Shown here: in pieces, positions 1 through 64,000 of the stretch
Layout: each line of letters begins with the position of its first letter
Numbering within the stretch: position 1 is the first letter of the stretch
Assembly (NCBI RefSeq): GCF_003595195.1
Contig: NZ_CP032418.1
Coordinates: 1,686,501 to 1,750,500, forward strand
Length of the DNA stretch: 64,000 nucleotides
Direction: 5' to 3'
DNA from: Paenisporosarcina cavernae
GTDB taxonomy: Bacteria > Bacillota > Bacilli > Bacillales_A > Planococcaceae
Notes under the pieces: generated by a model
Databases searched by the model: none
Seen by the model: the letters and a program-made list of their open reading frames with translations, nothing else
What the model was told of the DNA's origin: nothing
Program-made: the position numbers and the translations under genes

Positions 1-966
1 TTCAATTGTTTTACCTTCTGGCTCTACACCAAACACATAAACTGCCATGCGAGCAAAACGTTCTGGATCCACTTTCAAGTTATGACGCATCCAATTTGGG
101 AAGACAATTGCAAGTCCTCCTGCATGTGGAATGTCATACACTGCAGAAATAGCGTGCTCAATGTTATGCGAAGCCCAGTCGCCGTTGTAACCCATTTGCA
201 AGAAATTATTTAATGCCATTGTTCCAGCAAACATAATTGTTTCACGATGTTCGTAAGAATGTAAATCACGCAGTAATTTTGGAGCTGTATCAATAACTGT
301 GCGAAGTACCCCTTCAATCATTTCATCTTGAACTGGCGTGTTCGATGCATTGTTGAAGTATTGTTCAAACAAATGAGACATCATATCCACTATGCCATAA
401 ATAGTTTGATCTTGCGGTACAGAAAAAGTATTAGTTGGATCTAAAATAGAGAACTTAGGGAAACTAAATGGTGATCCCCATCCGTATTTTTCTTGTGTTT
501 CTTCATTTGTAATAACCGATCCAGCATTCATTTCAGATCCTGTTGCAGCGATCGTCAAAACAGTACCGATTGGCAATCCGTCTTTTGGAACAGCTTTCCG
601 ACTCACAAAGTCCCAAGCATCACCATCGTATTTAGAAGCAACCGCCATTAATTTAGTTGCATCAATTACAGAGCCTCCACCGACAGCTAAAAGAAAATCG
701 ACATTTTCTTTCTTCGCTAATTCTACTCCACGACGAACAGTAGAGATACGTGGATTTGGTTCAACACCGCTTAACTCCACGACTTCCAAATTAGCCGCTT
801 TTAGTTGATCCATTACTTGATCATACAAACCATTCTTTTTTATACTTCCTCCACCATAGACAACCATTACTTTGTTTCCGTATTGTGGAATTTCTTTTTG
901 TAATTGTTCAATTTGACCTTTTCCGAATATAAGTTTTACCGGATTATAAAATGAAAATGCATTCAT
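1..966 (-). CDS. Iron-containing alcohol (butanol) dehydrogenase, 3' end outside window
   Basis: This is a group III iron-dependent alcohol dehydrogenase, resembling NADH-dependent butanol dehydrogenases such as Bacillus YugJ/YugK. 322 codons are present; the family is about 385 residues, so roughly the last 65 lie beyond base 1. The start MNAFSFYNP follows GAGGAG on the minus strand. Two GGGS nucleotide-binding motifs are visible, at about residues 38-41 and near residue 95. The metal-ligand pattern DxxxH (VDMMSH) and the later His pair ([12 protein letters not shown]) are intact. It would reduce aldehydes with NAD(P)H in the cytoplasm; the physiological substrate cannot be read from sequence. 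It is separated from the roc genes by a terminator and is probably its own unit. Confidence 0.93.
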
Positions 967-1063
967 GGTATCATCTCCTCGAACTTTATTATGTGGAAAA
1001 TCTCGTTGGAAAGCAAAAATTTCGTACTATCCCTATTCCTTTTTCGGTAATATCTTTGTTTCA

Positions 1064-1098
1064 TAAAAAAAGCCTCGTCTCTTTTGGAGAGACGAGGC
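1064..1098 (-). terminator. Rho-independent terminator after glutamate dehydrogenase
   Basis: A perfect 10-bp stem (1072-1081 with 1089-1098) has a 7-base loop. On the minus strand it is followed by a run of T. It closes the rocG transcript just before the alcohol dehydrogenase gene. Confidence 0.9.
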
Positions 1099-1108
1099 AG
1101 TTTAATGA

Positions 1109-2353
1109 TTATACCCAACCACGGAAACGAGATGCTTCAGCAGTTTTACGAACACCAACCATATAGGCAGCTAAGCGCATGTCGATGTTACGTGTTGTAC
1201 CAACTGTGTATACATTTTCAAATGCATCCACCATTTTTTTGTAAAGCTTTTCATTTACTTCTTCTTCTGTCCAGTAGTACCCTTGGTTGTTTTGTACCCA
1301 TTCGAAATAAGATACAGTAACTCCCCCAGCACTAGCTAAAACGTCAGGAACGAGTAAAATTCCACGTTCTGTCAAAATTTTCGTCGCTTCTGTAGTAGTT
1401 GGACCATTTGCCGCTTCTACCACAATCGATGCACGAATATTATGTGCATTTTCAGAAGTGATTTGGTTTTCAATTGCTGCTGGAACAAGAATATCGCAAT
1501 CTAGTTCAAGCAATTCTTTATTCGAAATCGTATTATCAAACAATGTTGTAACCGTACCGAAACTATCTCGGCGGTCTAGTAAATAATCGATATCTAAACC
1601 GTTAGGATCATGAAGAGCACCATGTGCATCGGAAATACCGATAACTTTCGCGCCAGCATCGCTCATGAATTTTGCTAAGAAACTACCCGCGTTCCCGAAG
1701 CCTTGAATAACAATGCGAGCACCTTTCATATCAATTCCGCGTTTTTTCGCAGCTTCCTCGATACAAATCGTAACACCTTGTGCAGTTGCTCTTTCACGAC
1801 CTTGAGATCCTCCAAGAACAATAGGTTTTCCTGTAATAAACCCTGGAGAGTTAAATTCATCCATACGACTATACTCATCCATCATCCAAGCCATAATTTG
1901 CGAGTTAGTAAATACATCTGGAGCTGGAATATCTTTTGTTGGGCCAACGAATTGACTGATTGCGCGAACATAACCACGACTAAGTCGCTCGATTTCACCC
2001 ATTGACATTTGGCGAGGATCACAGATGATTCCACCTTTACCACCACCATATGGAAGATCGACAATTCCACATTTTAATGTCATCCACATAGATAAAGCTT
2101 TCACTTCATCTTCACTTACCATTGGATGGAAACGAACTCCACCTTTTGTCGGTCCTACAGCATCATTGTGTTGAGCACGGAACCCTGTGAATACTTTCGT
2201 CGCTCCATCATCCATTTTGACTGGAATTCGGACTTCTAGCATACGTAATGGTTCTTTCAATAGTTCGAACATACCTTCGTCATAACCTAGTTTGTGCAGT
2301 GCTTCCTGAATAACATCTTGCGTTGATGTGAACAGGTTTAAATTTTCAGCCAT
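1109..2353 (-). CDS. rocG: Glutamate dehydrogenase, catabolic (RocG/GudB type)
   Basis: A 414-residue NAD-dependent glutamate dehydrogenase that oxidatively deaminates glutamate to 2-oxoglutarate. It is the last step of arginine, ornithine and proline catabolism. Substrate-site lysines are in QHNDAVGPTKGG (about 61-72) and PYGGGKGG (K106). PAPDVFTN (143-150) carries the active-site Asp. The Rossmann motif GFGNAG is at 218-223. The in-frame 9-bp duplication known from cryptic B. subtilis gudB is not seen near EVKALS (83-88), so the enzyme should be active. Together with rocD and rocA upstream it forms a complete ornithine/proline-to-2-oxoglutarate module. RocG versus GudB cannot be separated by sequence alone; the symbol follows the context. 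Confidence 0.93.
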   Translation of the reverse strand: MAENLNLFTSTQDVIQEALHKLGYDEGMFELLKEPLRMLEVRIPVKMDDGATKVFTGFRAQHNDAVGPTKGGVRFHPMVSEDEVKALSMWMTLKCGIVDLPYGGGKGGIICDPRQMSMGEIERLSRGYVRAISQFVGPTKDIPAPDVFTNSQIMAWMMDEYSRMDEFNSPGFITGKPIVLGGSQGRERATAQGVTICIEEAAKKRGIDMKGARIVIQGFGNAGSFLAKFMSDAGAKVIGISDAHGALHDPNGLDIDYLLDRRDSFGTVTTLFDNTISNKELLELDCDILVPAAIENQITSENAHNIRASIVVEAANGPTTTEATKILTERGILLVPDVLASAGGVTVSYFEWVQNNQGYYWTEEEVNEKLYKKMVDAFENVYTVGTTRNIDMRLAAYMVGVRKTAEASRFRGWV

Positions 2354-2436
2354 TGTATTGTTTCGCCTCTTTATTCATATTGATTACATCGGAATCATTG
2401 TAACATAGTTCAAATTGTTTTTTAAATGCAAAAATA

Positions 2437-3630
2437 TTATTTATTGAATACTTTTTCGATTTTTTCAAATGCCCAGTCTAATTCTTCTTTTGTGATGACA
2501 AGTGGAGGAGCAAATCGGATTACAGTATCATGAGTCTCTTTACATAATAAACCGAGTTCTTTTAATTCCTCACAGTAAGGTCGAGCCGCTTCCGTTAACT
2601 CCATACCGATAAACAATCCACGTCCGCGTACTTCTTTTATCGACGGATGAGATAATGTTTTTAACTTTTCTTGGAAATAATTTCCTAGCTCTTCTGAGCG
2701 TTCCGCTAACTTCTCGTCTTTTAATACTTCTAATGAAGCAATTGAAACGGCACATGCCATCGGATTCCCACCAAATGTGGAACCATGTGATCCAGGATTA
2801 AATACTCCAAGAACTTCCCGATCCGCTACAACACAAGAGATTGGGAATACTCCCCCACCAAGTGCTTTTCCGAGAATATACATGTCAGGATTAACATCTT
2901 CCCACTCACTTGCAAACATACGTCCTGTTCGTGCAAGACCTGCTTGGATTTCATCTGCGATGAATAACACGTTTTGTTCTTTACAATAGTCGTAAGCAGC
3001 TTTCATAAATCCTTTTGGAGGAATAATAATTCCTGCTTCCCCTTGAATTGGTTCAAGAATAAACGCTGCAGTGTTTGGAGTAATTGCCGCTTTAAGTGCT
3101 TCTAAATCGCCATATGGAATTATTTTAACACCAGGTAACATTGGTCCGAATCCACGTTTGTATTCAGGATCCGATGACATGGAAACTGCTGTCATGGTAC
3201 GACCATGGAAGTTACCATCACACACTATAATTTCTGCTTGATTGTCCGCTACACCTTTTACATCGTAAGCCCATCTACGTGCAGCTTTAACAGCGGTTTC
3301 GACTGCTTCAGCACCCGTATTCATCGGAAGTGCCATTTCTTTTCCTGAAAGTTCGCAAATCATTTCATACCAAGGACCTAATTGATCGTTATGGAACGCA
3401 CGTGATGTTAACGTCACTCGATCTGCTTGATCTTTTAACGCTTGAATAATCTTTGGGTGTCTATGCCCTTGGTTAACAGCGGAATAAGCTGACAACATAT
3501 CCATAAACTTATTGCCCTCTGGATCTTTTACCCACACACCCTCTGCTTCTGAAATTACGATTGGTAGTGGATGGTAATTATTTGCACCAAATTTTTCTGT
3601 TTGCTCAATTACATGTGTAGAATTCGTCAT
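2437..3630 (-). CDS. rocD: Ornithine aminotransferase
   Basis: A 397-residue class III PLP aminotransferase that converts ornithine and 2-oxoglutarate to glutamate-5-semialdehyde and glutamate. The PLP-phosphate loop is around [10 protein letters not shown] (104-113), the ring-N Asp is D226 in FIADEIQ, and the Schiff-base lysine is K255 in [10 protein letters not shown]. The length matches RocD. An AGGAGG-like site (minus strand of TTCCTCCTT) lies before the ATG. It sits 83 bp before rocG and behind a hairpin after rocA. The three genes are probably co-regulated with partial attenuation between them. An alternative assignment to other class III aminotransferases is unlikely because of the neighbours. 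Confidence 0.95.
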
Positions 3631-3660
3631 CTAATTTCCTCCTTCGTCTTTATCTGTAAA

Positions 3661-3692
3661 AAAAGCAGACGCATCAAGTGATGAGCCTGCTT
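3661..3692 (-). terminator. Imperfect hairpin terminator between rocA and rocD
   Basis: AAGCAG...CTCATCA pairs imperfectly with TGATGCGTCTGCTT on the minus strand and is followed by seven T. It would end or attenuate the rocA transcript before rocD. Confidence 0.65.
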
Positions 3693-3703
3693 ATGAATTT
3701 TAC

Positions 3704-5248
3704 TTACAGCATTTCAGATGTTGTTTTAGCTTGCATGTGTAGTTGGATGTAATCTGGTCCACCTGCTTTTGAATCAGTACCTGACATGTTGAATCCACCA
3801 AATGGTTGATAACCAACAATTGCTCCGGTACATCCACGGTTGAAGTATAAGTTACCAACATGGAAGTCCTCACGAGCTTTTTCTTGATTCATACGGTTAT
3901 TTGTAATTACTGCACCAGTTAAACCATATTCCGTGTTGTTTGCAATTTCTAACGCATGATCAAAGTCTTTCGCTTTCGCAAAACCAACTACTGGTCCAAA
4001 GATCTCTTCTTGCATGATTCGTGCTTTTGGATCTAAATCAGCTATTACAGTTGGTTCAATGAAGAATCCTTTTGAATCATCACCATTTCCACCTGCTACT
4101 AGGCGACCTTCGCCTTTCCCAATTTCGATATATTCCATAATTTTCTTGTATGCCGCACCATCAATAACTGGCCCAACAAAATGTTCGTCACTATCTGGTT
4201 TTCCAACCGATAATGCTTTCGTAAGCTCTTCCACACGAGCTAGAACTTGATCGTATACATCTTCCACAACTACTGCACGAGAACATGCAGAACATTTTTG
4301 ACCACTAAAGCCGAATGCAGATTTCACAATCGATTGAGCAGCCAATTCTAAATCCGCTTCTTTATCAACAACGATTGTATCTTTACCGCCCATTTCAGCA
4401 ATCACGCGTTTAATCCAAATTTGTCCTTCACTTAATTTCGACGCACGTTCGAAAATACGTAAACCTACATCACGAGAACCAGTGAAACTGATTAAACGAG
4501 TACGTGGGTGATCTACTAGGAAGTCACCAACTTCTGCTCCAGAACCTGGGATGAAGTTTACAACTCCTGCAGGCATACCTGCTTGTTCTAATACTTCCAC
4601 AAACTTATACGCAACAACTGGAGTAGTAGAAGCTGGTTTAAGTAAAACCGTGTTCCCTGCTACCATTGCTGCAACAGTTGTTCCCGCCATAATAGCAAAT
4701 GGGAAGTTCCAAGGTGAAATGACGACTGCCACACCTAATGGAATGTAATTATATTGGTTATATTCGCCTGGACGGCTTTCAACAGGTTGGCCATTTTTTA
4801 GAGAAAGCATTTGACGACCATAATATTCTAAAAAGTCGATTGCTTCAGCAGCTTCTACATCTGCTTCTACCCAAGTTTTACCTGCTTCTTTAGAAAGCAA
4901 TGCGGAAAATTCAAATTTACGACGACGCATAATTGCCGCAGCTTTGAATAAAACATCTGCACGTACTTCTGGTTTCACTTTTTTCCAAGTGTTAAACGTT
5001 TTATCTGCTACATCCATTGCTTTTGCTGCTAATTCTTTCGTCGCTTTTGAAGTAGATCCAACCACTTCTGATTTATTTGCTGGGTTGTACGAGACAATCT
5101 TGTCTTCTGTCGTAATACGTTCTCCACCAATAACTAATGGATATTCTTCCCCTAAATACGATTCAACGACTTTGTAGCCTTCTTGAATGGCTTTTTTGTT
5201 TTCTTCTTTCGAGAAATCAGTAAATGCTTCATGTTTGTAAGGGATCAT
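3704..5248 (-). CDS. rocA: 1-pyrroline-5-carboxylate dehydrogenase
   Basis: A 514-residue aldehyde dehydrogenase of the RocA/PruA family. It oxidises glutamate-5-semialdehyde (P5C) to glutamate with NAD+. Catalytic E285 lies in AEMGGKD and the nucleophile C319 in [17 protein letters not shown] (178-184) and FTGSRDVG (255-262) are the usual NAD-binding segments. The length equals the B. subtilis enzyme (about 515). The start follows a clear AGGAGG. It is the first gene downstream of the regulator-divergent intergenic region, which contains a sigma-A-like promoter. No proline dehydrogenase gene is in the window, so the context favours arginine/ornithine use. Confidence 0.96.
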
Positions 5249-5276
5249 GAGAATCCTCCTAAGTTAATTTAGATTA

Positions 5277-5295
5277 GCGCAAAAAAAATTTGCAC
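5277..5295. promoter_or_regulatory. Short inverted repeat upstream of rocA, possible operator
   Basis: GCGCAAA and TTTGCAC form a 7-bp inverted repeat with one mismatch around an A-rich centre. It lies between the rocA promoter and the rocA start, near the expected transcription start. It could bind the divergent RocR-like protein or another repressor; this is inference. Confidence 0.3.
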
Positions 5296-5317
5296 TTATG
5301 GTTTGTTTATACTTATA

Positions 5318-5346
5318 ATAATGCAAAATAATCTTTCATTTTTCAA
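5318..5346 (-). promoter_or_regulatory. Sigma-A-like promoter for rocA
   Basis: On the minus strand TTGAAA (5341-5346) and CATTAT (5318-5323) are separated by 17 bases, close to the sigma-A consensus. I looked for a sigma-54 -24/-12 element (GG and GC about 10 bases apart) in the same region and did not see one, although B. subtilis roc operons use sigma-54. Confidence 0.55.
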
Positions 5347-5395
5347 GTAAAATCATCTCAAATTTGCAATATTCCTAAAAGGCAGGTGAAGATCA

Positions 5396-6697
5396 GTGGA
5401 TGAAAACTCATTGTTAGCATTTTACCAATTTGCCCAAAATCATATGACTGTAGGGATTCATGCAGTTGATGTCCAAGGCAAAACGATCATTTATAATGAC
5501 CATATGCGTAAAATGGAAGGCATTGAAATCACCGAATTTCAAGATCATTCTTTAATAGATATCTTTCAGTTTGGCCAACAATCAAGTACATTACTCGAAG
5601 TCCTTGCTACCCAACAACCGATTGTAACCGTGAAACAAACCTATTGGAATCGACACGGACAAGAAATTACGACGATTAATGATACCTACCCGGTGCATGT
5701 TGATGGAAAGTTAATTGGAGCAATTGAACTTGCCCATGACGTCACCACCCTCGAACAATTTGTGTATCAACCATTAAAACGATACGGAGAACCTATCACG
5801 TTTTCGATTATTACTGCTATTTCCGAATCCATGATCTCGGTAAAGGAAATGGCGAAGAAGGCAGCTCATGCAAAACTGTCTGTTTTACTTTTAGGCGAAT
5901 CCGGTACGGGAAAAGATTTGATTGCAGAGGCAATTCATCATGAATGGTCTCCGGGTGCATCTAATTTTTATACACTCTATTGTCACAATGCGGACGCAAA
6001 CATGCTAGATCAGTTACACGCAGAAATGATTGAACGAGAACCCTCTACTATATTCTGTGAACGTATCGATTTATTATCATTGCACCATCAACAAAAGCTA
6101 CTAGAAGTTGTGCAAGATCCTCGTTTAAAACAGCACTTCTTTTTAGCTAGCACCGGAAAGGATCCAGTCGAATTAATTACTTCCGGGGAATTATGGAAAG
6201 AGCTGTATTACTTTTTTGCTTCCATGCTTATTACAGTTCCGCCGTTACGAGATCGTAAAGAAGATATTGTTCCTTTTGTCGAAGATTATTTCATGCGTCA
6301 TTCCATTCGCTTCGGGACAGTTATAAAAGGACTTTCTAAAGATGTCACGACACTGTTTCACAAGTATGATTGGCCGGGAAACTTGAAAGAACTAGAATTT
6401 CTCTTAGATGAAATTGCTTCATTTGTCACGGACGAAGAATGGGTTACCTATGATTTACTTCCCCTACATTTCAAAAGGAAATTGGACGACTCAGTAGCAA
6501 CGTATAAACAAATGGCGACAAAATATACAGTTGAATCCGATGCGATTGTTCCTCTGGAAGTTTATTTAAAAGCGGCTGAATCGGAATATGTCGTAAAAGT
6601 GATGGAGAAGTTTAACGGTAACGTAACGAAAGCTGCAGCAGCATTAGGAATGAGTCGGCAAAATTTACAATATCGATTGCGTAAAATCCGAAACTAA
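5396..6697 (+). CDS. rocR: RocR-like regulator with degenerate AAA+ domain
   Basis: A 433-residue member of the sigma-54 activator superfamily, transcribed divergently from rocA. It starts with GTG. A PAS-like domain covers about 1-115, a AAA+ domain about 140-345, and a Fis-type helix-turn-helix about 401-431 (NVTKAAAALGMSRQNLQYRL). Walker A is intact (GESGTGKD, 167-174). The GAFTGA loop that contacts sigma-54 is missing. The Walker B segment reads IFCERID instead of LFLDEIG, and the LYYRLN segment that carries a finger arginine reads LYYFFA. WPGNLKEL (326-333) remains. It is shorter than B. subtilis RocR (about 460). I infer a DNA-binding regulator that does not work through sigma-54. It probably controls the roc genes in response to ornithine or arginine. 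Confidence 0.85.
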   Translation: MDENSLLAFYQFAQNHMTVGIHAVDVQGKTIIYNDHMRKMEGIEITEFQDHSLIDIFQFGQQSSTLLEVLATQQPIVTVKQTYWNRHGQEITTINDTYPVHVDGKLIGAIELAHDVTTLEQFVYQPLKRYGEPITFSIITAISESMISVKEMAKKAAHAKLSVLLLGESGTGKDLIAEAIHHEWSPGASNFYTLYCHNADANMLDQLHAEMIEREPSTIFCERIDLLSLHHQQKLLEVVQDPRLKQHFFLASTGKDPVELITSGELWKELYYFFASMLITVPPLRDRKEDIVPFVEDYFMRHSIRFGTVIKGLSKDVTTLFHKYDWPGNLKELEFLLDEIASFVTDEEWVTYDLLPLHFKRKLDDSVATYKQMATKYTVESDAIVPLEVYLKAAESEYVVKVMEKFNGNVTKAAAALGMSRQNLQYRLRKIRN

Positions 6698-6736
6698 AAA
6701 AAGTGTTCTCCACATCTAAGTAGAGAACACTTTTTC
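6696..6736. terminator. Bidirectional terminator
   Basis: A perfect 10-bp stem (6701-6710 with 6723-6732) is flanked by A-run and T-run, so it serves both the converging rocR-like and S1-protein genes. Confidence 0.92.
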
Positions 6737-7111
6737 TTATTGTCCAGATTGTTTAATCCAATCGGATAATTTATCTTTTAAGGAATTAAACCCTTCCGCG
6801 TCGCTTTCATTCACACGCGCTTGAAGAGATTTTTTGGGACGCTCTTCTTTCCGAAGAAGGGGAGGCTTTTCCTGCAATGCGCGAATGGACAGACTAATTT
6901 TTCCAGCAGAATCATCTACTTCTAGAACTTTCACTTCTACTTCTTGACCAATTGAGAGGAAATCACTTACTTCTTTTACAAAACCATACGTAATTTCAGA
7001 AATATGCACAAGTCCTTGTGTTTCATCGTCTAGTGCCACGAAAGCACCATAGGGTTGAATGCCTGTTACTTTTCCTGTAACAACATCTCCTACTTCATAA
7101 TTTTTTGTCAT
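6737..7111 (-). CDS. yugI: S1-domain RNA-binding protein, general stress protein 13 family
   Basis: A 124-residue protein with one S1/OB-fold domain at about residues 5-75 (GDVVTGKVTGIQPYGAFVAL, then GLVHISEI). A charged linker and the conserved tail FNSLKDKLSDWIKQS follow. It matches Bacillus YugI/GSP13 in length and in that tail. The family binds RNA and has been found with ribosomes; its exact role is unclear. It is monocistronic, between a bidirectional terminator and a 90-bp gap. Confidence 0.9.
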   Translation of the reverse strand: MTKNYEVGDVVTGKVTGIQPYGAFVALDDETQGLVHISEITYGFVKEVSDFLSIGQEVEVKVLEVDDSAGKISLSIRALQEKPPLLRKEERPKKSLQARVNESDAEGFNSLKDKLSDWIKQSGQ

Positions 7112-7202
7112 TTTTTTACGCTCCTAATCTACGTGTATCTTGAGTTCTACCTTTTGGCCATCTAAAAGTATACCATAAATTAGGAAAGATTGCGCTTCAT
7201 AG

Positions 7203-8951
7203 CTATTGAGTCGGCATAAAGGATGCTCTCCAGCCATTCTTTGTCATGAAAACGCGGAACCCTATTTCTGACTGCTCGTTCGTCGGATTCGCGAGTGTCA
7301 TGATTACCGTTCCTCCGGGATACAAAGAGTTTTCTAAAGCATCCGATTGAAACGTAAAGGAGGTATACAACTTTCGCCAAGATGAATCTTTTTGATGGTC
7401 GAAAGCCAAAAACTCTTCCCTCGGTATCACTTCAAATTTTTGATCATCTTTCACAAATAATTCGTATTGTGTCTCCATATCCCCTAACTCTTGAGAGTAA
7501 TAGTATAAGCCCACTAAATCGATAGCCGAAATATCGCGTAAAGCGGCAGGATCGTGCGTACCAGCAAATTTCTTATACAAACTATGAATTCGTTGGAAAT
7601 ATTCTACATTTAGTTGAACAGGCTCCTCTCTATTAGAGGCAGACTCGTCATACACTTCCTCTTTAAATCCGTAATAATTTATTTCCATAAACATTTTGTC
7701 TAAATAGGAGTAGTTGAATTGCGTCCAAGTATTTGAGTTTCTCCATCCGCTTACTTCGAATTCATTGACGATAGGTTCGATTAAATAAGAGGAAATAGAA
7801 TGTTGTTGTGGTTGTTGGATATCTTTAAACAGCAATTGATACTCCTCTTTTACTACCCCATTTCTATCAAACAAAGAACTAGGATTAGATGTTTTCACTA
7901 ACGCATACAAAATATTTTTATAATTACTTGAAACTTCTCTATATAATGAGTTATCCGTGTTTTTACCACCTTCATCTAGGACGAGCTCATCAAAAACTTT
8001 TAATAAAGGTGGATATTCTTCCAGCTTTTTCGCGAGATCTCCTCCGTATAAATAAGGCTGCTCATCAAGATAGGTCACATATCCTTGTGTTACTGGATGT
8101 ACCAAATCATCTGGAAAAAAAGAATGCCATGTCGCTGTAAAATTTTCACCACGTTGTATGGGAAGAATCGTTATGCCTTCATCTTTCATAGCAAGGGTCA
8201 GTTTTTCAATGTTTTCAGGAAATGATGGAATCAATTTATCAAACGTAGGTTTACTCCACCCTTCTTTTGGTTGTAGTTCTTTAAATATTGCGTGATTCTC
8301 TGCAATTGCTTGATTATACACCCTCATTAAATCATTAATTTTTTGTTGAAGTTCTAGTAAGAAGTTTAGACTTTCCTCTTCACTTCCATGTAAAACGGAT
8401 TTATCTGCGTGTAAAACCATTTCAGATGGGGAACGTAAAGAAGCTAATAAATTGTCGAACTGATTATTTACTTCTTCATGTGACATTTGATGTTCTAGAA
8501 TTTTTTTTGATTTCCAAAAGTATTCAAATGTAGCATCTGCTTCTTGTATATAGGAAAGAGAGTCAAATTGATCCGTTGACAACCCTAATTTTTCACGTGA
8601 TCGTTCTCTATTACGTTCGTATATCTTAATCATATCCTCAATCTTTTCCTCACTTACAACCGAAGCGTTTTCCGGCTGCTTGAGTGGTTCATTATGTTGT
8701 AAATACGGGATAGCTAGTATTCCGATAATGAATAAGCTAGCGACACTAGCACTAAGAACCCCAAATCGCTGCCAAAAAGAGCGATCTGATGTTTTGGAGA
8801 CTTTCGCTCGACTTTGTTGATGTTTTTCAGCTCTAATTTCTCTTATGACATCGTCTGCTTGAAAAGTAGATGGAACCCGCTCGTAGGATTTTTTTAGAAA
8901 TTCAAGCCGCTGTTCGAGTTGTTTATCGTCCAATTTGTTCACCTCTTTCAT
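7203..8951 (-). CDS. Membrane-anchored protein paired with ECF sigma factor, probable anti-sigma factor
   Basis: A 582-residue protein with an N-terminal cytoplasmic segment (about 1-58), one transmembrane helix (about 64-83, FGVLSASVASLFIIGILAIP) and a roughly 500-residue outer part rich in charged and aromatic residues. The gene overlaps the end of the ECF sigma gene by 29 bp, which implies translational coupling. That arrangement and topology are typical of anti-sigma factors, but the outer domain is far larger than usual. I do not recognise it as a named family. No zinc-binding HxxxCxxC (ZAS) motif is visible in the cytoplasmic part. The outer domain may sense an envelope signal; this is inference. 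Confidence 0.7.
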   Translation of the reverse strand: MKEVNKLDDKQLEQRLEFLKKSYERVPSTFQADDVIREIRAEKHQQSRAKVSKTSDRSFWQRFGVLSASVASLFIIGILAIPYLQHNEPLKQPENASVVSEEKIEDMIKIYERNRERSREKLGLSTDQFDSLSYIQEADATFEYFWKSKKILEHQMSHEEVNNQFDNLLASLRSPSEMVLHADKSVLHGSEEESLNFLLELQQKINDLMRVYNQAIAENHAIFKELQPKEGWSKPTFDKLIPSFPENIEKLTLAMKDEGITILPIQRGENFTATWHSFFPDDLVHPVTQGYVTYLDEQPYLYGGDLAKKLEEYPPLLKVFDELVLDEGGKNTDNSLYREVSSNYKNILYALVKTSNPSSLFDRNGVVKEEYQLLFKDIQQPQQHSISSYLIEPIVNEFEVSGWRNSNTWTQFNYSYLDKMFMEINYYGFKEEVYDESASNREEPVQLNVEYFQRIHSLYKKFAGTHDPAALRDISAIDLVGLYYYSQELGDMETQYELFVKDDQKFEVIPREEFLAFDHQKDSSWRKLYTSFTFQSDALENSLYPGGTVIMTLANPTNEQSEIGFRVFMTKNGWRASFMPTQ

Positions 8952-9480
8952 TTACCAAAGCAATTTTTAACTGCTCTTTTGCCCGAAGAATACGTGTTTT
9001 CACAGTGGATAAGGGGATATTCATTACTTCTCCAATCTGCTCATATGACAACTCTTGAAAATAAAAGAAAATAATCGGGTATCGATATTTTTCGTCTAAC
9101 GAAAGGATAGCGTCATGAAGTTGTTGGTCTTCTTCAAACAGTAAAATTTTCTTTTCTGTCGAAACCAGCAAAGGTTCGTCGTTCATTTGTTCCTTCCACT
9201 TATGTTCTTTACTTTTCTCTTTGGACTCTTTTCTGTAATAATCTCGTACAGCATTTAATGTGATTTTATATAACCATGTGGTAAATCGATCATGTTGAAA
9301 TTGATATAAAAATCGATACAATTTTATAAATACTTCCTGTGTCACATCGCTCACATCGTTTTGATGCACCCCACATTGGTATGCAAATTTCTCAATCGTT
9401 CGATGGTAAAGTTGCATTAACTCTACATATGCTTTTTCATCTCCCGACTGTGCTAATCGGATTAGCTCTGTTTCCCCCAT
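8923..9480 (-). CDS. ECF-type RNA polymerase sigma factor
   Basis: A sigma-70 family member of about 185 residues with region 2 (AYVELMQLYHRTIEKFAYQ...DVTQEVFIKLYRFL...TWLYKITLN) and region 4 (LSYEQIGEVMNIPLSTVKTRILRAKEQLK). Regions 1 and 3 are absent, as expected for ECF factors. I prefer ATG at 9480, since AAGG lies 7 bases upstream; a TTG two codons earlier is possible. A TGAAAC/CGTT-type promoter sits upstream, suggesting autoregulation. The overlapping downstream gene is the likely anti-sigma factor. Confidence 0.92.
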   Translation of the reverse strand: MGETELIRLAQSGDEKAYVELMQLYHRTIEKFAYQCGVHQNDVSDVTQEVFIKLYRFLYQFQHDRFTTWLYKITLNAVRDYYRKESKEKSKEHKWKEQMNDEPLLVSTEKKILLFEEDQQLHDAILSLDEKYRYPIIFFYFQELSYEQIGEVMNIPLSTVKTRILRAKEQLKIALVNERGEQIGR

Positions 9481-9512
9481 TCTCAACCTTCACCCTTTCT
9501 ATACGAACATGT

Positions 9513-9539
9513 AACGCACTTTTTTTCTCAATTGTTTCA
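9513..9539 (-). promoter_or_regulatory. ECF-type autoregulatory promoter
   Basis: On the minus strand TGAAAC (9534-9539) and CGTT (9513-9516) are separated by 17 bases. The -35 matches the ECF (SigW/SigX-like) consensus and the -10 resembles CGTA/CGTC. It stands about 30 bases upstream of the sigma gene start. Confidence 0.55.
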
Positions 9540-9610
9540 AAATTCCATATGCTTTTCAATCTAACTCGTGTAGAATGAAAAAAATCTATAGAAGAAGGAA
9601 GGTATAATCG

Positions 9611-10948
9611 ATGCAAAAAAGGGATCATTTCGCGTCTAAAATTGGCTTTGTACTAGCAGCTGCAGGCAGTGCAATTGGACTTGGAGCTATTTGGAAATTT
9701 CCATACATGGCAGGAACGAACGGAGGCAGCGTTTTTGTCCTCCTATTTATCATCAGTACATTATTAATCGGTTTGCCTATCCTTTTAGCGGAATTTTTAA
9801 TTGGTCGACGTGGACAAGCAGATGCCGTTACCTCGTTAAAAAAACTAGCACCAGGGAAAAATTGGTTTCTCATTGGGTGGTCAGGATTTATCTTTTCCTT
9901 TATTATTCTTTCGTTTTATTCCGTAGTGGGTGGGTGGATCTTATCTTACCTCGGTCGAGCAATTCTTTTTCAACTAAGCAATAATGGAGAATCGTACTAT
10001 GGGGAACTGTTCGCTTCCATCATTTCAAGCCCTTTGGAAGTAATCGGTGCGCAAGCATTATTTATGTTACTAACCGTCCTAATTGTAAAAGGCGGGATTG
10101 AAGCCGGTATAGAGCGTGCTAGTCGTATTATGATGCCAGCGTTGTTTGTCTTTTTTATCATATTAGTCGTTCGTTCCTTAACACTAGATGGTGCATGGGA
10201 AGGAATCGAATTCATGTTTGTGCCAGATTGGTCGTATTTCACTGCAAATACTATGTTACTAGCATTAGGTCAAGCATTTTTCTCATTAAGTGTTGGGGTG
10301 GCAGGAATGATGACATATGCATCGTATTTACCGAAAGAACAGCGTCTCGGTAATTCTGCATTAAGTGTGTCATTTTTGAATATTGGTATATCCATTCTTT
10401 CAGGTCTAGTGATCTTTCCAGCTGTATTCGCTTTAGGGTACTCGCCTAATGAAGGACCTGGATTAGTATTTATTATCCTTCCTGCCGTCTTTGAACAGCT
10501 GCCTTTTGGCTCTATATTCTTACTCGTATTTTTAGTGTTATTACTTTTTGCAACGTTAACTTCTTCTATTTCGATGCTTGAAATTGTAGTATCCATTGGG
10601 ATAAAAAATGCATATGATAAGCGAAAACGAGCTTCTTGGATTTATGGCTTACTCATTTTCTTAGTAGGTATTCCAAGTGCCCTATCATTTGGCGTATTAA
10701 GTGATTTTAAAATAATGGGGATGACGTTTTTTGATTTTGCAGATTTCATCACGAGTAGTATTGGATTACCTTTAGGAGCTTTATTAATATCAATCTTCGC
10801 AGGTTATGTGATGCCGAAACCTGATTCAATGGATGAATTACAAATTAAAACTTCTTCCTATGAAATTTGGTACTTCTTAGTTCGTTTCGTAGCTCCGATT
10901 GCTATTATTGCCGTATTTGTGAATAAAATCGTAAGTTTATTTATGTAA
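9611..10948 (+). CDS. Sodium-dependent transporter, NSS (SNF) family
   Basis: A 445-residue LeuT-fold symporter with about eleven transmembrane helices. The N-terminal signature SAIGLGAIWKFPYMAGTNGG (residues about 20-40) holds the unwound TM1 segment that binds Na+ and substrate in this family. Substrates are usually amino acids; the sequence does not identify which. It resembles B. subtilis YocR/YhdH. It is divergent from the sigma factor gene, with its own short upstream region and an AGAAGGAAGG site before ATG. Confidence 0.92.
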   Translation: MQKRDHFASKIGFVLAAAGSAIGLGAIWKFPYMAGTNGGSVFVLLFIISTLLIGLPILLAEFLIGRRGQADAVTSLKKLAPGKNWFLIGWSGFIFSFIILSFYSVVGGWILSYLGRAILFQLSNNGESYYGELFASIISSPLEVIGAQALFMLLTVLIVKGGIEAGIERASRIMMPALFVFFIILVVRSLTLDGAWEGIEFMFVPDWSYFTANTMLLALGQAFFSLSVGVAGMMTYASYLPKEQRLGNSALSVSFLNIGISILSGLVIFPAVFALGYSPNEGPGLVFIILPAVFEQLPFGSIFLLVFLVLLLFATLTSSISMLEIVVSIGIKNAYDKRKRASWIYGLLIFLVGIPSALSFGVLSDFKIMGMTFFDFADFITSSIGLPLGALLISIFAGYVMPKPDSMDELQIKTSSYEIWYFLVRFVAPIAIIAVFVNKIVSLFM

Positions 10949-11051
10949 ATGAAACAAAGTGAGTGCATACTATTTCACAAAAGTTTTTATTCTAAGGTAT
11001 GATAATGATAAGTAAAGCGTAGTATGTACGTATGGAAAGGAGTGCATGTTA

Positions 11052-11267
11052 ATGAAACAAGAATTCCACACTCAACTTCGCCAACTGCGAGAAGAACGAA
11101 ACTTTTCCTTAGAAGATCTTTCATTAAAAACGCGCATTGGAACGGGGAAATTAGAGAATTATGAATCAGGGGTAGATACACCTTCTGTCCAGTCAATTCT
11201 CAAACTTTCTAATGCATTGGAAGTACCAGCATCCAACTTGCTGGACGGAATTAGATTACCAACGTAA
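11052..11267 (+). CDS. Small XRE-family HTH regulator
   Basis: A 71-residue protein that is almost entirely one Cro/C1-type helix-turn-helix (LRQLREERNFSLEDLSLKTRIGTGKLENYESG, about 8-40). I chose the second ATG (11052) because AAAGGAG then stands 9 bases upstream; the ATG at 11046 is too close. No effector domain is present. It is a single-gene unit closed by a terminator. The target is unknown. Confidence 0.85.
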   Translation: MKQEFHTQLRQLREERNFSLEDLSLKTRIGTGKLENYESGVDTPSVQSILKLSNALEVPASNLLDGIRLPT

Positions 11268-11299
11268 AAACATCTCATCAATTGATGAGATGTTTTTTT
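11265..11299. terminator. Terminator, likely bidirectional
   Basis: AACATCTCATCA and TGATGAGATGTT form a near-perfect stem followed by seven T and preceded by five A, between the XRE gene and the converging DUF1871 gene. Confidence 0.92.
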
Positions 11300-11312
11300 A
11301 TGGATTTGTAAG

Positions 11313-11573
11313 TTATATGATACATTTTGCTTCAAATTTTACCGCAATTAATTGATACGCAATTTCCATACATTTTTCAAGAGGAATCCATTGTTCAAAT
11401 GATGCCTCATAGACCGTTTGAATGTTCTTCGCAATTTGAGTCGGATCATCGAACCCTTGTAACGCCGCTACTACATCCGCTATTTCCGTCTCATATGAAC
11501 GTTGTCCATAGCCAAACGGATCCCATTCCTCCAAAAGACGAATACATTTCTTATTCATTAAAATATCATCCAT
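11313..11573 (-). CDS. yugE: DUF1871 family protein (YugE-like)
   Basis: An 86-residue soluble protein of the DUF1871 family, like B. subtilis YugE (also about 86 residues). The conserved core EEWDPFGYGQRSYETEIADV is at about 15-34. No catalytic motif is visible and no function is known for the family. It converges on the XRE gene and is divergent from patB, as in the yug region of related genomes. Confidence 0.85.
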   Translation of the reverse strand: MDDILMNKKCIRLLEEWDPFGYGQRSYETEIADVVAALQGFDDPTQIAKNIQTVYEASFEQWIPLEKCMEIAYQLIAVKFEAKCII

Positions 11574-11646
11574 TACTAGTCACCAGCATCTCTTTTTTGT
11601 CAAAGCTATGATACCATATTAGCATCGAAAAGAAAGGGTGTTTGTC

Positions 11647-12828
11647 TTGAAAGTATTTGAAGAGAACTTGAACCGAAGAAACACGCAATCGGTTAAATGG
11701 GATGCCATGGAACACATTTTTGACGTACCCGATGCATCGGAAATACTGCCAATGTGGGTTGCAGATATGGATTTCCCTGTTCCCGAAGCAGTTACTAAAG
11801 CATTGCAAGACCGATTGCAACATCCTATTTACGGCTATACATTTACGAGCGACTCTGCAAAAAAAGCTTTAGTAGACTGGTTGGAATCCAATCATCAGTG
11901 GAATATTTCACAAGACGAGATTTTATTCCACCACGGCGTCATCCCTGCAATGTCGGTTATCATTCAATCCTTTACAAAGGTGTCCGATAATATTCTAATT
12001 TTACCGCCAGTGTATCCCCCTTTTAAAATGATACCGGAAAAATTAGGTCGGAATGTCATCGAATCTACATTACGTGAGCAAAATGGCAACTACGAAATTA
12101 ATTGGCACGATTTTGAAGAAAAACTAAAACAAGACGTCAAACTCTACATACACTGTCACCCTCACAACCCAGTCGGGAAAGTATGGACAGAACAAGAGTT
12201 ACGCAAAATCGTGGAGTTATGTGAAAAATATAATGTTCGCATCTTATCTGATGAGATACACGCCGATCTAGTGCTGTTTGGAAATAAACATCTTCCATTA
12301 GCAAAAATCGCACCATCCTATAAAGAATTTATATACACATGTGTCGCGCCAACGAAAACTTTTAATCTAGCGGGAATTCAAATTGCAAGTATGATTGTGG
12401 CAAATGAAAAAGATCGTGAAACGTTAAAAGACGTTTCACTCTCCCACGGATTTATTGAAGTGAATGCATTTGCAGGTGTTGCGCTTGAGGCCGCTTATTC
12501 GACTGGTAAAGAATGGCTAGAAGAAGCGAAAAAAGTAATTGAATCCAATATCGAATACGTCATTCAAACATTGCCAAATGAAATTAATGGATTAGAAATT
12601 GCTCGACCACAAGGCACTTACTTACTTTGGATCGACTACCGAAAAACAGGATTGGAAGAACAAGACATCATAAACGCCTTACTTCAAGAAGGAAAAGTAG
12701 CATTAGAAGCGGGATCAAAATACGGAGAAGAAGGAAAAGGATTCCTTCGAATGAACGTCGCAACATCGCCGTCATTGCTAAAAGATGGCGTCGCTCGCAC
12801 CATTAAAGCATTCAAACACTTACAATAA
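11647..12828 (+). CDS. patB: MalY/PatB-type cystathionine beta-lyase / aminotransferase
   Basis: A 393-residue fold-type I PLP enzyme. It carries the MWVADMDFPVP signature of the MalY/PatB group near the N-terminus, HCHPHNPVG, SDEIHADLV with the PLP-ring Asp, and the Schiff-base lysine in APTKTFNLAG (about K237). The group cleaves cystathionine or cysteine C-S bonds, so it acts in sulfur amino acid metabolism. I prefer TTG at 11647, because AAAGGG lies 8 bases upstream; GTG at 11638 overlaps that site. It ends at a terminator. Confidence 0.9.
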   Translation: MKVFEENLNRRNTQSVKWDAMEHIFDVPDASEILPMWVADMDFPVPEAVTKALQDRLQHPIYGYTFTSDSAKKALVDWLESNHQWNISQDEILFHHGVIPAMSVIIQSFTKVSDNILILPPVYPPFKMIPEKLGRNVIESTLREQNGNYEINWHDFEEKLKQDVKLYIHCHPHNPVGKVWTEQELRKIVELCEKYNVRILSDEIHADLVLFGNKHLPLAKIAPSYKEFIYTCVAPTKTFNLAGIQIASMIVANEKDRETLKDVSLSHGFIEVNAFAGVALEAAYSTGKEWLEEAKKVIESNIEYVIQTLPNEINGLEIARPQGTYLLWIDYRKTGLEEQDIINALLQEGKVALEAGSKYGEEGKGFLRMNVATSPSLLKDGVARTIKAFKHLQ

Positions 12829-12856
12829 CTCTTCCCTTGGGAGGGTTATTTTTTAT
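12824..12856 (+). terminator. Terminator after patB
   Basis: AATAACTCTTCCC pairs with GGGAGGGTTATT around a two-base loop region and is followed by T-rich sequence. Confidence 0.85.
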
Positions 12857-12963
12857 TTCGTAGAGAGTGATGTTTATGATTTAGAGAAGAGATAATTTAG
12901 AAAGTGTGGGATTTTAAACGCTTTGAAGGAAGATAGGGGAAAGTTTGAGACAGTTTGGTTGGT

Positions 12964-13215
12964 GATTGGGAAACTCTGCGTCTACATTAGGAAACTTTCT
13001 TCAAACATTGGGACACTCTGCGTCATCATTAGGACACTCTGCGTCATCATTAGGACACTCTCTTCAAACATTAGGACACTTTCCTCAAACATTAGGACAC
13101 TCTGCGTCATCATTAGGACACTCTCTCAAAACATTAGGACACTCTGCGTCATCATTAGGACACTTTCTCGCAACATTATGACACATTCCTCAAACATTGG
13201 AACACTCTTTCAACA
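12964..13215 (+). repeat. 21-bp tandem repeat array, left copy (12 units)
   Basis: Twelve head-to-tail units of exactly 21 bp. An almost invariant core CATTAGGACACT (first 12 bases) is followed by a variable 9-base half of a few recurring types (ctgcgtcat, cttcaaa and tcctcaaa types). The outer units are most degenerate (for example gattgggaaac at the left end). The unit has no stop in several frames, so open frames across it look like heptapeptide repeats, but no ribosome-binding site precedes them. A second array with the same unit and orientation lies beyond the NERD gene. Confidence 0.93.
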
Positions 13216-13286
13216 AAAGTAGATATCTTCGTCGTCACTTTGGTTCGTCAGTAATTCATTCTCCATTAACAAATGCTTGATAAATA

Positions 13287-14255
13287 TTAATTTTTTGCAG
13301 GAGATCTTTTATTTAAATACAATGTATTTCGTCCACGACCTTGTATTTGCAAACCAGATTGTTGAAGTTTTCGATACGTGACTTTCGCGCTTTCGATCTT
13401 TAAAAATGTTCTGCATTCTTTGTTGCTCATCTCATTTTTCATCAATAAGAAATAATCATTTACTGCTTGCATAAAAGAGGATGGATTTTCATTGCCACAT
13501 GTACACATAAATTTGAATCCAATTTTTGAAACAGTTAATTTTTTACAGACATCGCACCACATTCCAGGAAGCAGTTCTTTTACATCGACATCAAAATTTT
13601 TCAAAAAATTATGTTGGTCGAACTCCATATGTTCGTTTAAAATACTTTTTTTCAATTTAGCTAATGTATTTTCATCAATGAATTCCGTTGAACGCGGAAG
13701 CTCCAAAATCTTCTTTTGAAGAAAACTTGCTCTTACAATCGTCGGCTCTTCCTGCTTAGTCACAATTTTACAATTAACATTCGATACAGCAAAAATTCCG
13801 AAAACAGGTAGGTCAATTCCTTTATTTAAAAGCCACCCTCTCATCCACTCGCAATTTTTCTCTAGTTGCTGCAGAGGTGAATCCATAACCTTCGAGTTGC
13901 CAAGTTCATCATATTGAATTAACTGATCTGGGTTACGAGTAATTTCAATCTGGAATTTTAAATTTTTCGATTCAATTATTAACGCGTAATGTTTAGTAAG
14001 AATTAGATGATCAATTTGAAAGAAGGAATACGATTTTAGAAGGATGTCATGGAAGAGATTGATCGGAAAATCCGGAGTAAATCGAGCTAAATTCATGGCG
14101 ACACTTTCTTCGCCCCATTCTCCTGCTTCTAGCTGAGCGAGTTTTGTTTGAACGAGTTTGTATGATTTGTGGGTAGGAGGAAGACGCCTTGCTAGTGCTT
14201 CCAATTTTAAAAAATAATTATTTTTTGATCGAGTTTTCTGAATCAGAATTATCAC
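13287..14255 (-). CDS. NERD-domain protein with C-terminal zinc-ribbon-like segment
   Basis: A 322-residue protein with a nuclease-related (NERD) domain at about 40-160. Family-type residues are visible: GEWGEE (45-50), D82 in FQIDHLIL, E95 and K97 in IIESKNL, and Q129. A C-terminal CxxC pair (WCDVCKK) and CTCG around 240-265 look like a zinc ribbon. NERD proteins are thought to be related to restriction-type nucleases; their cell role is unknown. The GTG start almost touches the AAGGAG site, so initiation is uncertain. Both sides carry the same 21-bp array. No neighbouring gene is cotranscribed with it. Confidence 0.85.
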   Translation of the reverse strand: MIILIQKTRSKNNYFLKLEALARRLPPTHKSYKLVQTKLAQLEAGEWGEESVAMNLARFTPDFPINLFHDILLKSYSFFQIDHLILTKHYALIIESKNLKFQIEITRNPDQLIQYDELGNSKVMDSPLQQLEKNCEWMRGWLLNKGIDLPVFGIFAVSNVNCKIVTKQEEPTIVRASFLQKKILELPRSTEFIDENTLAKLKKSILNEHMEFDQHNFLKNFDVDVKELLPGMWCDVCKKLTVSKIGFKFMCTCGNENPSSFMQAVNDYFLLMKNEMSNKECRTFLKIESAKVTYRKLQQSGLQIQGRGRNTLYLNKRSPAKN

Positions 14256-14403
14256 TCCTTTTTATTCAAATTACCTCAAACTTTCAATTATTGCTATAGC
14301 TAAGTGAATTATTTTTTTAATTTTCAGATATTAACTTCTTAGGATAACCTTTTAACCTGTGATACGCCTAGTAAAATCTCTGAAAAAAAATTTAACACTT
14401 GGA

Positions 14404-14708
14404 CATTTGGACACTTTGCGGCAACATTAGGACACTTTCTCCAAACATTAGGACACTTTCTTCAAACATTAGGACACTCTCTCAAAACATTAGGACACTT
14501 TCTCCAAACATTAGGACACTTTCTCCAAACATTAGGACACTTTCCTCAAACATTAGGACACTTTTCCGCAACATTAGGACACTTTTCCGCAACATTAGGA
14601 CACTTTTCCGCAACATTAGGACACTTTCTCCAAACATTAGGACACTTTCTCCAAACATTAGGACACTTTCTCCAAACATTAGGACACTTTCCTCAAACAT
14701 TAGGACAA
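14404..14708 (+). repeat. 21-bp tandem repeat array, right copy (14 full units plus 11 bases)
   Basis: The unit and direction are the same as in the array at 12964, with variable halves mainly of ttctccaaa, tttccgcaa and tcctcaaa type. Adjacent units are often identical (three tttccgcaa units in a row, then three ttctccaaa), which suggests expansion by slippage or unequal exchange. The two arrays lie about 1.2 kb apart as direct repeats around the NERD gene. Confidence 0.93.
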
Positions 14709-14802
14709 TTACCCCGATTCCGCTTTTATGCCTGCCACCATCTTCTTTCCCAACCTCTTAAGCGGTGAATTTTCGCGCACGAAAATCATTTTTTTCAACC
14801 AC

Positions 14803-14830
14803 AAAAAAGACAACCCGTGAAGGTTGCCTT
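14803..14830 (-). terminator. Terminator after the 70-residue membrane protein
   Basis: GGCAACC pairs with GGTTGTC (one G-U) around six bases on the minus strand, followed by six T. Confidence 0.75.
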
Positions 14831-14838
14831 ATGCACTA

Positions 14839-15051
14839 TTATTGTTTGTCTTTTCGTTCTTGTAGAATTTTTTCTTCGAGTGCTTTTGTTTTCGCTTCCT
14901 GTTGTTTCGATTTTTTGACGATCCATCGGAAAGCCAGTACACATAGTACTGCAAATATCGCGAACTCGATTGCAGCGGGAATGTATTCGGTTTTGTCTTC
15001 CGGGAAGTATAGAAAGCCTAGACCGAGGATTAATGAATTAAGCATATTCAT
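14839..15051 (-). CDS. Small single-pass membrane protein with coiled-coil tail
   Basis: A 70-residue protein of no recognised family. Hydrophobic stretches span about 5-16 and 26-44 (AAIEFAIFAVLCVLAFRWIV), followed by a basic, then Glu/Lys-rich helical tail (about 46-70) with coiled-coil character. It starts 7 bp after the cyclophilin stop on the same strand and is followed by a terminator, so it probably belongs to the ppiB operon. Function unknown. Confidence 0.65.
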   Translation of the reverse strand: MNMLNSLILGLGFLYFPEDKTEYIPAAIEFAIFAVLCVLAFRWIVKKSKQQEAKTKALEEKILQERKDKQ

Positions 15052-15058
15052 TCCTCAC

Positions 15059-15649
15059 TTATTTTTGTACGATTTCAATGGATTCGATTTTAATATCTTC
15101 AAGTGGTTTGTCTTGAGAATTTTTTTCAACAGTAGCCATTGAATCAACTACATCCATTCCTTCCACTACTTGTCCAAACACAGTATGGCGGTGGTCTAAC
15201 CATGGTGTACCACCTTTTGTTGCATATGCTTCGATGATTTCTTCTGGGTAACCTGCATCTTGCATTTGACGAAGCATTTGAGAATCAACATCTTTCTTTT
15301 GAACGATGAAGAATTGGCTTCCGTTTGTTCCAGGTCCTGCGTTTGCCATTGATAGTGCACCACGAATATTGAATAGTTCAGGAGAGAATTCGTCTTCGAA
15401 AGTAGAACCGTAAATGCTTTCTCCTCCCATGCCAGTTCCTGTCGGGTCTCCACCTTGAATCATGAAATCTTCGATAATGCGATGAAAGACAATGCCATCA
15501 TAATATCCGTTTTCAGCATGCGTTAAGAAGTTCTCCACTGTTTTTGGTGCTTGTTCTGGAAATAGTTTAATCGTAATTGTCCCTTTAGTTGTATTCATTT
15601 TTACTAGCGCTTCTGTAGGTGATACTTCATTCGTTAATTGTTGAAACAA
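15059..15649 (-). CDS. ppiB: Peptidyl-prolyl cis-trans isomerase, cyclophilin type
   Basis: A cyclophilin of about 196 residues that catalyses proline isomerisation. Motifs include [19 protein letters not shown] (the catalytic Arg region), [25 protein letters not shown] and [15 protein letters not shown]. It is longer than B. subtilis PpiB (143) by an N-terminal extension and insertions such as the one around [14 protein letters not shown] chose TTG at 15649 since AAAGGAGAG stands 6-7 bases upstream; the further upstream ATG lacks a site. It has no signal peptide and is probably cytoplasmic. Confidence 0.93.
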
Positions 15650-15820
15650 AATTATCTCTCCTTTATGGAAAGCGTTGCTTGTCAAGCGAGCTTTCTCGTC
15701 TATTTTACATACGGAATAAGTCTATCATATGTAGAAAACGATTGACGAGTAATAAGCATATCATTTCCTTCGTGCACCGAAATGTTTTATACTTATTAAT
15801 TGGAAAGAAGTGATGCGTGT

Positions 15821-17056
15821 ATGACAATTCAAAAACGAAATTTTTATATTATGTGGGTTTCAAATTTTTTAGTTGCTGGAACCGCGACCATGATAATGCC
15901 ATTTCTATCTCTTTATATAGAAACTTTCGGCGATTATTCCCCTCAATATGTACAAAAATGGTCAGGATTTATCTTCGGGGTTACTTTTGTTTCTGCATTC
16001 CTCATGTCACCCATTTGGGGCCGCATTGCAGATCGTTTCGGTTATAAGCCGATTTTGATAATCAATGGGTTTGGTATTGCCTTAAGTATTTTTTTAATGG
16101 GTTATGTGACAAATGTAGAGACTTTCTTTTTCCTGCGACTCTTCATGGGTATTGTGACAGGATTTATTCCAACATCTTTAGCATTTATTAGCGCTCAAAC
16201 GCCGAAAGAGAGCGCTGGTAAAACACTTGGAACATTACAAATGGGAAGTGTTTCGGGAACTCTTTTCGGTCCTGTCTTTGGAGGATTTTTAGCTGATTCT
16301 GTTGGCTTTCAATATACGTTCGTTATAACGGCAGCTGCAATTTCCGTTGCTGCACTTCTTGTCAGCTTTGGCATAAAAGAAGTACGTAAAGTGAAGTCTT
16401 CTCATGATATTCAATATTCACGAAAAACAGTTTTCTCCAGCTTGATTCACCATCGGTTAATGTTACATGTGATGATTATTACAGCGCTTATTCAAATTGG
16501 GAATTTCAGTATTCAACCGTTGTTATCTCTCTATGTCGCGCAATTGGTAGATCAATCAGATGTGGCACTTCTTGCTGGTATGACATTTAGTGCAGCTGGA
16601 GTCGGGAACTTGTTATTTGCACGTAGATGGGGACGACTTGGAGATGCAATAGGCTATGAGAAAGTGTTGACAGTTCTACTCTTACTTGCGTTTTTATTTA
16701 TCATTCCGCAAGCATTTGTCCAATCGCTTTGGCAACTAATGGCGCTTCGTTTACTATTTGGTATTGCAGTTGGTGGATTAGTTCCAACGACAACCGCTTT
16801 AGTTCGACGAGAAGCGCCAATTGAAATTCAAGGGGAAGTTATGGGTTACAACACAAGCTTCCGCTTTTTAGGAAACATTATTGGACCGTTTTTCGGAGGA
16901 ATTGTCAGTGGATACGTGGGTATCTCTTCCGTCTTTTTCTCCACAGGAGCATTATTTCTCATTGCGTTCTTCTTTTTAAGTTATACAAGAAAACAGCCAA
17001 AACAAGATTTCGAAAAAGTTCTTTCTCATGAACAGTCTTTACAACTCCCTAATTAG
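15821..17056 (+). CDS. yuxJ: MFS transporter, multidrug-efflux type (YuxJ-like)
   Basis: A 411-residue major facilitator protein with twelve predicted helices. The DHA1-type loop motif WGRIADRFGYKP lies between TM2 and TM3, with a second copy RRWGRLGDAIGYEK after the midpoint. The family exports drugs or metabolites by proton antiport. Its position just upstream of pbpD matches yuxJ-pbpD in B. subtilis. I use ATG at 15821 (AGAAGTG 8 bases upstream). The substrate is unknown. Confidence 0.88.
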   Translation: MTIQKRNFYIMWVSNFLVAGTATMIMPFLSLYIETFGDYSPQYVQKWSGFIFGVTFVSAFLMSPIWGRIADRFGYKPILIINGFGIALSIFLMGYVTNVETFFFLRLFMGIVTGFIPTSLAFISAQTPKESAGKTLGTLQMGSVSGTLFGPVFGGFLADSVGFQYTFVITAAAISVAALLVSFGIKEVRKVKSSHDIQYSRKTVFSSLIHHRLMLHVMIITALIQIGNFSIQPLLSLYVAQLVDQSDVALLAGMTFSAAGVGNLLFARRWGRLGDAIGYEKVLTVLLLLAFLFIIPQAFVQSLWQLMALRLLFGIAVGGLVPTTTALVRREAPIEIQGEVMGYNTSFRFLGNIIGPFFGGIVSGYVGISSVFFSTGALFLIAFFFLSYTRKQPKQDFEKVLSHEQSLQLPN

Positions 17057-17085
17057 CGTTAAGATGGAAAAAAGGGGGTGCAACG

Positions 17086-18936
17086 ATGAAACAGACGGTC
17101 GGTTATATATGGATTCTATTATTAATTCCTTTTGCTATTAGTTTATTTTTAAATATAGGAAAGGAAATTCATGTTGCATCCCAATTCCAAACGCAATTGG
17201 ACAAGTCGGTTCCCCTCCACTCACCCGTCTTTAGCCAGCCTGTAGTGATGAAGGATAAGAATGGCGACGTCTTTTCAGAGGAGTATGTGGAATATCGAGT
17301 TCCATTAACGCTAGATCAAATTCCTCTACTTGCACAAGAATTATTTATTCAGAGTGAGGATAAAGGTTTTTATTCCCATATTGGATATGATTTAAGTGCA
17401 ATTGTACGAGCTGTTGTGGCGAATGCAGAGTCCTCCGATAATGGTCAAGGTGGTAGCACGATCACACAACAATTAGTAAGAATGCGCTATTTAACAGAAG
17501 AAAAGACATACGAACGTAAAGTGACAGAGCTTATGTATGCATATGAGCTGGAAAAACAGGCATCTAAAGATACGATTTTAGAAATGTATTTGAATGAAAT
17601 GTATTTCAGTAATCAAGTCTATGGGATTGGTGCAGCTGCACAATTTTATTTTAATCGAGATATTGCGCAATTAACTGGAGCCGAACTTGCATTTTTGGCT
17701 GCTGTTCCAAACAATCCCTCTCTTTACGATCCGATAAAGAATTTCGAGAAAACAAAAGCACGCCAAGAATTATTGCTTGGAATTTTACACGATGAGTCGT
17801 TCATCTCTGACGAGCAATATTCCGAATGGCTACAGCAACCTATCCGCCTTTCCGTCAAAAAGAAACTTCAAAAGTATCCAGAGTATAGTACATATGTATT
17901 TTATGAACTACGAAAATTAGTTGCTGCTTCAGAAGGTTTCGATGAACAATTAGTCGCTACAACTGACCCTATTCAACGGGATGCTCTCAATGTGAAATTG
18001 GACGATCGAGTGCAACAAATTCTAGCAGGTGGAGTGACCATTGAAACCAATTTAGATGTTGCAAAACAACGCCAAATTTCATCTGACTTTTCATCTATGC
18101 TACGTATTCCAGATTTACAAGCATCAGCTGTCGTGATTGAGAATAAAACACGATCTATTTCAGCACTTTACGCAGGAAAAGAGTACCGGAAATTTGATTT
18201 TCATCGTGCATTTCAAGCCGTGAGGCAACCAGGTTCTGCGATTAAACCTTTGCTCGACTATGCACCTCTTTTTGAAACGACTACCTTAACTCCTGAAAGC
18301 ATAACGAATGCTGGGAAATATTGTGTGAATACATATTGTCCAAGTAATTATGGTGGACATATATACGGGGATGTTTCGATTAAAGAAGCGTTTCGATTTA
18401 GTTATAATACGGCAGCGCTTCGATTGTTCGAGCAAGTTGGAGTAGAGAATGCGTTTTCCTATATCGAACCATTTGGATTTGATCATATCACGCAGCAAGA
18501 CCATCAATTTTCAGCGGCAATTGGCGGATTTACGAATGGCGTCACGTCCTACGAGATGGCGAATGCTTATTCAAGCTTTATCGATGGATCTTACTCCCAA
18601 GCCCATGCGATCCGAAGTGTAAAATCTGTGGCAGGAGACCCGCTTTTTAACTGGAAAAACGAATCGATGATTGTTTGGAATCCACAAACAGTAAAGTATA
18701 TGCGGGAATTACTAAAGGATGTCGTCGACAATGGAACTGGCAGAGGCATTACGCACGCATCTTCGTATACAGGAGCGAAAACAGGAACAACGAATGATTA
18801 CCATGATTTCTGGCTAGCAGGCTTAACGGATGATTATACAGCGGCCGTTTGGTTAGGATTCGATACACCTCGTGATATGGGAAATCTAGAAAAGCAGAAA
18901 ATACAGCATGCATTATTCTCAGCAGCCATAAAATAA
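17086..18936 (+). CDS. pbpD: Class A penicillin-binding protein (PBP4-like)
   Basis: A 616-residue bifunctional peptidoglycan synthase. An N-terminal anchor (about 5-24) precedes a GT51 glycosyltransferase domain with E91 in QSEDKGFYSH and GGSTITQQL (122-130). The transpeptidase domain has the nucleophile S384 in PGSAIKP, SYN at about 444-446 and KTG in GAKTGTTND (about 561). It polymerises and crosslinks cell-wall glycan outside the membrane. The gene begins 29 bp after the MFS gene and may be cotranscribed with it. The length matches B. subtilis PbpD (about 624). Confidence 0.95.
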   Translation: MKQTVGYIWILLLIPFAISLFLNIGKEIHVASQFQTQLDKSVPLHSPVFSQPVVMKDKNGDVFSEEYVEYRVPLTLDQIPLLAQELFIQSEDKGFYSHIGYDLSAIVRAVVANAESSDNGQGGSTITQQLVRMRYLTEEKTYERKVTELMYAYELEKQASKDTILEMYLNEMYFSNQVYGIGAAAQFYFNRDIAQLTGAELAFLAAVPNNPSLYDPIKNFEKTKARQELLLGILHDESFISDEQYSEWLQQPIRLSVKKKLQKYPEYSTYVFYELRKLVAASEGFDEQLVATTDPIQRDALNVKLDDRVQQILAGGVTIETNLDVAKQRQISSDFSSMLRIPDLQASAVVIENKTRSISALYAGKEYRKFDFHRAFQAVRQPGSAIKPLLDYAPLFETTTLTPESITNAGKYCVNTYCPSNYGGHIYGDVSIKEAFRFSYNTAALRLFEQVGVENAFSYIEPFGFDHITQQDHQFSAAIGGFTNGVTSYEMANAYSSFIDGSYSQAHAIRSVKSVAGDPLFNWKNESMIVWNPQTVKYMRELLKDVVDNGTGRGITHASSYTGAKTGTTNDYHDFWLAGLTDDYTAAVWLGFDTPRDMGNLEKQKIQHALFSAAIK

Positions 18937-18972
18937 GCGCCTTTCCTATTACATACAGGAAGGCGCTTTTTA
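18934..18972. terminator. Bidirectional terminator
   Basis: AAGCGCCTTTCCT pairs with AGGAAGGCGCTT across a short loop, flanked by A and T runs. It separates converging pbpD and yufK. Confidence 0.9.
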
Positions 18973-19536
18973 TTGATCTAAAAATGGCAAGCTGGCAATT
19001 ATTCCGTTGTATAACTTAAAAAAGACATACAAAATCATGGAAACAAAAATGCTCCATGTTAATATTTCAAAAAGTATTAACCCTAGAGTTCCACCAAACG
19101 TTAGCGTATGACTTAGCTTATACACGACATAAACGAAATAGATAAAAGCAGTCCCTAAGAAAACAAGTGCTAACAATTGAATTGATTGAATACCAATCAC
19201 AGATAAAAGCGATCCGAAAAAGAAAATGACATACCCACCACGTGCTTGATGAATTGTTTCGCCTTTTATATCCTTCGAGAAAAAGAGCATCGCTAACTCA
19301 TGAATGGTTTCTGCAATTAACTTCAACGCGGAAAACACCATAAAAAAGAAGAGAGCAAAAACGATTAAAAGAAAAAGCTGTAGTTGTAAATGAGTTAAAA
19401 ACTCTCGCATACCAGCGTATACGCCGATGCCTTGAAACAGTGTCATTGCTTCACCAACTGCATAAACCCCAAAGGTTAAGCTGAATAAAACAATTGTAAT
19501 TAAAGGTAAGTATCCAAAAATATATGGATTTTTCAT
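18970..19536 (-). CDS. yufK: DUF5366 membrane protein (YufK-like)
   Basis: A 188-residue integral membrane protein with about five helices, matching YufK/DUF5366 in size, hydropathy and position between pbpD and the mrp operon. No catalytic motif is visible and function is unknown. It is transcribed divergently from mrpA across about 160 bp that must hold both promoters. Confidence 0.85.
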   Translation of the reverse strand: MKNPYIFGYLPLITIVLFSLTFGVYAVGEAMTLFQGIGVYAGMREFLTHLQLQLFLLIVFALFFFMVFSALKLIAETIHELAMLFFSKDIKGETIHQARGGYVIFFFGSLLSVIGIQSIQLLALVFLGTAFIYFVYVVYKLSHTLTFGGTLGLILFEILTWSIFVSMILYVFFKLYNGIIASLPFLDQ

Positions 19537-19700
19537 AACAAAACTCCAACTTTTTATTGTGTTTCTTCCTATTTATCATATCGGAAGAAATGCGTAAATA
19601 GCAAGTATTGCTAGAGGATTGAGCCATGCAAATGCATGGTATGTAAGCTATAATAATGAGATAGTCCGTATTATGAGGCCAAACATCTAGGAGGATTTTT

Positions 19701-22121
19701 GTGGAATTCGTATTTATATTATTCATACCGATGATCCTTGCGATGATCATACCTATATTTTATAAAAAAATCCCTGGGATACATACTGGTTGGGTCGTTT
19801 TAATCGCCCCAGTCGTCCTTTTCATTTACTACTGCACGTATGTACCATCTATATCAGTTGGACAAACGTTTACGTCACAATTTAATTGGATACCTTCATT
19901 AGACATAGCAGTTGTGTCGTATTTAGATGGATTAAGTTTGCTTTTCTCTCTCCTCATCACTGGAATTGGGACGTTAGTTGTCTTTTACTCCATTTTTTAT
20001 TTAGATCGGACAAGAGAAAAACTTCACTTGTTCTACGTGTACTTACTCCTCTTTATGACTGCTATGTTAGGTGTCGTTCAATCCGATCATATGATTACTC
20101 TGTATATGTTTTGGGAATTAACATCGATCTCCTCCTTCCTACTAATTGGTTATTGGTATAAAAGAGAACGTTCTAGATATGGAGCACTAAAATCGATGAT
20201 GATCACCGTTTTCGGTGGCTTAATGATGTTTGCAGCGTTTTTAATGCTAGCGGAAATTGGTGGCACTTATTCCATACGTGAATTAATTGCAAATGCTAAC
20301 GGCATGATAGAGAGTCAGCTCTATCTATGGGCTTTATTTTTACTCCTTTTAGGTGCTTTTACAAAATCAGCTCAATTCCCGTTTTACATTTGGTTACCGG
20401 ATGCGATGGAAGCACCGACACCAGTTAGTGCGTATTTGCATTCAGCAACGATGGTGAAAGCAGGACTCTATTTAGTCGCTCGTTTTACACCAATCTTTGC
20501 TTTTTCGGAATATTGGGTTTGGACGGTGACTTCCGTTGGATTATTCACCATGCTATGGGCATCATTTTTCGCAGTGAAACAAACGGATTTAAAAGGTATT
20601 TTAGCATTTTCCACTGTAAGTCAACTTGGTTTAATCATGTCTCTTTTAGGAGCTGCAAGCTTTGCCTTTCATGTAGAAAATCCAGCTGAAACAATTTTCA
20701 AATACGCTGCATTTGCTGCGATTTTTCATTTAATCAATCATGCAACTTTTAAAGGAAGTTTGTTCATGGTGGCAGGAATTATTGACCATGAAGCAGGAAC
20801 GAGAGACATTCGCAAACTTGGCGGCTTAATGAGTGTCATGCCAATTAGTTTCACAATAGCATTCATTGGAACCTTCTCCATGGCAGGTATTCCACCGTTT
20901 AACGGTTTTTTAAGTAAGGAAATGTTTTTAACATCGATTCTTTCGATACAAGAATTTTCCTCATTTTCCATGAATCAGTATTTTTATTTATTCCTTGCGA
21001 TAGCATGGATCGGAAGTATCTTCACATTTGTGTACAGTATGTATTTTGTTTTCCATACGTTCATCGGAAAACGACATCAAGATCTACTACCTAAACAACC
21101 TCATGAGGCACCTATTGGAATGTTAATCGCGCCTGCAATCTTAGCAGTTTTAGTAGTAGTAATCTTCTTCATTCCAAATATCATTGGAGATACTTTCATA
21201 AAACCAGCTGTCATTGCGATTCAGCCGTTTCTTTATACTTCTCCCGAAGAAGTTCCAATTCATGTCGCAGCTTGGCACGGATTTAAAATGGAATTTTGGC
21301 TAACAGTTGGCGTAATAGCCATTGGGTTTATCCTTTTTAAACTTATTCCCAAGTGGCGTCGTGTCTATGAATTAGTTCCTGATAGCGTTTCGTTAAATGC
21401 AATGTATAACCTTATCATGGCATTTTTTGAAACTGGTGTTAACAAAATTTCATCTAGTTATATGCGCGGTTCGATTCGCCACTATCTGCATTATATGTTT
21501 TACGGCTTTATCGTTTTAGTGATTGGTACGTTGTTTTTAACGAACGCGTTTGTTCTTGATATAACGAAACTTTCTCCTATTCATTTGTATGAAGTCATAT
21601 TAATACTCGTATTATTTGCAGGAACACTTACGATTTTATTGGCAAAGTCGCGACTTACTTCCATTATCGCACTTGGTGCTGTCGGCTATACAGTTGCTCT
21701 ATTCTTTGTCATTTTTAAAGCACCTGATTTAGCTTTAACGCAATTAGTAATTGAAACGGTTTCGGTCGCGTTATTTTTACTGGCATTCTATCACTTGCCA
21801 AAATTAAATCGTCATGAAAAAAGAATCCGTTTTCGAATTCACAATGCGATAGTAGCATTTGGTGTTGGTGTAACTGTCACGTTAGTTGCATTAGCAGCTC
21901 AATCCCAAAAGTTTGTCTCAAGTATTTCTTCGTACTATAAAGAGACCGTATATAAGGAAGCTGGCGGTGAAAACATGGTCAACGTGATATTAGTTGACTA
22001 TCGTGGTTTCGATACGCTTTTTGAAATAGCGGTTTTAGCAATCGCCTCTCTCGGCATCATTGGTATGATTAAACTGCGACTGACAAAAAAGAAAGGAGAG
22101 AAACCGGTTGAAAACAAATGA
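19701..22121 (+). CDS. mrpA: Na+/H+ antiporter subunit A
   Basis: An 806-residue, about 20-helix subunit related to complex I NuoL, with a C-terminal MrpB/DUF4040-like extension. Conserved charged residues include the Glu in MFWELTSISSF and the Lys in AFTKSAQFPFYIWLPDAM and TMVKAG. It forms one of two antiporter-like channels in the seven-subunit Mrp complex that exports Na+ for protons. It starts with GTG after AGGAGG. The stop overlaps mrpB by 14 bp. It is the first gene of a complete seven-gene operon. Confidence 0.97.
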   Translation: MEFVFILFIPMILAMIIPIFYKKIPGIHTGWVVLIAPVVLFIYYCTYVPSISVGQTFTSQFNWIPSLDIAVVSYLDGLSLLFSLLITGIGTLVVFYSIFYLDRTREKLHLFYVYLLLFMTAMLGVVQSDHMITLYMFWELTSISSFLLIGYWYKRERSRYGALKSMMITVFGGLMMFAAFLMLAEIGGTYSIRELIANANGMIESQLYLWALFLLLLGAFTKSAQFPFYIWLPDAMEAPTPVSAYLHSATMVKAGLYLVARFTPIFAFSEYWVWTVTSVGLFTMLWASFFAVKQTDLKGILAFSTVSQLGLIMSLLGAASFAFHVENPAETIFKYAAFAAIFHLINHATFKGSLFMVAGIIDHEAGTRDIRKLGGLMSVMPISFTIAFIGTFSMAGIPPFNGFLSKEMFLTSILSIQEFSSFSMNQYFYLFLAIAWIGSIFTFVYSMYFVFHTFIGKRHQDLLPKQPHEAPIGMLIAPAILAVLVVVIFFIPNIIGDTFIKPAVIAIQPFLYTSPEEVPIHVAAWHGFKMEFWLTVGVIAIGFILFKLIPKWRRVYELVPDSVSLNAMYNLIMAFFETGVNKISSSYMRGSIRHYLHYMFYGFIVLVIGTLFLTNAFVLDITKLSPIHLYEVILILVLFAGTLTILLAKSRLTSIIALGAVGYTVALFFVIFKAPDLALTQLVIETVSVALFLLAFYHLPKLNRHEKRIRFRIHNAIVAFGVGVTVTLVALAAQSQKFVSSISSYYKETVYKEAGGENMVNVILVDYRGFDTLFEIAVLAIASLGIIGMIKLRLTKKKGEKPVENK

Positions 22122-22530
22122 TGTCATTTTACAAACGACAGCAAATATTGTGTTTTTTATCATCTTTCTTTTCTCGATTCACATCTTCTTTGCAGGTCAC
22201 TATGCACCAGGCGGTGGATTCGTAGGCGGTTTATTAACATCTAGCGCGATTGTCCTTCTGTTACTTGCGTATGATTTAAAAACAATCTCTACCGCTTTAC
22301 CGATCAACTATGTAGTCATGACAGCTATCGGCCTATTGATCGCTATTACAACAGCTGCGGCTTCGATTATGTTCAACATGCCTTTCTTTACACACGCATA
22401 TGATTATTACGATCTACCGCTGTTAGGGAAGCAATCCCTTCATTCTGCGATGGCATTCGATTTGGGTGTCTATTTAGTTGTAGTTGGAGTAACGATGACC
22501 ATTATTCAAACGATAGGAGCGGATGATTAA
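22108..22530 (+). CDS. mrpB: Na+/H+ antiporter subunit B
   Basis: A 140-residue subunit with four helices and the family signature GHYAPGGGFVGGLL at about 30-43. It is part of the membrane Mrp complex. It begins inside the end of mrpA and its stop overlaps the mrpC start by one base (TAATG), showing translational coupling. Confidence 0.95.
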   Translation: MKTNDVILQTTANIVFFIIFLFSIHIFFAGHYAPGGGFVGGLLTSSAIVLLLLAYDLKTISTALPINYVVMTAIGLLIAITTAAASIMFNMPFFTHAYDYYDLPLLGKQSLHSAMAFDLGVYLVVVGVTMTIIQTIGADD

Positions 22531-22871
22531 TGGAAATTTTGATGAGTTTTGTCATTGGCTTCTTATTTATGGCAGCAGTATATTTAATGCTTTCTAGAAG
22601 TTTATTACGGATTATTATCGGTACAGCAGTGTTAAGTCACGGCGCTCATTTATTGCTACTTACTATGGGAGGCTTTGGAGGTGACGCTCCCCCTGTGTTG
22701 CAACATGGGGAAACAAGTTATGTTGATCCTTTACCACAGGCATTAATTTTAACGGCCATTGTGATTAGCTTTGGCGTGACAGCATTCTTTTTAGTATTAG
22801 CGTATCGTTCTTACCAAGAGTTAGAAACAGACAACATGAATTTGCTAAGGGGGATAGATGAAGATGATTAA
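22530..22871 (+). CDS. mrpC: Na+/H+ antiporter subunit C
   Basis: A 113-residue NuoK-like subunit with three helices. It contains GTAVLSHGAHLLLL, then DPLPQALILTAIVI, typical of MrpC (PQALILTAIVIG in most homologs). It overlaps mrpB by one base and mrpD by 14 bases. Confidence 0.95.
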   Translation: MEILMSFVIGFLFMAAVYLMLSRSLLRIIIGTAVLSHGAHLLLLTMGGFGGDAPPVLQHGETSYVDPLPQALILTAIVISFGVTAFFLVLAYRSYQELETDNMNLLRGIDEDD

Positions 22872-24351
22872 CTTTCTTTTATTCCCAATAATTGTGCCCT
22901 TTTTCGTGGCAATGGTCCTGCTATTCTTTCCGTCTAAAGTGAAAGCTCAGCGGACTATTACGATGTTGGCTTTAGTAATAAACCTTGTCATCTCTTTACG
23001 ATTAATACACCTTGTACATACAAAAGGGATTCAAGTCGTAACGTTAGGAAGCTGGGATGCACCTTTTGGAATATCCATGGTTTCGGATATGTTCTCTGCC
23101 CTACTTGTCACTTCGACTAGTATCATTGCTTTGTTCGTCGTTTGGACGAGTATGTTCTCAGTTGGGATAGAACGAGAAAAACATTTCTATTATCCTGGGA
23201 TCTTATTTCTATTAACTGGTGTAAACGGGGCATTTACTACGGGAGATATATTCAACATGTTTGTATTTTTCGAAGTATTATTAATGGCATCTTACTTACT
23301 AATAGTTTTAGGTGGCGAGAAGAAACAGCTTAGAGAATCGATTAAATATATTTTGGTCAATGTGACTTCTTCTGCCTTATTCGTTATTACAGTCGGATAT
23401 TTATATGCTGTTGTTGGAACGCTCAACATGGCAGATATTAGTCAAAAAATTGCTCAAGTAAACCAACCAGGGATACTCACCGTTATAGCGGTTCTTTTCT
23501 TAGTCGTATTCGGCTTTAAGAGTGCGATTTTTCCACTGTTTTTCTGGTTACCCAAATCCTATGCTGCCCCTCCTATTCCGGTCTTAGCGCTATTTGGTGC
23601 TTTACTGACAAAAGTTGGAGTGTATGCAATTATCAGGACGTACACGTTATTTTTCATTCACGACACAGCCTTTACCCATGAGTTACTGATGATTCTCTCC
23701 ATCATTACGATTGTTTTTGGGTTAATTGGTGCACTTGCCTATTTTGATGTGAAACAAATCATCATTTATAACATCATTATTGCAGTAGGAGTCATTCTTT
23801 TTGGTGCTTCGATTATGAATGAAACAGCGATGGAAGGAGCTATTTTCTACTTACTTCATGACATATTGCTTAAAGGTGCGTTGTTCTTACTCATTGGCGT
23901 TCTCATTCATGTCACTGGTACGACTAATTTACGGAAAATGGGTGGTGTCCTTTCCACACATCCAGTATTAGCTTGGAGTTATTTAATCGCTGCTTTTGGT
24001 TTAGTAGGTATTCCCCCATTAAGTGGTTTTATCGGAAAACTCCTTATTGTAAAAGGCGCGATCGAAGGTGACGAATTAATTCTGTCACTTGTCATTTTAT
24101 TATCAAGCTTAGGTGTATTACTTTCAGTCATTCGTATTTTCATTCATGCTTTTTGGGGTGAAGCACCGCAAGAGGTGATGTATAAAAAAGATGCACATTA
24201 TAGGGCCCTACTCGTACCTGCTGTAATTATAACGGCGATTACGGTGTTCTATGGTGTTGGTGCAGAAGTATTAATGCCTTATGTGACGCAAGCTACTTCT
24301 ACCTTGATGAATCCATTAGAATATATTCAAGCTGTATTAGGGGGTGCATAA
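22858..24351 (+). CDS. mrpD: Na+/H+ antiporter subunit D
   Basis: A 497-residue NuoM/N-like subunit with about 14 helices, the second antiporter-like channel of the complex. Key charged sites are the Glu in FVFFEVLLMASYLL and the Lys in FGFKSAIFPLFFWLPKSY and ALLTKVG. The long C-terminal helix region is present and the length is normal for MrpD. Confidence 0.96.
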   Translation: MKMINFLLFPIIVPFFVAMVLLFFPSKVKAQRTITMLALVINLVISLRLIHLVHTKGIQVVTLGSWDAPFGISMVSDMFSALLVTSTSIIALFVVWTSMFSVGIEREKHFYYPGILFLLTGVNGAFTTGDIFNMFVFFEVLLMASYLLIVLGGEKKQLRESIKYILVNVTSSALFVITVGYLYAVVGTLNMADISQKIAQVNQPGILTVIAVLFLVVFGFKSAIFPLFFWLPKSYAAPPIPVLALFGALLTKVGVYAIIRTYTLFFIHDTAFTHELLMILSIITIVFGLIGALAYFDVKQIIIYNIIIAVGVILFGASIMNETAMEGAIFYLLHDILLKGALFLLIGVLIHVTGTTNLRKMGGVLSTHPVLAWSYLIAAFGLVGIPPLSGFIGKLLIVKGAIEGDELILSLVILLSSLGVLLSVIRIFIHAFWGEAPQEVMYKKDAHYRALLVPAVIITAITVFYGVGAEVLMPYVTQATSTLMNPLEYIQAVLGGA

Positions 24352-24352
24352 A

Positions 24353-24832
24353 ATGGCTTTTCAAGTATTGTTAAATTTCTTTATCGCCTTTTTATGGATG
24401 TTCCTATCGATGAATTTTACACTATCAACTTTTCTAATAGGATTTATTTTAGGAATCATTATGATTCTCATGATGAACCGATTTATACCGGGTAGGTTCT
24501 ATATGGGGCGGGTTTGGGCATTAGTAAAATTATTCTTTTTATTTTTAAAGGAACTATTTTTAGCCAATTTCCAAGTACTATCCTTAATCATACGACCAAA
24601 AATGCCAATTAAACCTGCTATTTTTGCACTACCAACTGTGCTTGAGAAAGAATGGGAAATCACCCTACTTTCTAACTTAATTACCCTTACTCCTGGTACA
24701 TTGGTTGTGGCGATTTCTGAAGACTCGAAAACACTTTTCATCCATGCCCTTGACTACGGAGATGCAGAAGAAGCGATCGACTCTATTCGAAACTCATTTG
24801 AAAGAGCTATTTTGGAGGTGAGTCGAACATGA
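24353..24832 (+). CDS. mrpE: Na+/H+ antiporter subunit E
   Basis: A 159-residue subunit with two N-terminal helices and a cytoplasmic domain containing the conserved TLLSNLITLTPGTLVVAIS. I chose ATG at 24353 (MAFQVLLN), which matches MrpE N-termini, with AGGGGGTG upstream. It ends 4 bases into mrpF. Confidence 0.94.
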   Translation: MAFQVLLNFFIAFLWMFLSMNFTLSTFLIGFILGIIMILMMNRFIPGRFYMGRVWALVKLFFLFLKELFLANFQVLSLIIRPKMPIKPAIFALPTVLEKEWEITLLSNLITLTPGTLVVAISEDSKTLFIHALDYGDAEEAIDSIRNSFERAILEVSRT

Positions 24833-25116
24833 TGATTTTCTTTTGGATAAGTTTAGTCATTATTAGTTTGGCAATTGCCGCCTTTATTTACCGCGTAATT
24901 GTTGGTCCAACGATTCCAGATCGTGTAGTAGCTTTGGATACAATTGGTGTCGCCTTAATTTGCATGATCGGATTGATTTCCATTTTAGCGGATACTAGTT
25001 TCTATTTAGATATCATTTTACTTTTAGCGATACTTGCGTTTATTGGTACTGTTGCATTCTCTAAATTTTTAGAGAAAGGAGTGATCATAGAACGTGATCG
25101 AAATTCTAAAGAATAG
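24829..25116 (+). CDS. mrpF: Na+/H+ antiporter subunit F
   Basis: A 95-residue three-helix subunit with VGPTIPDRVVALDTIG (about 25-40), the family signature. It overlaps mrpE by 4 and mrpG by 23 bases. In related systems MrpF also affects bile-salt efflux; nothing in the sequence tests that here. Confidence 0.94.
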   Translation: MMIFFWISLVIISLAIAAFIYRVIVGPTIPDRVVALDTIGVALICMIGLISILADTSFYLDIILLLAILAFIGTVAFSKFLEKGVIIERDRNSKE

Positions 25117-25471
25117 TCTCATCATTCTCACGACGTCTATTGGCCTCGTTTTTATTGTCGTAACAGCTGTAGGATTAATTCGCCTTCCTGACGTGTATTC
25201 ACGTACGCACGCAGCATCCAAAAGTGCTACGTTAGGTGTTATGTTTATACTACTAGGCGTTTTTCTTCATTTTTGGCTAATCAAAGATGAAGTGAATACA
25301 CGACTATTGTTAGGAATTGCATTTCTGTTTATGACTGGTCCTGTTGGAGGACATGTTATTGGAAGAGCAGCCTATTTATCTGGTGTTCCTATGTGGAAGC
25401 ACTCCGTTAAAGATGATTTAGGTCCTTATTTAAAGGAACAAAAAAAAGCGCATCGTCAGTCAATTGATTGA
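25094..25471 (+). CDS. mrpG: Na+/H+ antiporter subunit G
   Basis: A 125-residue subunit with three helices and the signature GLIRLPDVYSRTHAASKSAT (about 27-46). It starts with GTG inside mrpF. The stop codon lies inside the terminator hairpin. All seven Mrp subunits are therefore intact and in standard order. Confidence 0.94.
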   Translation: MIEILKNSLIILTTSIGLVFIVVTAVGLIRLPDVYSRTHAASKSATLGVMFILLGVFLHFWLIKDEVNTRLLLGIAFLFMTGPVGGHVIGRAAYLSGVPMWKHSVKDDLGPYLKEQKKAHRQSID

Positions 25472-25482
25472 CGATGCGTTTA
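25441..25482. terminator. Bidirectional terminator at end of mrp operon
   Basis: GCGCATCGTCAGTCAAT pairs with ATTGACGATGCG (imperfect at the base); an A-run precedes it. The mrpG stop lies in the loop-proximal part. Confidence 0.85.
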
Positions 25483-25483
25483 T

Positions 25484-25702
25484 CTATTGGTAGGGATAAT
25501 ATAGTGGCGGGTATGGATAGCGACCGTATGGATATTGATACGGCGTAGGATATGGATAGTTTCGATAATTCGGATAGAGTGATTGGCCTAGTAAGCTCCC
25601 GACAAAACCGCCAAGAAATGGACCACCAAAATTGCCGAAATTGCCGAAATTGCCGAAATTGCCAAATCCGCTGCGTAGCGGATATCGTCTGTAATGATTC
25701 AT
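25484..25702 (-). CDS. Small Phe-Gly-Asn / Pro-Tyr repeat protein
   Basis: A 72-residue protein with two low-complexity halves. FGN is repeated four times at about 13-25 and leads into a Gly-rich hydrophobic stretch (GGPFLGGFVGSLLG); the C-terminal half is rich in Tyr and Pro (PYPTPYQYPYGRYPYPPLYY). GAGAGGAGG stands upstream; either GTG at 25705 or ATG at 25702 could start it. Composition recalls spore-coat or surface-associated proteins of Bacillales, but I recognise no family. It ends against the mrp terminator. Confidence 0.7.
   Translation of the reverse strand: MNHYRRYPLRSGFGNFGNFGNFGNFGGPFLGGFVGSLLGQSLYPNYRNYPYPTPYQYPYGRYPYPPLYYPYQ
25627..25667 (-). repeat. 9-bp tandem repeat within the FGN protein gene
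   Basis: The 9-mer ATTGCCGAA (plus strand) occurs about four times head to tail and encodes the FGN tripeptide repeats. Such repeats can change copy number without breaking the frame. Confidence 0.85.
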
Positions 25703-25767
25703 CACAAAAAAACCTCCTCTCTTACCGCTACAATATGCGGAAGAGAGAAAGTCATCGATGTATTTAC

Positions 25768-27282
25768 CTATTTTTCCTCAATTTCATTAATCGCCATACG
25801 TTCGATCAATGTAGCTAATGATCTCACCATGACTCCGGTACCGCCTTTTGGTCCTAAGTCATGTGCAGCGCTTGCGTCTGAAGTACCTGCGATATCTAAA
25901 TGAATCCAAGGAGTATTTTCCACGAATTCACCTACAAACCCGCCACCGAAAATCATGTGGCCATCTCTACCCGGTGAGTTGTTTAGGTCTGCAACGTCAC
26001 TCTTCCGAATTCGTTTTTTATCACTTTCTGTTAACGGCAATCTCCAAACAAATTCGCCCGTTTCCAATGCAGCTTCCATAAATGTTTCGAAAAATTCTTC
26101 ATTGTTTGTTAAAGCACCTGTCTTGTCCATACCAAGTGCAACAATTACTCCACCTGTAAGAGTGGCAACATCTACGATATAATTTGCACCTTGTTGTTTC
26201 GCATACGTTACAGCATCAGCTAACACTAAACGGCCTTCTGCATCCGTATTTAATACTTCAATCGATTTACCGCTATAGGACACAATAACATCATCTGGTT
26301 TGAATGCATCTCCTGAAATCATGTTGTCTGTAGCCCCAATAACGGCCATGACATTTTTATTGGGACGAGTTTCGCCAATAATTTGCATTGCACCTAAAAC
26401 AGCTGCAGCTCCTCCCATATCACCTTTCATCCCCACTAATCCGTCTTTCGGTTTAATGGAATATCCTCCAGTATCATACGTAACACCTTTTCCGACTAAG
26501 CCCACGACGTCGTCCCAATGCTCATTCGCACGATATTTAATAATAATCATTTTCGGTTCTTCTTTGGATCCTTTATTAACAGCTAAAATTGCTCCCATTC
26601 CGAGCTCTTCCATCTCAGCCTTACCTAGTTCTTCATAATCAAACTCGTATTTTTCCGCCAATTCTTTTGCATACTCCGCCATTTTCGTCGCAGTTAAAAT
26701 ATTAGAAGGCATATTCACGAGTGATCGAGCTTCATTCGTTGCATCACCGTAAATCGTTCCAATTTCTAAATACCCTGTAATTTCTTGCGAATCTGCTTCA
26801 GTTAAGACTTCCACATAATCTAAATAAGCATCAGCTGTGGTAGAAGCAGTTTTATAATGAGGAACTGTGTAACGACCTAACGATATCCCTTCGGTGAATA
26901 AGTAAGCAACATCTTCCACCTCTACATCCACTGCTTGAAACGAGTCGAGCCAGATGGCCATGTTTGATTTCTTTTCTGAAACTAATTCTTTTCCCACTTT
27001 CGCAAATGCAGCACGAAGTACATCCTCGTTCGTCTGTTTACGGTCGCCTAAACCTACATACCACACTTGTTGAAGTGTTCCTTCTTTTACAACAGGAACT
27101 TTTGTGATTTTCTTTTCATCAGTAGAGATAAAACCATTTTTCACCAATGCGGATACATTGTCATCAATGTTTGTTGAAAAAATTTCCCAATTTGTGGTGT
27201 TTTCAGGATTACGATACACCCCTACAACTAGTAAATCTGCTTGAATTTCTTGAAATGAAAGATCTTTAACCTCAATAGACAT
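25768..27282 (-). CDS. pepA: Leucyl aminopeptidase, M17 family
   Basis: A 504-residue cytoplasmic metallo-aminopeptidase that removes N-terminal residues, preferring Leu in characterised members. The C-terminal catalytic domain has VGKGVTYDTGGYSIKP with the metal-binding Lys/Asp and KGDMGGAAAV. The family signature NTDAEGRLVLADAV carries the Asp/Glu ligands and Arg. The length is normal (about 500). It corresponds to yuiE in B. subtilis by position beside yuiD. It is monocistronic. Confidence 0.95.
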   Translation of the reverse strand: MSIEVKDLSFQEIQADLLVVGVYRNPENTTNWEIFSTNIDDNVSALVKNGFISTDEKKITKVPVVKEGTLQQVWYVGLGDRKQTNEDVLRAAFAKVGKELVSEKKSNMAIWLDSFQAVDVEVEDVAYLFTEGISLGRYTVPHYKTASTTADAYLDYVEVLTEADSQEITGYLEIGTIYGDATNEARSLVNMPSNILTATKMAEYAKELAEKYEFDYEELGKAEMEELGMGAILAVNKGSKEEPKMIIIKYRANEHWDDVVGLVGKGVTYDTGGYSIKPKDGLVGMKGDMGGAAAVLGAMQIIGETRPNKNVMAVIGATDNMISGDAFKPDDVIVSYSGKSIEVLNTDAEGRLVLADAVTYAKQQGANYIVDVATLTGGVIVALGMDKTGALTNNEEFFETFMEAALETGEFVWRLPLTESDKKRIRKSDVADLNNSPGRDGHMIFGGGFVGEFVENTPWIHLDIAGTSDASAAHDLGPKGGTGVMVRSLATLIERMAINEIEEK

Positions 27283-27394
27283 CTATAATTCCCCTTTCTT
27301 TATTCCTCTAGTATATCGAAAATTGTTACGCGAGTCGAAAGAAGATATGTGCTATAATTTGTTCATACTTAATTCGAAGAAATGAGGAAAAGAT

Positions 27395-27871
27395 ATGGAA
27401 CTATTTGCGAATACACCTTTGTGGGCAGCACTGTTCGGAATATTTTTTGCTCAATTTGTGAAGATACCTATTTACTATTTAATCGGGGGAAAATGGGATT
27501 GGGATTTGTTTACCTCAACAGGTGGTATGCCAAGCTCTCACTCCGCAGCTGTGACAGCACTTACGACAGCAGTAGCTTTTGAAGAAGGAATTGGATCTAC
27601 TTTGTTCGCTGTATCAGCAATCTTTGCTGTCATTGTCATGTTTGACGCGACGGGAGTAAGATTCCAAGCTGGACAACAAGCAATAATAATCAACCAACTT
27701 CGAAACGATTTTACCTCGTTTGTGAATCAATCGAAGGATTGGGCACACAAGAAAAATGAAGAGAAAATCGAAGAACTGAAGACGTTGCTCGGTCATAAAC
27801 CAAGTGAGGTATTTATGGGAGCAATTACAGGTATTTTAATATCGGTCATATTGTATGTCTTTATCTTATAG
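27395..27871 (+). CDS. yuiD: Divergent PAP2 family membrane protein (YuiD, DUF212)
   Basis: A 158-residue membrane protein. It shows GGMPSSHSAAVTAL (about 44-57), the acid-phosphatase/vanadium haloperoxidase-like SxxxH motif, and FDATGVRFQAGQQA. DUF212/YuiD proteins are distant relatives of PAP2 lipid phosphatases, but the activity has not been settled. It is divergent from pepA and ends at a strong terminator. Confidence 0.9.
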   Translation: MELFANTPLWAALFGIFFAQFVKIPIYYLIGGKWDWDLFTSTGGMPSSHSAAVTALTTAVAFEEGIGSTLFAVSAIFAVIVMFDATGVRFQAGQQAIIINQLRNDFTSFVNQSKDWAHKKNEEKIEELKTLLGHKPSEVFMGAITGILISVILYVFIL

Positions 27872-27878
27872 CAATTTT

Positions 27879-27908
27879 ACGTTCATCCTCCTAGGGTGGA
27901 CGTTTTTT
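27879..27908 (+). terminator. Terminator after yuiD
   Basis: ACGTTCATCC and GGGTGGACGT pair around TCCTA, followed by T6. The 200 bases after it up to the yuiB terminator hold no gene that I can support. Confidence 0.85.
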
Positions 27909-28103
27909 CATGGAAACATTTCCTTGAAGTTTAACTAAAGGATCTTGATTGACTCGTGAAATTAATGAAATCGCAGAGGTGGTGATTCGAATTGCACAGT
28001 TTTTGAATTGAACCGAGAATCTAACGCCTGCTTACGCATTTCTAATGCTCAGTTACGTAAAACAGTACTAACTATTTTCAACATCACTCATCGTGAATTA
28101 CAC

Positions 28104-28140
28104 AAAAAAACAGGATATGCTCGTGTTGAACATAACCTGC
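28104..28140 (-). terminator. Terminator after yuiB
   Basis: CAGGTTATG...CATATCCTG forms an imperfect stem on the minus strand, followed by seven T. Confidence 0.8.
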
Positions 28141-28145
28141 TACTA

Positions 28146-28475
28146 TTAAAACATTTGATAGCCATTTTTCCGTAAGTATTTGATAACAAAACCTGCAATT
28201 ATAGTTCCTAATAGACCAAACCCTAGAATTAAATAGTCTGCTACTTGCAAGTTTACTAGCTTCTCTCCTAGTGCTTGAAACGTGCTAGAAGGCTTTGCAA
28301 AGTAATCGAACATTGCTAAGTCGTCAATAACAAATAAAATAATAATGGGGTACGCGATTGCAACTGCCCAAGTCATTCGTAATAACATGTTAATTAAAAA
28401 CGCTATTCCAAAAAACATCACTAAAAAAATGACGCTTGAAAGTACTAATTGTACTAGTGAAAAATTACCGTCCAT
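28146..28475 (-). CDS. yuiB: YuiB family membrane protein
   Basis: A 109-residue membrane protein with three predicted helices (about 8-28, 35-52, 80-100). Length and the pattern MNxLLRMTWAVAIAYP match YuiB of Bacilli. Function unknown. The small zinc-motif protein YuiA is encoded just upstream on the same strand, as in B. subtilis. Confidence 0.85.
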   Translation of the reverse strand: MDGNFSLVQLVLSSVIFLVMFFGIAFLINMLLRMTWAVAIAYPIIILFVIDDLAMFDYFAKPSSTFQALGEKLVNLQVADYLILGFGLLGTIIAGFVIKYLRKNGYQMF

Positions 28476-28570
28476 TTGATATGTTCCCCTCTCGTTCCTG
28501 TAGATAGTTTACAGGAAAGAAGAGATGGGTTCAATGCTGGAAAACTTTGTTCAATACACTGTAACAATTC

Positions 28571-28684
28571 TTACTTCTTCCCGGTTCCTCGACAACACGT
28601 GCATGTCTCCGATCCTCCAAGTCGTAATTGAAAATACCCGTTCCCTTTACAATATGGACATTCTTTTTTGGCTACATGATTCAT
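28571..28684 (-). CDS. yuiA: YuiA family zinc-knuckle mini-protein
   Basis: A 37-residue open frame with two DnaJ-type CxxCxGxG motifs, CPYCKGNG and CTCCRGTG, separated by YFQLRLGGSET. It resembles half of a DnaJ-like zinc domain. The start at 28684 (MNHVAKK) has GGAG 9 bases upstream; an ATG at 28693 touches that site. YuiA is known from B. subtilis at the same place. The four Cys suggest one zinc ion; the partner is unknown. Confidence 0.8.
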   Translation of the reverse strand: MNHVAKKECPYCKGNGYFQLRLGGSETCTCCRGTGKK

Positions 28685-28758
28685 GCTGTTCATCTCCTAA
28701 GTAAATTTAATATTCTGATAATATAGCATGTACTTTCGGAAATGTAAATGCTTTTTGA

Positions 28759-29256
28759 CTATTCAAAAAATAATTTATAGGAGGAGTAGCCAAATTGATT
28801 GCCAGGATGAATACCATCAATTGATGTAAGCCCTTGTTTTAATTCTTTTTCCACGAGGTGATGTACCATAACCGATACATTAGTTTCTCCCTTTAATTCT
28901 AGTGGAGATAGCCATGCAACTTCTTCAATCTCACGCGTTTGCGCAATCAATGGTTGATCTTGAGAAATGGGAACGGCTCGAAAAATGACCATATTATCAC
29001 TAATAATCTCCTGAATGACACCTGTTCGAAATCCGATAATCGCATGAATGGAAATATCCACCCCTGTCTCCTCTTTTACTTCTCGTATGGCTGCTTCATC
29101 TACGGTTTCGTCATTCTCCACAAACCCTGCTGGGAATGACCATTTTCCTTTTAAGCCACCATATTTCTTTTTTACCATTAGCCATTCGTTGGCTTCATTT
29201 ACAACTAATGCGGAAACGCCTAACCAAACATTAGGACGATCTTTTGGCATTTCCAT
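28759..29256 (-). CDS. Nudix hydrolase
   Basis: A 165-residue protein with a complete Nudix box: GFVENDETVDEAAIREVKEE (about 43-62) followed by TGV, fitting GX5EX7REUXEEXGU. It hydrolyses nucleoside diphosphates linked to a moiety X; the substrate is not readable here. GGAGGGATGG overlaps the start region. It is followed by a 68-bp gap and then non-overlapping genes; it is probably its own unit. Confidence 0.92.
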   Translation of the reverse strand: MEMPKDRPNVWLGVSALVVNEANEWLMVKKKYGGLKGKWSFPAGFVENDETVDEAAIREVKEETGVDISIHAIIGFRTGVIQEIISDNMVIFRAVPISQDQPLIAQTREIEEVAWLSPLELKGETNVSVMVHHLVEKELKQGLTSIDGIHPGNQFGYSSYKLFFE

Positions 29257-29288
29257 CCCTCCTATCTAAAGCCGCTTTTCGGTGAAAC

Positions 29289-29333
29289 AAAAAACTATAG
29301 ACGAATTCTCCAAAAGAGAAATGGCTATAGTTT
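29289..29333 (-). terminator. Terminator after ABC exporter genes
   Basis: AAACTATAG...CTATAGTTT arms enclose a second inner stem (TTTCTCTTTTGGAGAA) on the minus strand, followed by T6. Confidence 0.8.
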
Positions 29334-29344
29334 CAGGATGGCAC

Positions 29345-30025
29345 TTACTCGTTCTTTTCTTGCAACTTGAGAGAGCCATCAGTCATTTTATATACTTTAT
29401 CACAATAATCGATTAAACGAGTATCATGGGTAACAACAATTGTTGTGGTATTTTTGCTTTTCGTTTCTTTTTTCAATAGCTCCATTACTTCGTATGCACG
29501 ATCGGAATCAAGTGAAGCTGTAGGTTCATCCGCAAGTAAGATGGAAGGATTACTATAAAGAGCTTTTGCTATCGCTGTACGTTGCCTTTCACCGCCCGAT
29601 AAATCGCTAGGGTATTTATCTTTCAACTCTGCAATTCCTAAATCCTCATATAGTTCTTCTAATTGCTTTTGTGTCATATTGTCTTTTTTGACTTTCGCAA
29701 TTAATCTCATTTGCTGGTCTACAGTAAGAAAGGGAACTAAATTAGACGACTGCAAGATAAATCCAATCTCACTTAAACGTATTTTCGAACGTTTCTTTTC
29801 GGACAGTGTGGTCATTTCGGTATCATTGATAAAAACTTTTCCTTTGGAAGGTGTTTGTAAGCCTCCTGCAATCGTAAGGAACGTACTTTTACCGGAACCA
29901 GATGGACCAATAACCGCAATTAGCTCCCCTTTTTCGGCAATAAAATCTGTTTCTTTTAAAGCATCTACTTTTTGACGTCCTTCACCAAACGTCTTAGCTA
30001 CTCGTTTAAACTCTAAAACTGCCAT
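29345..30025 (-). CDS. ABC transporter ATP-binding protein (LolD/MacB/HrtA type)
   Basis: A 226-residue ATPase with Walker A GPSGSGKST (about 39-47), Q-loop ILQSSN, signature LSGGERQR, Walker B SILLADEPTAS and the switch His in VVTHDTR. This subclass pairs with FtsX-like permeases. It drives export or extraction of hydrophobic compounds from the membrane rather than import. It starts 3 bp after the permease gene on the same strand, so they form one operon. HrtA-like haem efflux is a possible role but not proven. Confidence 0.92.
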   Translation of the reverse strand: MAVLEFKRVAKTFGEGRQKVDALKETDFIAEKGELIAVIGPSGSGKSTFLTIAGGLQTPSKGKVFINDTEMTTLSEKKRSKIRLSEIGFILQSSNLVPFLTVDQQMRLIAKVKKDNMTQKQLEELYEDLGIAELKDKYPSDLSGGERQRTAIAKALYSNPSILLADEPTASLDSDRAYEVMELLKKETKSKNTTTIVVTHDTRLIDYCDKVYKMTDGSLKLQEKNE

Positions 30026-30028
30026 TTG

Positions 30029-31096
30029 TCACCCTCCTATCGCTTTCAATGGATCTATTTTCACAATTGTCCAAACGGAGAATACTGCGCCTGCAATTGC
30101 AACCACGATTAAAATAGAACCGTAAATTAACATCGTTGGTATATCAAACGAAACGGGTACAGCAGCTGGTAAGAACTTACCAGTTAATAGAGTGAGTAAA
30201 AACCCTACAACTACCCCAATAATCGCGAGCAAGAATGTTTGTGCTACAACCGATTTAGCCAGATATCCGCTTGAAATACCCTGCGCTTTCATGACGCCAA
30301 ACATACTAATCTTTTGCACAGTGAGGACATATAAAAAGATTGCTACGATAACTGATGAAATAATAAATAAGAAATAAATCATAAAGCTTAAAGTTAAACT
30401 TTGCTCTGTATAGCCCGGTAAACTTGTGATGAATTCTTCGATTTCCAATACTTCAAAATCGTCATCGCTCATCGTATTTTTAACCGATTCGTCTTTTATC
30501 ACTACACCATTGATTTGATCTTCATTTTCGGAAGCCGCTTCTCCAAACTTCACTTGATTAAACGTCTTAAGATCGGTATACAATACTGGGGCTGCGTTAA
30601 ATCTAGCGGAATCGGTAAAGCCAACAATTGTTAGCACTTCTTCTGAGGAAGAGAGTTCTAACTCATCGCCAATTTCGAACCCATCATCTTTTAGGGATTC
30701 CCCTGCAATCACTTCATTTTCAGATGCAAAGACTTCTCCACTAGTAGGTTCCGGCATAATAAACTCATCTTCATTAATCCCAAATATCGCCACATTGGCT
30801 TTCAAATCATTTGATGTCGCAATCGCATTTGTCATCGCGATGACGGCTTTTTCAGACGCGTCCACTTTATCCGCATCATCCAACGTCATAAATGATTGAG
30901 GCAAATTTTTGTCAGACTCTTGTGTTAACACAATACCTGAAGCTTCCCATTTATCCACTGCTTCGCGATTTAAATTTTCTAAGCCAGTCGCTAATCCAGA
31001 TAAAAAGAACACAAGATACGCTACCAACATTAACACGCCTGTGATTAAACTAAATCGCAGCTTATTTCGCTTAATCTCGCTCCATGCTAAAAACAT
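30029..31096 (-). CDS. FtsX-like ABC transporter permease (HrtB/MacB type)
   Basis: A 355-residue permease with one N-terminal helix (about 14-34), an extracellular domain of about 190 residues, and three C-terminal helices (about 235-260, 285-310, 320-345). This FtsX/MacB topology goes with the ATPase encoded 3 bp downstream. Length and layout resemble HrtB of haem exporters. No binding-protein gene is adjacent, which fits an exporter. Confidence 0.88.
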   Translation of the reverse strand: MFLAWSEIKRNKLRFSLITGVLMLVAYLVFFLSGLATGLENLNREAVDKWEASGIVLTQESDKNLPQSFMTLDDADKVDASEKAVIAMTNAIATSNDLKANVAIFGINEDEFIMPEPTSGEVFASENEVIAGESLKDDGFEIGDELELSSSEEVLTIVGFTDSARFNAAPVLYTDLKTFNQVKFGEAASENEDQINGVVIKDESVKNTMSDDDFEVLEIEEFITSLPGYTEQSLTLSFMIYFLFIISSVIVAIFLYVLTVQKISMFGVMKAQGISSGYLAKSVVAQTFLLAIIGVVVGFLLTLLTGKFLPAAVPVSFDIPTMLIYGSILIVVAIAGAVFSVWTIVKIDPLKAIGG

Positions 31097-31254
31097 CGTT
31101 CCACTCCCTTTTCTCTCTCTAGTCTACTTCAAGTATCTCATATAGATGAGAGAATTTCTTTTTTAAGGTTATGTGGAATATGCTGTCAACGAGTTTTTAC
31201 TAGAGAATCTCTTTCAAGCAAATTTTAATTTCATACCGCTTCATTTTTGAGGAA

Positions 31255-31287
31255 TAAAAAAATCTACTTCCCTTTCAGAAAGTAGAC
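31255..31287 (-). terminator. Terminator after ndh
   Basis: TCTACTTTC pairs with GAAGTAGA across an AT-rich loop on the minus strand, followed by T7. Confidence 0.85.
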
Positions 31288-31294
31288 TCGAATT

Positions 31295-32509
31295 TTATAG
31301 CAAATTAAATTTTCCTTTTTTCACGACTAATGATGGACCACCTAGCATGAATAACGCACGATTGTCGACCATTTTTTTCATGAAGGATGCTTTCGCACCT
31401 GTCACTTTTTTGCCAAAAACAACACCAATCGCATCGTCTTCACCAAGTGAACAGACACTACCTTTTAGATCTGGAACAAATGTCTGAGTATCTGTTCCAT
31501 TAACAAGTGCGATTAGATTTTTCGCAATCGTTTCCCCTTGTTGCATTGCAATTTGTGCAGTTGGAGGATATGGACGATTAATTTCTTCGTTAATTAAAAG
31601 CGCACAGTCTCCCACGATGAAGACATCTGGATATCCAGGAGCACGCATATCTGGTTCTACTTTCACTCGAGCACGCATGTTTTCAATCGATGTAGCTTCA
31701 ATCAGACGGTTTCCACGAACTCCTGCAGCCCATACTACTGTACCTGCTTTGATGAATTCAAATTCTTCTTCGCCTTTTTTAATTTTCACACCTTCTGGAG
31801 TCGCTTCCACAACTGGTGTTCCAATAGAGAATTCAATTCCTTTTGATTGTAAATGACCTACAGCGTAATCGACTAACTCTGGGTCAAATCCTGGTAATAC
31901 CATTGGTGCAGCTTCTACGCAAACCACACGAACTTTCTCTTGAGGAACATCAAATTCTTTACACAATTCCGGTACACGATTTCCTAGTTCACCTAAGAAC
32001 TCGATACCTGTAAAGCCAGCTCCACCAACAACGATTGTTAGACGGCTATCATCTTTTTCTTCTTCCATTGACCAAGTGGCAAATTGGTACTCGATGTGTT
32101 CCCGAATTTGACGAGCAGCTTTTACGTTAGCAATCGAGAACGCATATTTATCTAAACCAGTTATTCCGAAAGTTTCACCTTCGAATCCAAGTCCAATAAC
32201 TAAATAATCGTATGAGAATACGCCGTTATTTGTTGTTACTGTTTTTCCGTCTACATCAATTCCCTCAACAGTTGCTTGAACGAATTTAACTTTATTTTCA
32301 TTAATTACATCTTTAATATCATAACGAACTTGATCAGGACGTAGTGTTCCTGCAGAAGCCTCATGTAACCAAGTTGATTCATAGTGATATGAGTTTTGGT
32401 TAATTAATGTAATATCTGCAAAATCGGAACCAATGTTCTTTTGTAAGTTTACTACCGTTGATAAGCCACCGTATCCGGCACCTAATACTAATATTGTCGG
32501 TCTTTTCAC
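31295..32509 (-). CDS. ndh: Type II NADH dehydrogenase (YumB-like)
   Basis: A 404-residue single-subunit, non-proton-pumping NADH:menaquinone reductase at the inner face of the membrane. The FAD-binding GxGxxG motif is [11 protein letters not shown] at the N-terminus. The NADH-binding motif is [15 protein letters not shown] (about 162-176). [14 protein letters not shown] near the C-terminus is a quinone-site signature. I chose GTG at 32509 ([10 protein letters not shown]), which matches YumB N-termini; five extra codons upstream are possible. It supplies electrons to the respiratory chain. Confidence 0.93.
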
Positions 32510-32778
32510 GAAGATCGCAACCACCTTTAGTGTATTTTTTCACCTTGCATTATATGATAGACTTTTTACTACTTTATTTCAATAGATTGTTGTCAAGTGT
32601 AAAAGGTTTGAATTTACAGAAAAAAGACTAGCCGAGACTAGCCCTTTCAAAAAGGTGCTGAAATTCATTTTCAGGTGTATTGTTACGAAAAAATCAGACA
32701 ATTAATCTACGTTAAGAGAATGTGGAGACGCCATTTTCATACGTTTTGAAAACGAATCAGAGAGCTCATTTGCACATT

Positions 32779-33609
32779 CTACATGTTTTTACTTTGTTGA
32801 AGTAATTTTGATTCTCCTGTTTTTTCCCATTGTTCAACGGTTTCGTATGCTACTTCAGGAGAATACCCTTTACCAACAAGAACTCCCATGAGAATAAATT
32901 CTTGAAGAAGATGAAGTGAATTTATTCCCTTTTTTACATCCTCCAATCCTTCTTCTACTAAAAATTCGGTGTGCATAATCCACTCATCAGGAGTTTTCCC
33001 ATCAATCATCGGGATTCCCTGTTGCATCTCCATTTCTGAAGCATATTCTCCATCCTGTTTTGTTACATGCACGGTCCCAAATGGGTGGTTTGGTGGCGCA
33101 TAAATAGAAGAAACTTTTAACGGATACGGTCCTGTATTCATGATATTATGCCAAGTTCCCGCGGGAATGATGATGGCATCACCTTGCATAACAGCTTGGG
33201 AATAAGTCAGCGCATCTTGATTTTGTCCAATAAACACAGCACCTTGACCTTCTTCTATGCGAATAAATTGGTCCAAATTAGAATGCATTTCTTTACCTAT
33301 TTCCTCGCAGGGAGGCACACACATAAGTGTGAGTTGTAAATGTTTCCCTGTCCAAATAGAAGTTCTAAATGTTCGATTCATATGAGCGGCTTCTTCTATA
33401 TTGAAGACAAACGGTTGGGGTCCATAATCAGTCGGGTAGCTAGTTTGCTCGGGTATGTGGCAATAACAAGGAGGAATTTGGTACGAAGAAGCAGTTTGAG
33501 TAGGAGGGAGTTGATGTTGCATCGGCATCGTATTAGAAATTTGTGAGGGAATCGAAAACATTGGAGATACGTAACGGATAACAATCAGTCCTTTCAGTTC
33601 GTATACCAT
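32779..33609 (-). CDS. Cupin-domain protein
   Basis: A cupin of about 276 residues. The central beta-barrel carries EMHSNLDQFIRIEEGQG (motif 1, with H/Q/E ligands) and GTWHNIMNTG (motif 2 His). TGKHLQLTLM and YAPPNHPFGTVHVTK are conserved in a Bacillales/Clostridia cupin family. The N-terminal 50 residues are Pro/Gln/Tyr-rich and the C-terminal 75 form a separate helical part. The open frame runs to 33822, but a strong terminator hairpin lies in that extension, so the start must be later. Candidates are 33609 and 33561, neither with a good ribosome site. Substrate unknown. Confidence 0.75.
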   Translation of the reverse strand: MVYELKGLIVIRYVSPMFSIPSQISNTMPMQHQLPPTQTASSYQIPPCYCHIPEQTSYPTDYGPQPFVFNIEEAAHMNRTFRTSIWTGKHLQLTLMCVPPCEEIGKEMHSNLDQFIRIEEGQGAVFIGQNQDALTYSQAVMQGDAIIIPAGTWHNIMNTGPYPLKVSSIYAPPNHPFGTVHVTKQDGEYASEMEMQQGIPMIDGKTPDEWIMHTEFLVEEGLEDVKKGINSLHLLQEFILMGVLVGKGYSPEVAYETVEQWEKTGESKLLQQSKNM

Positions 33610-33702
33610 ATCGTATTCTTTTCGTATGTGAAAGGTTATTCTCAGTTGTCTCAGTGGAGAATTTTTCATGAAGATTCGTGTCATTTTCTTGAATACAACA
33701 GT

Positions 33703-33759
33703 AAAAAAAAATCCTACTAATTCTTGGAGATGAGAAATCATCTGTCGAATTAGTAGGAT
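33703..33759 (-). terminator. Strong terminator after yutM
   Basis: A perfect 12-bp stem (33712-33723 with 33747-33758) has an inner hairpin GATGAGAAATCATC in its loop. It is followed on the minus strand by nine T. It ends the yutM transcript and shows that the cupin gene must start downstream. Confidence 0.93.
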
Positions 33760-33842
33760 CAAAAGTTCCTTTTCCTCGTTCTCATATGACGAAACAATTG
33801 GAGGACATTTTAAGCACGACATATCGACTGACGAACAAATCG

Positions 33843-34205
33843 TTAACAGTTCTCTGGAGTCCCCACTTTAGTAGCCGTACGGAAAGAAGACCCACAGCCA
33901 CATGATGCAATTGCATTTGGATTATTAATCGTAAATCCACCGCCCATTAACGATTGTTTATAATCAATTTCAGTACCATTTAAAATTGGTGCATCATCTT
34001 TCGATACGACGATTGTGATGCCATGTTGAGAAAGCGTGACATCTTGCTGCTCAATTTCGTGTGTAAATCCCATTCCATAGGAAAGTCCACTGCACCCTCC
34101 ACCATGAACAGCCACCCGTAAAAAGGCATTCTCTTCTTCATTTTCACGCATCATTTCTTTTACATGAAAAGCTGCTGCTTCCGTTAAAATAACAGTTTCA
34201 GTCAT
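33843..34205 (-). CDS. yutM: A-type iron-sulfur cluster carrier (YutM/ErpA-like)
   Basis: A HesB/IscA-fold protein of 120 residues with the three conserved cysteines: HGGGCSGLSYG and the C-terminal SCGCGSSF. It accepts or delivers Fe-S clusters during maturation. ATG at 34205 has GAGAGG 8 bases upstream. The genome neighbourhood also encodes NifU-like YutI and LipA, a radical SAM client. It is monocistronic with a strong terminator. Confidence 0.93.
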   Translation of the reverse strand: MTETVILTEAAAFHVKEMMRENEEENAFLRVAVHGGGCSGLSYGMGFTHEIEQQDVTLSQHGITIVVSKDDAPILNGTEIDYKQSLMGGGFTINNPNAIASCGCGSSFRTATKVGTPENC

Positions 34206-34340
34206 TACGTACACCTCTCTTCTTCTTTATTTTATCAAGAAAACAGAAATGAATACAATATTCTGCACTCAACAATTCATACGACAAATGACTTAAAATA
34301 GTGTAAGATAACTAGTAAGAAAGAAACAAGACTAGGTGGG

Positions 34341-35042
34341 ATGAAAATGGAATTGAGTCCTTTTTATACAAAACAAATCGAATGTTTACACTGCAAAGAG
34401 AAATTTGAGATTACGAAGATCCGAAGTAAATTTGTGAAAGTTGACCATCAGGAGACGGACTTTCAACCAATCTATGCAAATCCTGAAGTAAATCCAATCC
34501 TTTACAATGCTTTTGTGTGTGAACATTGCGGTTTTGCATTTACAGAAGATTTCACCAAGTATTTTGCCCCTGGCGTAAAAGATGAAATTAAGGAGAAGAT
34601 TTCCTCTAAATGGATTCCACGCTCATTAGGTGGAGAACGTAATCGCACGGAAGCGATTACTGCATATAAACTTGCTATCTTAAGCGGCACGTTAAAACAC
34701 GAAAAACATGTAACATTAGCTGGTCTTTCCATGCGTACAGCTTGGATCTATCGTTTGGAAGAGGATACAGAACAAGAATTGCGATTTGTCACACTAGCAC
34801 GTAATTCATATGAAGAATCGTATTCGAATGAAGATTATGCCGGAACACAAATGTCCGAAGTGCGTGTCCTTTACATGATTGCCGAATTATCAAGAAGAAT
34901 TGGCGATCGAGAAAAAGCGACTCGATTCTTTTCACGAGTAATCGAAAAACAAAAGTCTACGGTTGAACCAAAATTGATTGAAATGGCTAAAGATCGTTGG
35001 CAAGAAATGCGAGAAGAAAAAGAAAAAGGAATCGTTTCTTAA
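34341..35042 (+). CDS. DUF2225 family protein
   Basis: A 233-residue soluble protein. An N-terminal zinc-binding part (CLHCKEKFEI at about 14-23, VCEHCGFAF at about 64-72; two CxxC pairs) precedes an alpha-helical, TPR-like region (about 90-230) rich in Glu/Arg. It matches DUF2225 of Bacillales; function unknown. It is divergent from yutM and ends at a shared terminator. Confidence 0.87.
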   Translation: MKMELSPFYTKQIECLHCKEKFEITKIRSKFVKVDHQETDFQPIYANPEVNPILYNAFVCEHCGFAFTEDFTKYFAPGVKDEIKEKISSKWIPRSLGGERNRTEAITAYKLAILSGTLKHEKHVTLAGLSMRTAWIYRLEEDTEQELRFVTLARNSYEESYSNEDYAGTQMSEVRVLYMIAELSRRIGDREKATRFFSRVIEKQKSTVEPKLIEMAKDRWQEMREEKEKGIVS

Positions 35043-35046
35043 CGAA

Positions 35047-35085
35047 AGAAAAAAATGCCACTGTCTTATGACAATGGCATTTTAC
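35047..35085. terminator. Bidirectional terminator
   Basis: AAAATGCCACTGTC and GACAATGGCATTTT form a 14-bp stem with one mismatch, with A and T runs outside. It lies between converging genes. Confidence 0.9.
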
Positions 35086-35094
35086 ATTCATTCA

Positions 35095-35331
35095 TTAAAA
35101 TACTTGTTCAACTTCCACTACTCCTGGTACTTCTTCTAATAAAGCACGTTCAATACCAGCCTTTAATGTAATGGTCGAACTTGGACAACTTCCACATGCT
35201 CCAAGAAGTCGTAATTTTACAATACCATCTTCCACATCAACAAGTTCGCAATCTCCACCATCGCGGAGTAAGAATGGACGTAATTTATCTAAAACTTCCT
35301 GAACAGATTCCATCATTGGTGTTTCAGTCAT
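35095..35331 (-). CDS. yutI: NifU-like C-terminal (Nfu) scaffold protein
   Basis: A 78-residue protein formed by one Nfu domain with the cluster-binding CxxC in [13 protein letters not shown] (about 50-62). It carries or delivers [4Fe-4S] clusters. It matches YutI in B. subtilis. An AAGGAG site precedes the ATG. It is divergent from yuzD. Confidence 0.93.
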
Positions 35332-35413
35332 ATCTATCGACTCCTTTCCTTATAATCATTATAATGTGATAAAGGAAAAAAATCCATTAGTTAATCGTAG
35401 GAGGTAAGAAAGA

Positions 35414-35746
35414 ATGGCTGAAAAAAATGTGCACATTGAAATTTATGGAACGGAAATAGTATGCGCTAGCTGTGTTAATGCTCCATCTTCCATCGATACA
35501 TACGAGTGGTTACAAGCTGCGATAACAAGAAAATATCCAGACCAATCTTTCACGATTGACTATATCGATATTGAACAGCCAATTGAGAATGATCGACAAA
35601 AAGATTGGGCTCAAAAAGTTCAAGAAGATGAATATTTCTATCCATTAGTATTAGTGGAAAATGAAGTAATTGGAGAAGGATATATTCAGTTGAAACCAGT
35701 TTACGCTTCGCTTGAAGCGCATGGATTTATTCCTAAAAATGACTAA
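35414..35746 (+). CDS. yuzD: YuzD family (DUF1462) thioredoxin-like protein
   Basis: A 110-residue protein of the DUF1462 family. The N-terminal CASCVNAPSS segment has a CxxC (about 18-21) in a thioredoxin-like arrangement. YPLVLVENEVIGEGY resembles the cis-Pro region of glutaredoxin folds. Function unknown; its constant position opposite yutI suggests a link to Fe-S or redox biology, which is inference. Confidence 0.87.
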   Translation: MAEKNVHIEIYGTEIVCASCVNAPSSIDTYEWLQAAITRKYPDQSFTIDYIDIEQPIENDRQKDWAQKVQEDEYFYPLVLVENEVIGEGYIQLKPVYASLEAHGFIPKND

Positions 35747-35772
35747 AAACGCCGATTTCTCGGCGTTTTTTT
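35745..35772. terminator. Bidirectional terminator
   Basis: AAAAACGCCGA and TCGGCGTTTTTTT form a compact stem between yuzD and the converging yutJ. Confidence 0.93.
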
Positions 35773-36839
35773 CATCCATTATGCCATTTATACATCCATA
35801 GAACGCCTGATTTTAACAATCGAGCAATTCTTCCTGTAACCGTGCGATCTGCTAAATAAGCAAATCCTTGCTTTTTCCCTAAGGAACCTAAGAATCCTTT
35901 TAACTTAATCTCTGGCAAAGTCTCAGGTAATTCTTTCCCTTTCCACTTTGCAGTCAACACCTGAACAATTTGTTCTGCTTGGAACTCTGCTAACTGTGCA
36001 CTTGGAGCGTAAGGTAGTGCTGCACAATCTCCCACGACATACACATGCTCGTCCGTTGGTAAATGATGATGAGGAGCTAATACTACTCGACCAATGGAGT
36101 CTGTATCCCCACCTAAATCACGCACTGGTTTCACAGGTTGAATACCTGCCGTCCACACAACTGCATCAACTGGGATTGTTTCTTCGTGATTATACAGCAT
36201 ATGAGGTTCCACTTTTGTGATGTTGGAACTGCTCACAACTTCGACATTATGTGTATCAAACCACTTTTTCACAAAGTTACTTAAACGCTCAGGGAAATCA
36301 CGTAAAATACGAGGACTGCGGTCAAATAGCTTGATGGTTAAATCAGAACGAGATTCACGTAATTCACTCGCAAGTTCAATCCCCGACAACCCTGCCCCTA
36401 CAATCCCAACTACCGATCCAGAAGGTAAACCGCATAACGTTTTGTATGTCTCACGTGATTTACGGATTGTCTGAATGCTGTAGGTATGTTCATCCGCTCC
36501 TGGTACTCCGTGATATTTATCCTCGCAACCAAGTCCAATGACTAAATCATCGTAAGAGATAGCTTCTCCGTTTTCCAGAACAACTTGCTTATTCTCTCGA
36601 TCAATCGTAGACACTTCTCCACTGACTAATTTTAAGCGATCGTGTTCTGGGAATGAAACACGAACTTCTTGATCTGAAATCGTCCCTGCTGCTAACGCAT
36701 AAAATTCTGTTTTCAAACTATGAAACGGTATTCGGTCGATTAATGTTATTTCTACATCATCTGGTAAATTGGAAGGTAACAAACGCAATAACACACGCAT
36801 ATTGCCGTACCCTCCACCTAAAAGTACTAATTTTTTCAT
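35772..36839 (-). CDS. yutJ: NADH dehydrogenase-like FAD oxidoreductase (YutJ)
   Basis: A 355-residue protein related to type II NADH dehydrogenase, with LLGGGYGNMR at the N-terminus (FAD site) and GIVGAGLSGIELASEL (NADH site). VYVVGDCAALPYAPSAQLAEFQ matches the second FAD segment. It is shorter than Ndh and lacks the C-terminal membrane part, as YutJ does. The electron acceptor is unknown. Confidence 0.88.
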   Translation of the reverse strand: MKKLVLLGGGYGNMRVLLRLLPSNLPDDVEITLIDRIPFHSLKTEFYALAAGTISDQEVRVSFPEHDRLKLVSGEVSTIDRENKQVVLENGEAISYDDLVIGLGCEDKYHGVPGADEHTYSIQTIRKSRETYKTLCGLPSGSVVGIVGAGLSGIELASELRESRSDLTIKLFDRSPRILRDFPERLSNFVKKWFDTHNVEVVSSSNITKVEPHMLYNHEETIPVDAVVWTAGIQPVKPVRDLGGDTDSIGRVVLAPHHHLPTDEHVYVVGDCAALPYAPSAQLAEFQAEQIVQVLTAKWKGKELPETLPEIKLKGFLGSLGKKQGFAYLADRTVTGRIARLLKSGVLWMYKWHNG

Positions 36840-36967
36840 CGTAAAACTCCTTTAAACGTCTAACTATCCTTCATTAAGTATAAGCCATTGCAAATTGATA
36901 CACAACAAGCCTCTAACATTGACTAGTCCTCACTTTTAGAGTAGGATTTTGGCGAGAGGTGAAAACC

Positions 36968-37204
36968 ATGAATCCAATGGTTGAATTTTGTATAAGTAAT
37001 ATCGCGAATGGTTCGCAAGAAGCGTTTGAAAAGCTCGAGCGAGACCCCAATTTAGATGTTTTAGAGTATGGTTGTTTAAGCTATTGCACCATCTGCTCTG
37101 AATCTCTCTTCGCCGTTGTTAATGGTGATATCGTGCGTGGAGAAACTCCAGACGAATTAGTGGAAAACATTTATCGTCATATAGAAGAAAATCCTTTATT
37201 TTAA
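36968..37204 (+). CDS. yuzB: YuzB family (DUF1450) protein
   Basis: A 78-residue protein of DUF1450 with conserved cysteines: FCISN near the N-terminus and [13 protein letters not shown] (about 35-47). ATG at 36968 has GAGAGG 8 bases upstream. A small ferredoxin-like or redox role is possible but unproven. It is divergent from yutJ and monocistronic. Confidence 0.88.
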
Positions 37205-37226
37205 AGCACAGAGTCTGTGCTTTTTC
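37202..37226 (+). terminator. Terminator after yuzB
   Basis: AAAGCACAGA and TCTGTGCTTT form a 10-bp stem, then T-rich sequence. Confidence 0.9.
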
Positions 37227-37308
37227 TATTTGAATAAAAAGCGTACATTTGCTCGAGAACTCAAGCTAACTAAACTACTATGCTTTATTCATTCCCTTCA
37301 AATGCAAA

Positions 37309-38085
37309 TTAATGAGAAAGTTCTAAAGTCCACTCCCGTAAGTTTTCCAGCAAATACGTAGGCTTTAGATCCTTTTCCTGCACTTCCACCGTACTACTCA
37401 CTCCAGTATTCACATGCACGGTATCAATCCCAAAATGAATGCCTGCAAGAATATCTGTATCGTAATTATCACCTACGATAACCATGTCCTCTTTTGCAAA
37501 ATCATGCATCGCTTGAATCATTTCTAGCATATACCCAAATGGTTTTCCAATAATAGTGGGTTCCACTCCAGTAGCATGCTCTATTACCTTTGCTAATGCA
37601 CCATTACCCGGATACATACCTACTTCAGTCGGAAATTTTTTATCGCCATTTGTCACCACAAATTCCCTATGACGAGCAACTTCTAGACAACCTTGCGCAA
37701 GTTTGTCGTAGTTGAGCTCACGATCTAGTCCCATGACAACAACGTCGCTATTTTCTTTGACAATCGATACGTGAGCGGCTTGAAGTGCGTGCTGCACCCC
37801 TTCTCCTCCTATCGCAAAGACTTGCTGATTAGGATACCGAGTTTTCACATAGTACGCAGTTGCTAAAGCGGAAGACACCACATGCTCCTCGTCTGTTTTT
37901 ATTCCAAAAGAATGCAGTTTCTCGACGAGCTGTGTAGGCGTTTTGGACGCATTATTCGTGATGAAAAATGGTTGTATACCTTGTGACTGAAGAGACCGGA
38001 CAAATTCCGCTGCAAAAGGAACTACGTCCGTTCCTCTATACATCGTCCCATCTAAATCAAGGCAAACACACGGATACATTTTCAT
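37309..38085 (-). CDS. yutF: HAD-superfamily sugar/nucleotide phosphatase (YutF, NagD family)
   Basis: A 258-residue HAD hydrolase with motif I DLDGTMYRG (about 9-17), motif II FITNNAS, a lysine-containing IGKPFGYM, and motif IV VGDNYDTDI. A class II cap makes it NagD-like. It dephosphorylates small phosphometabolites; the substrate is undetermined. Its start overlaps the end of yutE by 4 bp (ATGA), indicating coupling. Confidence 0.92.
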   Translation of the reverse strand: MKMYPCVCLDLDGTMYRGTDVVPFAAEFVRSLQSQGIQPFFITNNASKTPTQLVEKLHSFGIKTDEEHVVSSALATAYYVKTRYPNQQVFAIGGEGVQHALQAAHVSIVKENSDVVVMGLDRELNYDKLAQGCLEVARHREFVVTNGDKKFPTEVGMYPGNGALAKVIEHATGVEPTIIGKPFGYMLEMIQAMHDFAKEDMVIVGDNYDTDILAGIHFGIDTVHVNTGVSSTVEVQEKDLKPTYLLENLREWTLELSH

Positions 38086-38534
38086 GATTCTTTCTCCGGT
38101 AAAAAAGCAGAAACCGGTCCAAGCTCATTTTTTAAATAGGTGGAGACAGCGGGTGAAAAACGTTCCACTGCTTGTAAATGCTTTTGCCAGAGATCCTGAA
38201 GCTGTTGGTGATCTACTTTCACGAAATTGCGAACAAGTTCTTTTCGCATGGAAAAGACTTCCACTAATTGTTGTTGGTCTTCCGTCTCAATGACGTTTTC
38301 ATCCAATAAGATATCGAGAATGTCTTCATAACTTCCAGGATCACGCATGATAAATCCATCAATGATAGAATTTCCTACATCAATCATGCTTTCAATAGAA
38401 GATTGAACAATTCGTTCTAGCGATAATTTATCGAGTTCATTAGTCGTCCAGTCGGATTTTTCTTTTGAAAGTGCCGTTAATTTTTCTAAGTATGTTAAGG
38501 TTTCCGTAATTTTGTTTCGATCAATAAAGTACAT
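38082..38534 (-). CDS. yutE: DUF86 / HepT-like protein (YutE)
   Basis: A 150-residue all-alpha protein of the DUF86 (HepT) family. In HepT toxins the active motif is RX4HXY; here the equivalent is R97-KELV-R102-N-F104, so the His and Tyr are replaced. No MNT nucleotidyltransferase partner gene is adjacent. It is coupled to the HAD phosphatase yutF. It is therefore more likely a housekeeping member than a toxin. Confidence 0.85.
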   Translation of the reverse strand: MYFIDRNKITETLTYLEKLTALSKEKSDWTTNELDKLSLERIVQSSIESMIDVGNSIIDGFIMRDPGSYEDILDILLDENVIETEDQQQLVEVFSMRKELVRNFVKVDHQQLQDLWQKHLQAVERFSPAVSTYLKNELGPVSAFLPEKES

Positions 38535-38610
38535 TAGTATCCCTCACTTGTTGCTCCTATTTTCCTTTCTATAGTACCATAATTAAGAACAGCGGAAGGA
38601 GAATTACCTA

Positions 38611-38877
38611 ATGGAACGATTTTTTCTATATGATGATGTAGAAGATACAAAAACACGATTTGTTTGTTTTACGGGAGAATCGCAACGATACGATCTTGCA
38701 ATTATGCAAAGCAGCCGTTTTTTTGGAAAGGTCTTAGTAATGGATATACAGTTTGGGCGATTCGGGATCATCGGACCAGATGATGTAGAAGAAGAAGGTT
38801 ATCTAGAACAAGTGTACAATCGAAGTGAAGAAGAAGCATCGGAGCTTCGTGAATATCTTCGCGAATTACTAGGATAA
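38611..38877 (+). CDS. DUF3055 family protein
   Basis: An 88-residue soluble, acidic protein beginning MERFFLYDDVEDTKTRF, with the conserved RFGIIGPDDVEEEGYLE at about 50-66. It matches DUF3055 of Bacillales; function unknown. AGAAGGAGAA-like site upstream (GGAAGGAG). It is divergent from yutE and convergent with yutD. Confidence 0.88.
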   Translation: MERFFLYDDVEDTKTRFVCFTGESQRYDLAIMQSSRFFGKVLVMDIQFGRFGIIGPDDVEEEGYLEQVYNRSEEEASELREYLRELLG

Positions 38878-38935
38878 GAAAATCCCCATTCAAGACACTG
38901 TCGAAAAACGTGTCGCTGAAATGGGGATTTTTGTT
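38878..38935. terminator. Bidirectional terminator
   Basis: AAATCCCCATT and AATGGGGATTT arms enclose a second hairpin (GACACTGTCGAAAAACGTGTC). A and T runs lie outside. Confidence 0.88.
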
Positions 38936-39268
38936 TTATTCTTCTAGTGCTGGTGTTTCTTCTGATGCTTTCATATCGGGTTCTGGTTGAGGTGCCGCTT
39001 CTCCTTTTTTAAGGATAAAATAAGCACAGCCAAAGTTACAATATTCATACAAATAATCTTGAAAAGTACTAAATTTTGTATCATACGTTGCTTTATGGTT
39101 CGAATCATCATAAAACCCCTTTAAACGTAACTGGCCATATCCCCAGTCACCCACGATATAATCATACTTTCGTAAAATATCACTATACCGCTCAGCAATT
39201 GCTTCTTCTTTGACTGCATCACGATAATTTTCTAATACGTCATAATATGTCTGATCAAGTATTATCAA
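38936..39268 (-). CDS. yutD: YutD family (DUF1027) protein
   Basis: A 110-residue protein with the DUF1027 core RYSDILRKYDYIVGDWGYGQLR and CNFGCAYFILKK, and an acidic Pro/Glu-rich tail (about 90-110). Function unknown. The gene follows lipA by 15 bp on the same strand, so cotranscription is likely. Confidence 0.9.
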   Translation of the reverse strand: MIILDQTYYDVLENYRDAVKEEAIAERYSDILRKYDYIVGDWGYGQLRLKGFYDDSNHKATYDTKFSTFQDYLYEYCNFGCAYFILKKGEAAPQPEPDMKASEETPALEE

Positions 39269-39283
39269 TCGGATCTCTCCTAC

Positions 39284-40207
39284 CTAGTTAGAAGAAAGAG
39301 CTAATTGCTCATCACCTAAGCGTTGTTTTTCTTTTGCCGCAGCATTTACTTGCTCGTCTGCGTGATAACTGCTTCGAACTAGCGGGCCAGCTTCACAATG
39401 AGAGAAACCTTTAGACATCGCTATTTTACGAAGCTCTCCAAATTCCATTGGTGAATAATATTTTTGAACCGCAAGATGTTTTTTTGTTGGTTGTAAGTAT
39501 TGACCAATTGTCATAATGTCAACGTGGTTTGCACGTAAATCATCCATTACTTCAATGATTTCCTCATGCGTTTCACCCAAACCTACCATCAACGAAGACT
39601 TTGTAGGAATTTCAGGTTGCATTTCTTTCGCTCTTCTTAAAAACTCTAGAGAACGATCATATTTCGCACGCGCACGAACTCTCGGCGTTAAACGACGAAC
39701 TGTTTCGATATTATGATTTAAAATATCTGGTTTTGCATCCATCAATGCACGCAGGTTTTCCTCTACGCCACCCATATCAGAAGGTAACACTTCAATGGTT
39801 GTGAACGGATTTTTCCGACGAATCGCGCGAACTGTCTCCGCAAATACAGCAGAACCTCCATCTTTTAAATCATCTCGAGCAACTGCTGTTACAACAGCAT
39901 GCTTTAAGTTCATCATCACAACAGAATCCGCTACACGTTCTGGTTCTGCTAAATCTAACTCATTCGGTAACCCTGTTTTCACCGCGCAAAAACGGCAAGC
40001 ACGGGTACAAACTGCCCCTAAAATCATAAACGTAGCAGTACGACGAGTACCCCAACATTCATGTATATTCGGACAGCGTGCTTCCTCACACACAGTATGT
40101 AAATTATTCTCACGCATCATTTTCTTCAGACCCGTGTAATTCTCATTCGTATTCAATTTTATTTTTAACCAAGAAGGTTTTCGAAGTGGTGGTTGTTTCG
40201 TTGTCAT
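39284..40207 (-). CDS. lipA: Lipoyl synthase
   Basis: A 307-residue radical SAM enzyme that inserts two sulfurs into octanoyl groups on lipoyl domains. The auxiliary cluster cysteines C40, C45 and C51 ([12 protein letters not shown]) and the radical SAM motif C67xxxC71xxC74 (CTRACRFC) are intact. The sacrificed auxiliary cluster must be rebuilt by carrier proteins; yutI and yutM nearby encode such carriers. GGGGAC stands upstream of the ATG. Confidence 0.97.
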
Positions 40208-40640
40208 TTAGTACGTCCCCTATCTGACGAGTATTGAAAGGTAAACTCTCTTCAACAATGTATCATAATTTCCTACTCCCTCACAACCTAACAGAGATTT
40301 TCGTCCCAACGAATGTGCTTCTAATGCGAATAAAATCCACAAGACTAAATAATCTATCATATTTGATTGGGTTGTTGTGGATCGAGTAAAATCACGGAGA
40401 ATCACTTGATTGCTTCTGAAAATCTGTTTTCTTTCCTCAATCGCACATAATTTCCCTGAATCGAACAAGATTCCGTTTAAATGGCACAAACTATGCGTAC
40501 TTGTAACTAGAATAAGATGACTGAATGACACTAATATGTAATTTACCTTATCTATTTGCTCTTTCTATTCGGTAGATTTTCGACTTGGGCGAAAATCCCT
40601 TTATTTAACTACTGGCCCTACTTACTAGTCATTATATAAA
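40208..40640. other. Intergenic region without supported gene
   Basis: About 430 bases upstream of lipA. A 103-codon minus-strand frame exists (40220-40531), but it has no ribosome site and no family resemblance. The lipA promoter should lie here. I see no RNA motif that I can name. Confidence 0.5.
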
Positions 40641-40643
40641 TCG

Positions 40644-40671
40644 AAAAAGCGCCCACTAAGTGGACGCTTCT
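40644..40671 (-). terminator. Terminator after metS
   Basis: GCGTCCACT pairs with AGTGGGCGC (one G-U) on the minus strand, followed by T5. Confidence 0.88.
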
Positions 40672-40677
40672 TAACTT

Positions 40678-40785
40678 TTAGGAAGCTTTTTTACTTTTAG
40701 ATACTGCATTCATGATACTTGCAGCGAGTCCGCCCCAAATAATCACGATGCCGACAATCATCATTATAATTGCACCTGTTGACAT
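40678..40785 (-). CDS. metS: MetS-type small subunit of NSS transporter
   Basis: A 35-residue one-helix protein (MSTGAIIMMIVGIVIIWGGL at the N-terminus, then a short basic tail SKSKKAS). It lies 12 bp downstream of the NSS symporter on the same strand behind AGGGGG. Such mini-subunits are known as MetS, the partner of MetP in the Corynebacterium methionine/alanine transporter. The position and the WGGLAASIM motif support this. Confidence 0.85.
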   Translation of the reverse strand: MSTGAIIMMIVGIVIIWGGLAASIMNAVSKSKKAS

Positions 40786-40797
40786 GGTTAGAACCCC

Positions 40798-42336
40798 CTA
40801 TTCTTCATCGGCATGGTGATAGCTTTCAAGAGCAACACCATTCCATTTAATTGCAGTAAAGACGAACGATAAGATAAGTGCTCCAGCTGCTACGAACCAT
40901 CCAGTATATAAGATGAATGAGTCTGAATAGCCTTCGTAGTTACCTTTTGTTCCATCCCCTAATTCGTGCAGTCCAAGTATATTAATTTTCAGCAAACCAA
41001 ACATCATATAACCAAGTACAAGTGGAGTGACAAAGCTTAAGAAAATTTTCCACCATGCGCCAAGACGAATGTCGGAGATTGCATTTGCATGCTCTTCCAA
41101 AACACCAGCTTTGCGTAATACCCAAACTACGAACACTACTTCGACTAAGCCAACTGCAGCGACACCGAATTGGTTAATGAAGTAATCTGCTACGTCTAGG
41201 AAGAATAATCCGCCTTGTGTTGCAAACAACAATGAAATAATTGCTGCTAAACCAACACCAAACGTAATTGATTTGTTACGAGAAATTCCGAATTTTTCAG
41301 AAAACCCAGCAACATATGTTTCACAGATAGAGATTAGAGAAGTTAATCCTGCTAAAACTAATGAGAGGAAGAAAAGCACTCCGAAAAGTCCATTCATTCC
41401 TGGGAACTCATTAATAATCGCTGGGAACACCACGAAAGCAAGACCAACACCAGCGGAAGCAACATCACTTACCGCCACACCTTGCTGTGCTGCCATGAAT
41501 CCTAATGCAGAGAATACACCGATACCAGCTAACAATTCAAACCCAGAGTTTGCAAACCCTGTGATAAATGCATTGTTTGTAATATCTGCTTTTTTCGGTA
41601 AATAACTAGAATACGTAATCATGATCGCAAATGCAACAGATAAACTGAAGAAAATATGACCATATGCTGCTACCCATACTTTTGGATCCTTCAGTGCATC
41701 GAAGTTAGGTGCAAAGAAAGCATCTAGCCCCATCATTGCTCCGTCTAATGTTAAAGCGCGGATAACAATAACGAGGAAAATAACAACTAATGTCGGAATG
41801 AAAATGCGGTTTGCGAGCTCGATCCCACGTTTTACACCAGCTACTAAAATACCAATTGCAATAATCCAAACTAAAATAAGAGGAATTAATACGCCAGGGA
41901 CTAATCCTCCAGTTTCACCCGGAGTTACATCTAACTTCAGGAATTCTCCAAATAAGAACCCTTCCGTATCATCACCCCAAGATAAATTCATCGCGAAAAC
42001 TGTGTAACGCATTGCCCAGGCAATAATCACCGCGTAGTAAGTGGAAATAACGAATGCGACGAACATTCCCCACCAACCTAGCCATTCTGCTTTCTTACCA
42101 CCCATACGGAAGAAAGAAAGTGGAGCTGAACCTCTGTACTTATGACCCATGGTGAATTCTAGAATAAGAATTGGAATACCTGCAGTTAAAAGAGCGAATA
42201 AGTACGGGATAAAGAAAGCTCCTCCACCATTTTCATAAGCAACATAAGGAAAACGCCAGATGTTACCTAGTCCTACCGCGGATCCTACAGCTGCCAAGAT
42301 AAACCCGGCACGGGATCCCCATTGAGAACGTTCCAT
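40798..42336 (-). CDS. Sodium-dependent NSS transporter (MetP-like)
   Basis: A 512-residue LeuT-fold symporter with about twelve helices. The TM1 signature SAVGLGNIWRFPYVAYENGG (about 18-37) binds Na+ and substrate. It is coupled to the small MetS-type gene, so a methionine or small neutral amino acid substrate is likely by analogy with MetPS. It starts with ATG behind AAAGGGGGAG. A second NSS protein without small subunit is encoded at 9611. Confidence 0.92.
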   Translation of the reverse strand: MERSQWGSRAGFILAAVGSAVGLGNIWRFPYVAYENGGGAFFIPYLFALLTAGIPILILEFTMGHKYRGSAPLSFFRMGGKKAEWLGWWGMFVAFVISTYYAVIIAWAMRYTVFAMNLSWGDDTEGFLFGEFLKLDVTPGETGGLVPGVLIPLILVWIIAIGILVAGVKRGIELANRIFIPTLVVIFLVIVIRALTLDGAMMGLDAFFAPNFDALKDPKVWVAAYGHIFFSLSVAFAIMITYSSYLPKKADITNNAFITGFANSGFELLAGIGVFSALGFMAAQQGVAVSDVASAGVGLAFVVFPAIINEFPGMNGLFGVLFFLSLVLAGLTSLISICETYVAGFSEKFGISRNKSITFGVGLAAIISLLFATQGGLFFLDVADYFINQFGVAAVGLVEVVFVVWVLRKAGVLEEHANAISDIRLGAWWKIFLSFVTPLVLGYMMFGLLKINILGLHELGDGTKGNYEGYSDSFILYTGWFVAAGALILSFVFTAIKWNGVALESYHHADEE

Positions 42337-42451
42337 TATTTCTCCCCCTTTGTTATACTTTTCAGATTATTGAATAATCTATCCAAAGTATACTATAGCA
42401 ATCTTACAGAGGAAAGAAGTTTTTTTAAGATTGTGTATTTTTTCAATAAAT

Positions 42452-42477
42452 AAAAAAAGAGAGCCTAAGCCCTCTCA
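42452..42477 (-). terminator. Terminator after NhaC-type gene
   Basis: GAGAGGGC and GCTCTC arms close around TTAG with a bulge on the minus strand, then seven T. Confidence 0.85.
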
Positions 42478-42479
42478 TT

Positions 42480-44075
42480 TCACGCATTTTGTTCTTCTTT
42501 CACTGCCTGCACATTATTTTTCCCTTGTGTGCCCCAGATAAAAAATAGTATGACAAGGATAACAATTACACCAACTAGTCCTAACCATATGGAACCAGTT
42601 AATCCTAAGATTAAATACCCTGCTCCAGCAATTGCGGCACTGATTAATGCATATGGCAATTGTGTCGCGACATGATCGATATGGTTACAGCCTGCTCCAG
42701 TAGAAGATAAGATTGTCGTATCGGAAATTGGCGAACAATGATCTCCAAAAACAGACCCCGCTAAAACAGCTGCAAGCGCTGGCAATAAAAGTTCCGGCTC
42801 TGAATTGATCATAATAGTTCCAGCAATCGGAAGTAAGATACCAAATGATCCCCAAGATGTACCTGTTGCAAATGCCATCCCACCTGCTAAAACAAACAAC
42901 AATACTGGGATAAGTCCAACTGGAATGTTTGCTTTTTCGACGAAAGCGGCTAAGTACTCGCCCGTTCCTAAGTCAGCAATAATGAACGTTAATGACCAAG
43001 CAAACAATAAGATAAGTACTGCCGGAATCATGGATTGTACCCCGCTCCAAATCCCTTTTGCCACAAATTTCGTTTCCGCATGGTCATGACGTGGAATTTG
43101 AATTGCATATAAAAGCATCGACATTACGGATCCTGCAATTCCTCCTATTAGGAGAGATTTAGGAACATCCGTATTCTCAAATATAGACCATAATGTAACG
43201 TCCACATTTCCTGCCAGTGCATTTTGAGAACCTGTCCACATCATCATTCCGATAGTGACGACAACAAGTGTAACGATCGGTAAGATTAAATCACGTACTT
43301 TGCCGTGGCGGTGTACAGGGAATTCTTCTTTTAATTGTCCCGGAATATCTTTTTCAGGATCGTACACTTCACCTGTTGCTACTGCGCGCATTTCATGTTT
43401 TTTCATTTCCAATAAATCAAAATCGGTAACTGCGACGAAAAACACAATTGCGAGTGCTGCGATGACATAAAAATTCATCGGTGCCATTAATACAAACGCG
43501 CTGAGCGGCGAGAGCGTAATGGCCGTTTGAGTCGCTAAAATTGTCCCAATAAGTCCGATTAAATATGCTCCCCACGAAGATACTGGAGATACGACACAAA
43601 CTGGTGCAGAAGTAGAGTCAATAAAGTACGCTAATTTTGCCCGAGAAATTTTATGGTGATCTGTAATAGGTCGCGCGATTTGTCCGACCGCTAACGCATT
43701 AAAATAGTCATCAATGAAGATAACAATTCCTAACACTGCAGTAAGTAACCTTGCCCCACGTCGAGTTTGAATACGTTTAACCGCCCATTCAGCGAAAGCA
43801 CGACTACCTCCTGAAAGACTTACAAATGCTGTGATAACTCCTAGTAAAAGTAAAAACAAAATAATAAAAACGTTGTATGCATTAAATCCGTCATCCCAAA
43901 ATGTTACTTTAAATGAATTCCACACTGTGAGAAACGAATCGACTGGTGCAAAGCTATGTGTTAACAATGCCCCTAAAATGATTCCCACTCCTAATGATAG
44001 TAAAACTTTCCTTGTGATTAAAACCAGCGCAATCGCGATGATTGGTGGCAAAATCGACCATATTGTACCTGACAT
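42480..44075 (-). CDS. NhaC-family antiporter under lysine riboswitch, probable lysine transporter
   Basis: A 531-residue membrane protein with about 12 helices of the NhaC Na+/H+ antiporter family. Conserved segments include VIFIDDYFNALAVGQ and SSWGAYLIGLIG. AGSVFGDHCSPISDTTILSS is the NhaC signature. ATG at 44075 has AAAGGAGGAG upstream; the frame is open further upstream but runs into the riboswitch terminator. The riboswitch in its leader implies that lysine represses it. NhaC-type lysine transporters are known in Gram-positives, so lysine uptake is the best reading. Confidence 0.9.
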   Translation of the reverse strand: MSGTIWSILPPIIAIALVLITRKVLLSLGVGIILGALLTHSFAPVDSFLTVWNSFKVTFWDDGFNAYNVFIILFLLLLGVITAFVSLSGGSRAFAEWAVKRIQTRRGARLLTAVLGIVIFIDDYFNALAVGQIARPITDHHKISRAKLAYFIDSTSAPVCVVSPVSSWGAYLIGLIGTILATQTAITLSPLSAFVLMAPMNFYVIAALAIVFFVAVTDFDLLEMKKHEMRAVATGEVYDPEKDIPGQLKEEFPVHRHGKVRDLILPIVTLVVVTIGMMMWTGSQNALAGNVDVTLWSIFENTDVPKSLLIGGIAGSVMSMLLYAIQIPRHDHAETKFVAKGIWSGVQSMIPAVLILLFAWSLTFIIADLGTGEYLAAFVEKANIPVGLIPVLLFVLAGGMAFATGTSWGSFGILLPIAGTIMINSEPELLLPALAAVLAGSVFGDHCSPISDTTILSSTGAGCNHIDHVATQLPYALISAAIAGAGYLILGLTGSIWLGLVGVIVILVILFFIWGTQGKNNVQAVKEEQNA

Positions 44076-44112
44076 TTTTTCTCCTCCTTTAGTTGATTTA
44101 TACCGAGGTGAA

Positions 44113-44160
44113 CACAAAAAAGCTGGCTCTTTCATTCTACGAATGAGAAGAAGCCAGCTC
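44113..44160 (-). terminator. Riboswitch-controlled terminator
   Basis: AGCTGGCT (44153-44160 on the minus strand reading) pairs with AGCCAGCT (44121-44128) around a structured loop (CATTCGTAGAATG), followed by T6. It would form when lysine is bound, stopping transcription before the transporter gene. Confidence 0.85.
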
Positions 44161-44377
44161 TACAAGTTGCGAATAGTATTCAAACGAGTACCTACCCACG
44201 ATTTGTAGCTCACCAATTCATAGCGTCCTATGAATTGACAGTGTTATTCCTATTTGGAATAACCCCAAGTTGAAAATGATTGACGCATTTTCACTTTCGG
44301 CAAAGCTTCCTTTTGCATACGGTCTAAGTTGTCATCCTCGCGTATGGTACTCATAAGCCATGCGGCCTCTACCTATC
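44161..44377 (-). promoter_or_regulatory. Lysine riboswitch (L box) aptamer
   Basis: Read on the minus strand, the leader carries the L-box landmarks in order. These are GGTAGAGG at the 5' side, GAGTA, GAGGATGA, AAAGGAAGCTTTGCCGAAAG (the GCCGAAAG core), TTGGGGTTATTCC with its partner GGAATAAC, ACTGTCA, a long local stem CAATTCATAG/CTATGAATTG, and GGTGAGCTACAAA. A terminator and then the NhaC-type gene follow directly. This is a class known to bind lysine and repress by termination. Confidence 0.92.
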
Positions 44378-44429
44378 GATATTTTAATCTTTACTAGAGT
44401 ATCAATTTTTTGCATATGGTGCAATAGTT

Positions 44430-45188
44430 TTACTCGTTTTTTTGTATGGGAACTTCAATCGATGGTTGCACACCATCTCCACGGTTGAAAATCTGAGGAA
44501 CTTGACCTTGAATCAGACCGAGAGCAACTGGTATTTTTTGCTCTAATGTTTTCACTGAAGTTGCCATCGGAACGATGATCTGCACATTCACTTTCAACAC
44601 AATGTTAACCTCTACAAATGCATTGTTTATCCCAAATTCCCGTATGGTGGAATCTACTTTAGATTCGACGTTTCCGACAACATGGAATCGAATAGGAACT
44701 TTCGGCCCGATATTCCCTAGTAAAGGTAAGTTTGCCGCTTGCCCAAGGGGAACGAAAAATACAATTCCCCCATCTTGCTCCATCGACTGCTGGTCATATT
44801 CTACATCGGTCAAATACGGTAAATAATCCATATTCCCTTTTTCTGCTTGTTCTAAATGGGTTTGTACGATTTTTGCGGTATCTGACTGCACACGATTAAT
44901 AATTTCGGTATTAAATTTAGTAGTCATCATATTTGATTGTTCAGAAGGAACATGTTCAATAATATCGTTCACATCTAGTACATTCGAAATTCGGTCGTTA
45001 ATAGCTTTACTAATCACGTGTGCGGCAATTTTGGATGTTTGAATTTCCGCATACTGCAAGTAAGTAGGTGTTAATCGATGGTTAATCCAAACGAACAACA
45101 AGGCAACACTAAGGAGAAATGAAACAACTAAAAAGGCAAAACGAGTCTTTAGAGGTTGTTTAAAACTTCTTCTTGATCGAACAAACAA
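44430..45188 (-). CDS. yunB: Sporulation protein YunB
   Basis: A 252-residue protein with a short cytoplasmic N-terminus, one helix (about 17-36, RFAFLVVSFLLSVALLFVWI) and an extracytoplasmic domain. It contains TSKIAAHVISKAINDRI and FHVVGNVESKVDSTIREFGIN, typical of YunB. In B. subtilis yunB is expressed under sigma-E in the mother cell and is needed for normal sporulation. Its presence supports a spore-forming host. Confidence 0.92.
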   Translation of the reverse strand: MFVRSRRSFKQPLKTRFAFLVVSFLLSVALLFVWINHRLTPTYLQYAEIQTSKIAAHVISKAINDRISNVLDVNDIIEHVPSEQSNMMTTKFNTEIINRVQSDTAKIVQTHLEQAEKGNMDYLPYLTDVEYDQQSMEQDGGIVFFVPLGQAANLPLLGNIGPKVPIRFHVVGNVESKVDSTIREFGINNAFVEVNIVLKVNVQIIVPMATSVKTLEQKIPVALGLIQGQVPQIFNRGDGVQPSIEVPIQKNE

Positions 45189-45236
45189 AAAAATCCCCTC
45201 TCTATAAATGTAGTAATAGAAAGGAGATATTATGCG

Positions 45237-46337
45237 TTACTTCTCGGCATTGTAATCTGTAATTACTTGAATAATGTGCAATTCTCGATTTTCATTTAAA
45301 TCGCTCACAAATGTTGCTTGTAGCATTTGCCCAGATTTTTCAAAAATACGTAGGACTGGATTAGATGGATCCTGTTGATTTTGCTTTGTTACAATGCCTT
45401 TACTTCCATCAGATAATAAAACCATCGTTCCATTTGGATAAGGGGAAATGACACGACATAATGCATCAACAATTTTCGGATCAAATAGCGTACCTTTTCC
45501 CGCTCGAATCACATCTAAGCCAATATTAGGCAACATTTTTTCTTTGTATACTCTGTCCGACGTGACAGCATCAAATACGTCTGCGACCGCAATAATTTTT
45601 GCATAGGGATGGATTTCAAAGTCTAATAAGTTTCTAGGATATCCACTACCATCTAATCTTTCATGATGTTGGAACGCACAGTGAGCAATTTTAAGTGAAA
45701 TAGAATGGACTCCTCTTAAAATATCAAAACCTACTCGAGCATGCTTCTTCACTAGCTCATACTCTTCCTCGTCTAACTTATCTTTTTTGAATAGAATGTC
45801 CGATGAAATGACCATCTTTCCAACATCATGTAAAAGTGCACCCATCCCAATTGTCCGAATCTCTTCGTAAGAATAGCCTAGCTCTTTTGCTATCTGAATG
45901 GAATACAGCATCACTTGAAATGAATGTTGAAAAATGTAGGAGTCATATAGAACAACGTCCCCTAAAATCATCATTAAATCATCTTGAACTAAAAGCTGTC
46001 CCATCACTTCGTCTACCATTTGAAACAATTGTTTTGATTGTTGATCAATGACGTAAGAGGATTTTTTTAAATTCGTAGGATTAATTTCCCGAAAGGTCTC
46101 TTTGATTGTCTTAATCGAGGCATGTCTTTTTTCAAAAGGAATGAGTTCAGGAATCTCAATTCCTTTGGACAATTCATCGTGTATGTATACATATTGAACT
46201 TCTAGTTCTCGAAGGCGATTGATCATCGCATCCGTTAACGCAATATTTTCTTGAAGTAGCGCATGGCCAGCGTCATTTCGAATACTTCGCCCCAGAACCA
46301 TGCCACTACTTATCGCTTTTAAGGAAATTAATCGCAT
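45237..46337 (-). CDS. HD-GYP domain protein, putative c-di-GMP phosphodiesterase
   Basis: A 366-residue cytoplasmic protein. A 130-residue N-terminal part precedes an HD-GYP domain (about 130-310). Visible metal and signature residues are HSFQVM, LLHDVGKMVIS (HD), KKHARVGFDIL, HHERLDGSGYP (HHExxDGxGYP) and DVFDAVTSDRVY. HD-GYP enzymes hydrolyse c-di-GMP. No receiver or membrane domain is present, so the input signal is unclear. It lies 12 bp after yunD and may be cotranscribed with it. Confidence 0.92.
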   Translation of the reverse strand: MRLISLKAISSGMVLGRSIRNDAGHALLQENIALTDAMINRLRELEVQYVYIHDELSKGIEIPELIPFEKRHASIKTIKETFREINPTNLKKSSYVIDQQSKQLFQMVDEVMGQLLVQDDLMMILGDVVLYDSYIFQHSFQVMLYSIQIAKELGYSYEEIRTIGMGALLHDVGKMVISSDILFKKDKLDEEEYELVKKHARVGFDILRGVHSISLKIAHCAFQHHERLDGSGYPRNLLDFEIHPYAKIIAVADVFDAVTSDRVYKEKMLPNIGLDVIRAGKGTLFDPKIVDALCRVISPYPNGTMVLLSDGSKGIVTKQNQQDPSNPVLRIFEKSGQMLQATFVSDLNENRELHIIQVITDYNAEK

Positions 46338-46349
46338 GTCTCCGTCACA

Positions 46350-47711
46350 TCATTCCTGTTCAAATTTTCCCTGTAAATAGTACCTGAAAATATCTCGTAA
46401 AAATAATGGTAAAAAGTACTCTATTTTTGCTGTGGCAAGTTGAGGGAAGAAATAACCAAACGTAAACATGTCTAAAGTTGCTAATTCAATGGTGTCATGT
46501 TTTTCTACTACTTTTCCTTGTAAGTAGATACAATCGTTCTTCACCTCTACGTGCCGAAAGATCATTTTCCCTAATAATTTCCCTCGAAAACCCAAACCTT
46601 TCACTTCGACCATCTCAAACTCATTCGCGTTCGCTTGATGATAAAGTTCAAGAAAGGATTGTTGAGACAACGTAATTTTACACGCATTAATCGGATGAGG
46701 AAGCATTTGATGAAAATCCCATTTTGTAGCGACAGTTTCTGGAAACTTCTGAAGAAAAATTCCTGTTGGGAACATGGCACAATCTGCGTTACAATACTCC
46801 ATTAATGCATCGCCAAACAATGGATAAAAATCCTTCATGCCTTTTTTCGACAAATTTCGCCACTCTGACGTCTCGAGTACTGGTTTAGACAATAGACGCT
46901 TGCCCTCTTCTACTAATTTTTCTTCCAACGAAGGGCCATCCTCGATAGTATCTAATTCATTTGTATCATACAATACAGCATTTCGGTTCACAATGTTTTT
47001 TGCATCATTTATTTCTAATTCAACCATTCCTACGTATTGGCCAAATTTCCCTCCTGCTGCTAGAAGCGAATTTCCCACTTCTTTCCCATAGTGTAGTATG
47101 TGGTGAGTGTGTGCTCCAAAAATGATATCGACTGCTGGAAATCTCTCTGCAATCACCTCATCTTGGTGAATACCTAAATGAGATAGCACGACGATGATGT
47201 CGACTTCTTTACGAAGTTTCTTCATTTCATTGGAGAGTGCCTCCAAGGGATCGGAAATTTTCCAACCTAATACTTCATAGAAAAGTGGATAAGGAGCAGT
47301 TACACCGATGAACCCTATTTTAGTTCCTTTTTTGGTTACACGAATGGCGGATGTATGTAACCAAGTAGGTGCTTCACCTTGCTTTGCTTCCAGATTCGCA
47401 ACTAAAACAGTCATGTCTTTGGGGTACAACTGTTCTAGCTCTTCTTTCGACAATGTGATACCTTCGTTATTCCCTATTGTAATAAAATCATAATTTGTTT
47501 CGAGTAACAGTTGACTATTTCCCTTCCCTGCAGTTGCATCCGTAAATGGATGGGAGCGATCGATAAAATCACCAATATCTAATGTAAAGCAATCCTCAGC
47601 CGCTTCATTATGTAATAACTGACGCTCGTATAAAAACATTTGTATTTTGGGCCAATGGGAAAAATGACTATGCAGATCATTCGTATGATAAAAATAGATA
47701 AACTCTGACAT
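46350..47711 (-). CDS. yunD: Metallophosphatase / 5'-nucleotidase family protein (YunD)
   Basis: A 453-residue protein with an N-terminal calcineurin-like phosphoesterase domain (YHTNDLHSHFSHW, LDIGDFIDRS, TIGNNEG, VVLSHLGIH, FGAHTHH) and a C-terminal 5'-nucleotidase domain. There is no signal peptide, so it probably acts inside the cell, unlike secreted UshA-type enzymes. It matches YunD, which in B. subtilis is linked to purine-regulated genes. It is coupled closely to yunE upstream. Confidence 0.9.
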   Translation of the reverse strand: MSEFIYFYHTNDLHSHFSHWPKIQMFLYERQLLHNEAAEDCFTLDIGDFIDRSHPFTDATAGKGNSQLLLETNYDFITIGNNEGITLSKEELEQLYPKDMTVLVANLEAKQGEAPTWLHTSAIRVTKKGTKIGFIGVTAPYPLFYEVLGWKISDPLEALSNEMKKLRKEVDIIVVLSHLGIHQDEVIAERFPAVDIIFGAHTHHILHYGKEVGNSLLAAGGKFGQYVGMVELEINDAKNIVNRNAVLYDTNELDTIEDGPSLEEKLVEEGKRLLSKPVLETSEWRNLSKKGMKDFYPLFGDALMEYCNADCAMFPTGIFLQKFPETVATKWDFHQMLPHPINACKITLSQQSFLELYHQANANEFEMVEVKGLGFRGKLLGKMIFRHVEVKNDCIYLQGKVVEKHDTIELATLDMFTFGYFFPQLATAKIEYFLPLFLRDIFRYYLQGKFEQE

Positions 47712-47723
47712 AGCGAATCCTCC

Positions 47724-48548
47724 TTAACTTATCAAACTTTCCACAATCGAACGTATACCTATTAGTAACAAGATGATTCGTAAAATAATGACGAGTGTGT
47801 CAGAATTCGTTTTTTTGTTTAAGGAAGCTCCAAGTTTTGCGCCTAAATAAGCCATTGGAATAACAGGTAGCGTATACAACCACGGGACATTCCCTAAAGA
47901 AATATGTGCCGCGGAATTTACGAGTGCAGATAAGAACACTAAAAACATCGAGGTACCAACTGCGACATGCGGAGGGAATAAAAACAATAAAATCATAGCA
48001 GGTACGATGATGGATCCTCCGCCAATCCCAAATAAGCCAGATGCAAACCCTACTCCAAATGTTAAAACAAGTGCAAACCAGATAGGATAGCCATACACAT
48101 ACGTTTTCCCAGTTTTGTCTGTAAATGTTTTTGTTTTTCCATGATGAACAAACCATTCTACCGGCTTTAACTTATCTTTCACAATTAATAATCCTGATAA
48201 AAAAACCATTAATATACCGAAGTAAAGATTAAACGAAGGCAAATCCAGCCCTTTATTCAACCATGCACCTAGTAATGTCCCAGGAATACTTCCGCAAAAG
48301 AAAATAATTCCACTTCGATAATCGACCGTTTTAATCTTCATATAACTAAGGGTGGAGGATAGCCCAGTGAACACCATCATAATGACGGACAAGCCGACAA
48401 TTTTTTGTGGAGTCAAATCCGGGATCCAACCTAAGGATAGTCCGAAGAAGATAGTCGCTGGAACTAATACCACGCCGCCTCCAAGTCCTGCTAAAGCACC
48501 GAGCATACCTGCTAGAAGTGCAATAATACCTAGAAGTACAAATTCCAT
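47724..48548 (-). CDS. yunE: TauE/SafE sulfite exporter family protein (YunE)
   Basis: A 274-residue protein with about eight helices and the TauE/SafE repeats GALAGLGGGVVLVPATIFFG (N-terminal) and GFASGLFGIGGGSIIVPAMI (C-terminal). The family exports sulfite or organosulfonates; the substrate here is not known. The ATG overlaps the yunF stop by one base. It forms a likely operon yunF-yunE-yunD-(HD-GYP). Confidence 0.92.
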   Translation of the reverse strand: MEFVLLGIIALLAGMLGALAGLGGGVVLVPATIFFGLSLGWIPDLTPQKIVGLSVIMMVFTGLSSTLSYMKIKTVDYRSGIIFFCGSIPGTLLGAWLNKGLDLPSFNLYFGILMVFLSGLLIVKDKLKPVEWFVHHGKTKTFTDKTGKTYVYGYPIWFALVLTFGVGFASGLFGIGGGSIIVPAMILLFLFPPHVAVGTSMFLVFLSALVNSAAHISLGNVPWLYTLPVIPMAYLGAKLGASLNKKTNSDTLVIILRIILLLIGIRSIVESLIS

Positions 48549-49408
48549 TAGAAAAAATCTCCTTCAAATAAATTCAGCTGCTTTGGCGCTAAATTGTTGT
48601 AGTGTATGTTCATGAGCTTCATAAGTTGCTTCGCATTATTCGCTGCATGGCCGCCAGAATTATTGTTAAACAGCACGGTCACACGTTCTGCTTGCTTTTG
48701 AAGCAGTTGCAGCATTTCTGATATTTCTTGAAGCTCTTCTTTATTATAATCATAAAGATACCGAACTTCCCTCCAATTGTGCTCATTTCCCGGATTTCTC
48801 CATCCGTGCAAATTCCGCCCGTGCAAACGAACTAATACATGTTCAGTAGATGTAGCAATCGGAACAAGCGGAATGCTACCTTCCCCAGCCTGTGGTTCAT
48901 CACAAACAGAATGAATGGCACCTAGTTCCTCCAGAAATTGCAGTGTCTTCGTCTCGTATTCTGGGTAATACCAAGATTGATGGCGGAATTCGATGGCTAC
49001 TGGAAACTTCTCAAAGCGTTCCAGTAAAAACCGAATTCGATCGACATTTTCTTTTTTGCAATCAAACCAAGGTGGAAACTGCAACAAAATCATCGCAAGT
49101 TTGCCGACCTCCAGAAATGGCATCATCGACTCTTCAAATAAGTGGAACATCTCTTCTTCATTCGCAAAAGGAAGTTCTCCTCGATGATGACCCGTAATGC
49201 CTTGGTAAGCTTTCACGACAAACTGAAACGATTCGGGTGTCTCTTCAATCCATTTATATGTATTTCGCTTTGGAGGAATCGCATAAAAAGAAGTATCCAC
49301 TTCTACCACTGGAAAGTTTCCGCTGTAATCTTGCAATTTGTTTTGTTTCGAAGACGGTGAATACACTTCCGGATGATCACTCCAACCAGTTAAACCAACA
49401 TGAATCAA
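48548..49408 (-). CDS. yunF: DUF72 family protein (YunF)
   Basis: A 286-residue TIM-barrel-like DUF72 protein: VGLTGWSDHPEVY at the N-terminus, EVDTSFYAIPP, ILLQFPPWFDCK, VAIEFRHQSWY and VRLHGRNLHGW. I chose TTG at 49408, six bases after GGGGAGGT, instead of the 51-codon longer frame, which has no ribosome site. No enzymatic activity is established for DUF72. It is the first gene of the yunFED block. Confidence 0.9.
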   Translation of the reverse strand: MIHVGLTGWSDHPEVYSPSSKQNKLQDYSGNFPVVEVDTSFYAIPPKRNTYKWIEETPESFQFVVKAYQGITGHHRGELPFANEEEMFHLFEESMMPFLEVGKLAMILLQFPPWFDCKKENVDRIRFLLERFEKFPVAIEFRHQSWYYPEYETKTLQFLEELGAIHSVCDEPQAGEGSIPLVPIATSTEHVLVRLHGRNLHGWRNPGNEHNWREVRYLYDYNKEELQEISEMLQLLQKQAERVTVLFNNNSGGHAANNAKQLMKLMNIHYNNLAPKQLNLFEGDFF

Positions 49409-49597
49409 GAAAAGACCTCCCCTCATACAACATTGCTTAAGTTTAGATATCTTATATATTACTGGAATCGTAATGTTTTTTCGACTAGTCCCGATTGACT
49501 GATGATTTCTGAAAAGTCTCAGATGGGATCGTTCTAATTTTAAATTTACTCCAAATTTCATGCATAATTCCGATAAACAGTATGTAGGAGGGAAATT

Positions 49598-50380
49598 ATG
49601 CTAAAAGTAGGCATTTCAGCGTTAAAAAAGATTAAAAAAAGTACATTTATTGCAATAATTCTACTATTCATACCAATTCTAATCGTAAGTCCTTTTTTTA
49701 TTCCTCATCACGAGGAGTTTGTTTCAAATGGTGGTATTCAATCCGTTCAAGAATTGGGCATCAATGGATCAGTTCATTTTACTTACGTTAACTATGGAGT
49801 AACAAGAAATTACGCTGAAAAAATAAAGATTTTCATGTCTGGATATAGCGATCTCCAGTTTACTCCGCTCGAAGATTATACATACGAGGAATACAGAGAT
49901 TACGAGGAAGTTTCAAAGCAGTTTCAATACGAAACAGTTACAAACGCAGTAGCTTCTGCTGGGTCCATGTCCAATGTTTCAACTGCCACTGCCCTAAATG
50001 CAGAAATGAATAAGATTTTGGAACAAAGTCAAATGTATAGCGGTGATTCCTATGGACTGATGATTGCTATTGGTCTAATAGAAGAATGGCAGCAAACTGA
50101 CTTTTCCCATGGTGGTAAATACAAAATTGCTGGAACAGGAAGCTTGTTATCTGACCAATCAGTGGGTTCTATTGGATCAATCCGAAATAAGCTATTGACC
50201 GCGGAAGAAAATGGAGTAGACATTTTCTTTATTCCGAAAGACAGTGAATTTTACGAAGACAAAACTTGGAGTAACCAATACGAAGCTTTACAAGTAGTAA
50301 ATGAAGAAGATTTAACAGTGCGTGTGGTGCCAGTGGGAAATCTAAATGAGGCATTGTCCGTTCTAAATAGTTTGTATTGA
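49598..50380 (+). CDS. Membrane-anchored Lon-type (S16) protease without PDZ domain
   Basis: A 260-residue protein with an N-terminal anchor (about 16-35, STFIAIILLFIPILIVSPFF), an outer region and a C-terminal Lon S16-like domain (about 150-230). GDSYGLMIAI holds the candidate catalytic Ser and VGSIGSIRNKLLTA the candidate Lys; HGGKYKIAGTGSL is also typical. It resembles YlbL/SepM proteases, but the PDZ domain normally between anchor and protease is not visible. Residues 80-125 look like the YlbL linker. It would cut proteins at the outer membrane face. It starts a three-gene plus-strand cluster. Confidence 0.75.
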   Translation: MLKVGISALKKIKKSTFIAIILLFIPILIVSPFFIPHHEEFVSNGGIQSVQELGINGSVHFTYVNYGVTRNYAEKIKIFMSGYSDLQFTPLEDYTYEEYRDYEEVSKQFQYETVTNAVASAGSMSNVSTATALNAEMNKILEQSQMYSGDSYGLMIAIGLIEEWQQTDFSHGGKYKIAGTGSLLSDQSVGSIGSIRNKLLTAEENGVDIFFIPKDSEFYEDKTWSNQYEALQVVNEEDLTVRVVPVGNLNEALSVLNSLY

Positions 50381-50392
50381 TGGAGGAGAAAC

Positions 50393-51115
50393 ATGAAATT
50401 AAAATCTCTAGACACAGGGAATATATTAAAAATTTTTCTATGGGCCGCAATTATACTGTCATTATCTATTTTTGTTACCACGCTCATTTATTCCCTCTGG
50501 TATGATTTCTACCTTAAAATTGAATTAGTCGACATGTTTTTGGAATCAGTGTTTTCTATTCTGCTTTTGATGATGATTATTATTTATCTAGTGTGGATTT
50601 TCAACGTTCATCAGGATTTGAAAGAACTAATTCCCAGTTATCCGATCTCACCATGGGGGGCAATAAGAAGAATCACCATTCCTTTTTATAACATCTATGG
50701 ATTATGGGCAGTTTATTCTACGTTGAAGGGCTATCTTAGCTACGACGAAAAGACGAAAAAATTGGGAATTATACTAGGCGTATACATACCGATATATTAT
50801 TTCCTTCATTGGACTAGTAATATTTTTGATAGTTTCATTAAACGATCATTTGCTATGGAGCTAATGGGGGAACAGTTTTTCAACTATGTTGCAGCATCTT
50901 ACGCGTTAAATGCAGGGGTGTTTACATCCTATTTACTTATTTTGATGATTGTTACAAAATCAATTCCACTTTTATCCAAGGTCCGAACGGAGACAAGTGA
51001 GTTAGAAGTCATGGAAGACCCATTAAAGATTGAGAATGCTTCTCCCTCTTTACCTGAGTACCCATTTCTATCTGAACCACCAATTATCAAACAATCTTTA
51101 GGAATAAAACCTTGA
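50393..51115 (+). CDS. Multi-pass membrane protein, DUF4328-like
   Basis: A 240-residue protein with about five helices and a 40-residue cytoplasmic Pro/Glu-rich tail. YLVWIFNVHQDLKELIPSYP and RRITIPFYNIYGLWAVYSTL (about 65-110) resemble the conserved loop of DUF4328 proteins. It begins 12 bp after the Lon-like protease gene behind TGGAGGAG, so both are likely cotranscribed. It could be a substrate or partner of that protease; this is inference. Confidence 0.6.
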   Translation: MKLKSLDTGNILKIFLWAAIILSLSIFVTTLIYSLWYDFYLKIELVDMFLESVFSILLLMMIIIYLVWIFNVHQDLKELIPSYPISPWGAIRRITIPFYNIYGLWAVYSTLKGYLSYDEKTKKLGIILGVYIPIYYFLHWTSNIFDSFIKRSFAMELMGEQFFNYVAASYALNAGVFTSYLLILMIVTKSIPLLSKVRTETSELEVMEDPLKIENASPSLPEYPFLSEPPIIKQSLGIKP

Positions 51116-51166
51116 TCACTGAAAATTTTTCATGGAACTGTTTGGATAGGACTTGGTTTACTTACA

Positions 51167-51535
51167 ATGCCTCTTATAGTTAAGTTTTTCGTCTTACTAG
51201 TAGTTGGTACGCAAAATAGTTCTTATGACAACTTTAGAGATGAATTCTTACGAAAATATGTAGCTGACCCTACTGTGAGCAGTATTCCATATTCTATTGG
51301 CTTGCTTTTACCAAACTTCGCGTTGTTATTGGTCTGCTACTTACTGCTTTTATTGTTCATCCATAAAAAGTTATTTAAATCGCTTCTTACTACAATAGTT
51401 TTGTTCGCAATATTTAGTCTCAGCTCAATGAGTTTCATCCAAATTATTTGTGCGATTGCTCTTACAATCACGTATGGTATTGGATTTGTAAGAATCCGTA
51501 CCTACATGAAGACGCCATTGCATGTTGAAATTTAA
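51167..51535 (+). CDS. Small membrane protein in protease cluster
   Basis: About 122 residues with three hydrophobic segments (about 2-14, 46-66, 72-100) and no recognised family. It lies in the same reading frame as the preceding gene, separated by TGA and 17 open codons. The ATG has no clear ribosome site, and the hydrophobic stretch already begins before it (WIGLGLLT). The true start may be upstream, or this may be the tail of a once longer protein. A terminator follows. Confidence 0.5.
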   Translation: MPLIVKFFVLLVVGTQNSSYDNFRDEFLRKYVADPTVSSIPYSIGLLLPNFALLLVCYLLLLLFIHKKLFKSLLTTIVLFAIFSLSSMSFIQIICAIALTITYGIGFVRIRTYMKTPLHVEI

Positions 51536-51607
51536 CTCATATTAACTTCACTTTAAAAGTTTGTTATGTCTAATGAAAATTTTGTTATGTCTAATGAAAA
51601 TTTTGTT

Positions 51608-51643
51608 AAAACCCGGCATCGATTTTGAATCGTCCGGGTTTTA
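51608..51643 (+). terminator. Terminator closing the protease cluster
   Basis: AAACCCGG and CCGGGTTT form the outer stem with an inner CGATTTTGAATCG hairpin, followed by T-rich sequence. A 21-bp direct repeat (ttttgttatgtctaatg type, two copies plus part) lies just before it (51557-51610). Confidence 0.85.
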
Positions 51644-51709
51644 TCATTTTCATCCATCATTTTTTCAAATGGTAATTAAACAGGAAAATTATCATATCGC
51701 AATCCCATG

Positions 51710-51905
51710 TACCCGTGGTAGTTTTAAGGCGTGGTCTTGCCAGTGAAAATGCCTCCAATTGCATCGTATCGATACTGCTCAATGATGTCGCCATGACGAT
51801 CCGTTACTTCTGATGCATTTCGTTGCCCATCATACTGGTAATACAGCAACCCACCAGTCGTTTTAAGATTCGAGTCATTAGCTGGATAAAACAGGTGTCA
51901 GTGCA
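51710..51905 (-). pseudogene. RHS core fragment A (decayed)
   Basis: About 195 bases resemble the RHS core-coding segment at about 54115-54306 and 61866-62045: codons for LLYYQYD.QRN.SEVTDRHGDIIEQYRYDA with substitutions. The rest of the core and any toxin tip are missing. It begins on its 5' side at the same GCTGGAT position as orphan core B. It is a remnant of an older cassette. Confidence 0.8.
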
Positions 51906-52386
51906 AGACAACATTTGTACGACACTATTGCGTCAGTTTAAACTTTCAAGAATGCATAAATAATCATGATTGTTTTAATATTAATGAGTGTTTCTTACAA
52001 TTCCACCTGAATGTTGACGTTCATTTTCTCAACAAACCTTTCCATAAATTAGGATTTTCGTAACGTCTTTTAACGAATAGCGAGTATTATACGACCGTCT
52101 CTTGGAAAAATACACCCCATACTTTATAAGCAACTCAGTTTACGAAAACCTTTTTACGTTTGCCATTGTTTATAGCCACGCGCTTTGTCATTCTCATGTG
52201 TAAATATAAATCGAGTACTATGTGTGGTTGTTTTATATTAATGTCACTGCAACCAAAATTGTCCGTCTTCTTACCATCATGAGTTTTTGTTTCAAAAAGT
52301 CTCATTTTATTAACGTAAAACTATAAAATCAATAAAAAACCTTGAAAGGCATTTAGCCAATCAAGGTTGTTGTTAGAAAAATATAC
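51906..52386 (-). repeat. Intergenic region holding common 3' module, copy B
   Basis: No supported gene. From about 52055 to 52370 it is related to 57913-58470: a motif of the type TTTTAACGAATAGCGAGTAT next to TATAAT, a stretch ending GTGTAAATATAAATCGAGTA, CCATCATGAGTT, and a terminator hairpin. In the other copy the TATAAT serves the recombinase gene; here no recombinase follows. Bases 51906-52054 show nothing I can name. Confidence 0.7.
52334..52368 (-). terminator. Terminator after immunity gene (shared type)
   Basis: CCTTGATTGGC and GCCTTTCAAGG form a bulged stem around TAAAT on the minus strand, then T6. The same hairpin recurs at 58433-58471 and, degraded, near 59430. Confidence 0.85.
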
Positions 52387-52692
52387 TTAGCGTGAGTCTG
52401 AAAGATACAATCCATTTTCAAATTTTCTTACAAACCCTTTTGCAGGAAAGTCAGGATAATCAAACTCCCATAGGCATCCACAAACATTGCATTTATACCA
52501 CTTTGTAGCATACCATCTAATGTCTTGAACATCACTATGTCCCACATAAAACGGTTCTGTTACAGGAATGTCTTTAAATACATTCTTTTTGACTTGTTCA
52601 TCAAAAAAGGACTTTAATTCTTCAAATAGTTTATAGGAATCAATATCTGTACCGTACCTTTCATTACAATCACATTCTATTTGCTGAACCAA
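52387..52692 (-). CDS. Putative immunity protein for ART-like RHS tip
   Basis: A 101-residue acidic, soluble protein. It has Cys clusters: IECDCNE near the N-terminus and KCNVCGCLWEF in the C-terminal half, suggestive of zinc binding. Its start overlaps the 3' end of the toxin gene by 16 bp, the usual placement of an immunity gene. No named immunity family is recognised. The upstream toxin gene is headless, so this gene may be a leftover that still protects against siblings. Confidence 0.7.
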   Translation of the reverse strand: MVQQIECDCNERYGTDIDSYKLFEELKSFFDEQVKKNVFKDIPVTEPFYVGHSDVQDIRWYATKWYKCNVCGCLWEFDYPDFPAKGFVRKFENGLYLSDSR

Positions 52693-54306
52693 TTGGCATT
52701 CACCTCCGGAATATATACTTGATTGCCACCACCTATCAAGTGACCTGCTCCCCCGTTTATCGTTTGAGGTGCCGCTGTACCTTCATATATTACGTTACCC
52801 TTTGGAACAACAACTTTGGTAACATATTGAGTAGTATTTCCCCACTCAGGTTTTAATGCAAGGTCTATTTGTGACTGTATTCCTCCATTTTGAGGTACTC
52901 TCGTCATATAGCTACCAACCTTTCCAGCCTCTCCTCCATATACTCTATAAAATGTTGTGTCTTCTGTTAAAGCAATTTGCTTATATGTTGCACCACTAAA
53001 AGTCTCTGCTACACTTTGCTTTAAAGGTCCTGGATTAGCAGGTGAATAGGTACCTTTAACCGTACCCTTAGGAATACTTCCTGTCTTATTTTTAATCACG
53101 TTCGTAATGGCATCTATCTTATTATTTACCCATTTCACACCATCATCAACTGTTCCTAGAGTTATAGTCAATACTTTGCTTTCTTTTATAGCTGAACTTG
53201 CCCTTGGAAAAGCTTTTGCACCGACTCCTAATACTCCTCCAAAACTAATGGGAGCGAATCCAATTCCAGTTAGTAAACCATTTGCAAAGTAAGAAGGACC
53301 AAGAGGTAGCGCTTTCTCACCTATCCGTCTATTTAGTTCTTGTTGAGTGATAGGATCTGCGTTTCCATAGATTGAATTATCTCCATCCCACCATTTTTGG
53401 AATAATTCATCATAATATTTTTTGGTATGGTTTTTTGGACCAGATGGTTGAATTTGCCGTAAATGTTTGTTCCGTTCCCGATCTACATAGCTATCAAATG
53501 CGTCTGGTCGACTGATCTTGATGCCCAACATTTTCGCACTTGCCGGTGCGCCGTACTTCGCAATTTCTTCGGCGTTTTGCCCTGCGATTTCTTCGGCACT
53601 GATAAAGTCAATCCATTCTTCTGTGTAGTTTTCACGGAAGGTTTCCGTGCTATGGTAGTCATCGTCATACTTCCGTTCTAAATCATCGATGGTAATCGTC
53701 GTCATTTTTGTATAGTCGTATGTCCATGTGTTCGACACATCTCGCTGATACGTTTGCGTATACTGTCTCGCTTCCATGACTTCTTTGACCAACCGTGTAT
53801 CAGAAGTCGTTTTGTTCATGCCGACAAAATCCCAATAATGATAATTGGTAAACAGTCCATTTTGCTTCTCGATCGAGTCATAATCACGTTGTGCACGAAC
53901 CCATGACGGAATGGCACCCGTTCCTTCATCGACACCTACTGCCACGTGACCACTTGGATCCCATAGATTGATTGGATTATTCAGCGCATACGAGTACCGA
54001 TTTTGTGTTTGCGGAAGCGCTAGTTCTCCAGGATACGTATCCTCACTCAAAAATTTCCCTGCCGTCGGGTTATACCAACGGGCATTTAAGTCGACGAGTC
54101 CTGTCTTCCCATCATATCGCATTCCAGTGTAGCCGTGGTGGTTATATGGTGTGGTCGTGCCAGTGAAAATGCCGCCAAATGCATCGTATCGATACTGTTC
54201 AATGATGTCGCCATGACGATCCGTAACTTCTGAAACATTTCGTTGCTCATCATACTGGTAATACAGCAATCCACCAGTCGTTTTCAGATTCGGGTCATGT
54301 GCTGGA
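52677..54306 (-). pseudogene. Orphan RHS core B with ADP-ribosyltransferase-like toxin tip
   Basis: A headless RHS fragment: no start codon or ribosome site, open from about 54306. The first roughly 265 codons, up to QPSGPK, match the full RHS protein with about nine differences (core motif DPSGHVAVGVDEGTG included). After that it diverges to a helical pre-toxin. It ends in a tip of about 130 residues beginning at the KGTVKGT linker. The tip contains FYRVYGGEAGKVGSYMT, TKVVVPKGNVIYEGTAAPQ and a Gly-rich end, which recall ADP-ribosyltransferase-type polymorphic toxins. It is probably silent, but could serve as donor for recombination into the full gene. Confidence 0.82.
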
Positions 54307-54356
54307 TAAAAAAGATATCCGTGTATGGCGCTTTTACGTTCGGTAAAATTTCACGA

Positions 54357-54542
54357 ATGTTGAAGGAAACTCTTTACGAACGTGACCTCTCACAACGTGA
54401 ATTAGAACGTATGACAGGGTTGCGACCAAGTAAAATAAGTCCTCTTTGTTCAAACAACCTGGGCAGAATATATCTATCAACATTAGAAAGGGTATGCATA
54501 GTGTTAAACTTCGACATTCAGGAGTTAATTGAGGTGGAGTAG
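54357..54542 (+). CDS. XRE-family HTH protein, 5' end possibly lost
   Basis: 61 residues from ATG 54357 form a compact Cro/C1-type HTH: LYERDLSQRELERMTGLRPSKI, then TLERVCIVLNFDIQELIEVE. The frame is open further upstream (GAFTFGKISR) right up to the RHS breakpoint at about 54307. Homologs usually have such residues at their N-terminus, so the promoter or start has probably been cut by the RHS insertion. No ribosome site is visible. Confidence 0.6.
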   Translation: MLKETLYERDLSQRELERMTGLRPSKISPLCSNNLGRIYLSTLERVCIVLNFDIQELIEVE

Positions 54543-54850
54543 TCCTCTTGTCATAGTAATCGTTCTATGTACGTCAAAGTTGCGAAACATTTAAAAATCA
54601 ATGGAAAAACAAAGGAAAGGTTTAATCCGATGAGTATGTCGGTAACCGATGATAGTTCGGTCTTTACTAAAATGAAAAAGCATAGAATAGGGTATTCGTA
54701 TTAAACTGCGTGTACGTACCAAAAAAAATTAATGAAATACCATATAAGGGTTATACTTATTATCCATATTTTATAAATGATTAGCAGTTTATTCGACACT
54801 CGATACACTAAAAACAGACGGCTAACACAGAGTTAGCCGTCCAATAATTT
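54543..54850. other. Intergenic region between XRE remnant and comJ-like gene
   Basis: About 300 bases with no firm gene. A plus-strand frame of about 45 codons from 54567 (MYVKVAKHLKINGKTK...) has a transposase-like N-terminus look, but it is too short to assign. The comJ-like terminator is at its right end. Confidence 0.4.
54808..54842 (-). terminator. Terminator after comJ-like gene
   Basis: GACGGCTAAC and GTTAGCCGTC form a perfect 10-bp stem around five bases on the minus strand, then a T-run interrupted by G. Confidence 0.88.
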
Positions 54851-55318
54851 TTATGTAGCTGTATTTGCTTCCATTAATAAATTATCAGGTAAATTTAATT
54901 CTTCGTCTGCTTTTAAAATCTTTGCAACGGGATTTTCACTCTCTATAAATGAAAATGTATAGCACTCTGTGCTATTTACATTTTTAGCGGTAAACAAGAC
55001 TTCATAATTCCCTTCAGGTATATCAATTGCAACTGTTTCCATTACTGAACCAATCTCTATACCACCCTTGTCAACTTTAAAAGGAACAACAATCGCTCTT
55101 ATTATATCACCATCAAGTTCTATTTTTTTTGACAGCTTGACAGTAATCTTACATTCACCATCACTAGATAGTGTGCCAAAGGAAACTGAACCTTCTCTCC
55201 ACGAAAACCCTTGATTTACATGAGTGTCATTCCAATCATTAAAAGGGTTATCAAGTCCATATTGAAACAATGCAATTTGTGAATAAAAAATTTCAGACTC
55301 AAAAGAAAACTCACTCAT
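54851..55318 (-). CDS. ComJ/Nin-like nuclease inhibitor (immunity protein)
   Basis: A 155-residue soluble acidic protein of the ComJ (Nin) family: FSFESEIFYSQIALFQYG, WREGSVSFGTL, VVPFKVDKGGIEIGSV and DIPEGNYEVLFTA align with B. subtilis Nin, which inhibits the DNA-entry nuclease NucA. The upstream fragment encodes a NucA-like tip, so this is its cognate immunity protein. It lies 15 bp after the tip stop with AGGGAT-type site. Intact. Confidence 0.85.
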   Translation of the reverse strand: MSEFSFESEIFYSQIALFQYGLDNPFNDWNDTHVNQGFSWREGSVSFGTLSSDGECKITVKLSKKIELDGDIIRAIVVPFKVDKGGIEIGSVMETVAIDIPEGNYEVLFTAKNVNSTECYTFSFIESENPVAKILKADEELNLPDNLLMEANTAT

Positions 55319-55333
55319 TATATAATCCCTCCA

Positions 55334-55664
55334 TTATTTCAGTCTTACTGTCGTTCCATCTGGATAATTTCTTAACTTATTCCCCAAATAAGCACCTGCA
55401 CCTCTGTTATCAGATGGACTAACAGGTCTTACACTTGCACCCATACCACCCTCTTTAAACATTGCTGGTGGGTATTCATCTAAATCCTTTCCTGGAACTT
55501 TATTAAGACCACCTAAGCTATCTTTTCTTCGCAATTTTGCACCTGAACGGTCAATGGTTAGTGTGTCTGGATGACCTGCTTTTTGTGCGTCTTGGATATG
55601 CTTACTTGTTTCAGGATATCTATTACTAGGTATCGTAATTTCAACATCAGGTTTTCTATTACCC
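55334..55664 (-). pseudogene. NucA-like nuclease toxin tip, 5' truncated by IS110
   Basis: Codons read GNRKPDVEITIPSNRYPETS then HIQDAQKAGHPDTLTIDRSG. RRKDSLGGLNKVPGKDLDEYPPAMFKEGGMGASVRPVS and DNRGAGAYLGNKLRNYPDGT follow (each quoted in part; about 110 codons in all). DEYPPAMFKEGG and NRGAGAYLG match the NucA DNA-entry nuclease family. The 5' end abuts the IS110 terminus at 55665, with an in-frame TAG in the IS, so the tip is cut from its RHS core. Confidence 0.85.
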
Positions 55665-55714
55665 TATGTTGTAATCTTAAAAGCTACTAATAAAAAAACA
55701 ACCGTTTTGATAAC

Positions 55715-56953
55715 TTATAAAACTTCTTCCTTCTCTCGTATTATCGGCAATTCATAGGCTGTTTTGTACTTCATCAATCCGTATACAATATTCACTAGCC
55801 TTCTCATAATGCAAACCAATGCTTGCCCCTTTGTTTTGCCTTCTTTTTGTTTTCTTTGATAGTAAGCATGGAACACTGGGTTTCGTGGCAGTTTACTTCC
55901 CTTTGCTACTTGCACTTGTTGGACTGCTAGGTTGTAAAATAAAGCGTGTAGCGCCCGATTTCCGCGTTTGCTTTTATGCATCTTTCCTTTTCCACCAGAG
56001 CCAAAGTAAACAGGCGCAATCCCCGCGAATCGTGCTAATTTGTTGGCATTCGAAAAACGTCTTACATCGCCAATTTCCGCAATTAAGGCAGATGCTGTGA
56101 CGAGTTCAACCCCTGGCATTGTATTTAGTTGAAAGTCTAGTAAGCCCATTAACTCTTTTAATTCTCTCTTCACATAGCCCATTTCCTGCTTTTTAAATAA
56201 AATATCACGGACAATGCTTCTCACTAGAAAGTCTCTAGTTTCTTGGTATTGTTTCTTTGTCAGTCCATCTTCTTCCACTAGCTTCACTATTTCAGTCGCT
56301 TTTTTCACAGAACATGTATTGTTACTCGCATCTAATAAAAAAGTGGTTAATTGTTTGATTGTGACACCTTGTAAACTAGATGGCGATGGGTAACGTTCCC
56401 AAAACGCTAACGCCGTTTTTCCCTCCACCTCGGAGAAAAACTTTTTATAGCTTGGGTAATGGTGGTTCAATTGAATGTGCAGTTGGTTCTTTAGAGCACC
56501 TTGCGCTTTTACTAGTGCATTTCTTCTCGATACTAATTGTTGGATAGACCAAAATAAATCATCTGGTTTCGCGTCTGGTAAGTGTTCCAGTTTGTTGACT
56601 AAGATGCGTGCGACACATTCTGCATCCCAACTATCGCTTTTTTGTGTCGTCATATGGCTTTTTCGTTCGGCGTAGGAAAGCGCAGGGTTTACTTCTTTTA
56701 CAAGTTGCCCATGGTCTGCTAGAAACTGTGCCAACGATCTCCCATATCCACCTACATCTTCTAATCCAAATGCAAGGGTCATTCCGTCCTCTTTTTGTTT
56801 ATCTACCTCTAATAGAAATTTAGAAAAAGGAGATGGTTTATTATCAAATGTTATTTCCCCTAGCTTCTCTTGCCAACAATTAATGATAACCCCTACATGT
56901 TGTTGCTTATGTAAGTCTACACCCACATACAAGTATTTTTGTTTATCGTGCAT
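55715..56953 (-). CDS. IS110-family transposase (DEDD recombinase)
   Basis: A 412-residue transposase. The N-terminal RuvC-like DEDD domain starts with YVGVDLHKQQHVGVII (first Asp at about 13) and includes FGLEDVGGYG and KSDSWDAECVARILV. The C-terminal Transposase_20 domain has MPGVELVTASALIAEIGD and the serine-containing FAGIAPVYFGSGGKGK. Length is typical and no frame disruption is seen, so it may be active. AAAGGAGG precedes the ATG. Confidence 0.95.
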   Translation of the reverse strand: MHDKQKYLYVGVDLHKQQHVGVIINCWQEKLGEITFDNKPSPFSKFLLEVDKQKEDGMTLAFGLEDVGGYGRSLAQFLADHGQLVKEVNPALSYAERKSHMTTQKSDSWDAECVARILVNKLEHLPDAKPDDLFWSIQQLVSRRNALVKAQGALKNQLHIQLNHHYPSYKKFFSEVEGKTALAFWERYPSPSSLQGVTIKQLTTFLLDASNNTCSVKKATEIVKLVEEDGLTKKQYQETRDFLVRSIVRDILFKKQEMGYVKRELKELMGLLDFQLNTMPGVELVTASALIAEIGDVRRFSNANKLARFAGIAPVYFGSGGKGKMHKSKRGNRALHALFYNLAVQQVQVAKGSKLPRNPVFHAYYQRKQKEGKTKGQALVCIMRRLVNIVYGLMKYKTAYELPIIREKEEVL

Positions 56954-57085
56954 ATACGCATCCTCCTTTTCAACAGAATGAAAATGCCGGCAACCTTAGT
57001 TCGAGCGTTCACCTTTCGGTGCGCATTGGTACGAAAGCCTATCCATTTTCATCGTTACATAACAACATATAAGAAAATGAGCCCC
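56954..57085 (-). ncRNA. Candidate IS110 bridge RNA in transposase leader
   Basis: IS110-group elements encode a structured bridge RNA in the non-coding end upstream of the transposase. This leader has such structure: a GCG-CACC-GAAA-GGTG-CGC hairpin with a GNRA tetraloop (57005-57024) and flanking complementary stretches. The RNA boundaries and guide loops cannot be fixed by eye. Confidence 0.4.
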
Positions 57086-57131
57086 ATTTTTAAGTCAAGG
57101 TTGAAATAATTGATTCATGTTTGCCATTTGC

Positions 57132-57878
57132 TTATATGTTTCCGTATGTATAAAGCCCTTGATAAAAGCTTCGTCTGTCTAAAATGCGTTTCACTTGTAC
57201 TTTCGTAAAAGATTTCCCTAGTGTGGTTGTATACCCTTCGTTATTTAATTGCTCTGCCAACTTAGATAAGGACATACGCTTGTATACTTCTTTCAACGCA
57301 AACACTCGTTTCACTACCTCTGCTTGCCCATTATGGATGGTGAGTTCCTTTTCCCCTTTCTTTTTCTGATAGCCAAACGTCGCTCGTCCTCCTGCGTAAC
57401 CACCTTCTTTCGCCTTTTTATTTCTTCCTTTTGTTAGCTTAAGGGCAATCTCAAGCCGTTGGTATTGGTCTAATAGCTCCATCAATCCGTTCACCAAAAA
57501 GTCGTTAGGGTCTTTTTTGTGAATACTATACGAGGGCTGTTCGATACTTTTAATATCACAACCGTATTTCTTCAGCTCTCGTTGAATGAGCACTTTCACA
57601 ATATCCGAGCGCCATAACCTGCTTGTATTCAGCACCACCACATACTGTATTTGGACAGACGAAAGGTGAGCCAACATCTCCTGTAAGCCCACCCTGTCTA
57701 TTTCCAACGCTTCTTCCTTCACCCTAGCGCCACTTATTCCTTCATCTCGAAAAATATGTATTAAGTTCCACCCTTTTTCTTTACAGCAAGCTTCAATCTC
57801 CTCTTCTTGATACTTCAAGCTGTATCCATCTCTAGCTTGCCCTTGAGTAGAAACTCTTATATACCCGACAACGTTCAA
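57132..57878 (-). CDS. Short serine recombinase, probably shortened by a nonsense mutation
   Basis: A 248-residue serine recombinase. The resolvase-type catalytic domain starts VVGYIRVSTQGQARDGYS with S10 nucleophile, plus VLNTSRLWRSD. A helical Recombinase domain (about 155-245, SLSKLAEQLNNEGYTT, KVQVKRILDRRSFYQGLY) follows, without the zinc-ribbon and coiled coil of large integrases. After the TAA at 57132 the frame continues ANGKHESIIST for 13 codons to TAA at 57090. GxHExII is the usual C-terminus of this short family, so the stop looks new. TTG start behind GGGAGGG. Promoter at 57940-57969. Confidence 0.85.
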   Translation of the reverse strand: MNVVGYIRVSTQGQARDGYSLKYQEEEIEACCKEKGWNLIHIFRDEGISGARVKEEALEIDRVGLQEMLAHLSSVQIQYVVVLNTSRLWRSDIVKVLIQRELKKYGCDIKSIEQPSYSIHKKDPNDFLVNGLMELLDQYQRLEIALKLTKGRNKKAKEGGYAGGRATFGYQKKKGEKELTIHNGQAEVVKRVFALKEVYKRMSLSKLAEQLNNEGYTTTLGKSFTKVQVKRILDRRSFYQGLYTYGNI

Positions 57879-57912
57879 CTTTTCACCCTCCCGTTACGGA
57901 AATTTAAATTTA

Positions 57913-58470
57913 TGTAACGCTTTTTAGCGAATAGCGATTATTATACGACTGTCTCTAGTTAAAATACAACAAAAAATTTAAAGCTAAGGTAGTAAAAGAA
58001 CACTCTTTCACGATACCTTACGGTTATCGCCACGAGCTAGTACGTTTCTCGTTATTTTGTTAACTATGCCATGTCATAACTACCCCAGTCATGTAAAATG
58101 TCATCTCGCCTAATTCTCGTTACTATTACGTAATTCAAGTATTTAAACAAAACTCCATGATGGTACAACCTTCATGGAGTCTCATTTCTCAAACAAATCA
58201 TTTTCGTTTTGTCCTACTCAACAACCCATACTTCTTTTTGTTTACTTGCCTTATGTGAGTGTATGTTACCACATTTAGATTACGAGCTTTGTCCTTCTCG
58301 TGTGTAAATATAAATCGAGTAGTAAGGTGGTCGTTATAATTAAATGCCACAGCAACTAATCTAGTAAGTTTGCTAACCATCATGAGTTATTGATTTAAAA
58401 TCATATTGTTTTAATAATAAAGTTCTTAAAGTAAAAAAACCTTGAAAGGCATTTAGCCAATCAAGGTTTT
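57913..58470 (-). repeat. Common 3' module, copy C (upstream of recombinase)
   Basis: About 560 bases without a gene, related in order to 52055-52370: terminator hairpin, CCATCATGAGTT, GTGTAAATATAAATCGAGTA, and a motif of the type TTTTTAGCGAATAGCGATTA beside the recombinase promoter. Both copies directly follow an immunity gene on the minus strand. The middle part is longer here. It may be the 3' arm of exchanged cassettes. Confidence 0.72.
57940..57969 (-). promoter_or_regulatory. Promoter for the serine recombinase
   Basis: TTGTAT (57964-57969) and TATAAT (57940-57945) on the minus strand with an 18-base spacer. A palindromic-looking stretch CGCTATTCGCTAAAAAGCG follows at the transcription start and could be an operator. 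Confidence 0.6.
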
Positions 58471-58471
58471 T
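58433..58471 (-). terminator. Terminator after MafI-like immunity gene
   Basis: This is the same hairpin type as at 52334: CCTTGATTGGC with GCCTTTCAAGG, then T7 on the minus strand. Confidence 0.85.
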
Positions 58472-58494
58472 GAGACTATTTAATATTGCATATG

Positions 58495-58785
58495 TTATCT
58501 ATTTTCAAAGAGCACTCCCCAATTTCTAAACTTAACCCAAAATTCTCCATCAAAAACTGTCTCTTTATTTAATCCGTAAGATATAGCTAATTCTCTCCAT
58601 TCGTTCAAATTAAAATTATTGGGGTATTTTCGAACTTTCATTAATTCAATTACTAACCCCTCAAATGACATTTCATATTCACCGTGTTCGTAGAAATGCC
58701 TTACTTCTTCTATTGCATCAGATGAGATAATTCCTTCTGATGCTGAAATATAGCTTGCTAATCTCTCATTATCGTTGTTCATCAT
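58495..58785 (-). CDS. MafI-like immunity protein
   Basis: A 96-residue acidic helical protein: AIEEVRHFYEHGEYEMSFEG, LVIELMKVRKYP and ISYGLNKETVFDGEFW resemble the MafI immunity family, which protects against MafB-type EndoU toxins. The fragment encoded just upstream is an EndoU domain, which supports the pairing. The gene is intact with AAGGGGACG upstream. Its toxin is truncated, so it may act as an orphan immunity gene. Confidence 0.8.
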   Translation of the reverse strand: MMNNDNERLASYISASEGIISSDAIEEVRHFYEHGEYEMSFEGLVIELMKVRKYPNNFNLNEWRELAISYGLNKETVFDGEFWVKFRNWGVLFENR

Positions 58786-58863
58786 AACGTCCCCTTGAAA
58801 TTATTTTGACCCCAATGGATAAGCTGTTGAAATTTTTCCTGCATGGTTGGGATGTGTATTTGG

Positions 58864-59131
58864 TTAAAAATCAACCCTAATTTTAACTCCATCACGAATA
58901 CCTATTGCATATGGAGAATTCCACTTTCCAACCCCTGTTACCGTTTTAGGATCAGTTGCTATATCTGAAACTTGGTGAAGAATTCGCTCATCACTCCAAC
59001 TTGATGGAAACTCATCTTTCCCCTTTCCTGCACCGGCTCTATGCCTGTTTAAAATATGGTCTTTCCTAAATCCTGTTAAGTCAACATGGTCGTCAATTTT
59101 AGTTAAACCTTTTCCTGATTTACCCGTACCC
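58864..59131 (-). pseudogene. EndoU RNase toxin tip, 5' truncated by IS110 remnant
   Basis: About 88 codons: GTGKSGKGLTKIDDHVDLTG, then HILNRHRAGAGKGKDEFPSS, WSDERILHQVSDIATDP and SPYAIGIRDGVKIRVDF. The HxxxxH...FPxxWSxxxIxxxVxxIAxDP pattern is that of bacterial EndoU (CdiA/MafB-type) RNases. The end GTG is the same linker as KGTG in the full RHS protein. The core is missing: the IS110 end TATGTTG starts at 59132. Confidence 0.85.
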
Positions 59132-59428
59132 TATGTTGTAATCTTAAAATCTAAAAATAATAAAGTCAGCCATTTTAGCACCTTATTAAACTATTTCTTT
59201 CTCTTTTATTATCGGTAATTCATAGGCTGTTTTATGCTTCATCATTCCATAAACAATGTTCACAAGCCTTCTCATTATGCACACCAACGCTTGTCCCTTA
59301 GTCTTGCCTTCTTTCAGCTTCCGTTGGTAATAAGCATGAAACACTGGGTTCCGTGGCAATTTACTCCCTTTTGCTACTTGCACTTGTTGAACAGCCAAGT
59401 TGTAAAATATAGCGTGCAGAGCCCGATT
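59132..59428 (-). mobile_element. IS110 remnant (3' end of transposase)
   Basis: It has the same terminus as the complete IS110 copy, followed by about 80 codons of the transposase C-terminus (AVQQVQVAKGSKLPRNPVFH...). There are several amino acid differences from the complete copy, so it is a separate, older copy. Homology stops at GCCCGATT. The 5' part is deleted. Confidence 0.9.
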
Positions 59429-59471
59429 GAAAAGCTAAAGGCTAATCAAGGTCTTTAAATTCTATCTATGC

Positions 59472-60011
59472 TTACTCTTTAGAGATGTACTCGAATGGAA
59501 TATAGTCCGCCAACCATATAGTATTATTACCTTTGTAAAACTTTATTCCTTCATTCAGAGCCTTCTCGGAATCAATTCTTAGTATAACGGGGGAAAAGTC
59601 TTTTCTTTTTCCTACTAAAAATGCCGTATCTTTGTCAGCTGATAGATGAACAAATTGTCTACTCACAGGTTGAAGACCTTGGTTTAATATTTGCTCCACC
59701 AAATGTCTTGCTGTGCCATGGTAAACGATTGAAGGGGGAATCCCTGTTCTCTTTTTTATTTTCTGAGGTCTAGAATGTCCATACAAGGCTCTAATTTTCC
59801 CCTTTGAGATCTCATGTCGTTTTTTATCTGATACCACAATCATTTTAAACAAATCATTAACATCTAGATGTTTCCAGAGTTTGTTAACTCTAAAGGTTAT
59901 TAATAGTTGTTCAATATCTATCCAACCTTCATCATCTAACTCTAATTCATACTCCCAAGGAGCATGACGTAGCGCATACGAAATTTCTTTACTTAGTTTA
60001 AAGTAATCCAT
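59472..60011 (-). CDS. kptA: RNA 2'-phosphotransferase (KptA/Tpt1 family)
   Basis: A 179-residue intact enzyme. Family-conserved residues are present: R15-H16 (YALRHAP), R74 in KIRALYGHS, YHGT (97-100), R118 and VHLS (121-124). The DEGWIDIEQLL winged-helix start is also typical. KptA transfers an RNA 2'-phosphate to NAD+, giving ADP-ribose 1'',2''-cyclic phosphate; the bacterial role is unknown. The gene is third after the RHS toxin and immunity genes, 47 bp from the latter, on the same strand, so it is probably cotranscribed. A degraded copy of the shared terminator follows. Confidence 0.92.
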   Translation of the reverse strand: MDYFKLSKEISYALRHAPWEYELELDDEGWIDIEQLLITFRVNKLWKHLDVNDLFKMIVVSDKKRHEISKGKIRALYGHSRPQKIKKRTGIPPSIVYHGTARHLVEQILNQGLQPVSRQFVHLSADKDTAFLVGKRKDFSPVILRIDSEKALNEGIKFYKGNNTIWLADYIPFEYISKE

Positions 60012-60058
60012 ACTCCTCCAACCTTTTGTTTTAGCCCCCTTAAAAAGAGGGCTTTAGA

Positions 60059-60427
60059 TTATAAATTTAACCCTTTAATGAAATTGGTTCCTAGAAATTC
60101 ATAAGCACCAAAGCCATCAAAATAAATCAAATAATGGTTATAATAAGTCTTGTCGTTTTTTATAGGACTTTCTTCTTTTAACCAATTAGACATTTTTACA
60201 ATTCCCACAGCATTATACGCCTTTAGCATATCCTCGTTAACCATGTTATCAGGAGTATGCATATACTTAGCAACGTCTTTAAATGTAATTCCTGTCCATT
60301 CATAAGAACCCGATTCTGATTCAAAATCAAACATGAGGATATAATCACTTCCCCTTTGTTCAACCTTGGGAGTATGCATAAAGTCTTGAGCTAACTCATC
60401 AATTATAAAAACTTTTTCAACTTCCAT
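60059..60427 (-). CDS. Putative immunity protein of the active RHS toxin
   Basis: A 122-residue acidic protein (MEVEKVFIIDELAQDFMHTP..., with SGSYEWTGITFKDVAKYMH). ATG at 60427 is 6 bases after AGGAGG; an ATG at 60442 overlaps the toxin stop (ATGA) but sits on that site. Position and size are typical of an immunity gene. No named immunity family is recognised. The end FGAYEFLGTNFI suggests a compact alpha/beta fold. Confidence 0.72.
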   Translation of the reverse strand: MEVEKVFIIDELAQDFMHTPKVEQRGSDYILMFDFESESGSYEWTGITFKDVAKYMHTPDNMVNEDMLKAYNAVGIVKMSNWLKEESPIKNDKTYYNHYLIYFDGFGAYEFLGTNFIKGLNL

Positions 60428-60438
60428 GCCTAACCTCC

Positions 60439-63006
60439 TCATTTTAAACTACTAGCATTTTTTCCTACACCAGTAATTCTAAGAACATCCGTTCCATAAT
60501 TGTCCAATCCATTTCGCAACAATCTCTCGGTTATTTTGGCTTCAATTACTGATTCTCCAGTTCTATTGACTAAATTCCAATCTGATTCTGCAATACCTGC
60601 ACGTTTTAGTGCTAATGAAGATCTAGTATTTTCGATTAATTTTACACCATTCCTTTCGATGTAAACCACAGGAACATCCTTAACATTTATTTGACCATTT
60701 CGAATCATACCTGAAACTTCTCCAATTGTTTTGCCAGCAAATTTTCCTTCTTGGCTGAAATTTGGTGATGCAGTTGTCTGTGTAAACTTCGAATTACCCG
60801 TACCCTTAGTAAACTTCCCGAGATCGAGATGCCCATTCTGATTACTGATTTGGGTGGTTGCTCGTTTCCAAAAACTACCCGAATGAGTAGCGATTCCTTT
60901 AAATGCTTTCCCTATTCCTTGAATCGCAAATTTTGTCGCGTATTTCCCTGCAACCTTCGCTCCAGGTATCGGAATCAAGGAAGCGACAATTCCACCGACT
61001 TCCGCAAATCGACTCACCGTATCTAATTGCTTTCCTGTGACGAGATCGACTCCAGTGACGGCTTGTTGTATCCCTTTAAAGGTAGAAACTCCTGGGATGA
61101 CATCGAGTGCCACGGAACCAGCACGTCGAATGGATGTCGAAGCATTCTGTTTCGCGTTAGTTCCTACGACAACCTTTGGTGTGGATGGTTGAACCTGTAT
61201 TAAATGCTTGTTCCGTTCCCGATCTACATAGCTATCGAATGCGGTTGGTCGACTGATCTTAATGCCCAACATTTTCGCATTGGCCGGTGCGCCGTACTTC
61301 GCAATTTCTTCGGCGTTTTGCCCTGCGATTTCTTCGGCACTGATAAAGTCAATCCATTCTTCTGTGTAGTTTTCACGGAAGGTTTCCGTACTATGGTAGT
61401 CATCGCCATACTTCCGTTCTAAATCATCGATGGTAATCGTCGTCATTTTTGTATAGTCGTATGTCCATGTGTTCGACACATCTCGCTGATACGTTTGCGT
61501 ATACTGTCTCGCTTCCATGACTTCTTTGACCAACCGTGTATCAGAAGTCGTTTTGTTCATGCCGACAAAATCCCAATAATGATAATTGGTAAACAGTCCA
61601 TTTTGCTTCTCGATCGAGTCATAATCACGTTGTGCACGAACCCACGACGGAATGGCACCCGTTCCTTCATCGACACCTACTGCCACATGACCACTTGGAT
61701 CCCACATATTCACTGGGTTATTCAGCGCATACGAATAGCGATTTTGTGTTTGCGGAAGCGCTAGTTCTCCTGGATACGTATCCTCACTCAAAAATTTCCC
61801 TGCAGTCGGGTTATACCAACGGGCATTTAAGTCGACGAGTCCTGTCTTCCCATCATATCGCATTCCGGTGTATCCGTGATGGTTATACGGCGTGGTCGTG
61901 CCAGTGAAAATGCCGCCAAAGGCATCGTAACGATACTGTTCAATGATGTCGCCATGGCGATCGGTTACTTCTGATACATTTCGTTGCCCATCATACTGGT
62001 AATACAGCAATCCACCAGTCGTTTTCAGATTCGGGTCATGTGCTGGATTGGATAATCCGTGCATACCGAACATTTTTCGTGACGTTAGCTGACCGTTTGG
62101 ACCATTGGTGTACTCTGCATATGGAGAGCCAGTTTCGCTATACTCCTTATGAAGCGTTGTGGAGTCGCCTTCATAGAGGTACGTGGTCTCTTTGTGATAG
62201 ACCTGCGCTTCTCCATTCTCACCATATTGCTTGTACAGCCCAATTTTCTTCCCTTTTCCTGGATTATTAAAGGGTCCTGATCCTTTCCCAGCATTGCCAG
62301 CGGCATTGTGGCAATTTGCCTTTCCATTTCCTTTTCCATTGTTTGAATGACCATTTTCGTTCTTTTTCTCGTCGCCTCTCCCATTATTTCCTTTGTTTTT
62401 ATCATTTCCTTTTTTGATGCCTTCGTATTCTTTCCACGACATTTCCTCTCGGTATACTCTTCGACCAAGTCCATCATAGGAGTAACTGACATAACTTTCA
62501 TCCTGGAATTCTGCGAGTGTTAATTGATTGGCATTGTTAAAGGTATAGCTTGTTTTTCCTTCCGCATTTTCCGAGGATTGAATGTTTCCATTCGCATCAT
62601 ACGAAAAGCTTGTGTCACCTTCTTCTATTAATTGGTTTGACGCATTGTATGAATAGGTAACCGTAAAATCGTCATTTGTCATTGTGAGACGGTTACCCAT
62701 TTTATCGTACGTATAGTAAACGTTCGTTACTGGTTCTAGTAAATAATCTGGCAAATCATCGACACGTTCCACATTCTCATCGAATTCGATTGTGCCGTCT
62801 GGACCACACGCAATCGGTGATTCCTTTTTCTTTCCTTTTCCATTTTGACCGAAATTTTCTTTATCTCCACTTTTGTTATTTCCATTATTGTTTCCATTTT
62901 GACCACTGATTCCTTTGCCGTTTCCATTCCCCTCATTCTTAGGAGATGGAGTAGCTTTTTCTTTTTCATTCGGCTGGCTCGCGATTGAAACAGAACTCTT
63001 GTTCAC
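60439..63006 (-). CDS. RHS repeat-associated core protein with C-terminal toxin (downstream half of split RHS gene)
   Basis: An 855-codon frame. A Gly/Asn/Lys-rich segment (about 1-60) is followed by YD repeats (YYTYDKMGNRLT and so on), a second G/N/K-rich insert (about 200-255) and the RHS core ending near NPVNMWDPSGH. A PT-TG-like pre-toxin follows (VALDVIPGVSTFKGIQQAVT). The KGTGNS linker at about residue 733 precedes a toxin of about 120 residues (FAGKTIGEVSGMIRNGQINV, LIENTRSSLALKRAGI). That toxin is common in Bacilli but unnamed to me. The GTG start overlaps the stop of the upstream RHS frame by GTGA; a -1 shift there would fuse both. Confidence 0.88.
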   Translation of the reverse strand: MNKSSVSIASQPNEKEKATPSPKNEGNGNGKGISGQNGNNNGNNKSGDKENFGQNGKGKKKESPIACGPDGTIEFDENVERVDDLPDYLLEPVTNVYYTYDKMGNRLTMTNDDFTVTYSYNASNQLIEEGDTSFSYDANGNIQSSENAEGKTSYTFNNANQLTLAEFQDESYVSYSYDGLGRRVYREEMSWKEYEGIKKGNDKNKGNNGRGDEKKNENGHSNNGKGNGKANCHNAAGNAGKGSGPFNNPGKGKKIGLYKQYGENGEAQVYHKETTYLYEGDSTTLHKEYSETGSPYAEYTNGPNGQLTSRKMFGMHGLSNPAHDPNLKTTGGLLYYQYDGQRNVSEVTDRHGDIIEQYRYDAFGGIFTGTTTPYNHHGYTGMRYDGKTGLVDLNARWYNPTAGKFLSEDTYPGELALPQTQNRYSYALNNPVNMWDPSGHVAVGVDEGTGAIPSWVRAQRDYDSIEKQNGLFTNYHYWDFVGMNKTTSDTRLVKEVMEARQYTQTYQRDVSNTWTYDYTKMTTITIDDLERKYGDDYHSTETFRENYTEEWIDFISAEEIAGQNAEEIAKYGAPANAKMLGIKISRPTAFDSYVDRERNKHLIQVQPSTPKVVVGTNAKQNASTSIRRAGSVALDVIPGVSTFKGIQQAVTGVDLVTGKQLDTVSRFAEVGGIVASLIPIPGAKVAGKYATKFAIQGIGKAFKGIATHSGSFWKRATTQISNQNGHLDLGKFTKGTGNSKFTQTTASPNFSQEGKFAGKTIGEVSGMIRNGQINVKDVPVVYIERNGVKLIENTRSSLALKRAGIAESDWNLVNRTGESVIEAKITERLLRNGLDNYGTDVLRITGVGKNASSLK

Positions 63007-64000
63007 ACTATTTTTCTTTCAGTATCTGTGTTGTTGCCTTTCGTGTTACCATCTTCTGGCGTATCGGGTGCCAGTTTTAATGCGCGAATTTTTTCTTCTG
63101 GGTACGTGACCTCTATTAGTCGTTCAAGTGCATCATAACTGTAAGCTGTCTGTGCTCCATCTTCTTCTGTTTGAAGGATTCGGTTCCCATTTTTATCATA
63201 ATCATACGTAAAGGAAGAGAATACACCTTCTGTGTTTTCGTTTTCAATCGTCGATAAGTTTCCATCTAAGTTAAAGGAACGAGTAATCGAATTTCCATTA
63301 CCTAAAATGCGGGATATCTCTCTTCCAAGTCCATTGTAATCAAATGTACTCACGAGTTCTTCTGGATCCGTTACACTTGTGAGTTGGTTGCGTTCATCAT
63401 ACGTGTATGTGGTGGTACGGTCTTCACTGTTTGTTATTTGCAAGATATTGCCAACTAGATCATGCTGATACGTCAACATTTTATTCATCGTATGATTTGT
63501 TTGAGATGTCATTCTTCCAAGCGCATCATACGAATAAGTCTCTAAGGATGCAGGAGATTTCACCTCAGTCAACCGTCCAACTTTATCGTGTGTATAAGAA
63601 TGCACTTCGTCTCCATAGTCTATTGAGGAAAGCTGGTTTAATGCGGTATAAGAATAGTTAATCGTATTTCCTTCTGGCATTGTTTGACTTGCTAACTCAC
63701 CCGCAAGATTATAGGAATAACGAGTTGTGTAGCCTAGTGCGTTCGTTTCATTAGCAAGTTGACCATTTAAATTGTAGTTTCTTGAACGTAGATTGCCATT
63801 AGCGTCTTGTTCCTTAATTAATTGCCCAGCCACATCATATTCGTACTTGGAAATACTACCTAACGCATCTTCCACTGCTGTTAACAAATTTAGGGAATTG
63901 TATTTATACTTTGTCGAATCACCCATTGGGTTTTTTAGAGAGAGTAAATTTCCCATTTTGTCATATGAATAGGTCGTACTATTGCCTTCTGGGGAGGTTA
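63003..64000 (-). CDS. RHS/YD-repeat protein, upstream half, runs off window
   Basis: Over 330 codons of YD repeats (YSYDKMGNLLSL, YKYNSLNLLTAVEDALG, YEYDVAGQLIKEQDANG and so on), open to the right edge. It ends in a Thr/Gly/Asn-rich stretch and ERKIV-stop. In an intact RHS protein these repeats build the shell that encloses the toxin. The frame breaks at an A5 run (CTGAAAGAAAAATAG on the minus strand); six A would join it to the downstream half in frame. Confidence 0.88.
   Translation of the reverse strand, partial: TSPEGNSTTYSYDKMGNLLSLKNPMGDSTKYKYNSLNLLTAVEDALGSISKYEYDVAGQLIKEQDANGNLRSRNYNLNGQLANETNALGYTTRYSYNLAGELASQTMPEGNTINYSYTALNQLSSIDYGDEVHSYTHDKVGRLTEVKSPASLETYSYDALGRMTSQTNHTMNKMLTYQHDLVGNILQITNSEDRTTTYTYDERNQLTSVTDPEELVSTFDYNGLGREISRILGNGNSITRSFNLDGNLSTIENENTEGVFSSFTYDYDKNGNRILQTEEDGAQTAYSYDALERLIEVTYPEEKIRALKLAPDTPEDGNTKGNNTDTERKIV

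Follow-up and report, generated by a model that had tools for sequence, protein, structure and literature searches.

What could account for two like-oriented arrays of tandem direct repeats that flank a single gene? The question is raised by a NERD-domain gene located in a 64,000-nucleotide stretch of the Paenisporosarcina cavernae chromosome (hereafter the window; Table 1), where both arrays sit between the terminators of an aminotransferase gene and of a small ORF adjoining ppiB. The initial annotation had described twelve and fourteen exact 21-bp units, alike in orientation, around this gene. The exact spacing and the shared orientation held, while the right array proved to comprise 15 units and not all of the cores were perfect (a perfect core is present in 13 of the 15 units on the right, and several units on the left have one or two core mismatches). 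In the window as a whole, the core was matched 28 times (with at most two mismatches) as against 4.5 expected, a count that none of 100 shuffles reached, and a chance origin of the twin arrays is excluded. At window positions 51555-51608 there is also a tandem repeat of 21 bp (AAAATTTTGTTATGTCTAATG), short at 2.6 copies, that falls outside the assigned NERD classes.

Table 1. Features of the NERD locus (window coordinates) and the NERD loci of the genome (positions in Mb).
Feature	Position	Strand	Description
Terminator-like hairpin of aminotransferase gene	12824..12850	+	Left border of the putatively inserted segment
Array-NERD-array segment	12860..14796	.	Missing from all 8 congeners; ends approximate
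Array 3' (downstream) of NERD gene	12964..13206	+	12 units, 21-bp period, core CATTRGGACACT read on +
NERD gene	13287..14255	-	About 321 aa, GTG start uncertain; NERD domain (Pfam), Cys4 zinc ribbon and helix-rich C-terminal domain
C-terminal domain	13290..13490	-	Predicted helix-helix-helix-strand-strand; the correlation between protein and repeat core lies mostly here
Cys4 zinc-ribbon-like segment (CxxC...CxC)	13497..13556	-	Four invariant Cys (14 homologues); weak zinc-ribbon Pfam matches in homologues
NERD domain	13791..14123	-	PD-(D/E)xK-like residues intact (GE..., QID, ESK, Q); Pfam and 14-homologue alignment
Array 5' (upstream) of NERD gene	14404..14709	+	15 units, 21-bp period, core CATTRGGACACT, orientation as in downstream array
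Terminator-like hairpin of small gene	14807..14830	-	Right border of the putatively inserted segment
Own NERD locus	1.70 Mb		Core CATTRGGACACT
Own NERD locus	0.69 Mb		Core CTATGGGAAA
Own NERD locus	0.24 Mb		Core TTGCATGTTTT
Own NERD locus	2.44 Mb		Core TTCTATCGTGCAA
Own NERD locus (L157)	0.65 Mb		Core TGCGTAAGATAAC-like; not called by the detector but visible by eye
Own NERD locus	0.57 Mb		Core GAATCGCACA; weaker array, 580 bp away

The repeats appear to be conserved as DNA and not as protein, as had been proposed at the outset. In the arrays found beside other NERD genes, steps of 19, 20 and 21 bp are mixed (212 of 843 single steps differ from 21), so that no reading frame can be held, and no frame is open across all 24 arrays of this core in the genome of origin. 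A coding (heptapeptide) repeat was ruled out on these two grounds.

Within the 2.54-Mb genome (one contig) the CATTRGGACACT core forms 24 arrays at 22 sites, all of them intergenic, that together hold 329 units and in which nearly all steps are exactly 21 bp. The description of the unit as a near-invariant 12-base core with nine variable bases was borne out, as the information content is 1.4-1.9 bits at most positions of the core (0.95 at position 5, A/G) against 0.1-0.4 bits in the middle of the spacer; from array to array the core is nearly invariant and the 9-bp spacer largely array-specific. Only two of the arrays touch the NERD gene of this class, the other 20 sites being gene-less, and thus this genome alone argues against a link to NERD. 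A genome-wide scatter with no such link is what the initial annotation had named as fatal to its proposal, and the 22 sites seemed to be a case of it until NERD loci were compared generally (see below), which reversed the verdict. The paired CATTRGGACACT core pattern was absent from 100 related genomes, in 40 of which a search for NERD proteins gave a best match of only 32% identity. A relaxed GGACAC pattern recovered 21-bp repeats with other spacers in 16 of 261 family genomes (this genome included), and further array classes were present in the stretches around them. Of these 16 genomes, at least one (G158) owes its match to plasmid repeats of an iteron-like kind. The sole result of the genome-contig scan was a 21-bp array in Fischerella; the cyanobacterial 21-bp array on a Fischerella muscicola contig (AGTGTCCTAACGACAGAACTT; L081, 2551-2583 and around) also contains the GGACACT heptamer.

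NERD homologues were gathered by protein similarity alone and their flanks were then examined for arrays, a locus being counted as positive when a 19-22-bp array lay within 1 kb of the gene; the controls were 201 genes from 20 stretches in nine of the same genomes, positioned regardless of arrays. Arrays were present at 45 of 65 NERD loci in a first batch and at 75 of 88 in a second, which amounts (without the window gene) to 119/152 NERD loci versus 7/201 control genes (Fisher p = 2e-53, uncorrected for relatedness; as the NERD loci are phylogenetically non-independent, the p-values overstate the association). Shuffled flanks yielded arrays in 0 of 301 cases. The share of sequence covered by arrays fell from 20% at up to 250 bp from the NERD ORF to 0.4% at more than 1 kb (control, 0.17%) and, with the period left free between 10 and 60 bp, a peak at 20-22 or 40-42 was found in 137 of the 144 flanks that had a periodic signal. 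Nine Bacilli families outside the window's own had arrays at 21 of 31 NERD loci (four, from family f8, were already in the first batch). An array remained uncalled at 33 of the 152 loci, and the detector missed at least one locus of the own genome (L157) in spite of visible repeats. The link that had been suspected between arrays and NERD genes is strongly supported by these comparisons, and the association is almost certainly specific to NERD genes.

The arrays in the flanks of NERD homologues (19-22 bp) have many different cores, each lineage with its own, and in this genome each of the six NERD genes has a different core nearby (Table 1). At loci with arrays on both sides the two cores matched in 40 of 42 cases, in 39 of which the orientation matched as well, and the orientation of the arrays relative to the NERD gene was conserved among homologues. 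A dispersed array of the TGCGTAAGATAAC class had already been noticed in L086 when the NERD locus of that class (L157) was retrieved, and the TTCTATC and TTGCATG classes likewise have dispersed copies. Cores were shared by 3% of NERD pairs with less than 25% protein identity, by 79% at 60-80% and by 96% above 80%; vertical inheritance alone would likewise keep arrays alike between close homologues. The partial correlation of the core with the C-terminus, given the N-terminus, was 0.18 (0 of 500 permutations) and that with the N-terminus, given the C-terminus, 0.07, which suggests that the repeat core is tied to the C-terminal domain more closely than to the nuclease domain, by a modest difference.

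The window protein matches the NERD domain (PF08378; Grynberg and Godzik 2004, as cited in PMC12567373) with E = 7e-15 (55.9 bits vs a gathering cut-off of 22.1), and NERD alone was found above the Pfam cut-off in this protein and its homologues. In an alignment of 14 homologues the residues G47, E48, D81, E94, K96, C233, C236, C250 and C252 are invariant. The C-terminal domain (about 65 aa) gave no match in Pfam, and single-sequence structure models were poor (pLDDT 38 and 48); from the predicted order of three helices and two strands it could, with low confidence, be a winged HTH. Carriage of the window NERD by plasmids or phages was rejected, its protein having no relatives in the plasmid, phage and viral collections.

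In all eight congeners (8/8) the aminotransferase gene adjoins the small ORF and ppiB across a gap of 0.1-0.7 kb that contains neither NERD nor array, and thus the array-NERD-array unit was most simply inserted in this genome. The divergent intergenic regions of the eight congeners permitted neither a target-site duplication nor an exact insertion point to be derived. The suggestion that the array pair could excise the gene fits with the absence of the unit from the same site in every congener, while no excision was observed. Dispersed arrays in two further genomes (G272 and G273) had a similarity of 75-88% across some 110-130 bp and ended in a common 3' tail, a likeness that points to the copying of defined units and suggests that these arrays arose in this manner. 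At a solo-array site compared between the two, the empty site is not clean, because the tail persists in the array-less copy. In one region of G273 (C1:1853872-1897420), TATCGGACA arrays occur about every 2 kb among ordinary-looking chromosomal genes and are often doubled at ~250 bp. Different array classes were also observed, in two genera, by what is apparently the same ribose-binding-protein gene (L134, 9568-10078; L135, 8826-9272), so that arrays may have colonised certain intergenic sites more than once.

We read this ensemble (with a probability of roughly 60%) as a two-part system, made up of a single-copy gene for a nuclease with NERD, zinc-ribbon and C-terminal domains and of cognate direct-repeat arrays of ~21 bp, some of which are gene-less. 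Its C-terminal domain would bind the core, and the 21-bp phasing (two turns of DNA) would place several protein molecules along the same side of the helix; the nuclease domain might then nick or cut at the arrays or at array-like targets, and repair or replication would alter the number of units and copy arrays into further intergenic sites, occasionally along with the gene. The NERD gene would remain single-copy while its arrays multiply, as RAYT transposases do relative to REP sequences. The NERD protein very probably recognises its own core; that its activity drives the spread or maintenance of the arrays is slightly favoured, and the spread could also be passive (recombination, slippage). 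The odds are about even that NERD-C-terminal-domain nucleases and helically phased arrays form a separate and widespread class of enzyme-plus-repeat elements in Bacilli, with the C-terminal domain reading the core and the nuclease copying the arrays.

The main rival to the two-part system is a defence or regulatory role, where an accessory NERD nuclease would attack foreign DNA and would not move arrays, the latter serving as operators, genomic decoys or self-marking sites. NERD domains are indeed found in defence proteins (the homologues give weak PglW and MAD6 matches), the genes are accessory and variable, and each side of the gene has arrays close by. Nevertheless, we consider such a role rather unlikely: the window protein fits no PADLOC model, no defence genes were noted in the immediate neighbourhood of the window NERD, and a defence function by itself leaves unexplained both the 20 gene-less array sites of one genome and the copies that share a tail. 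Direct arrays of the same core on both sides, in a unit that the congeners lack, are also what would be left by a passive cassette, in which ordinary homologous recombination moves or deletes the gene and NERD is a passenger; however, gene-specific cores, a fixed orientation and a core divergence that follows the C-terminus are unexpected for a passenger, and control genes are seldom near arrays (7/201), which makes the cassette quite improbable.

The two-turn phasing would also suit oriented binding sites of a factor that acts on the nucleoid or in replication, NERD being the factor, and AGTGTCC is placed on the leading strand (as judged from the dnaA position and GC skew) at 16 of the 22 own sites. 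This bias is weak and may reflect gene orientation, a strict replication-strand polarity was rejected on the same count, and the system is accessory, often present as several classes per genome and missing from the same site in congeners; hence, a role in chromosome organisation is regarded as very improbable. The scarcely credible alternative, already disfavoured, is that of neutral minisatellites that favour variable intergenic sites, with which the wholly intergenic location of the own arrays and the ordinary-looking character of the sampled genes around the G272 and G273 arrays would agree, but not the steep fall in array coverage with distance from NERD and its low value in controls, the conserved core beside free spacers or the single preferred period.

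With the two-part system, the poorly understood NERD domain would gain a partner in the cell, and the 21-bp intergenic minisatellites of many Bacilli, otherwise unexplained, would gain an origin. Should the protein recognise its own core, dozens of protein-DNA pairs provided by nature would be at hand for learning a DNA-recognition code, and it would become directly testable whether the RAYT/REP arrangement has been arrived at a second time, independently.

Among known repeats, plasmid-origin iterons resemble the NERD arrays as direct repeats that measure roughly two turns of the helix and adjoin a gene, but the latter occupy 22 chromosomal sites, and their many core classes go with NERD genes. 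The iteron-like character first proposed finds no support in the strict sense (an origin beside a Rep gene), as no Rep initiator was found near the 22 sites, dnaA is far off at 43-44 kb and the neighbours of the window arrays are the aminotransferase gene, the small ORF and ppiB. Apparently true iterons, distinct from the NERD arrays, were seen in G158 (L070, 1501-1640), where GGACACACTTTCGGGTTTAAA repeats of 21-22 bp lie by an apparent plasmid Rep initiator gene. A CRISPR array was discarded as a candidate, given that the spacers measure 9 bp and recur within arrays and that no cas gene was present among the neighbours tested. The TAACTGA direct repeats of Beggiatoaceae and cyanobacteria, which the accessible part of their description presents as dispersed, intergenic and proposed sites of a post-transcriptional regulator (PMC4679880), are similar in being dispersed intergenic direct repeats of obscure role; in contrast, they consist of one heptamer sequence across phyla and, in that part of the source, have no described NERD partner.

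The open-access literature (subscription literature was outside the search) contained no paper that connects NERD genes with repeats, whether flanking or dispersed, and on that basis we read the gene-plus-cognate-repeat system as undescribed so far. Its closest likeness in working appears to be the RAYT (REP-associated tyrosine transposase)/REP-REPIN system, in which a single-copy gene stands beside its own repeat class, gene-less repeats are dispersed in intergenic regions, and gene and repeat co-evolve (PMC3116915, PMC8266576). The NERD gene, too, lies beside its own repeat class, gene-less copies of which are dispersed while the gene itself is unamplified, and gene and repeat again co-evolve. 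The differences are that a NERD (PD-(D/E)xK-like) domain with a zinc ribbon takes the place of the Y1 HUH transposase, and that the repeats, arranged in direct arrays of 21-bp period, are not palindromic; a REP-like hairpin structure was rejected, as the arrays had no hairpin excess over shuffles (folding z-scores of -0.15 to 1.2). Thus, the NERD-array arrangement can be regarded, by analogy, as RAYT/REPIN-like in its working though without those defining features of RAYT that were tested (Y1 HUH partner, palindromes), and it gives indirect hints of an enzyme-mediated dissemination of repeats as in RAYT/REPIN.
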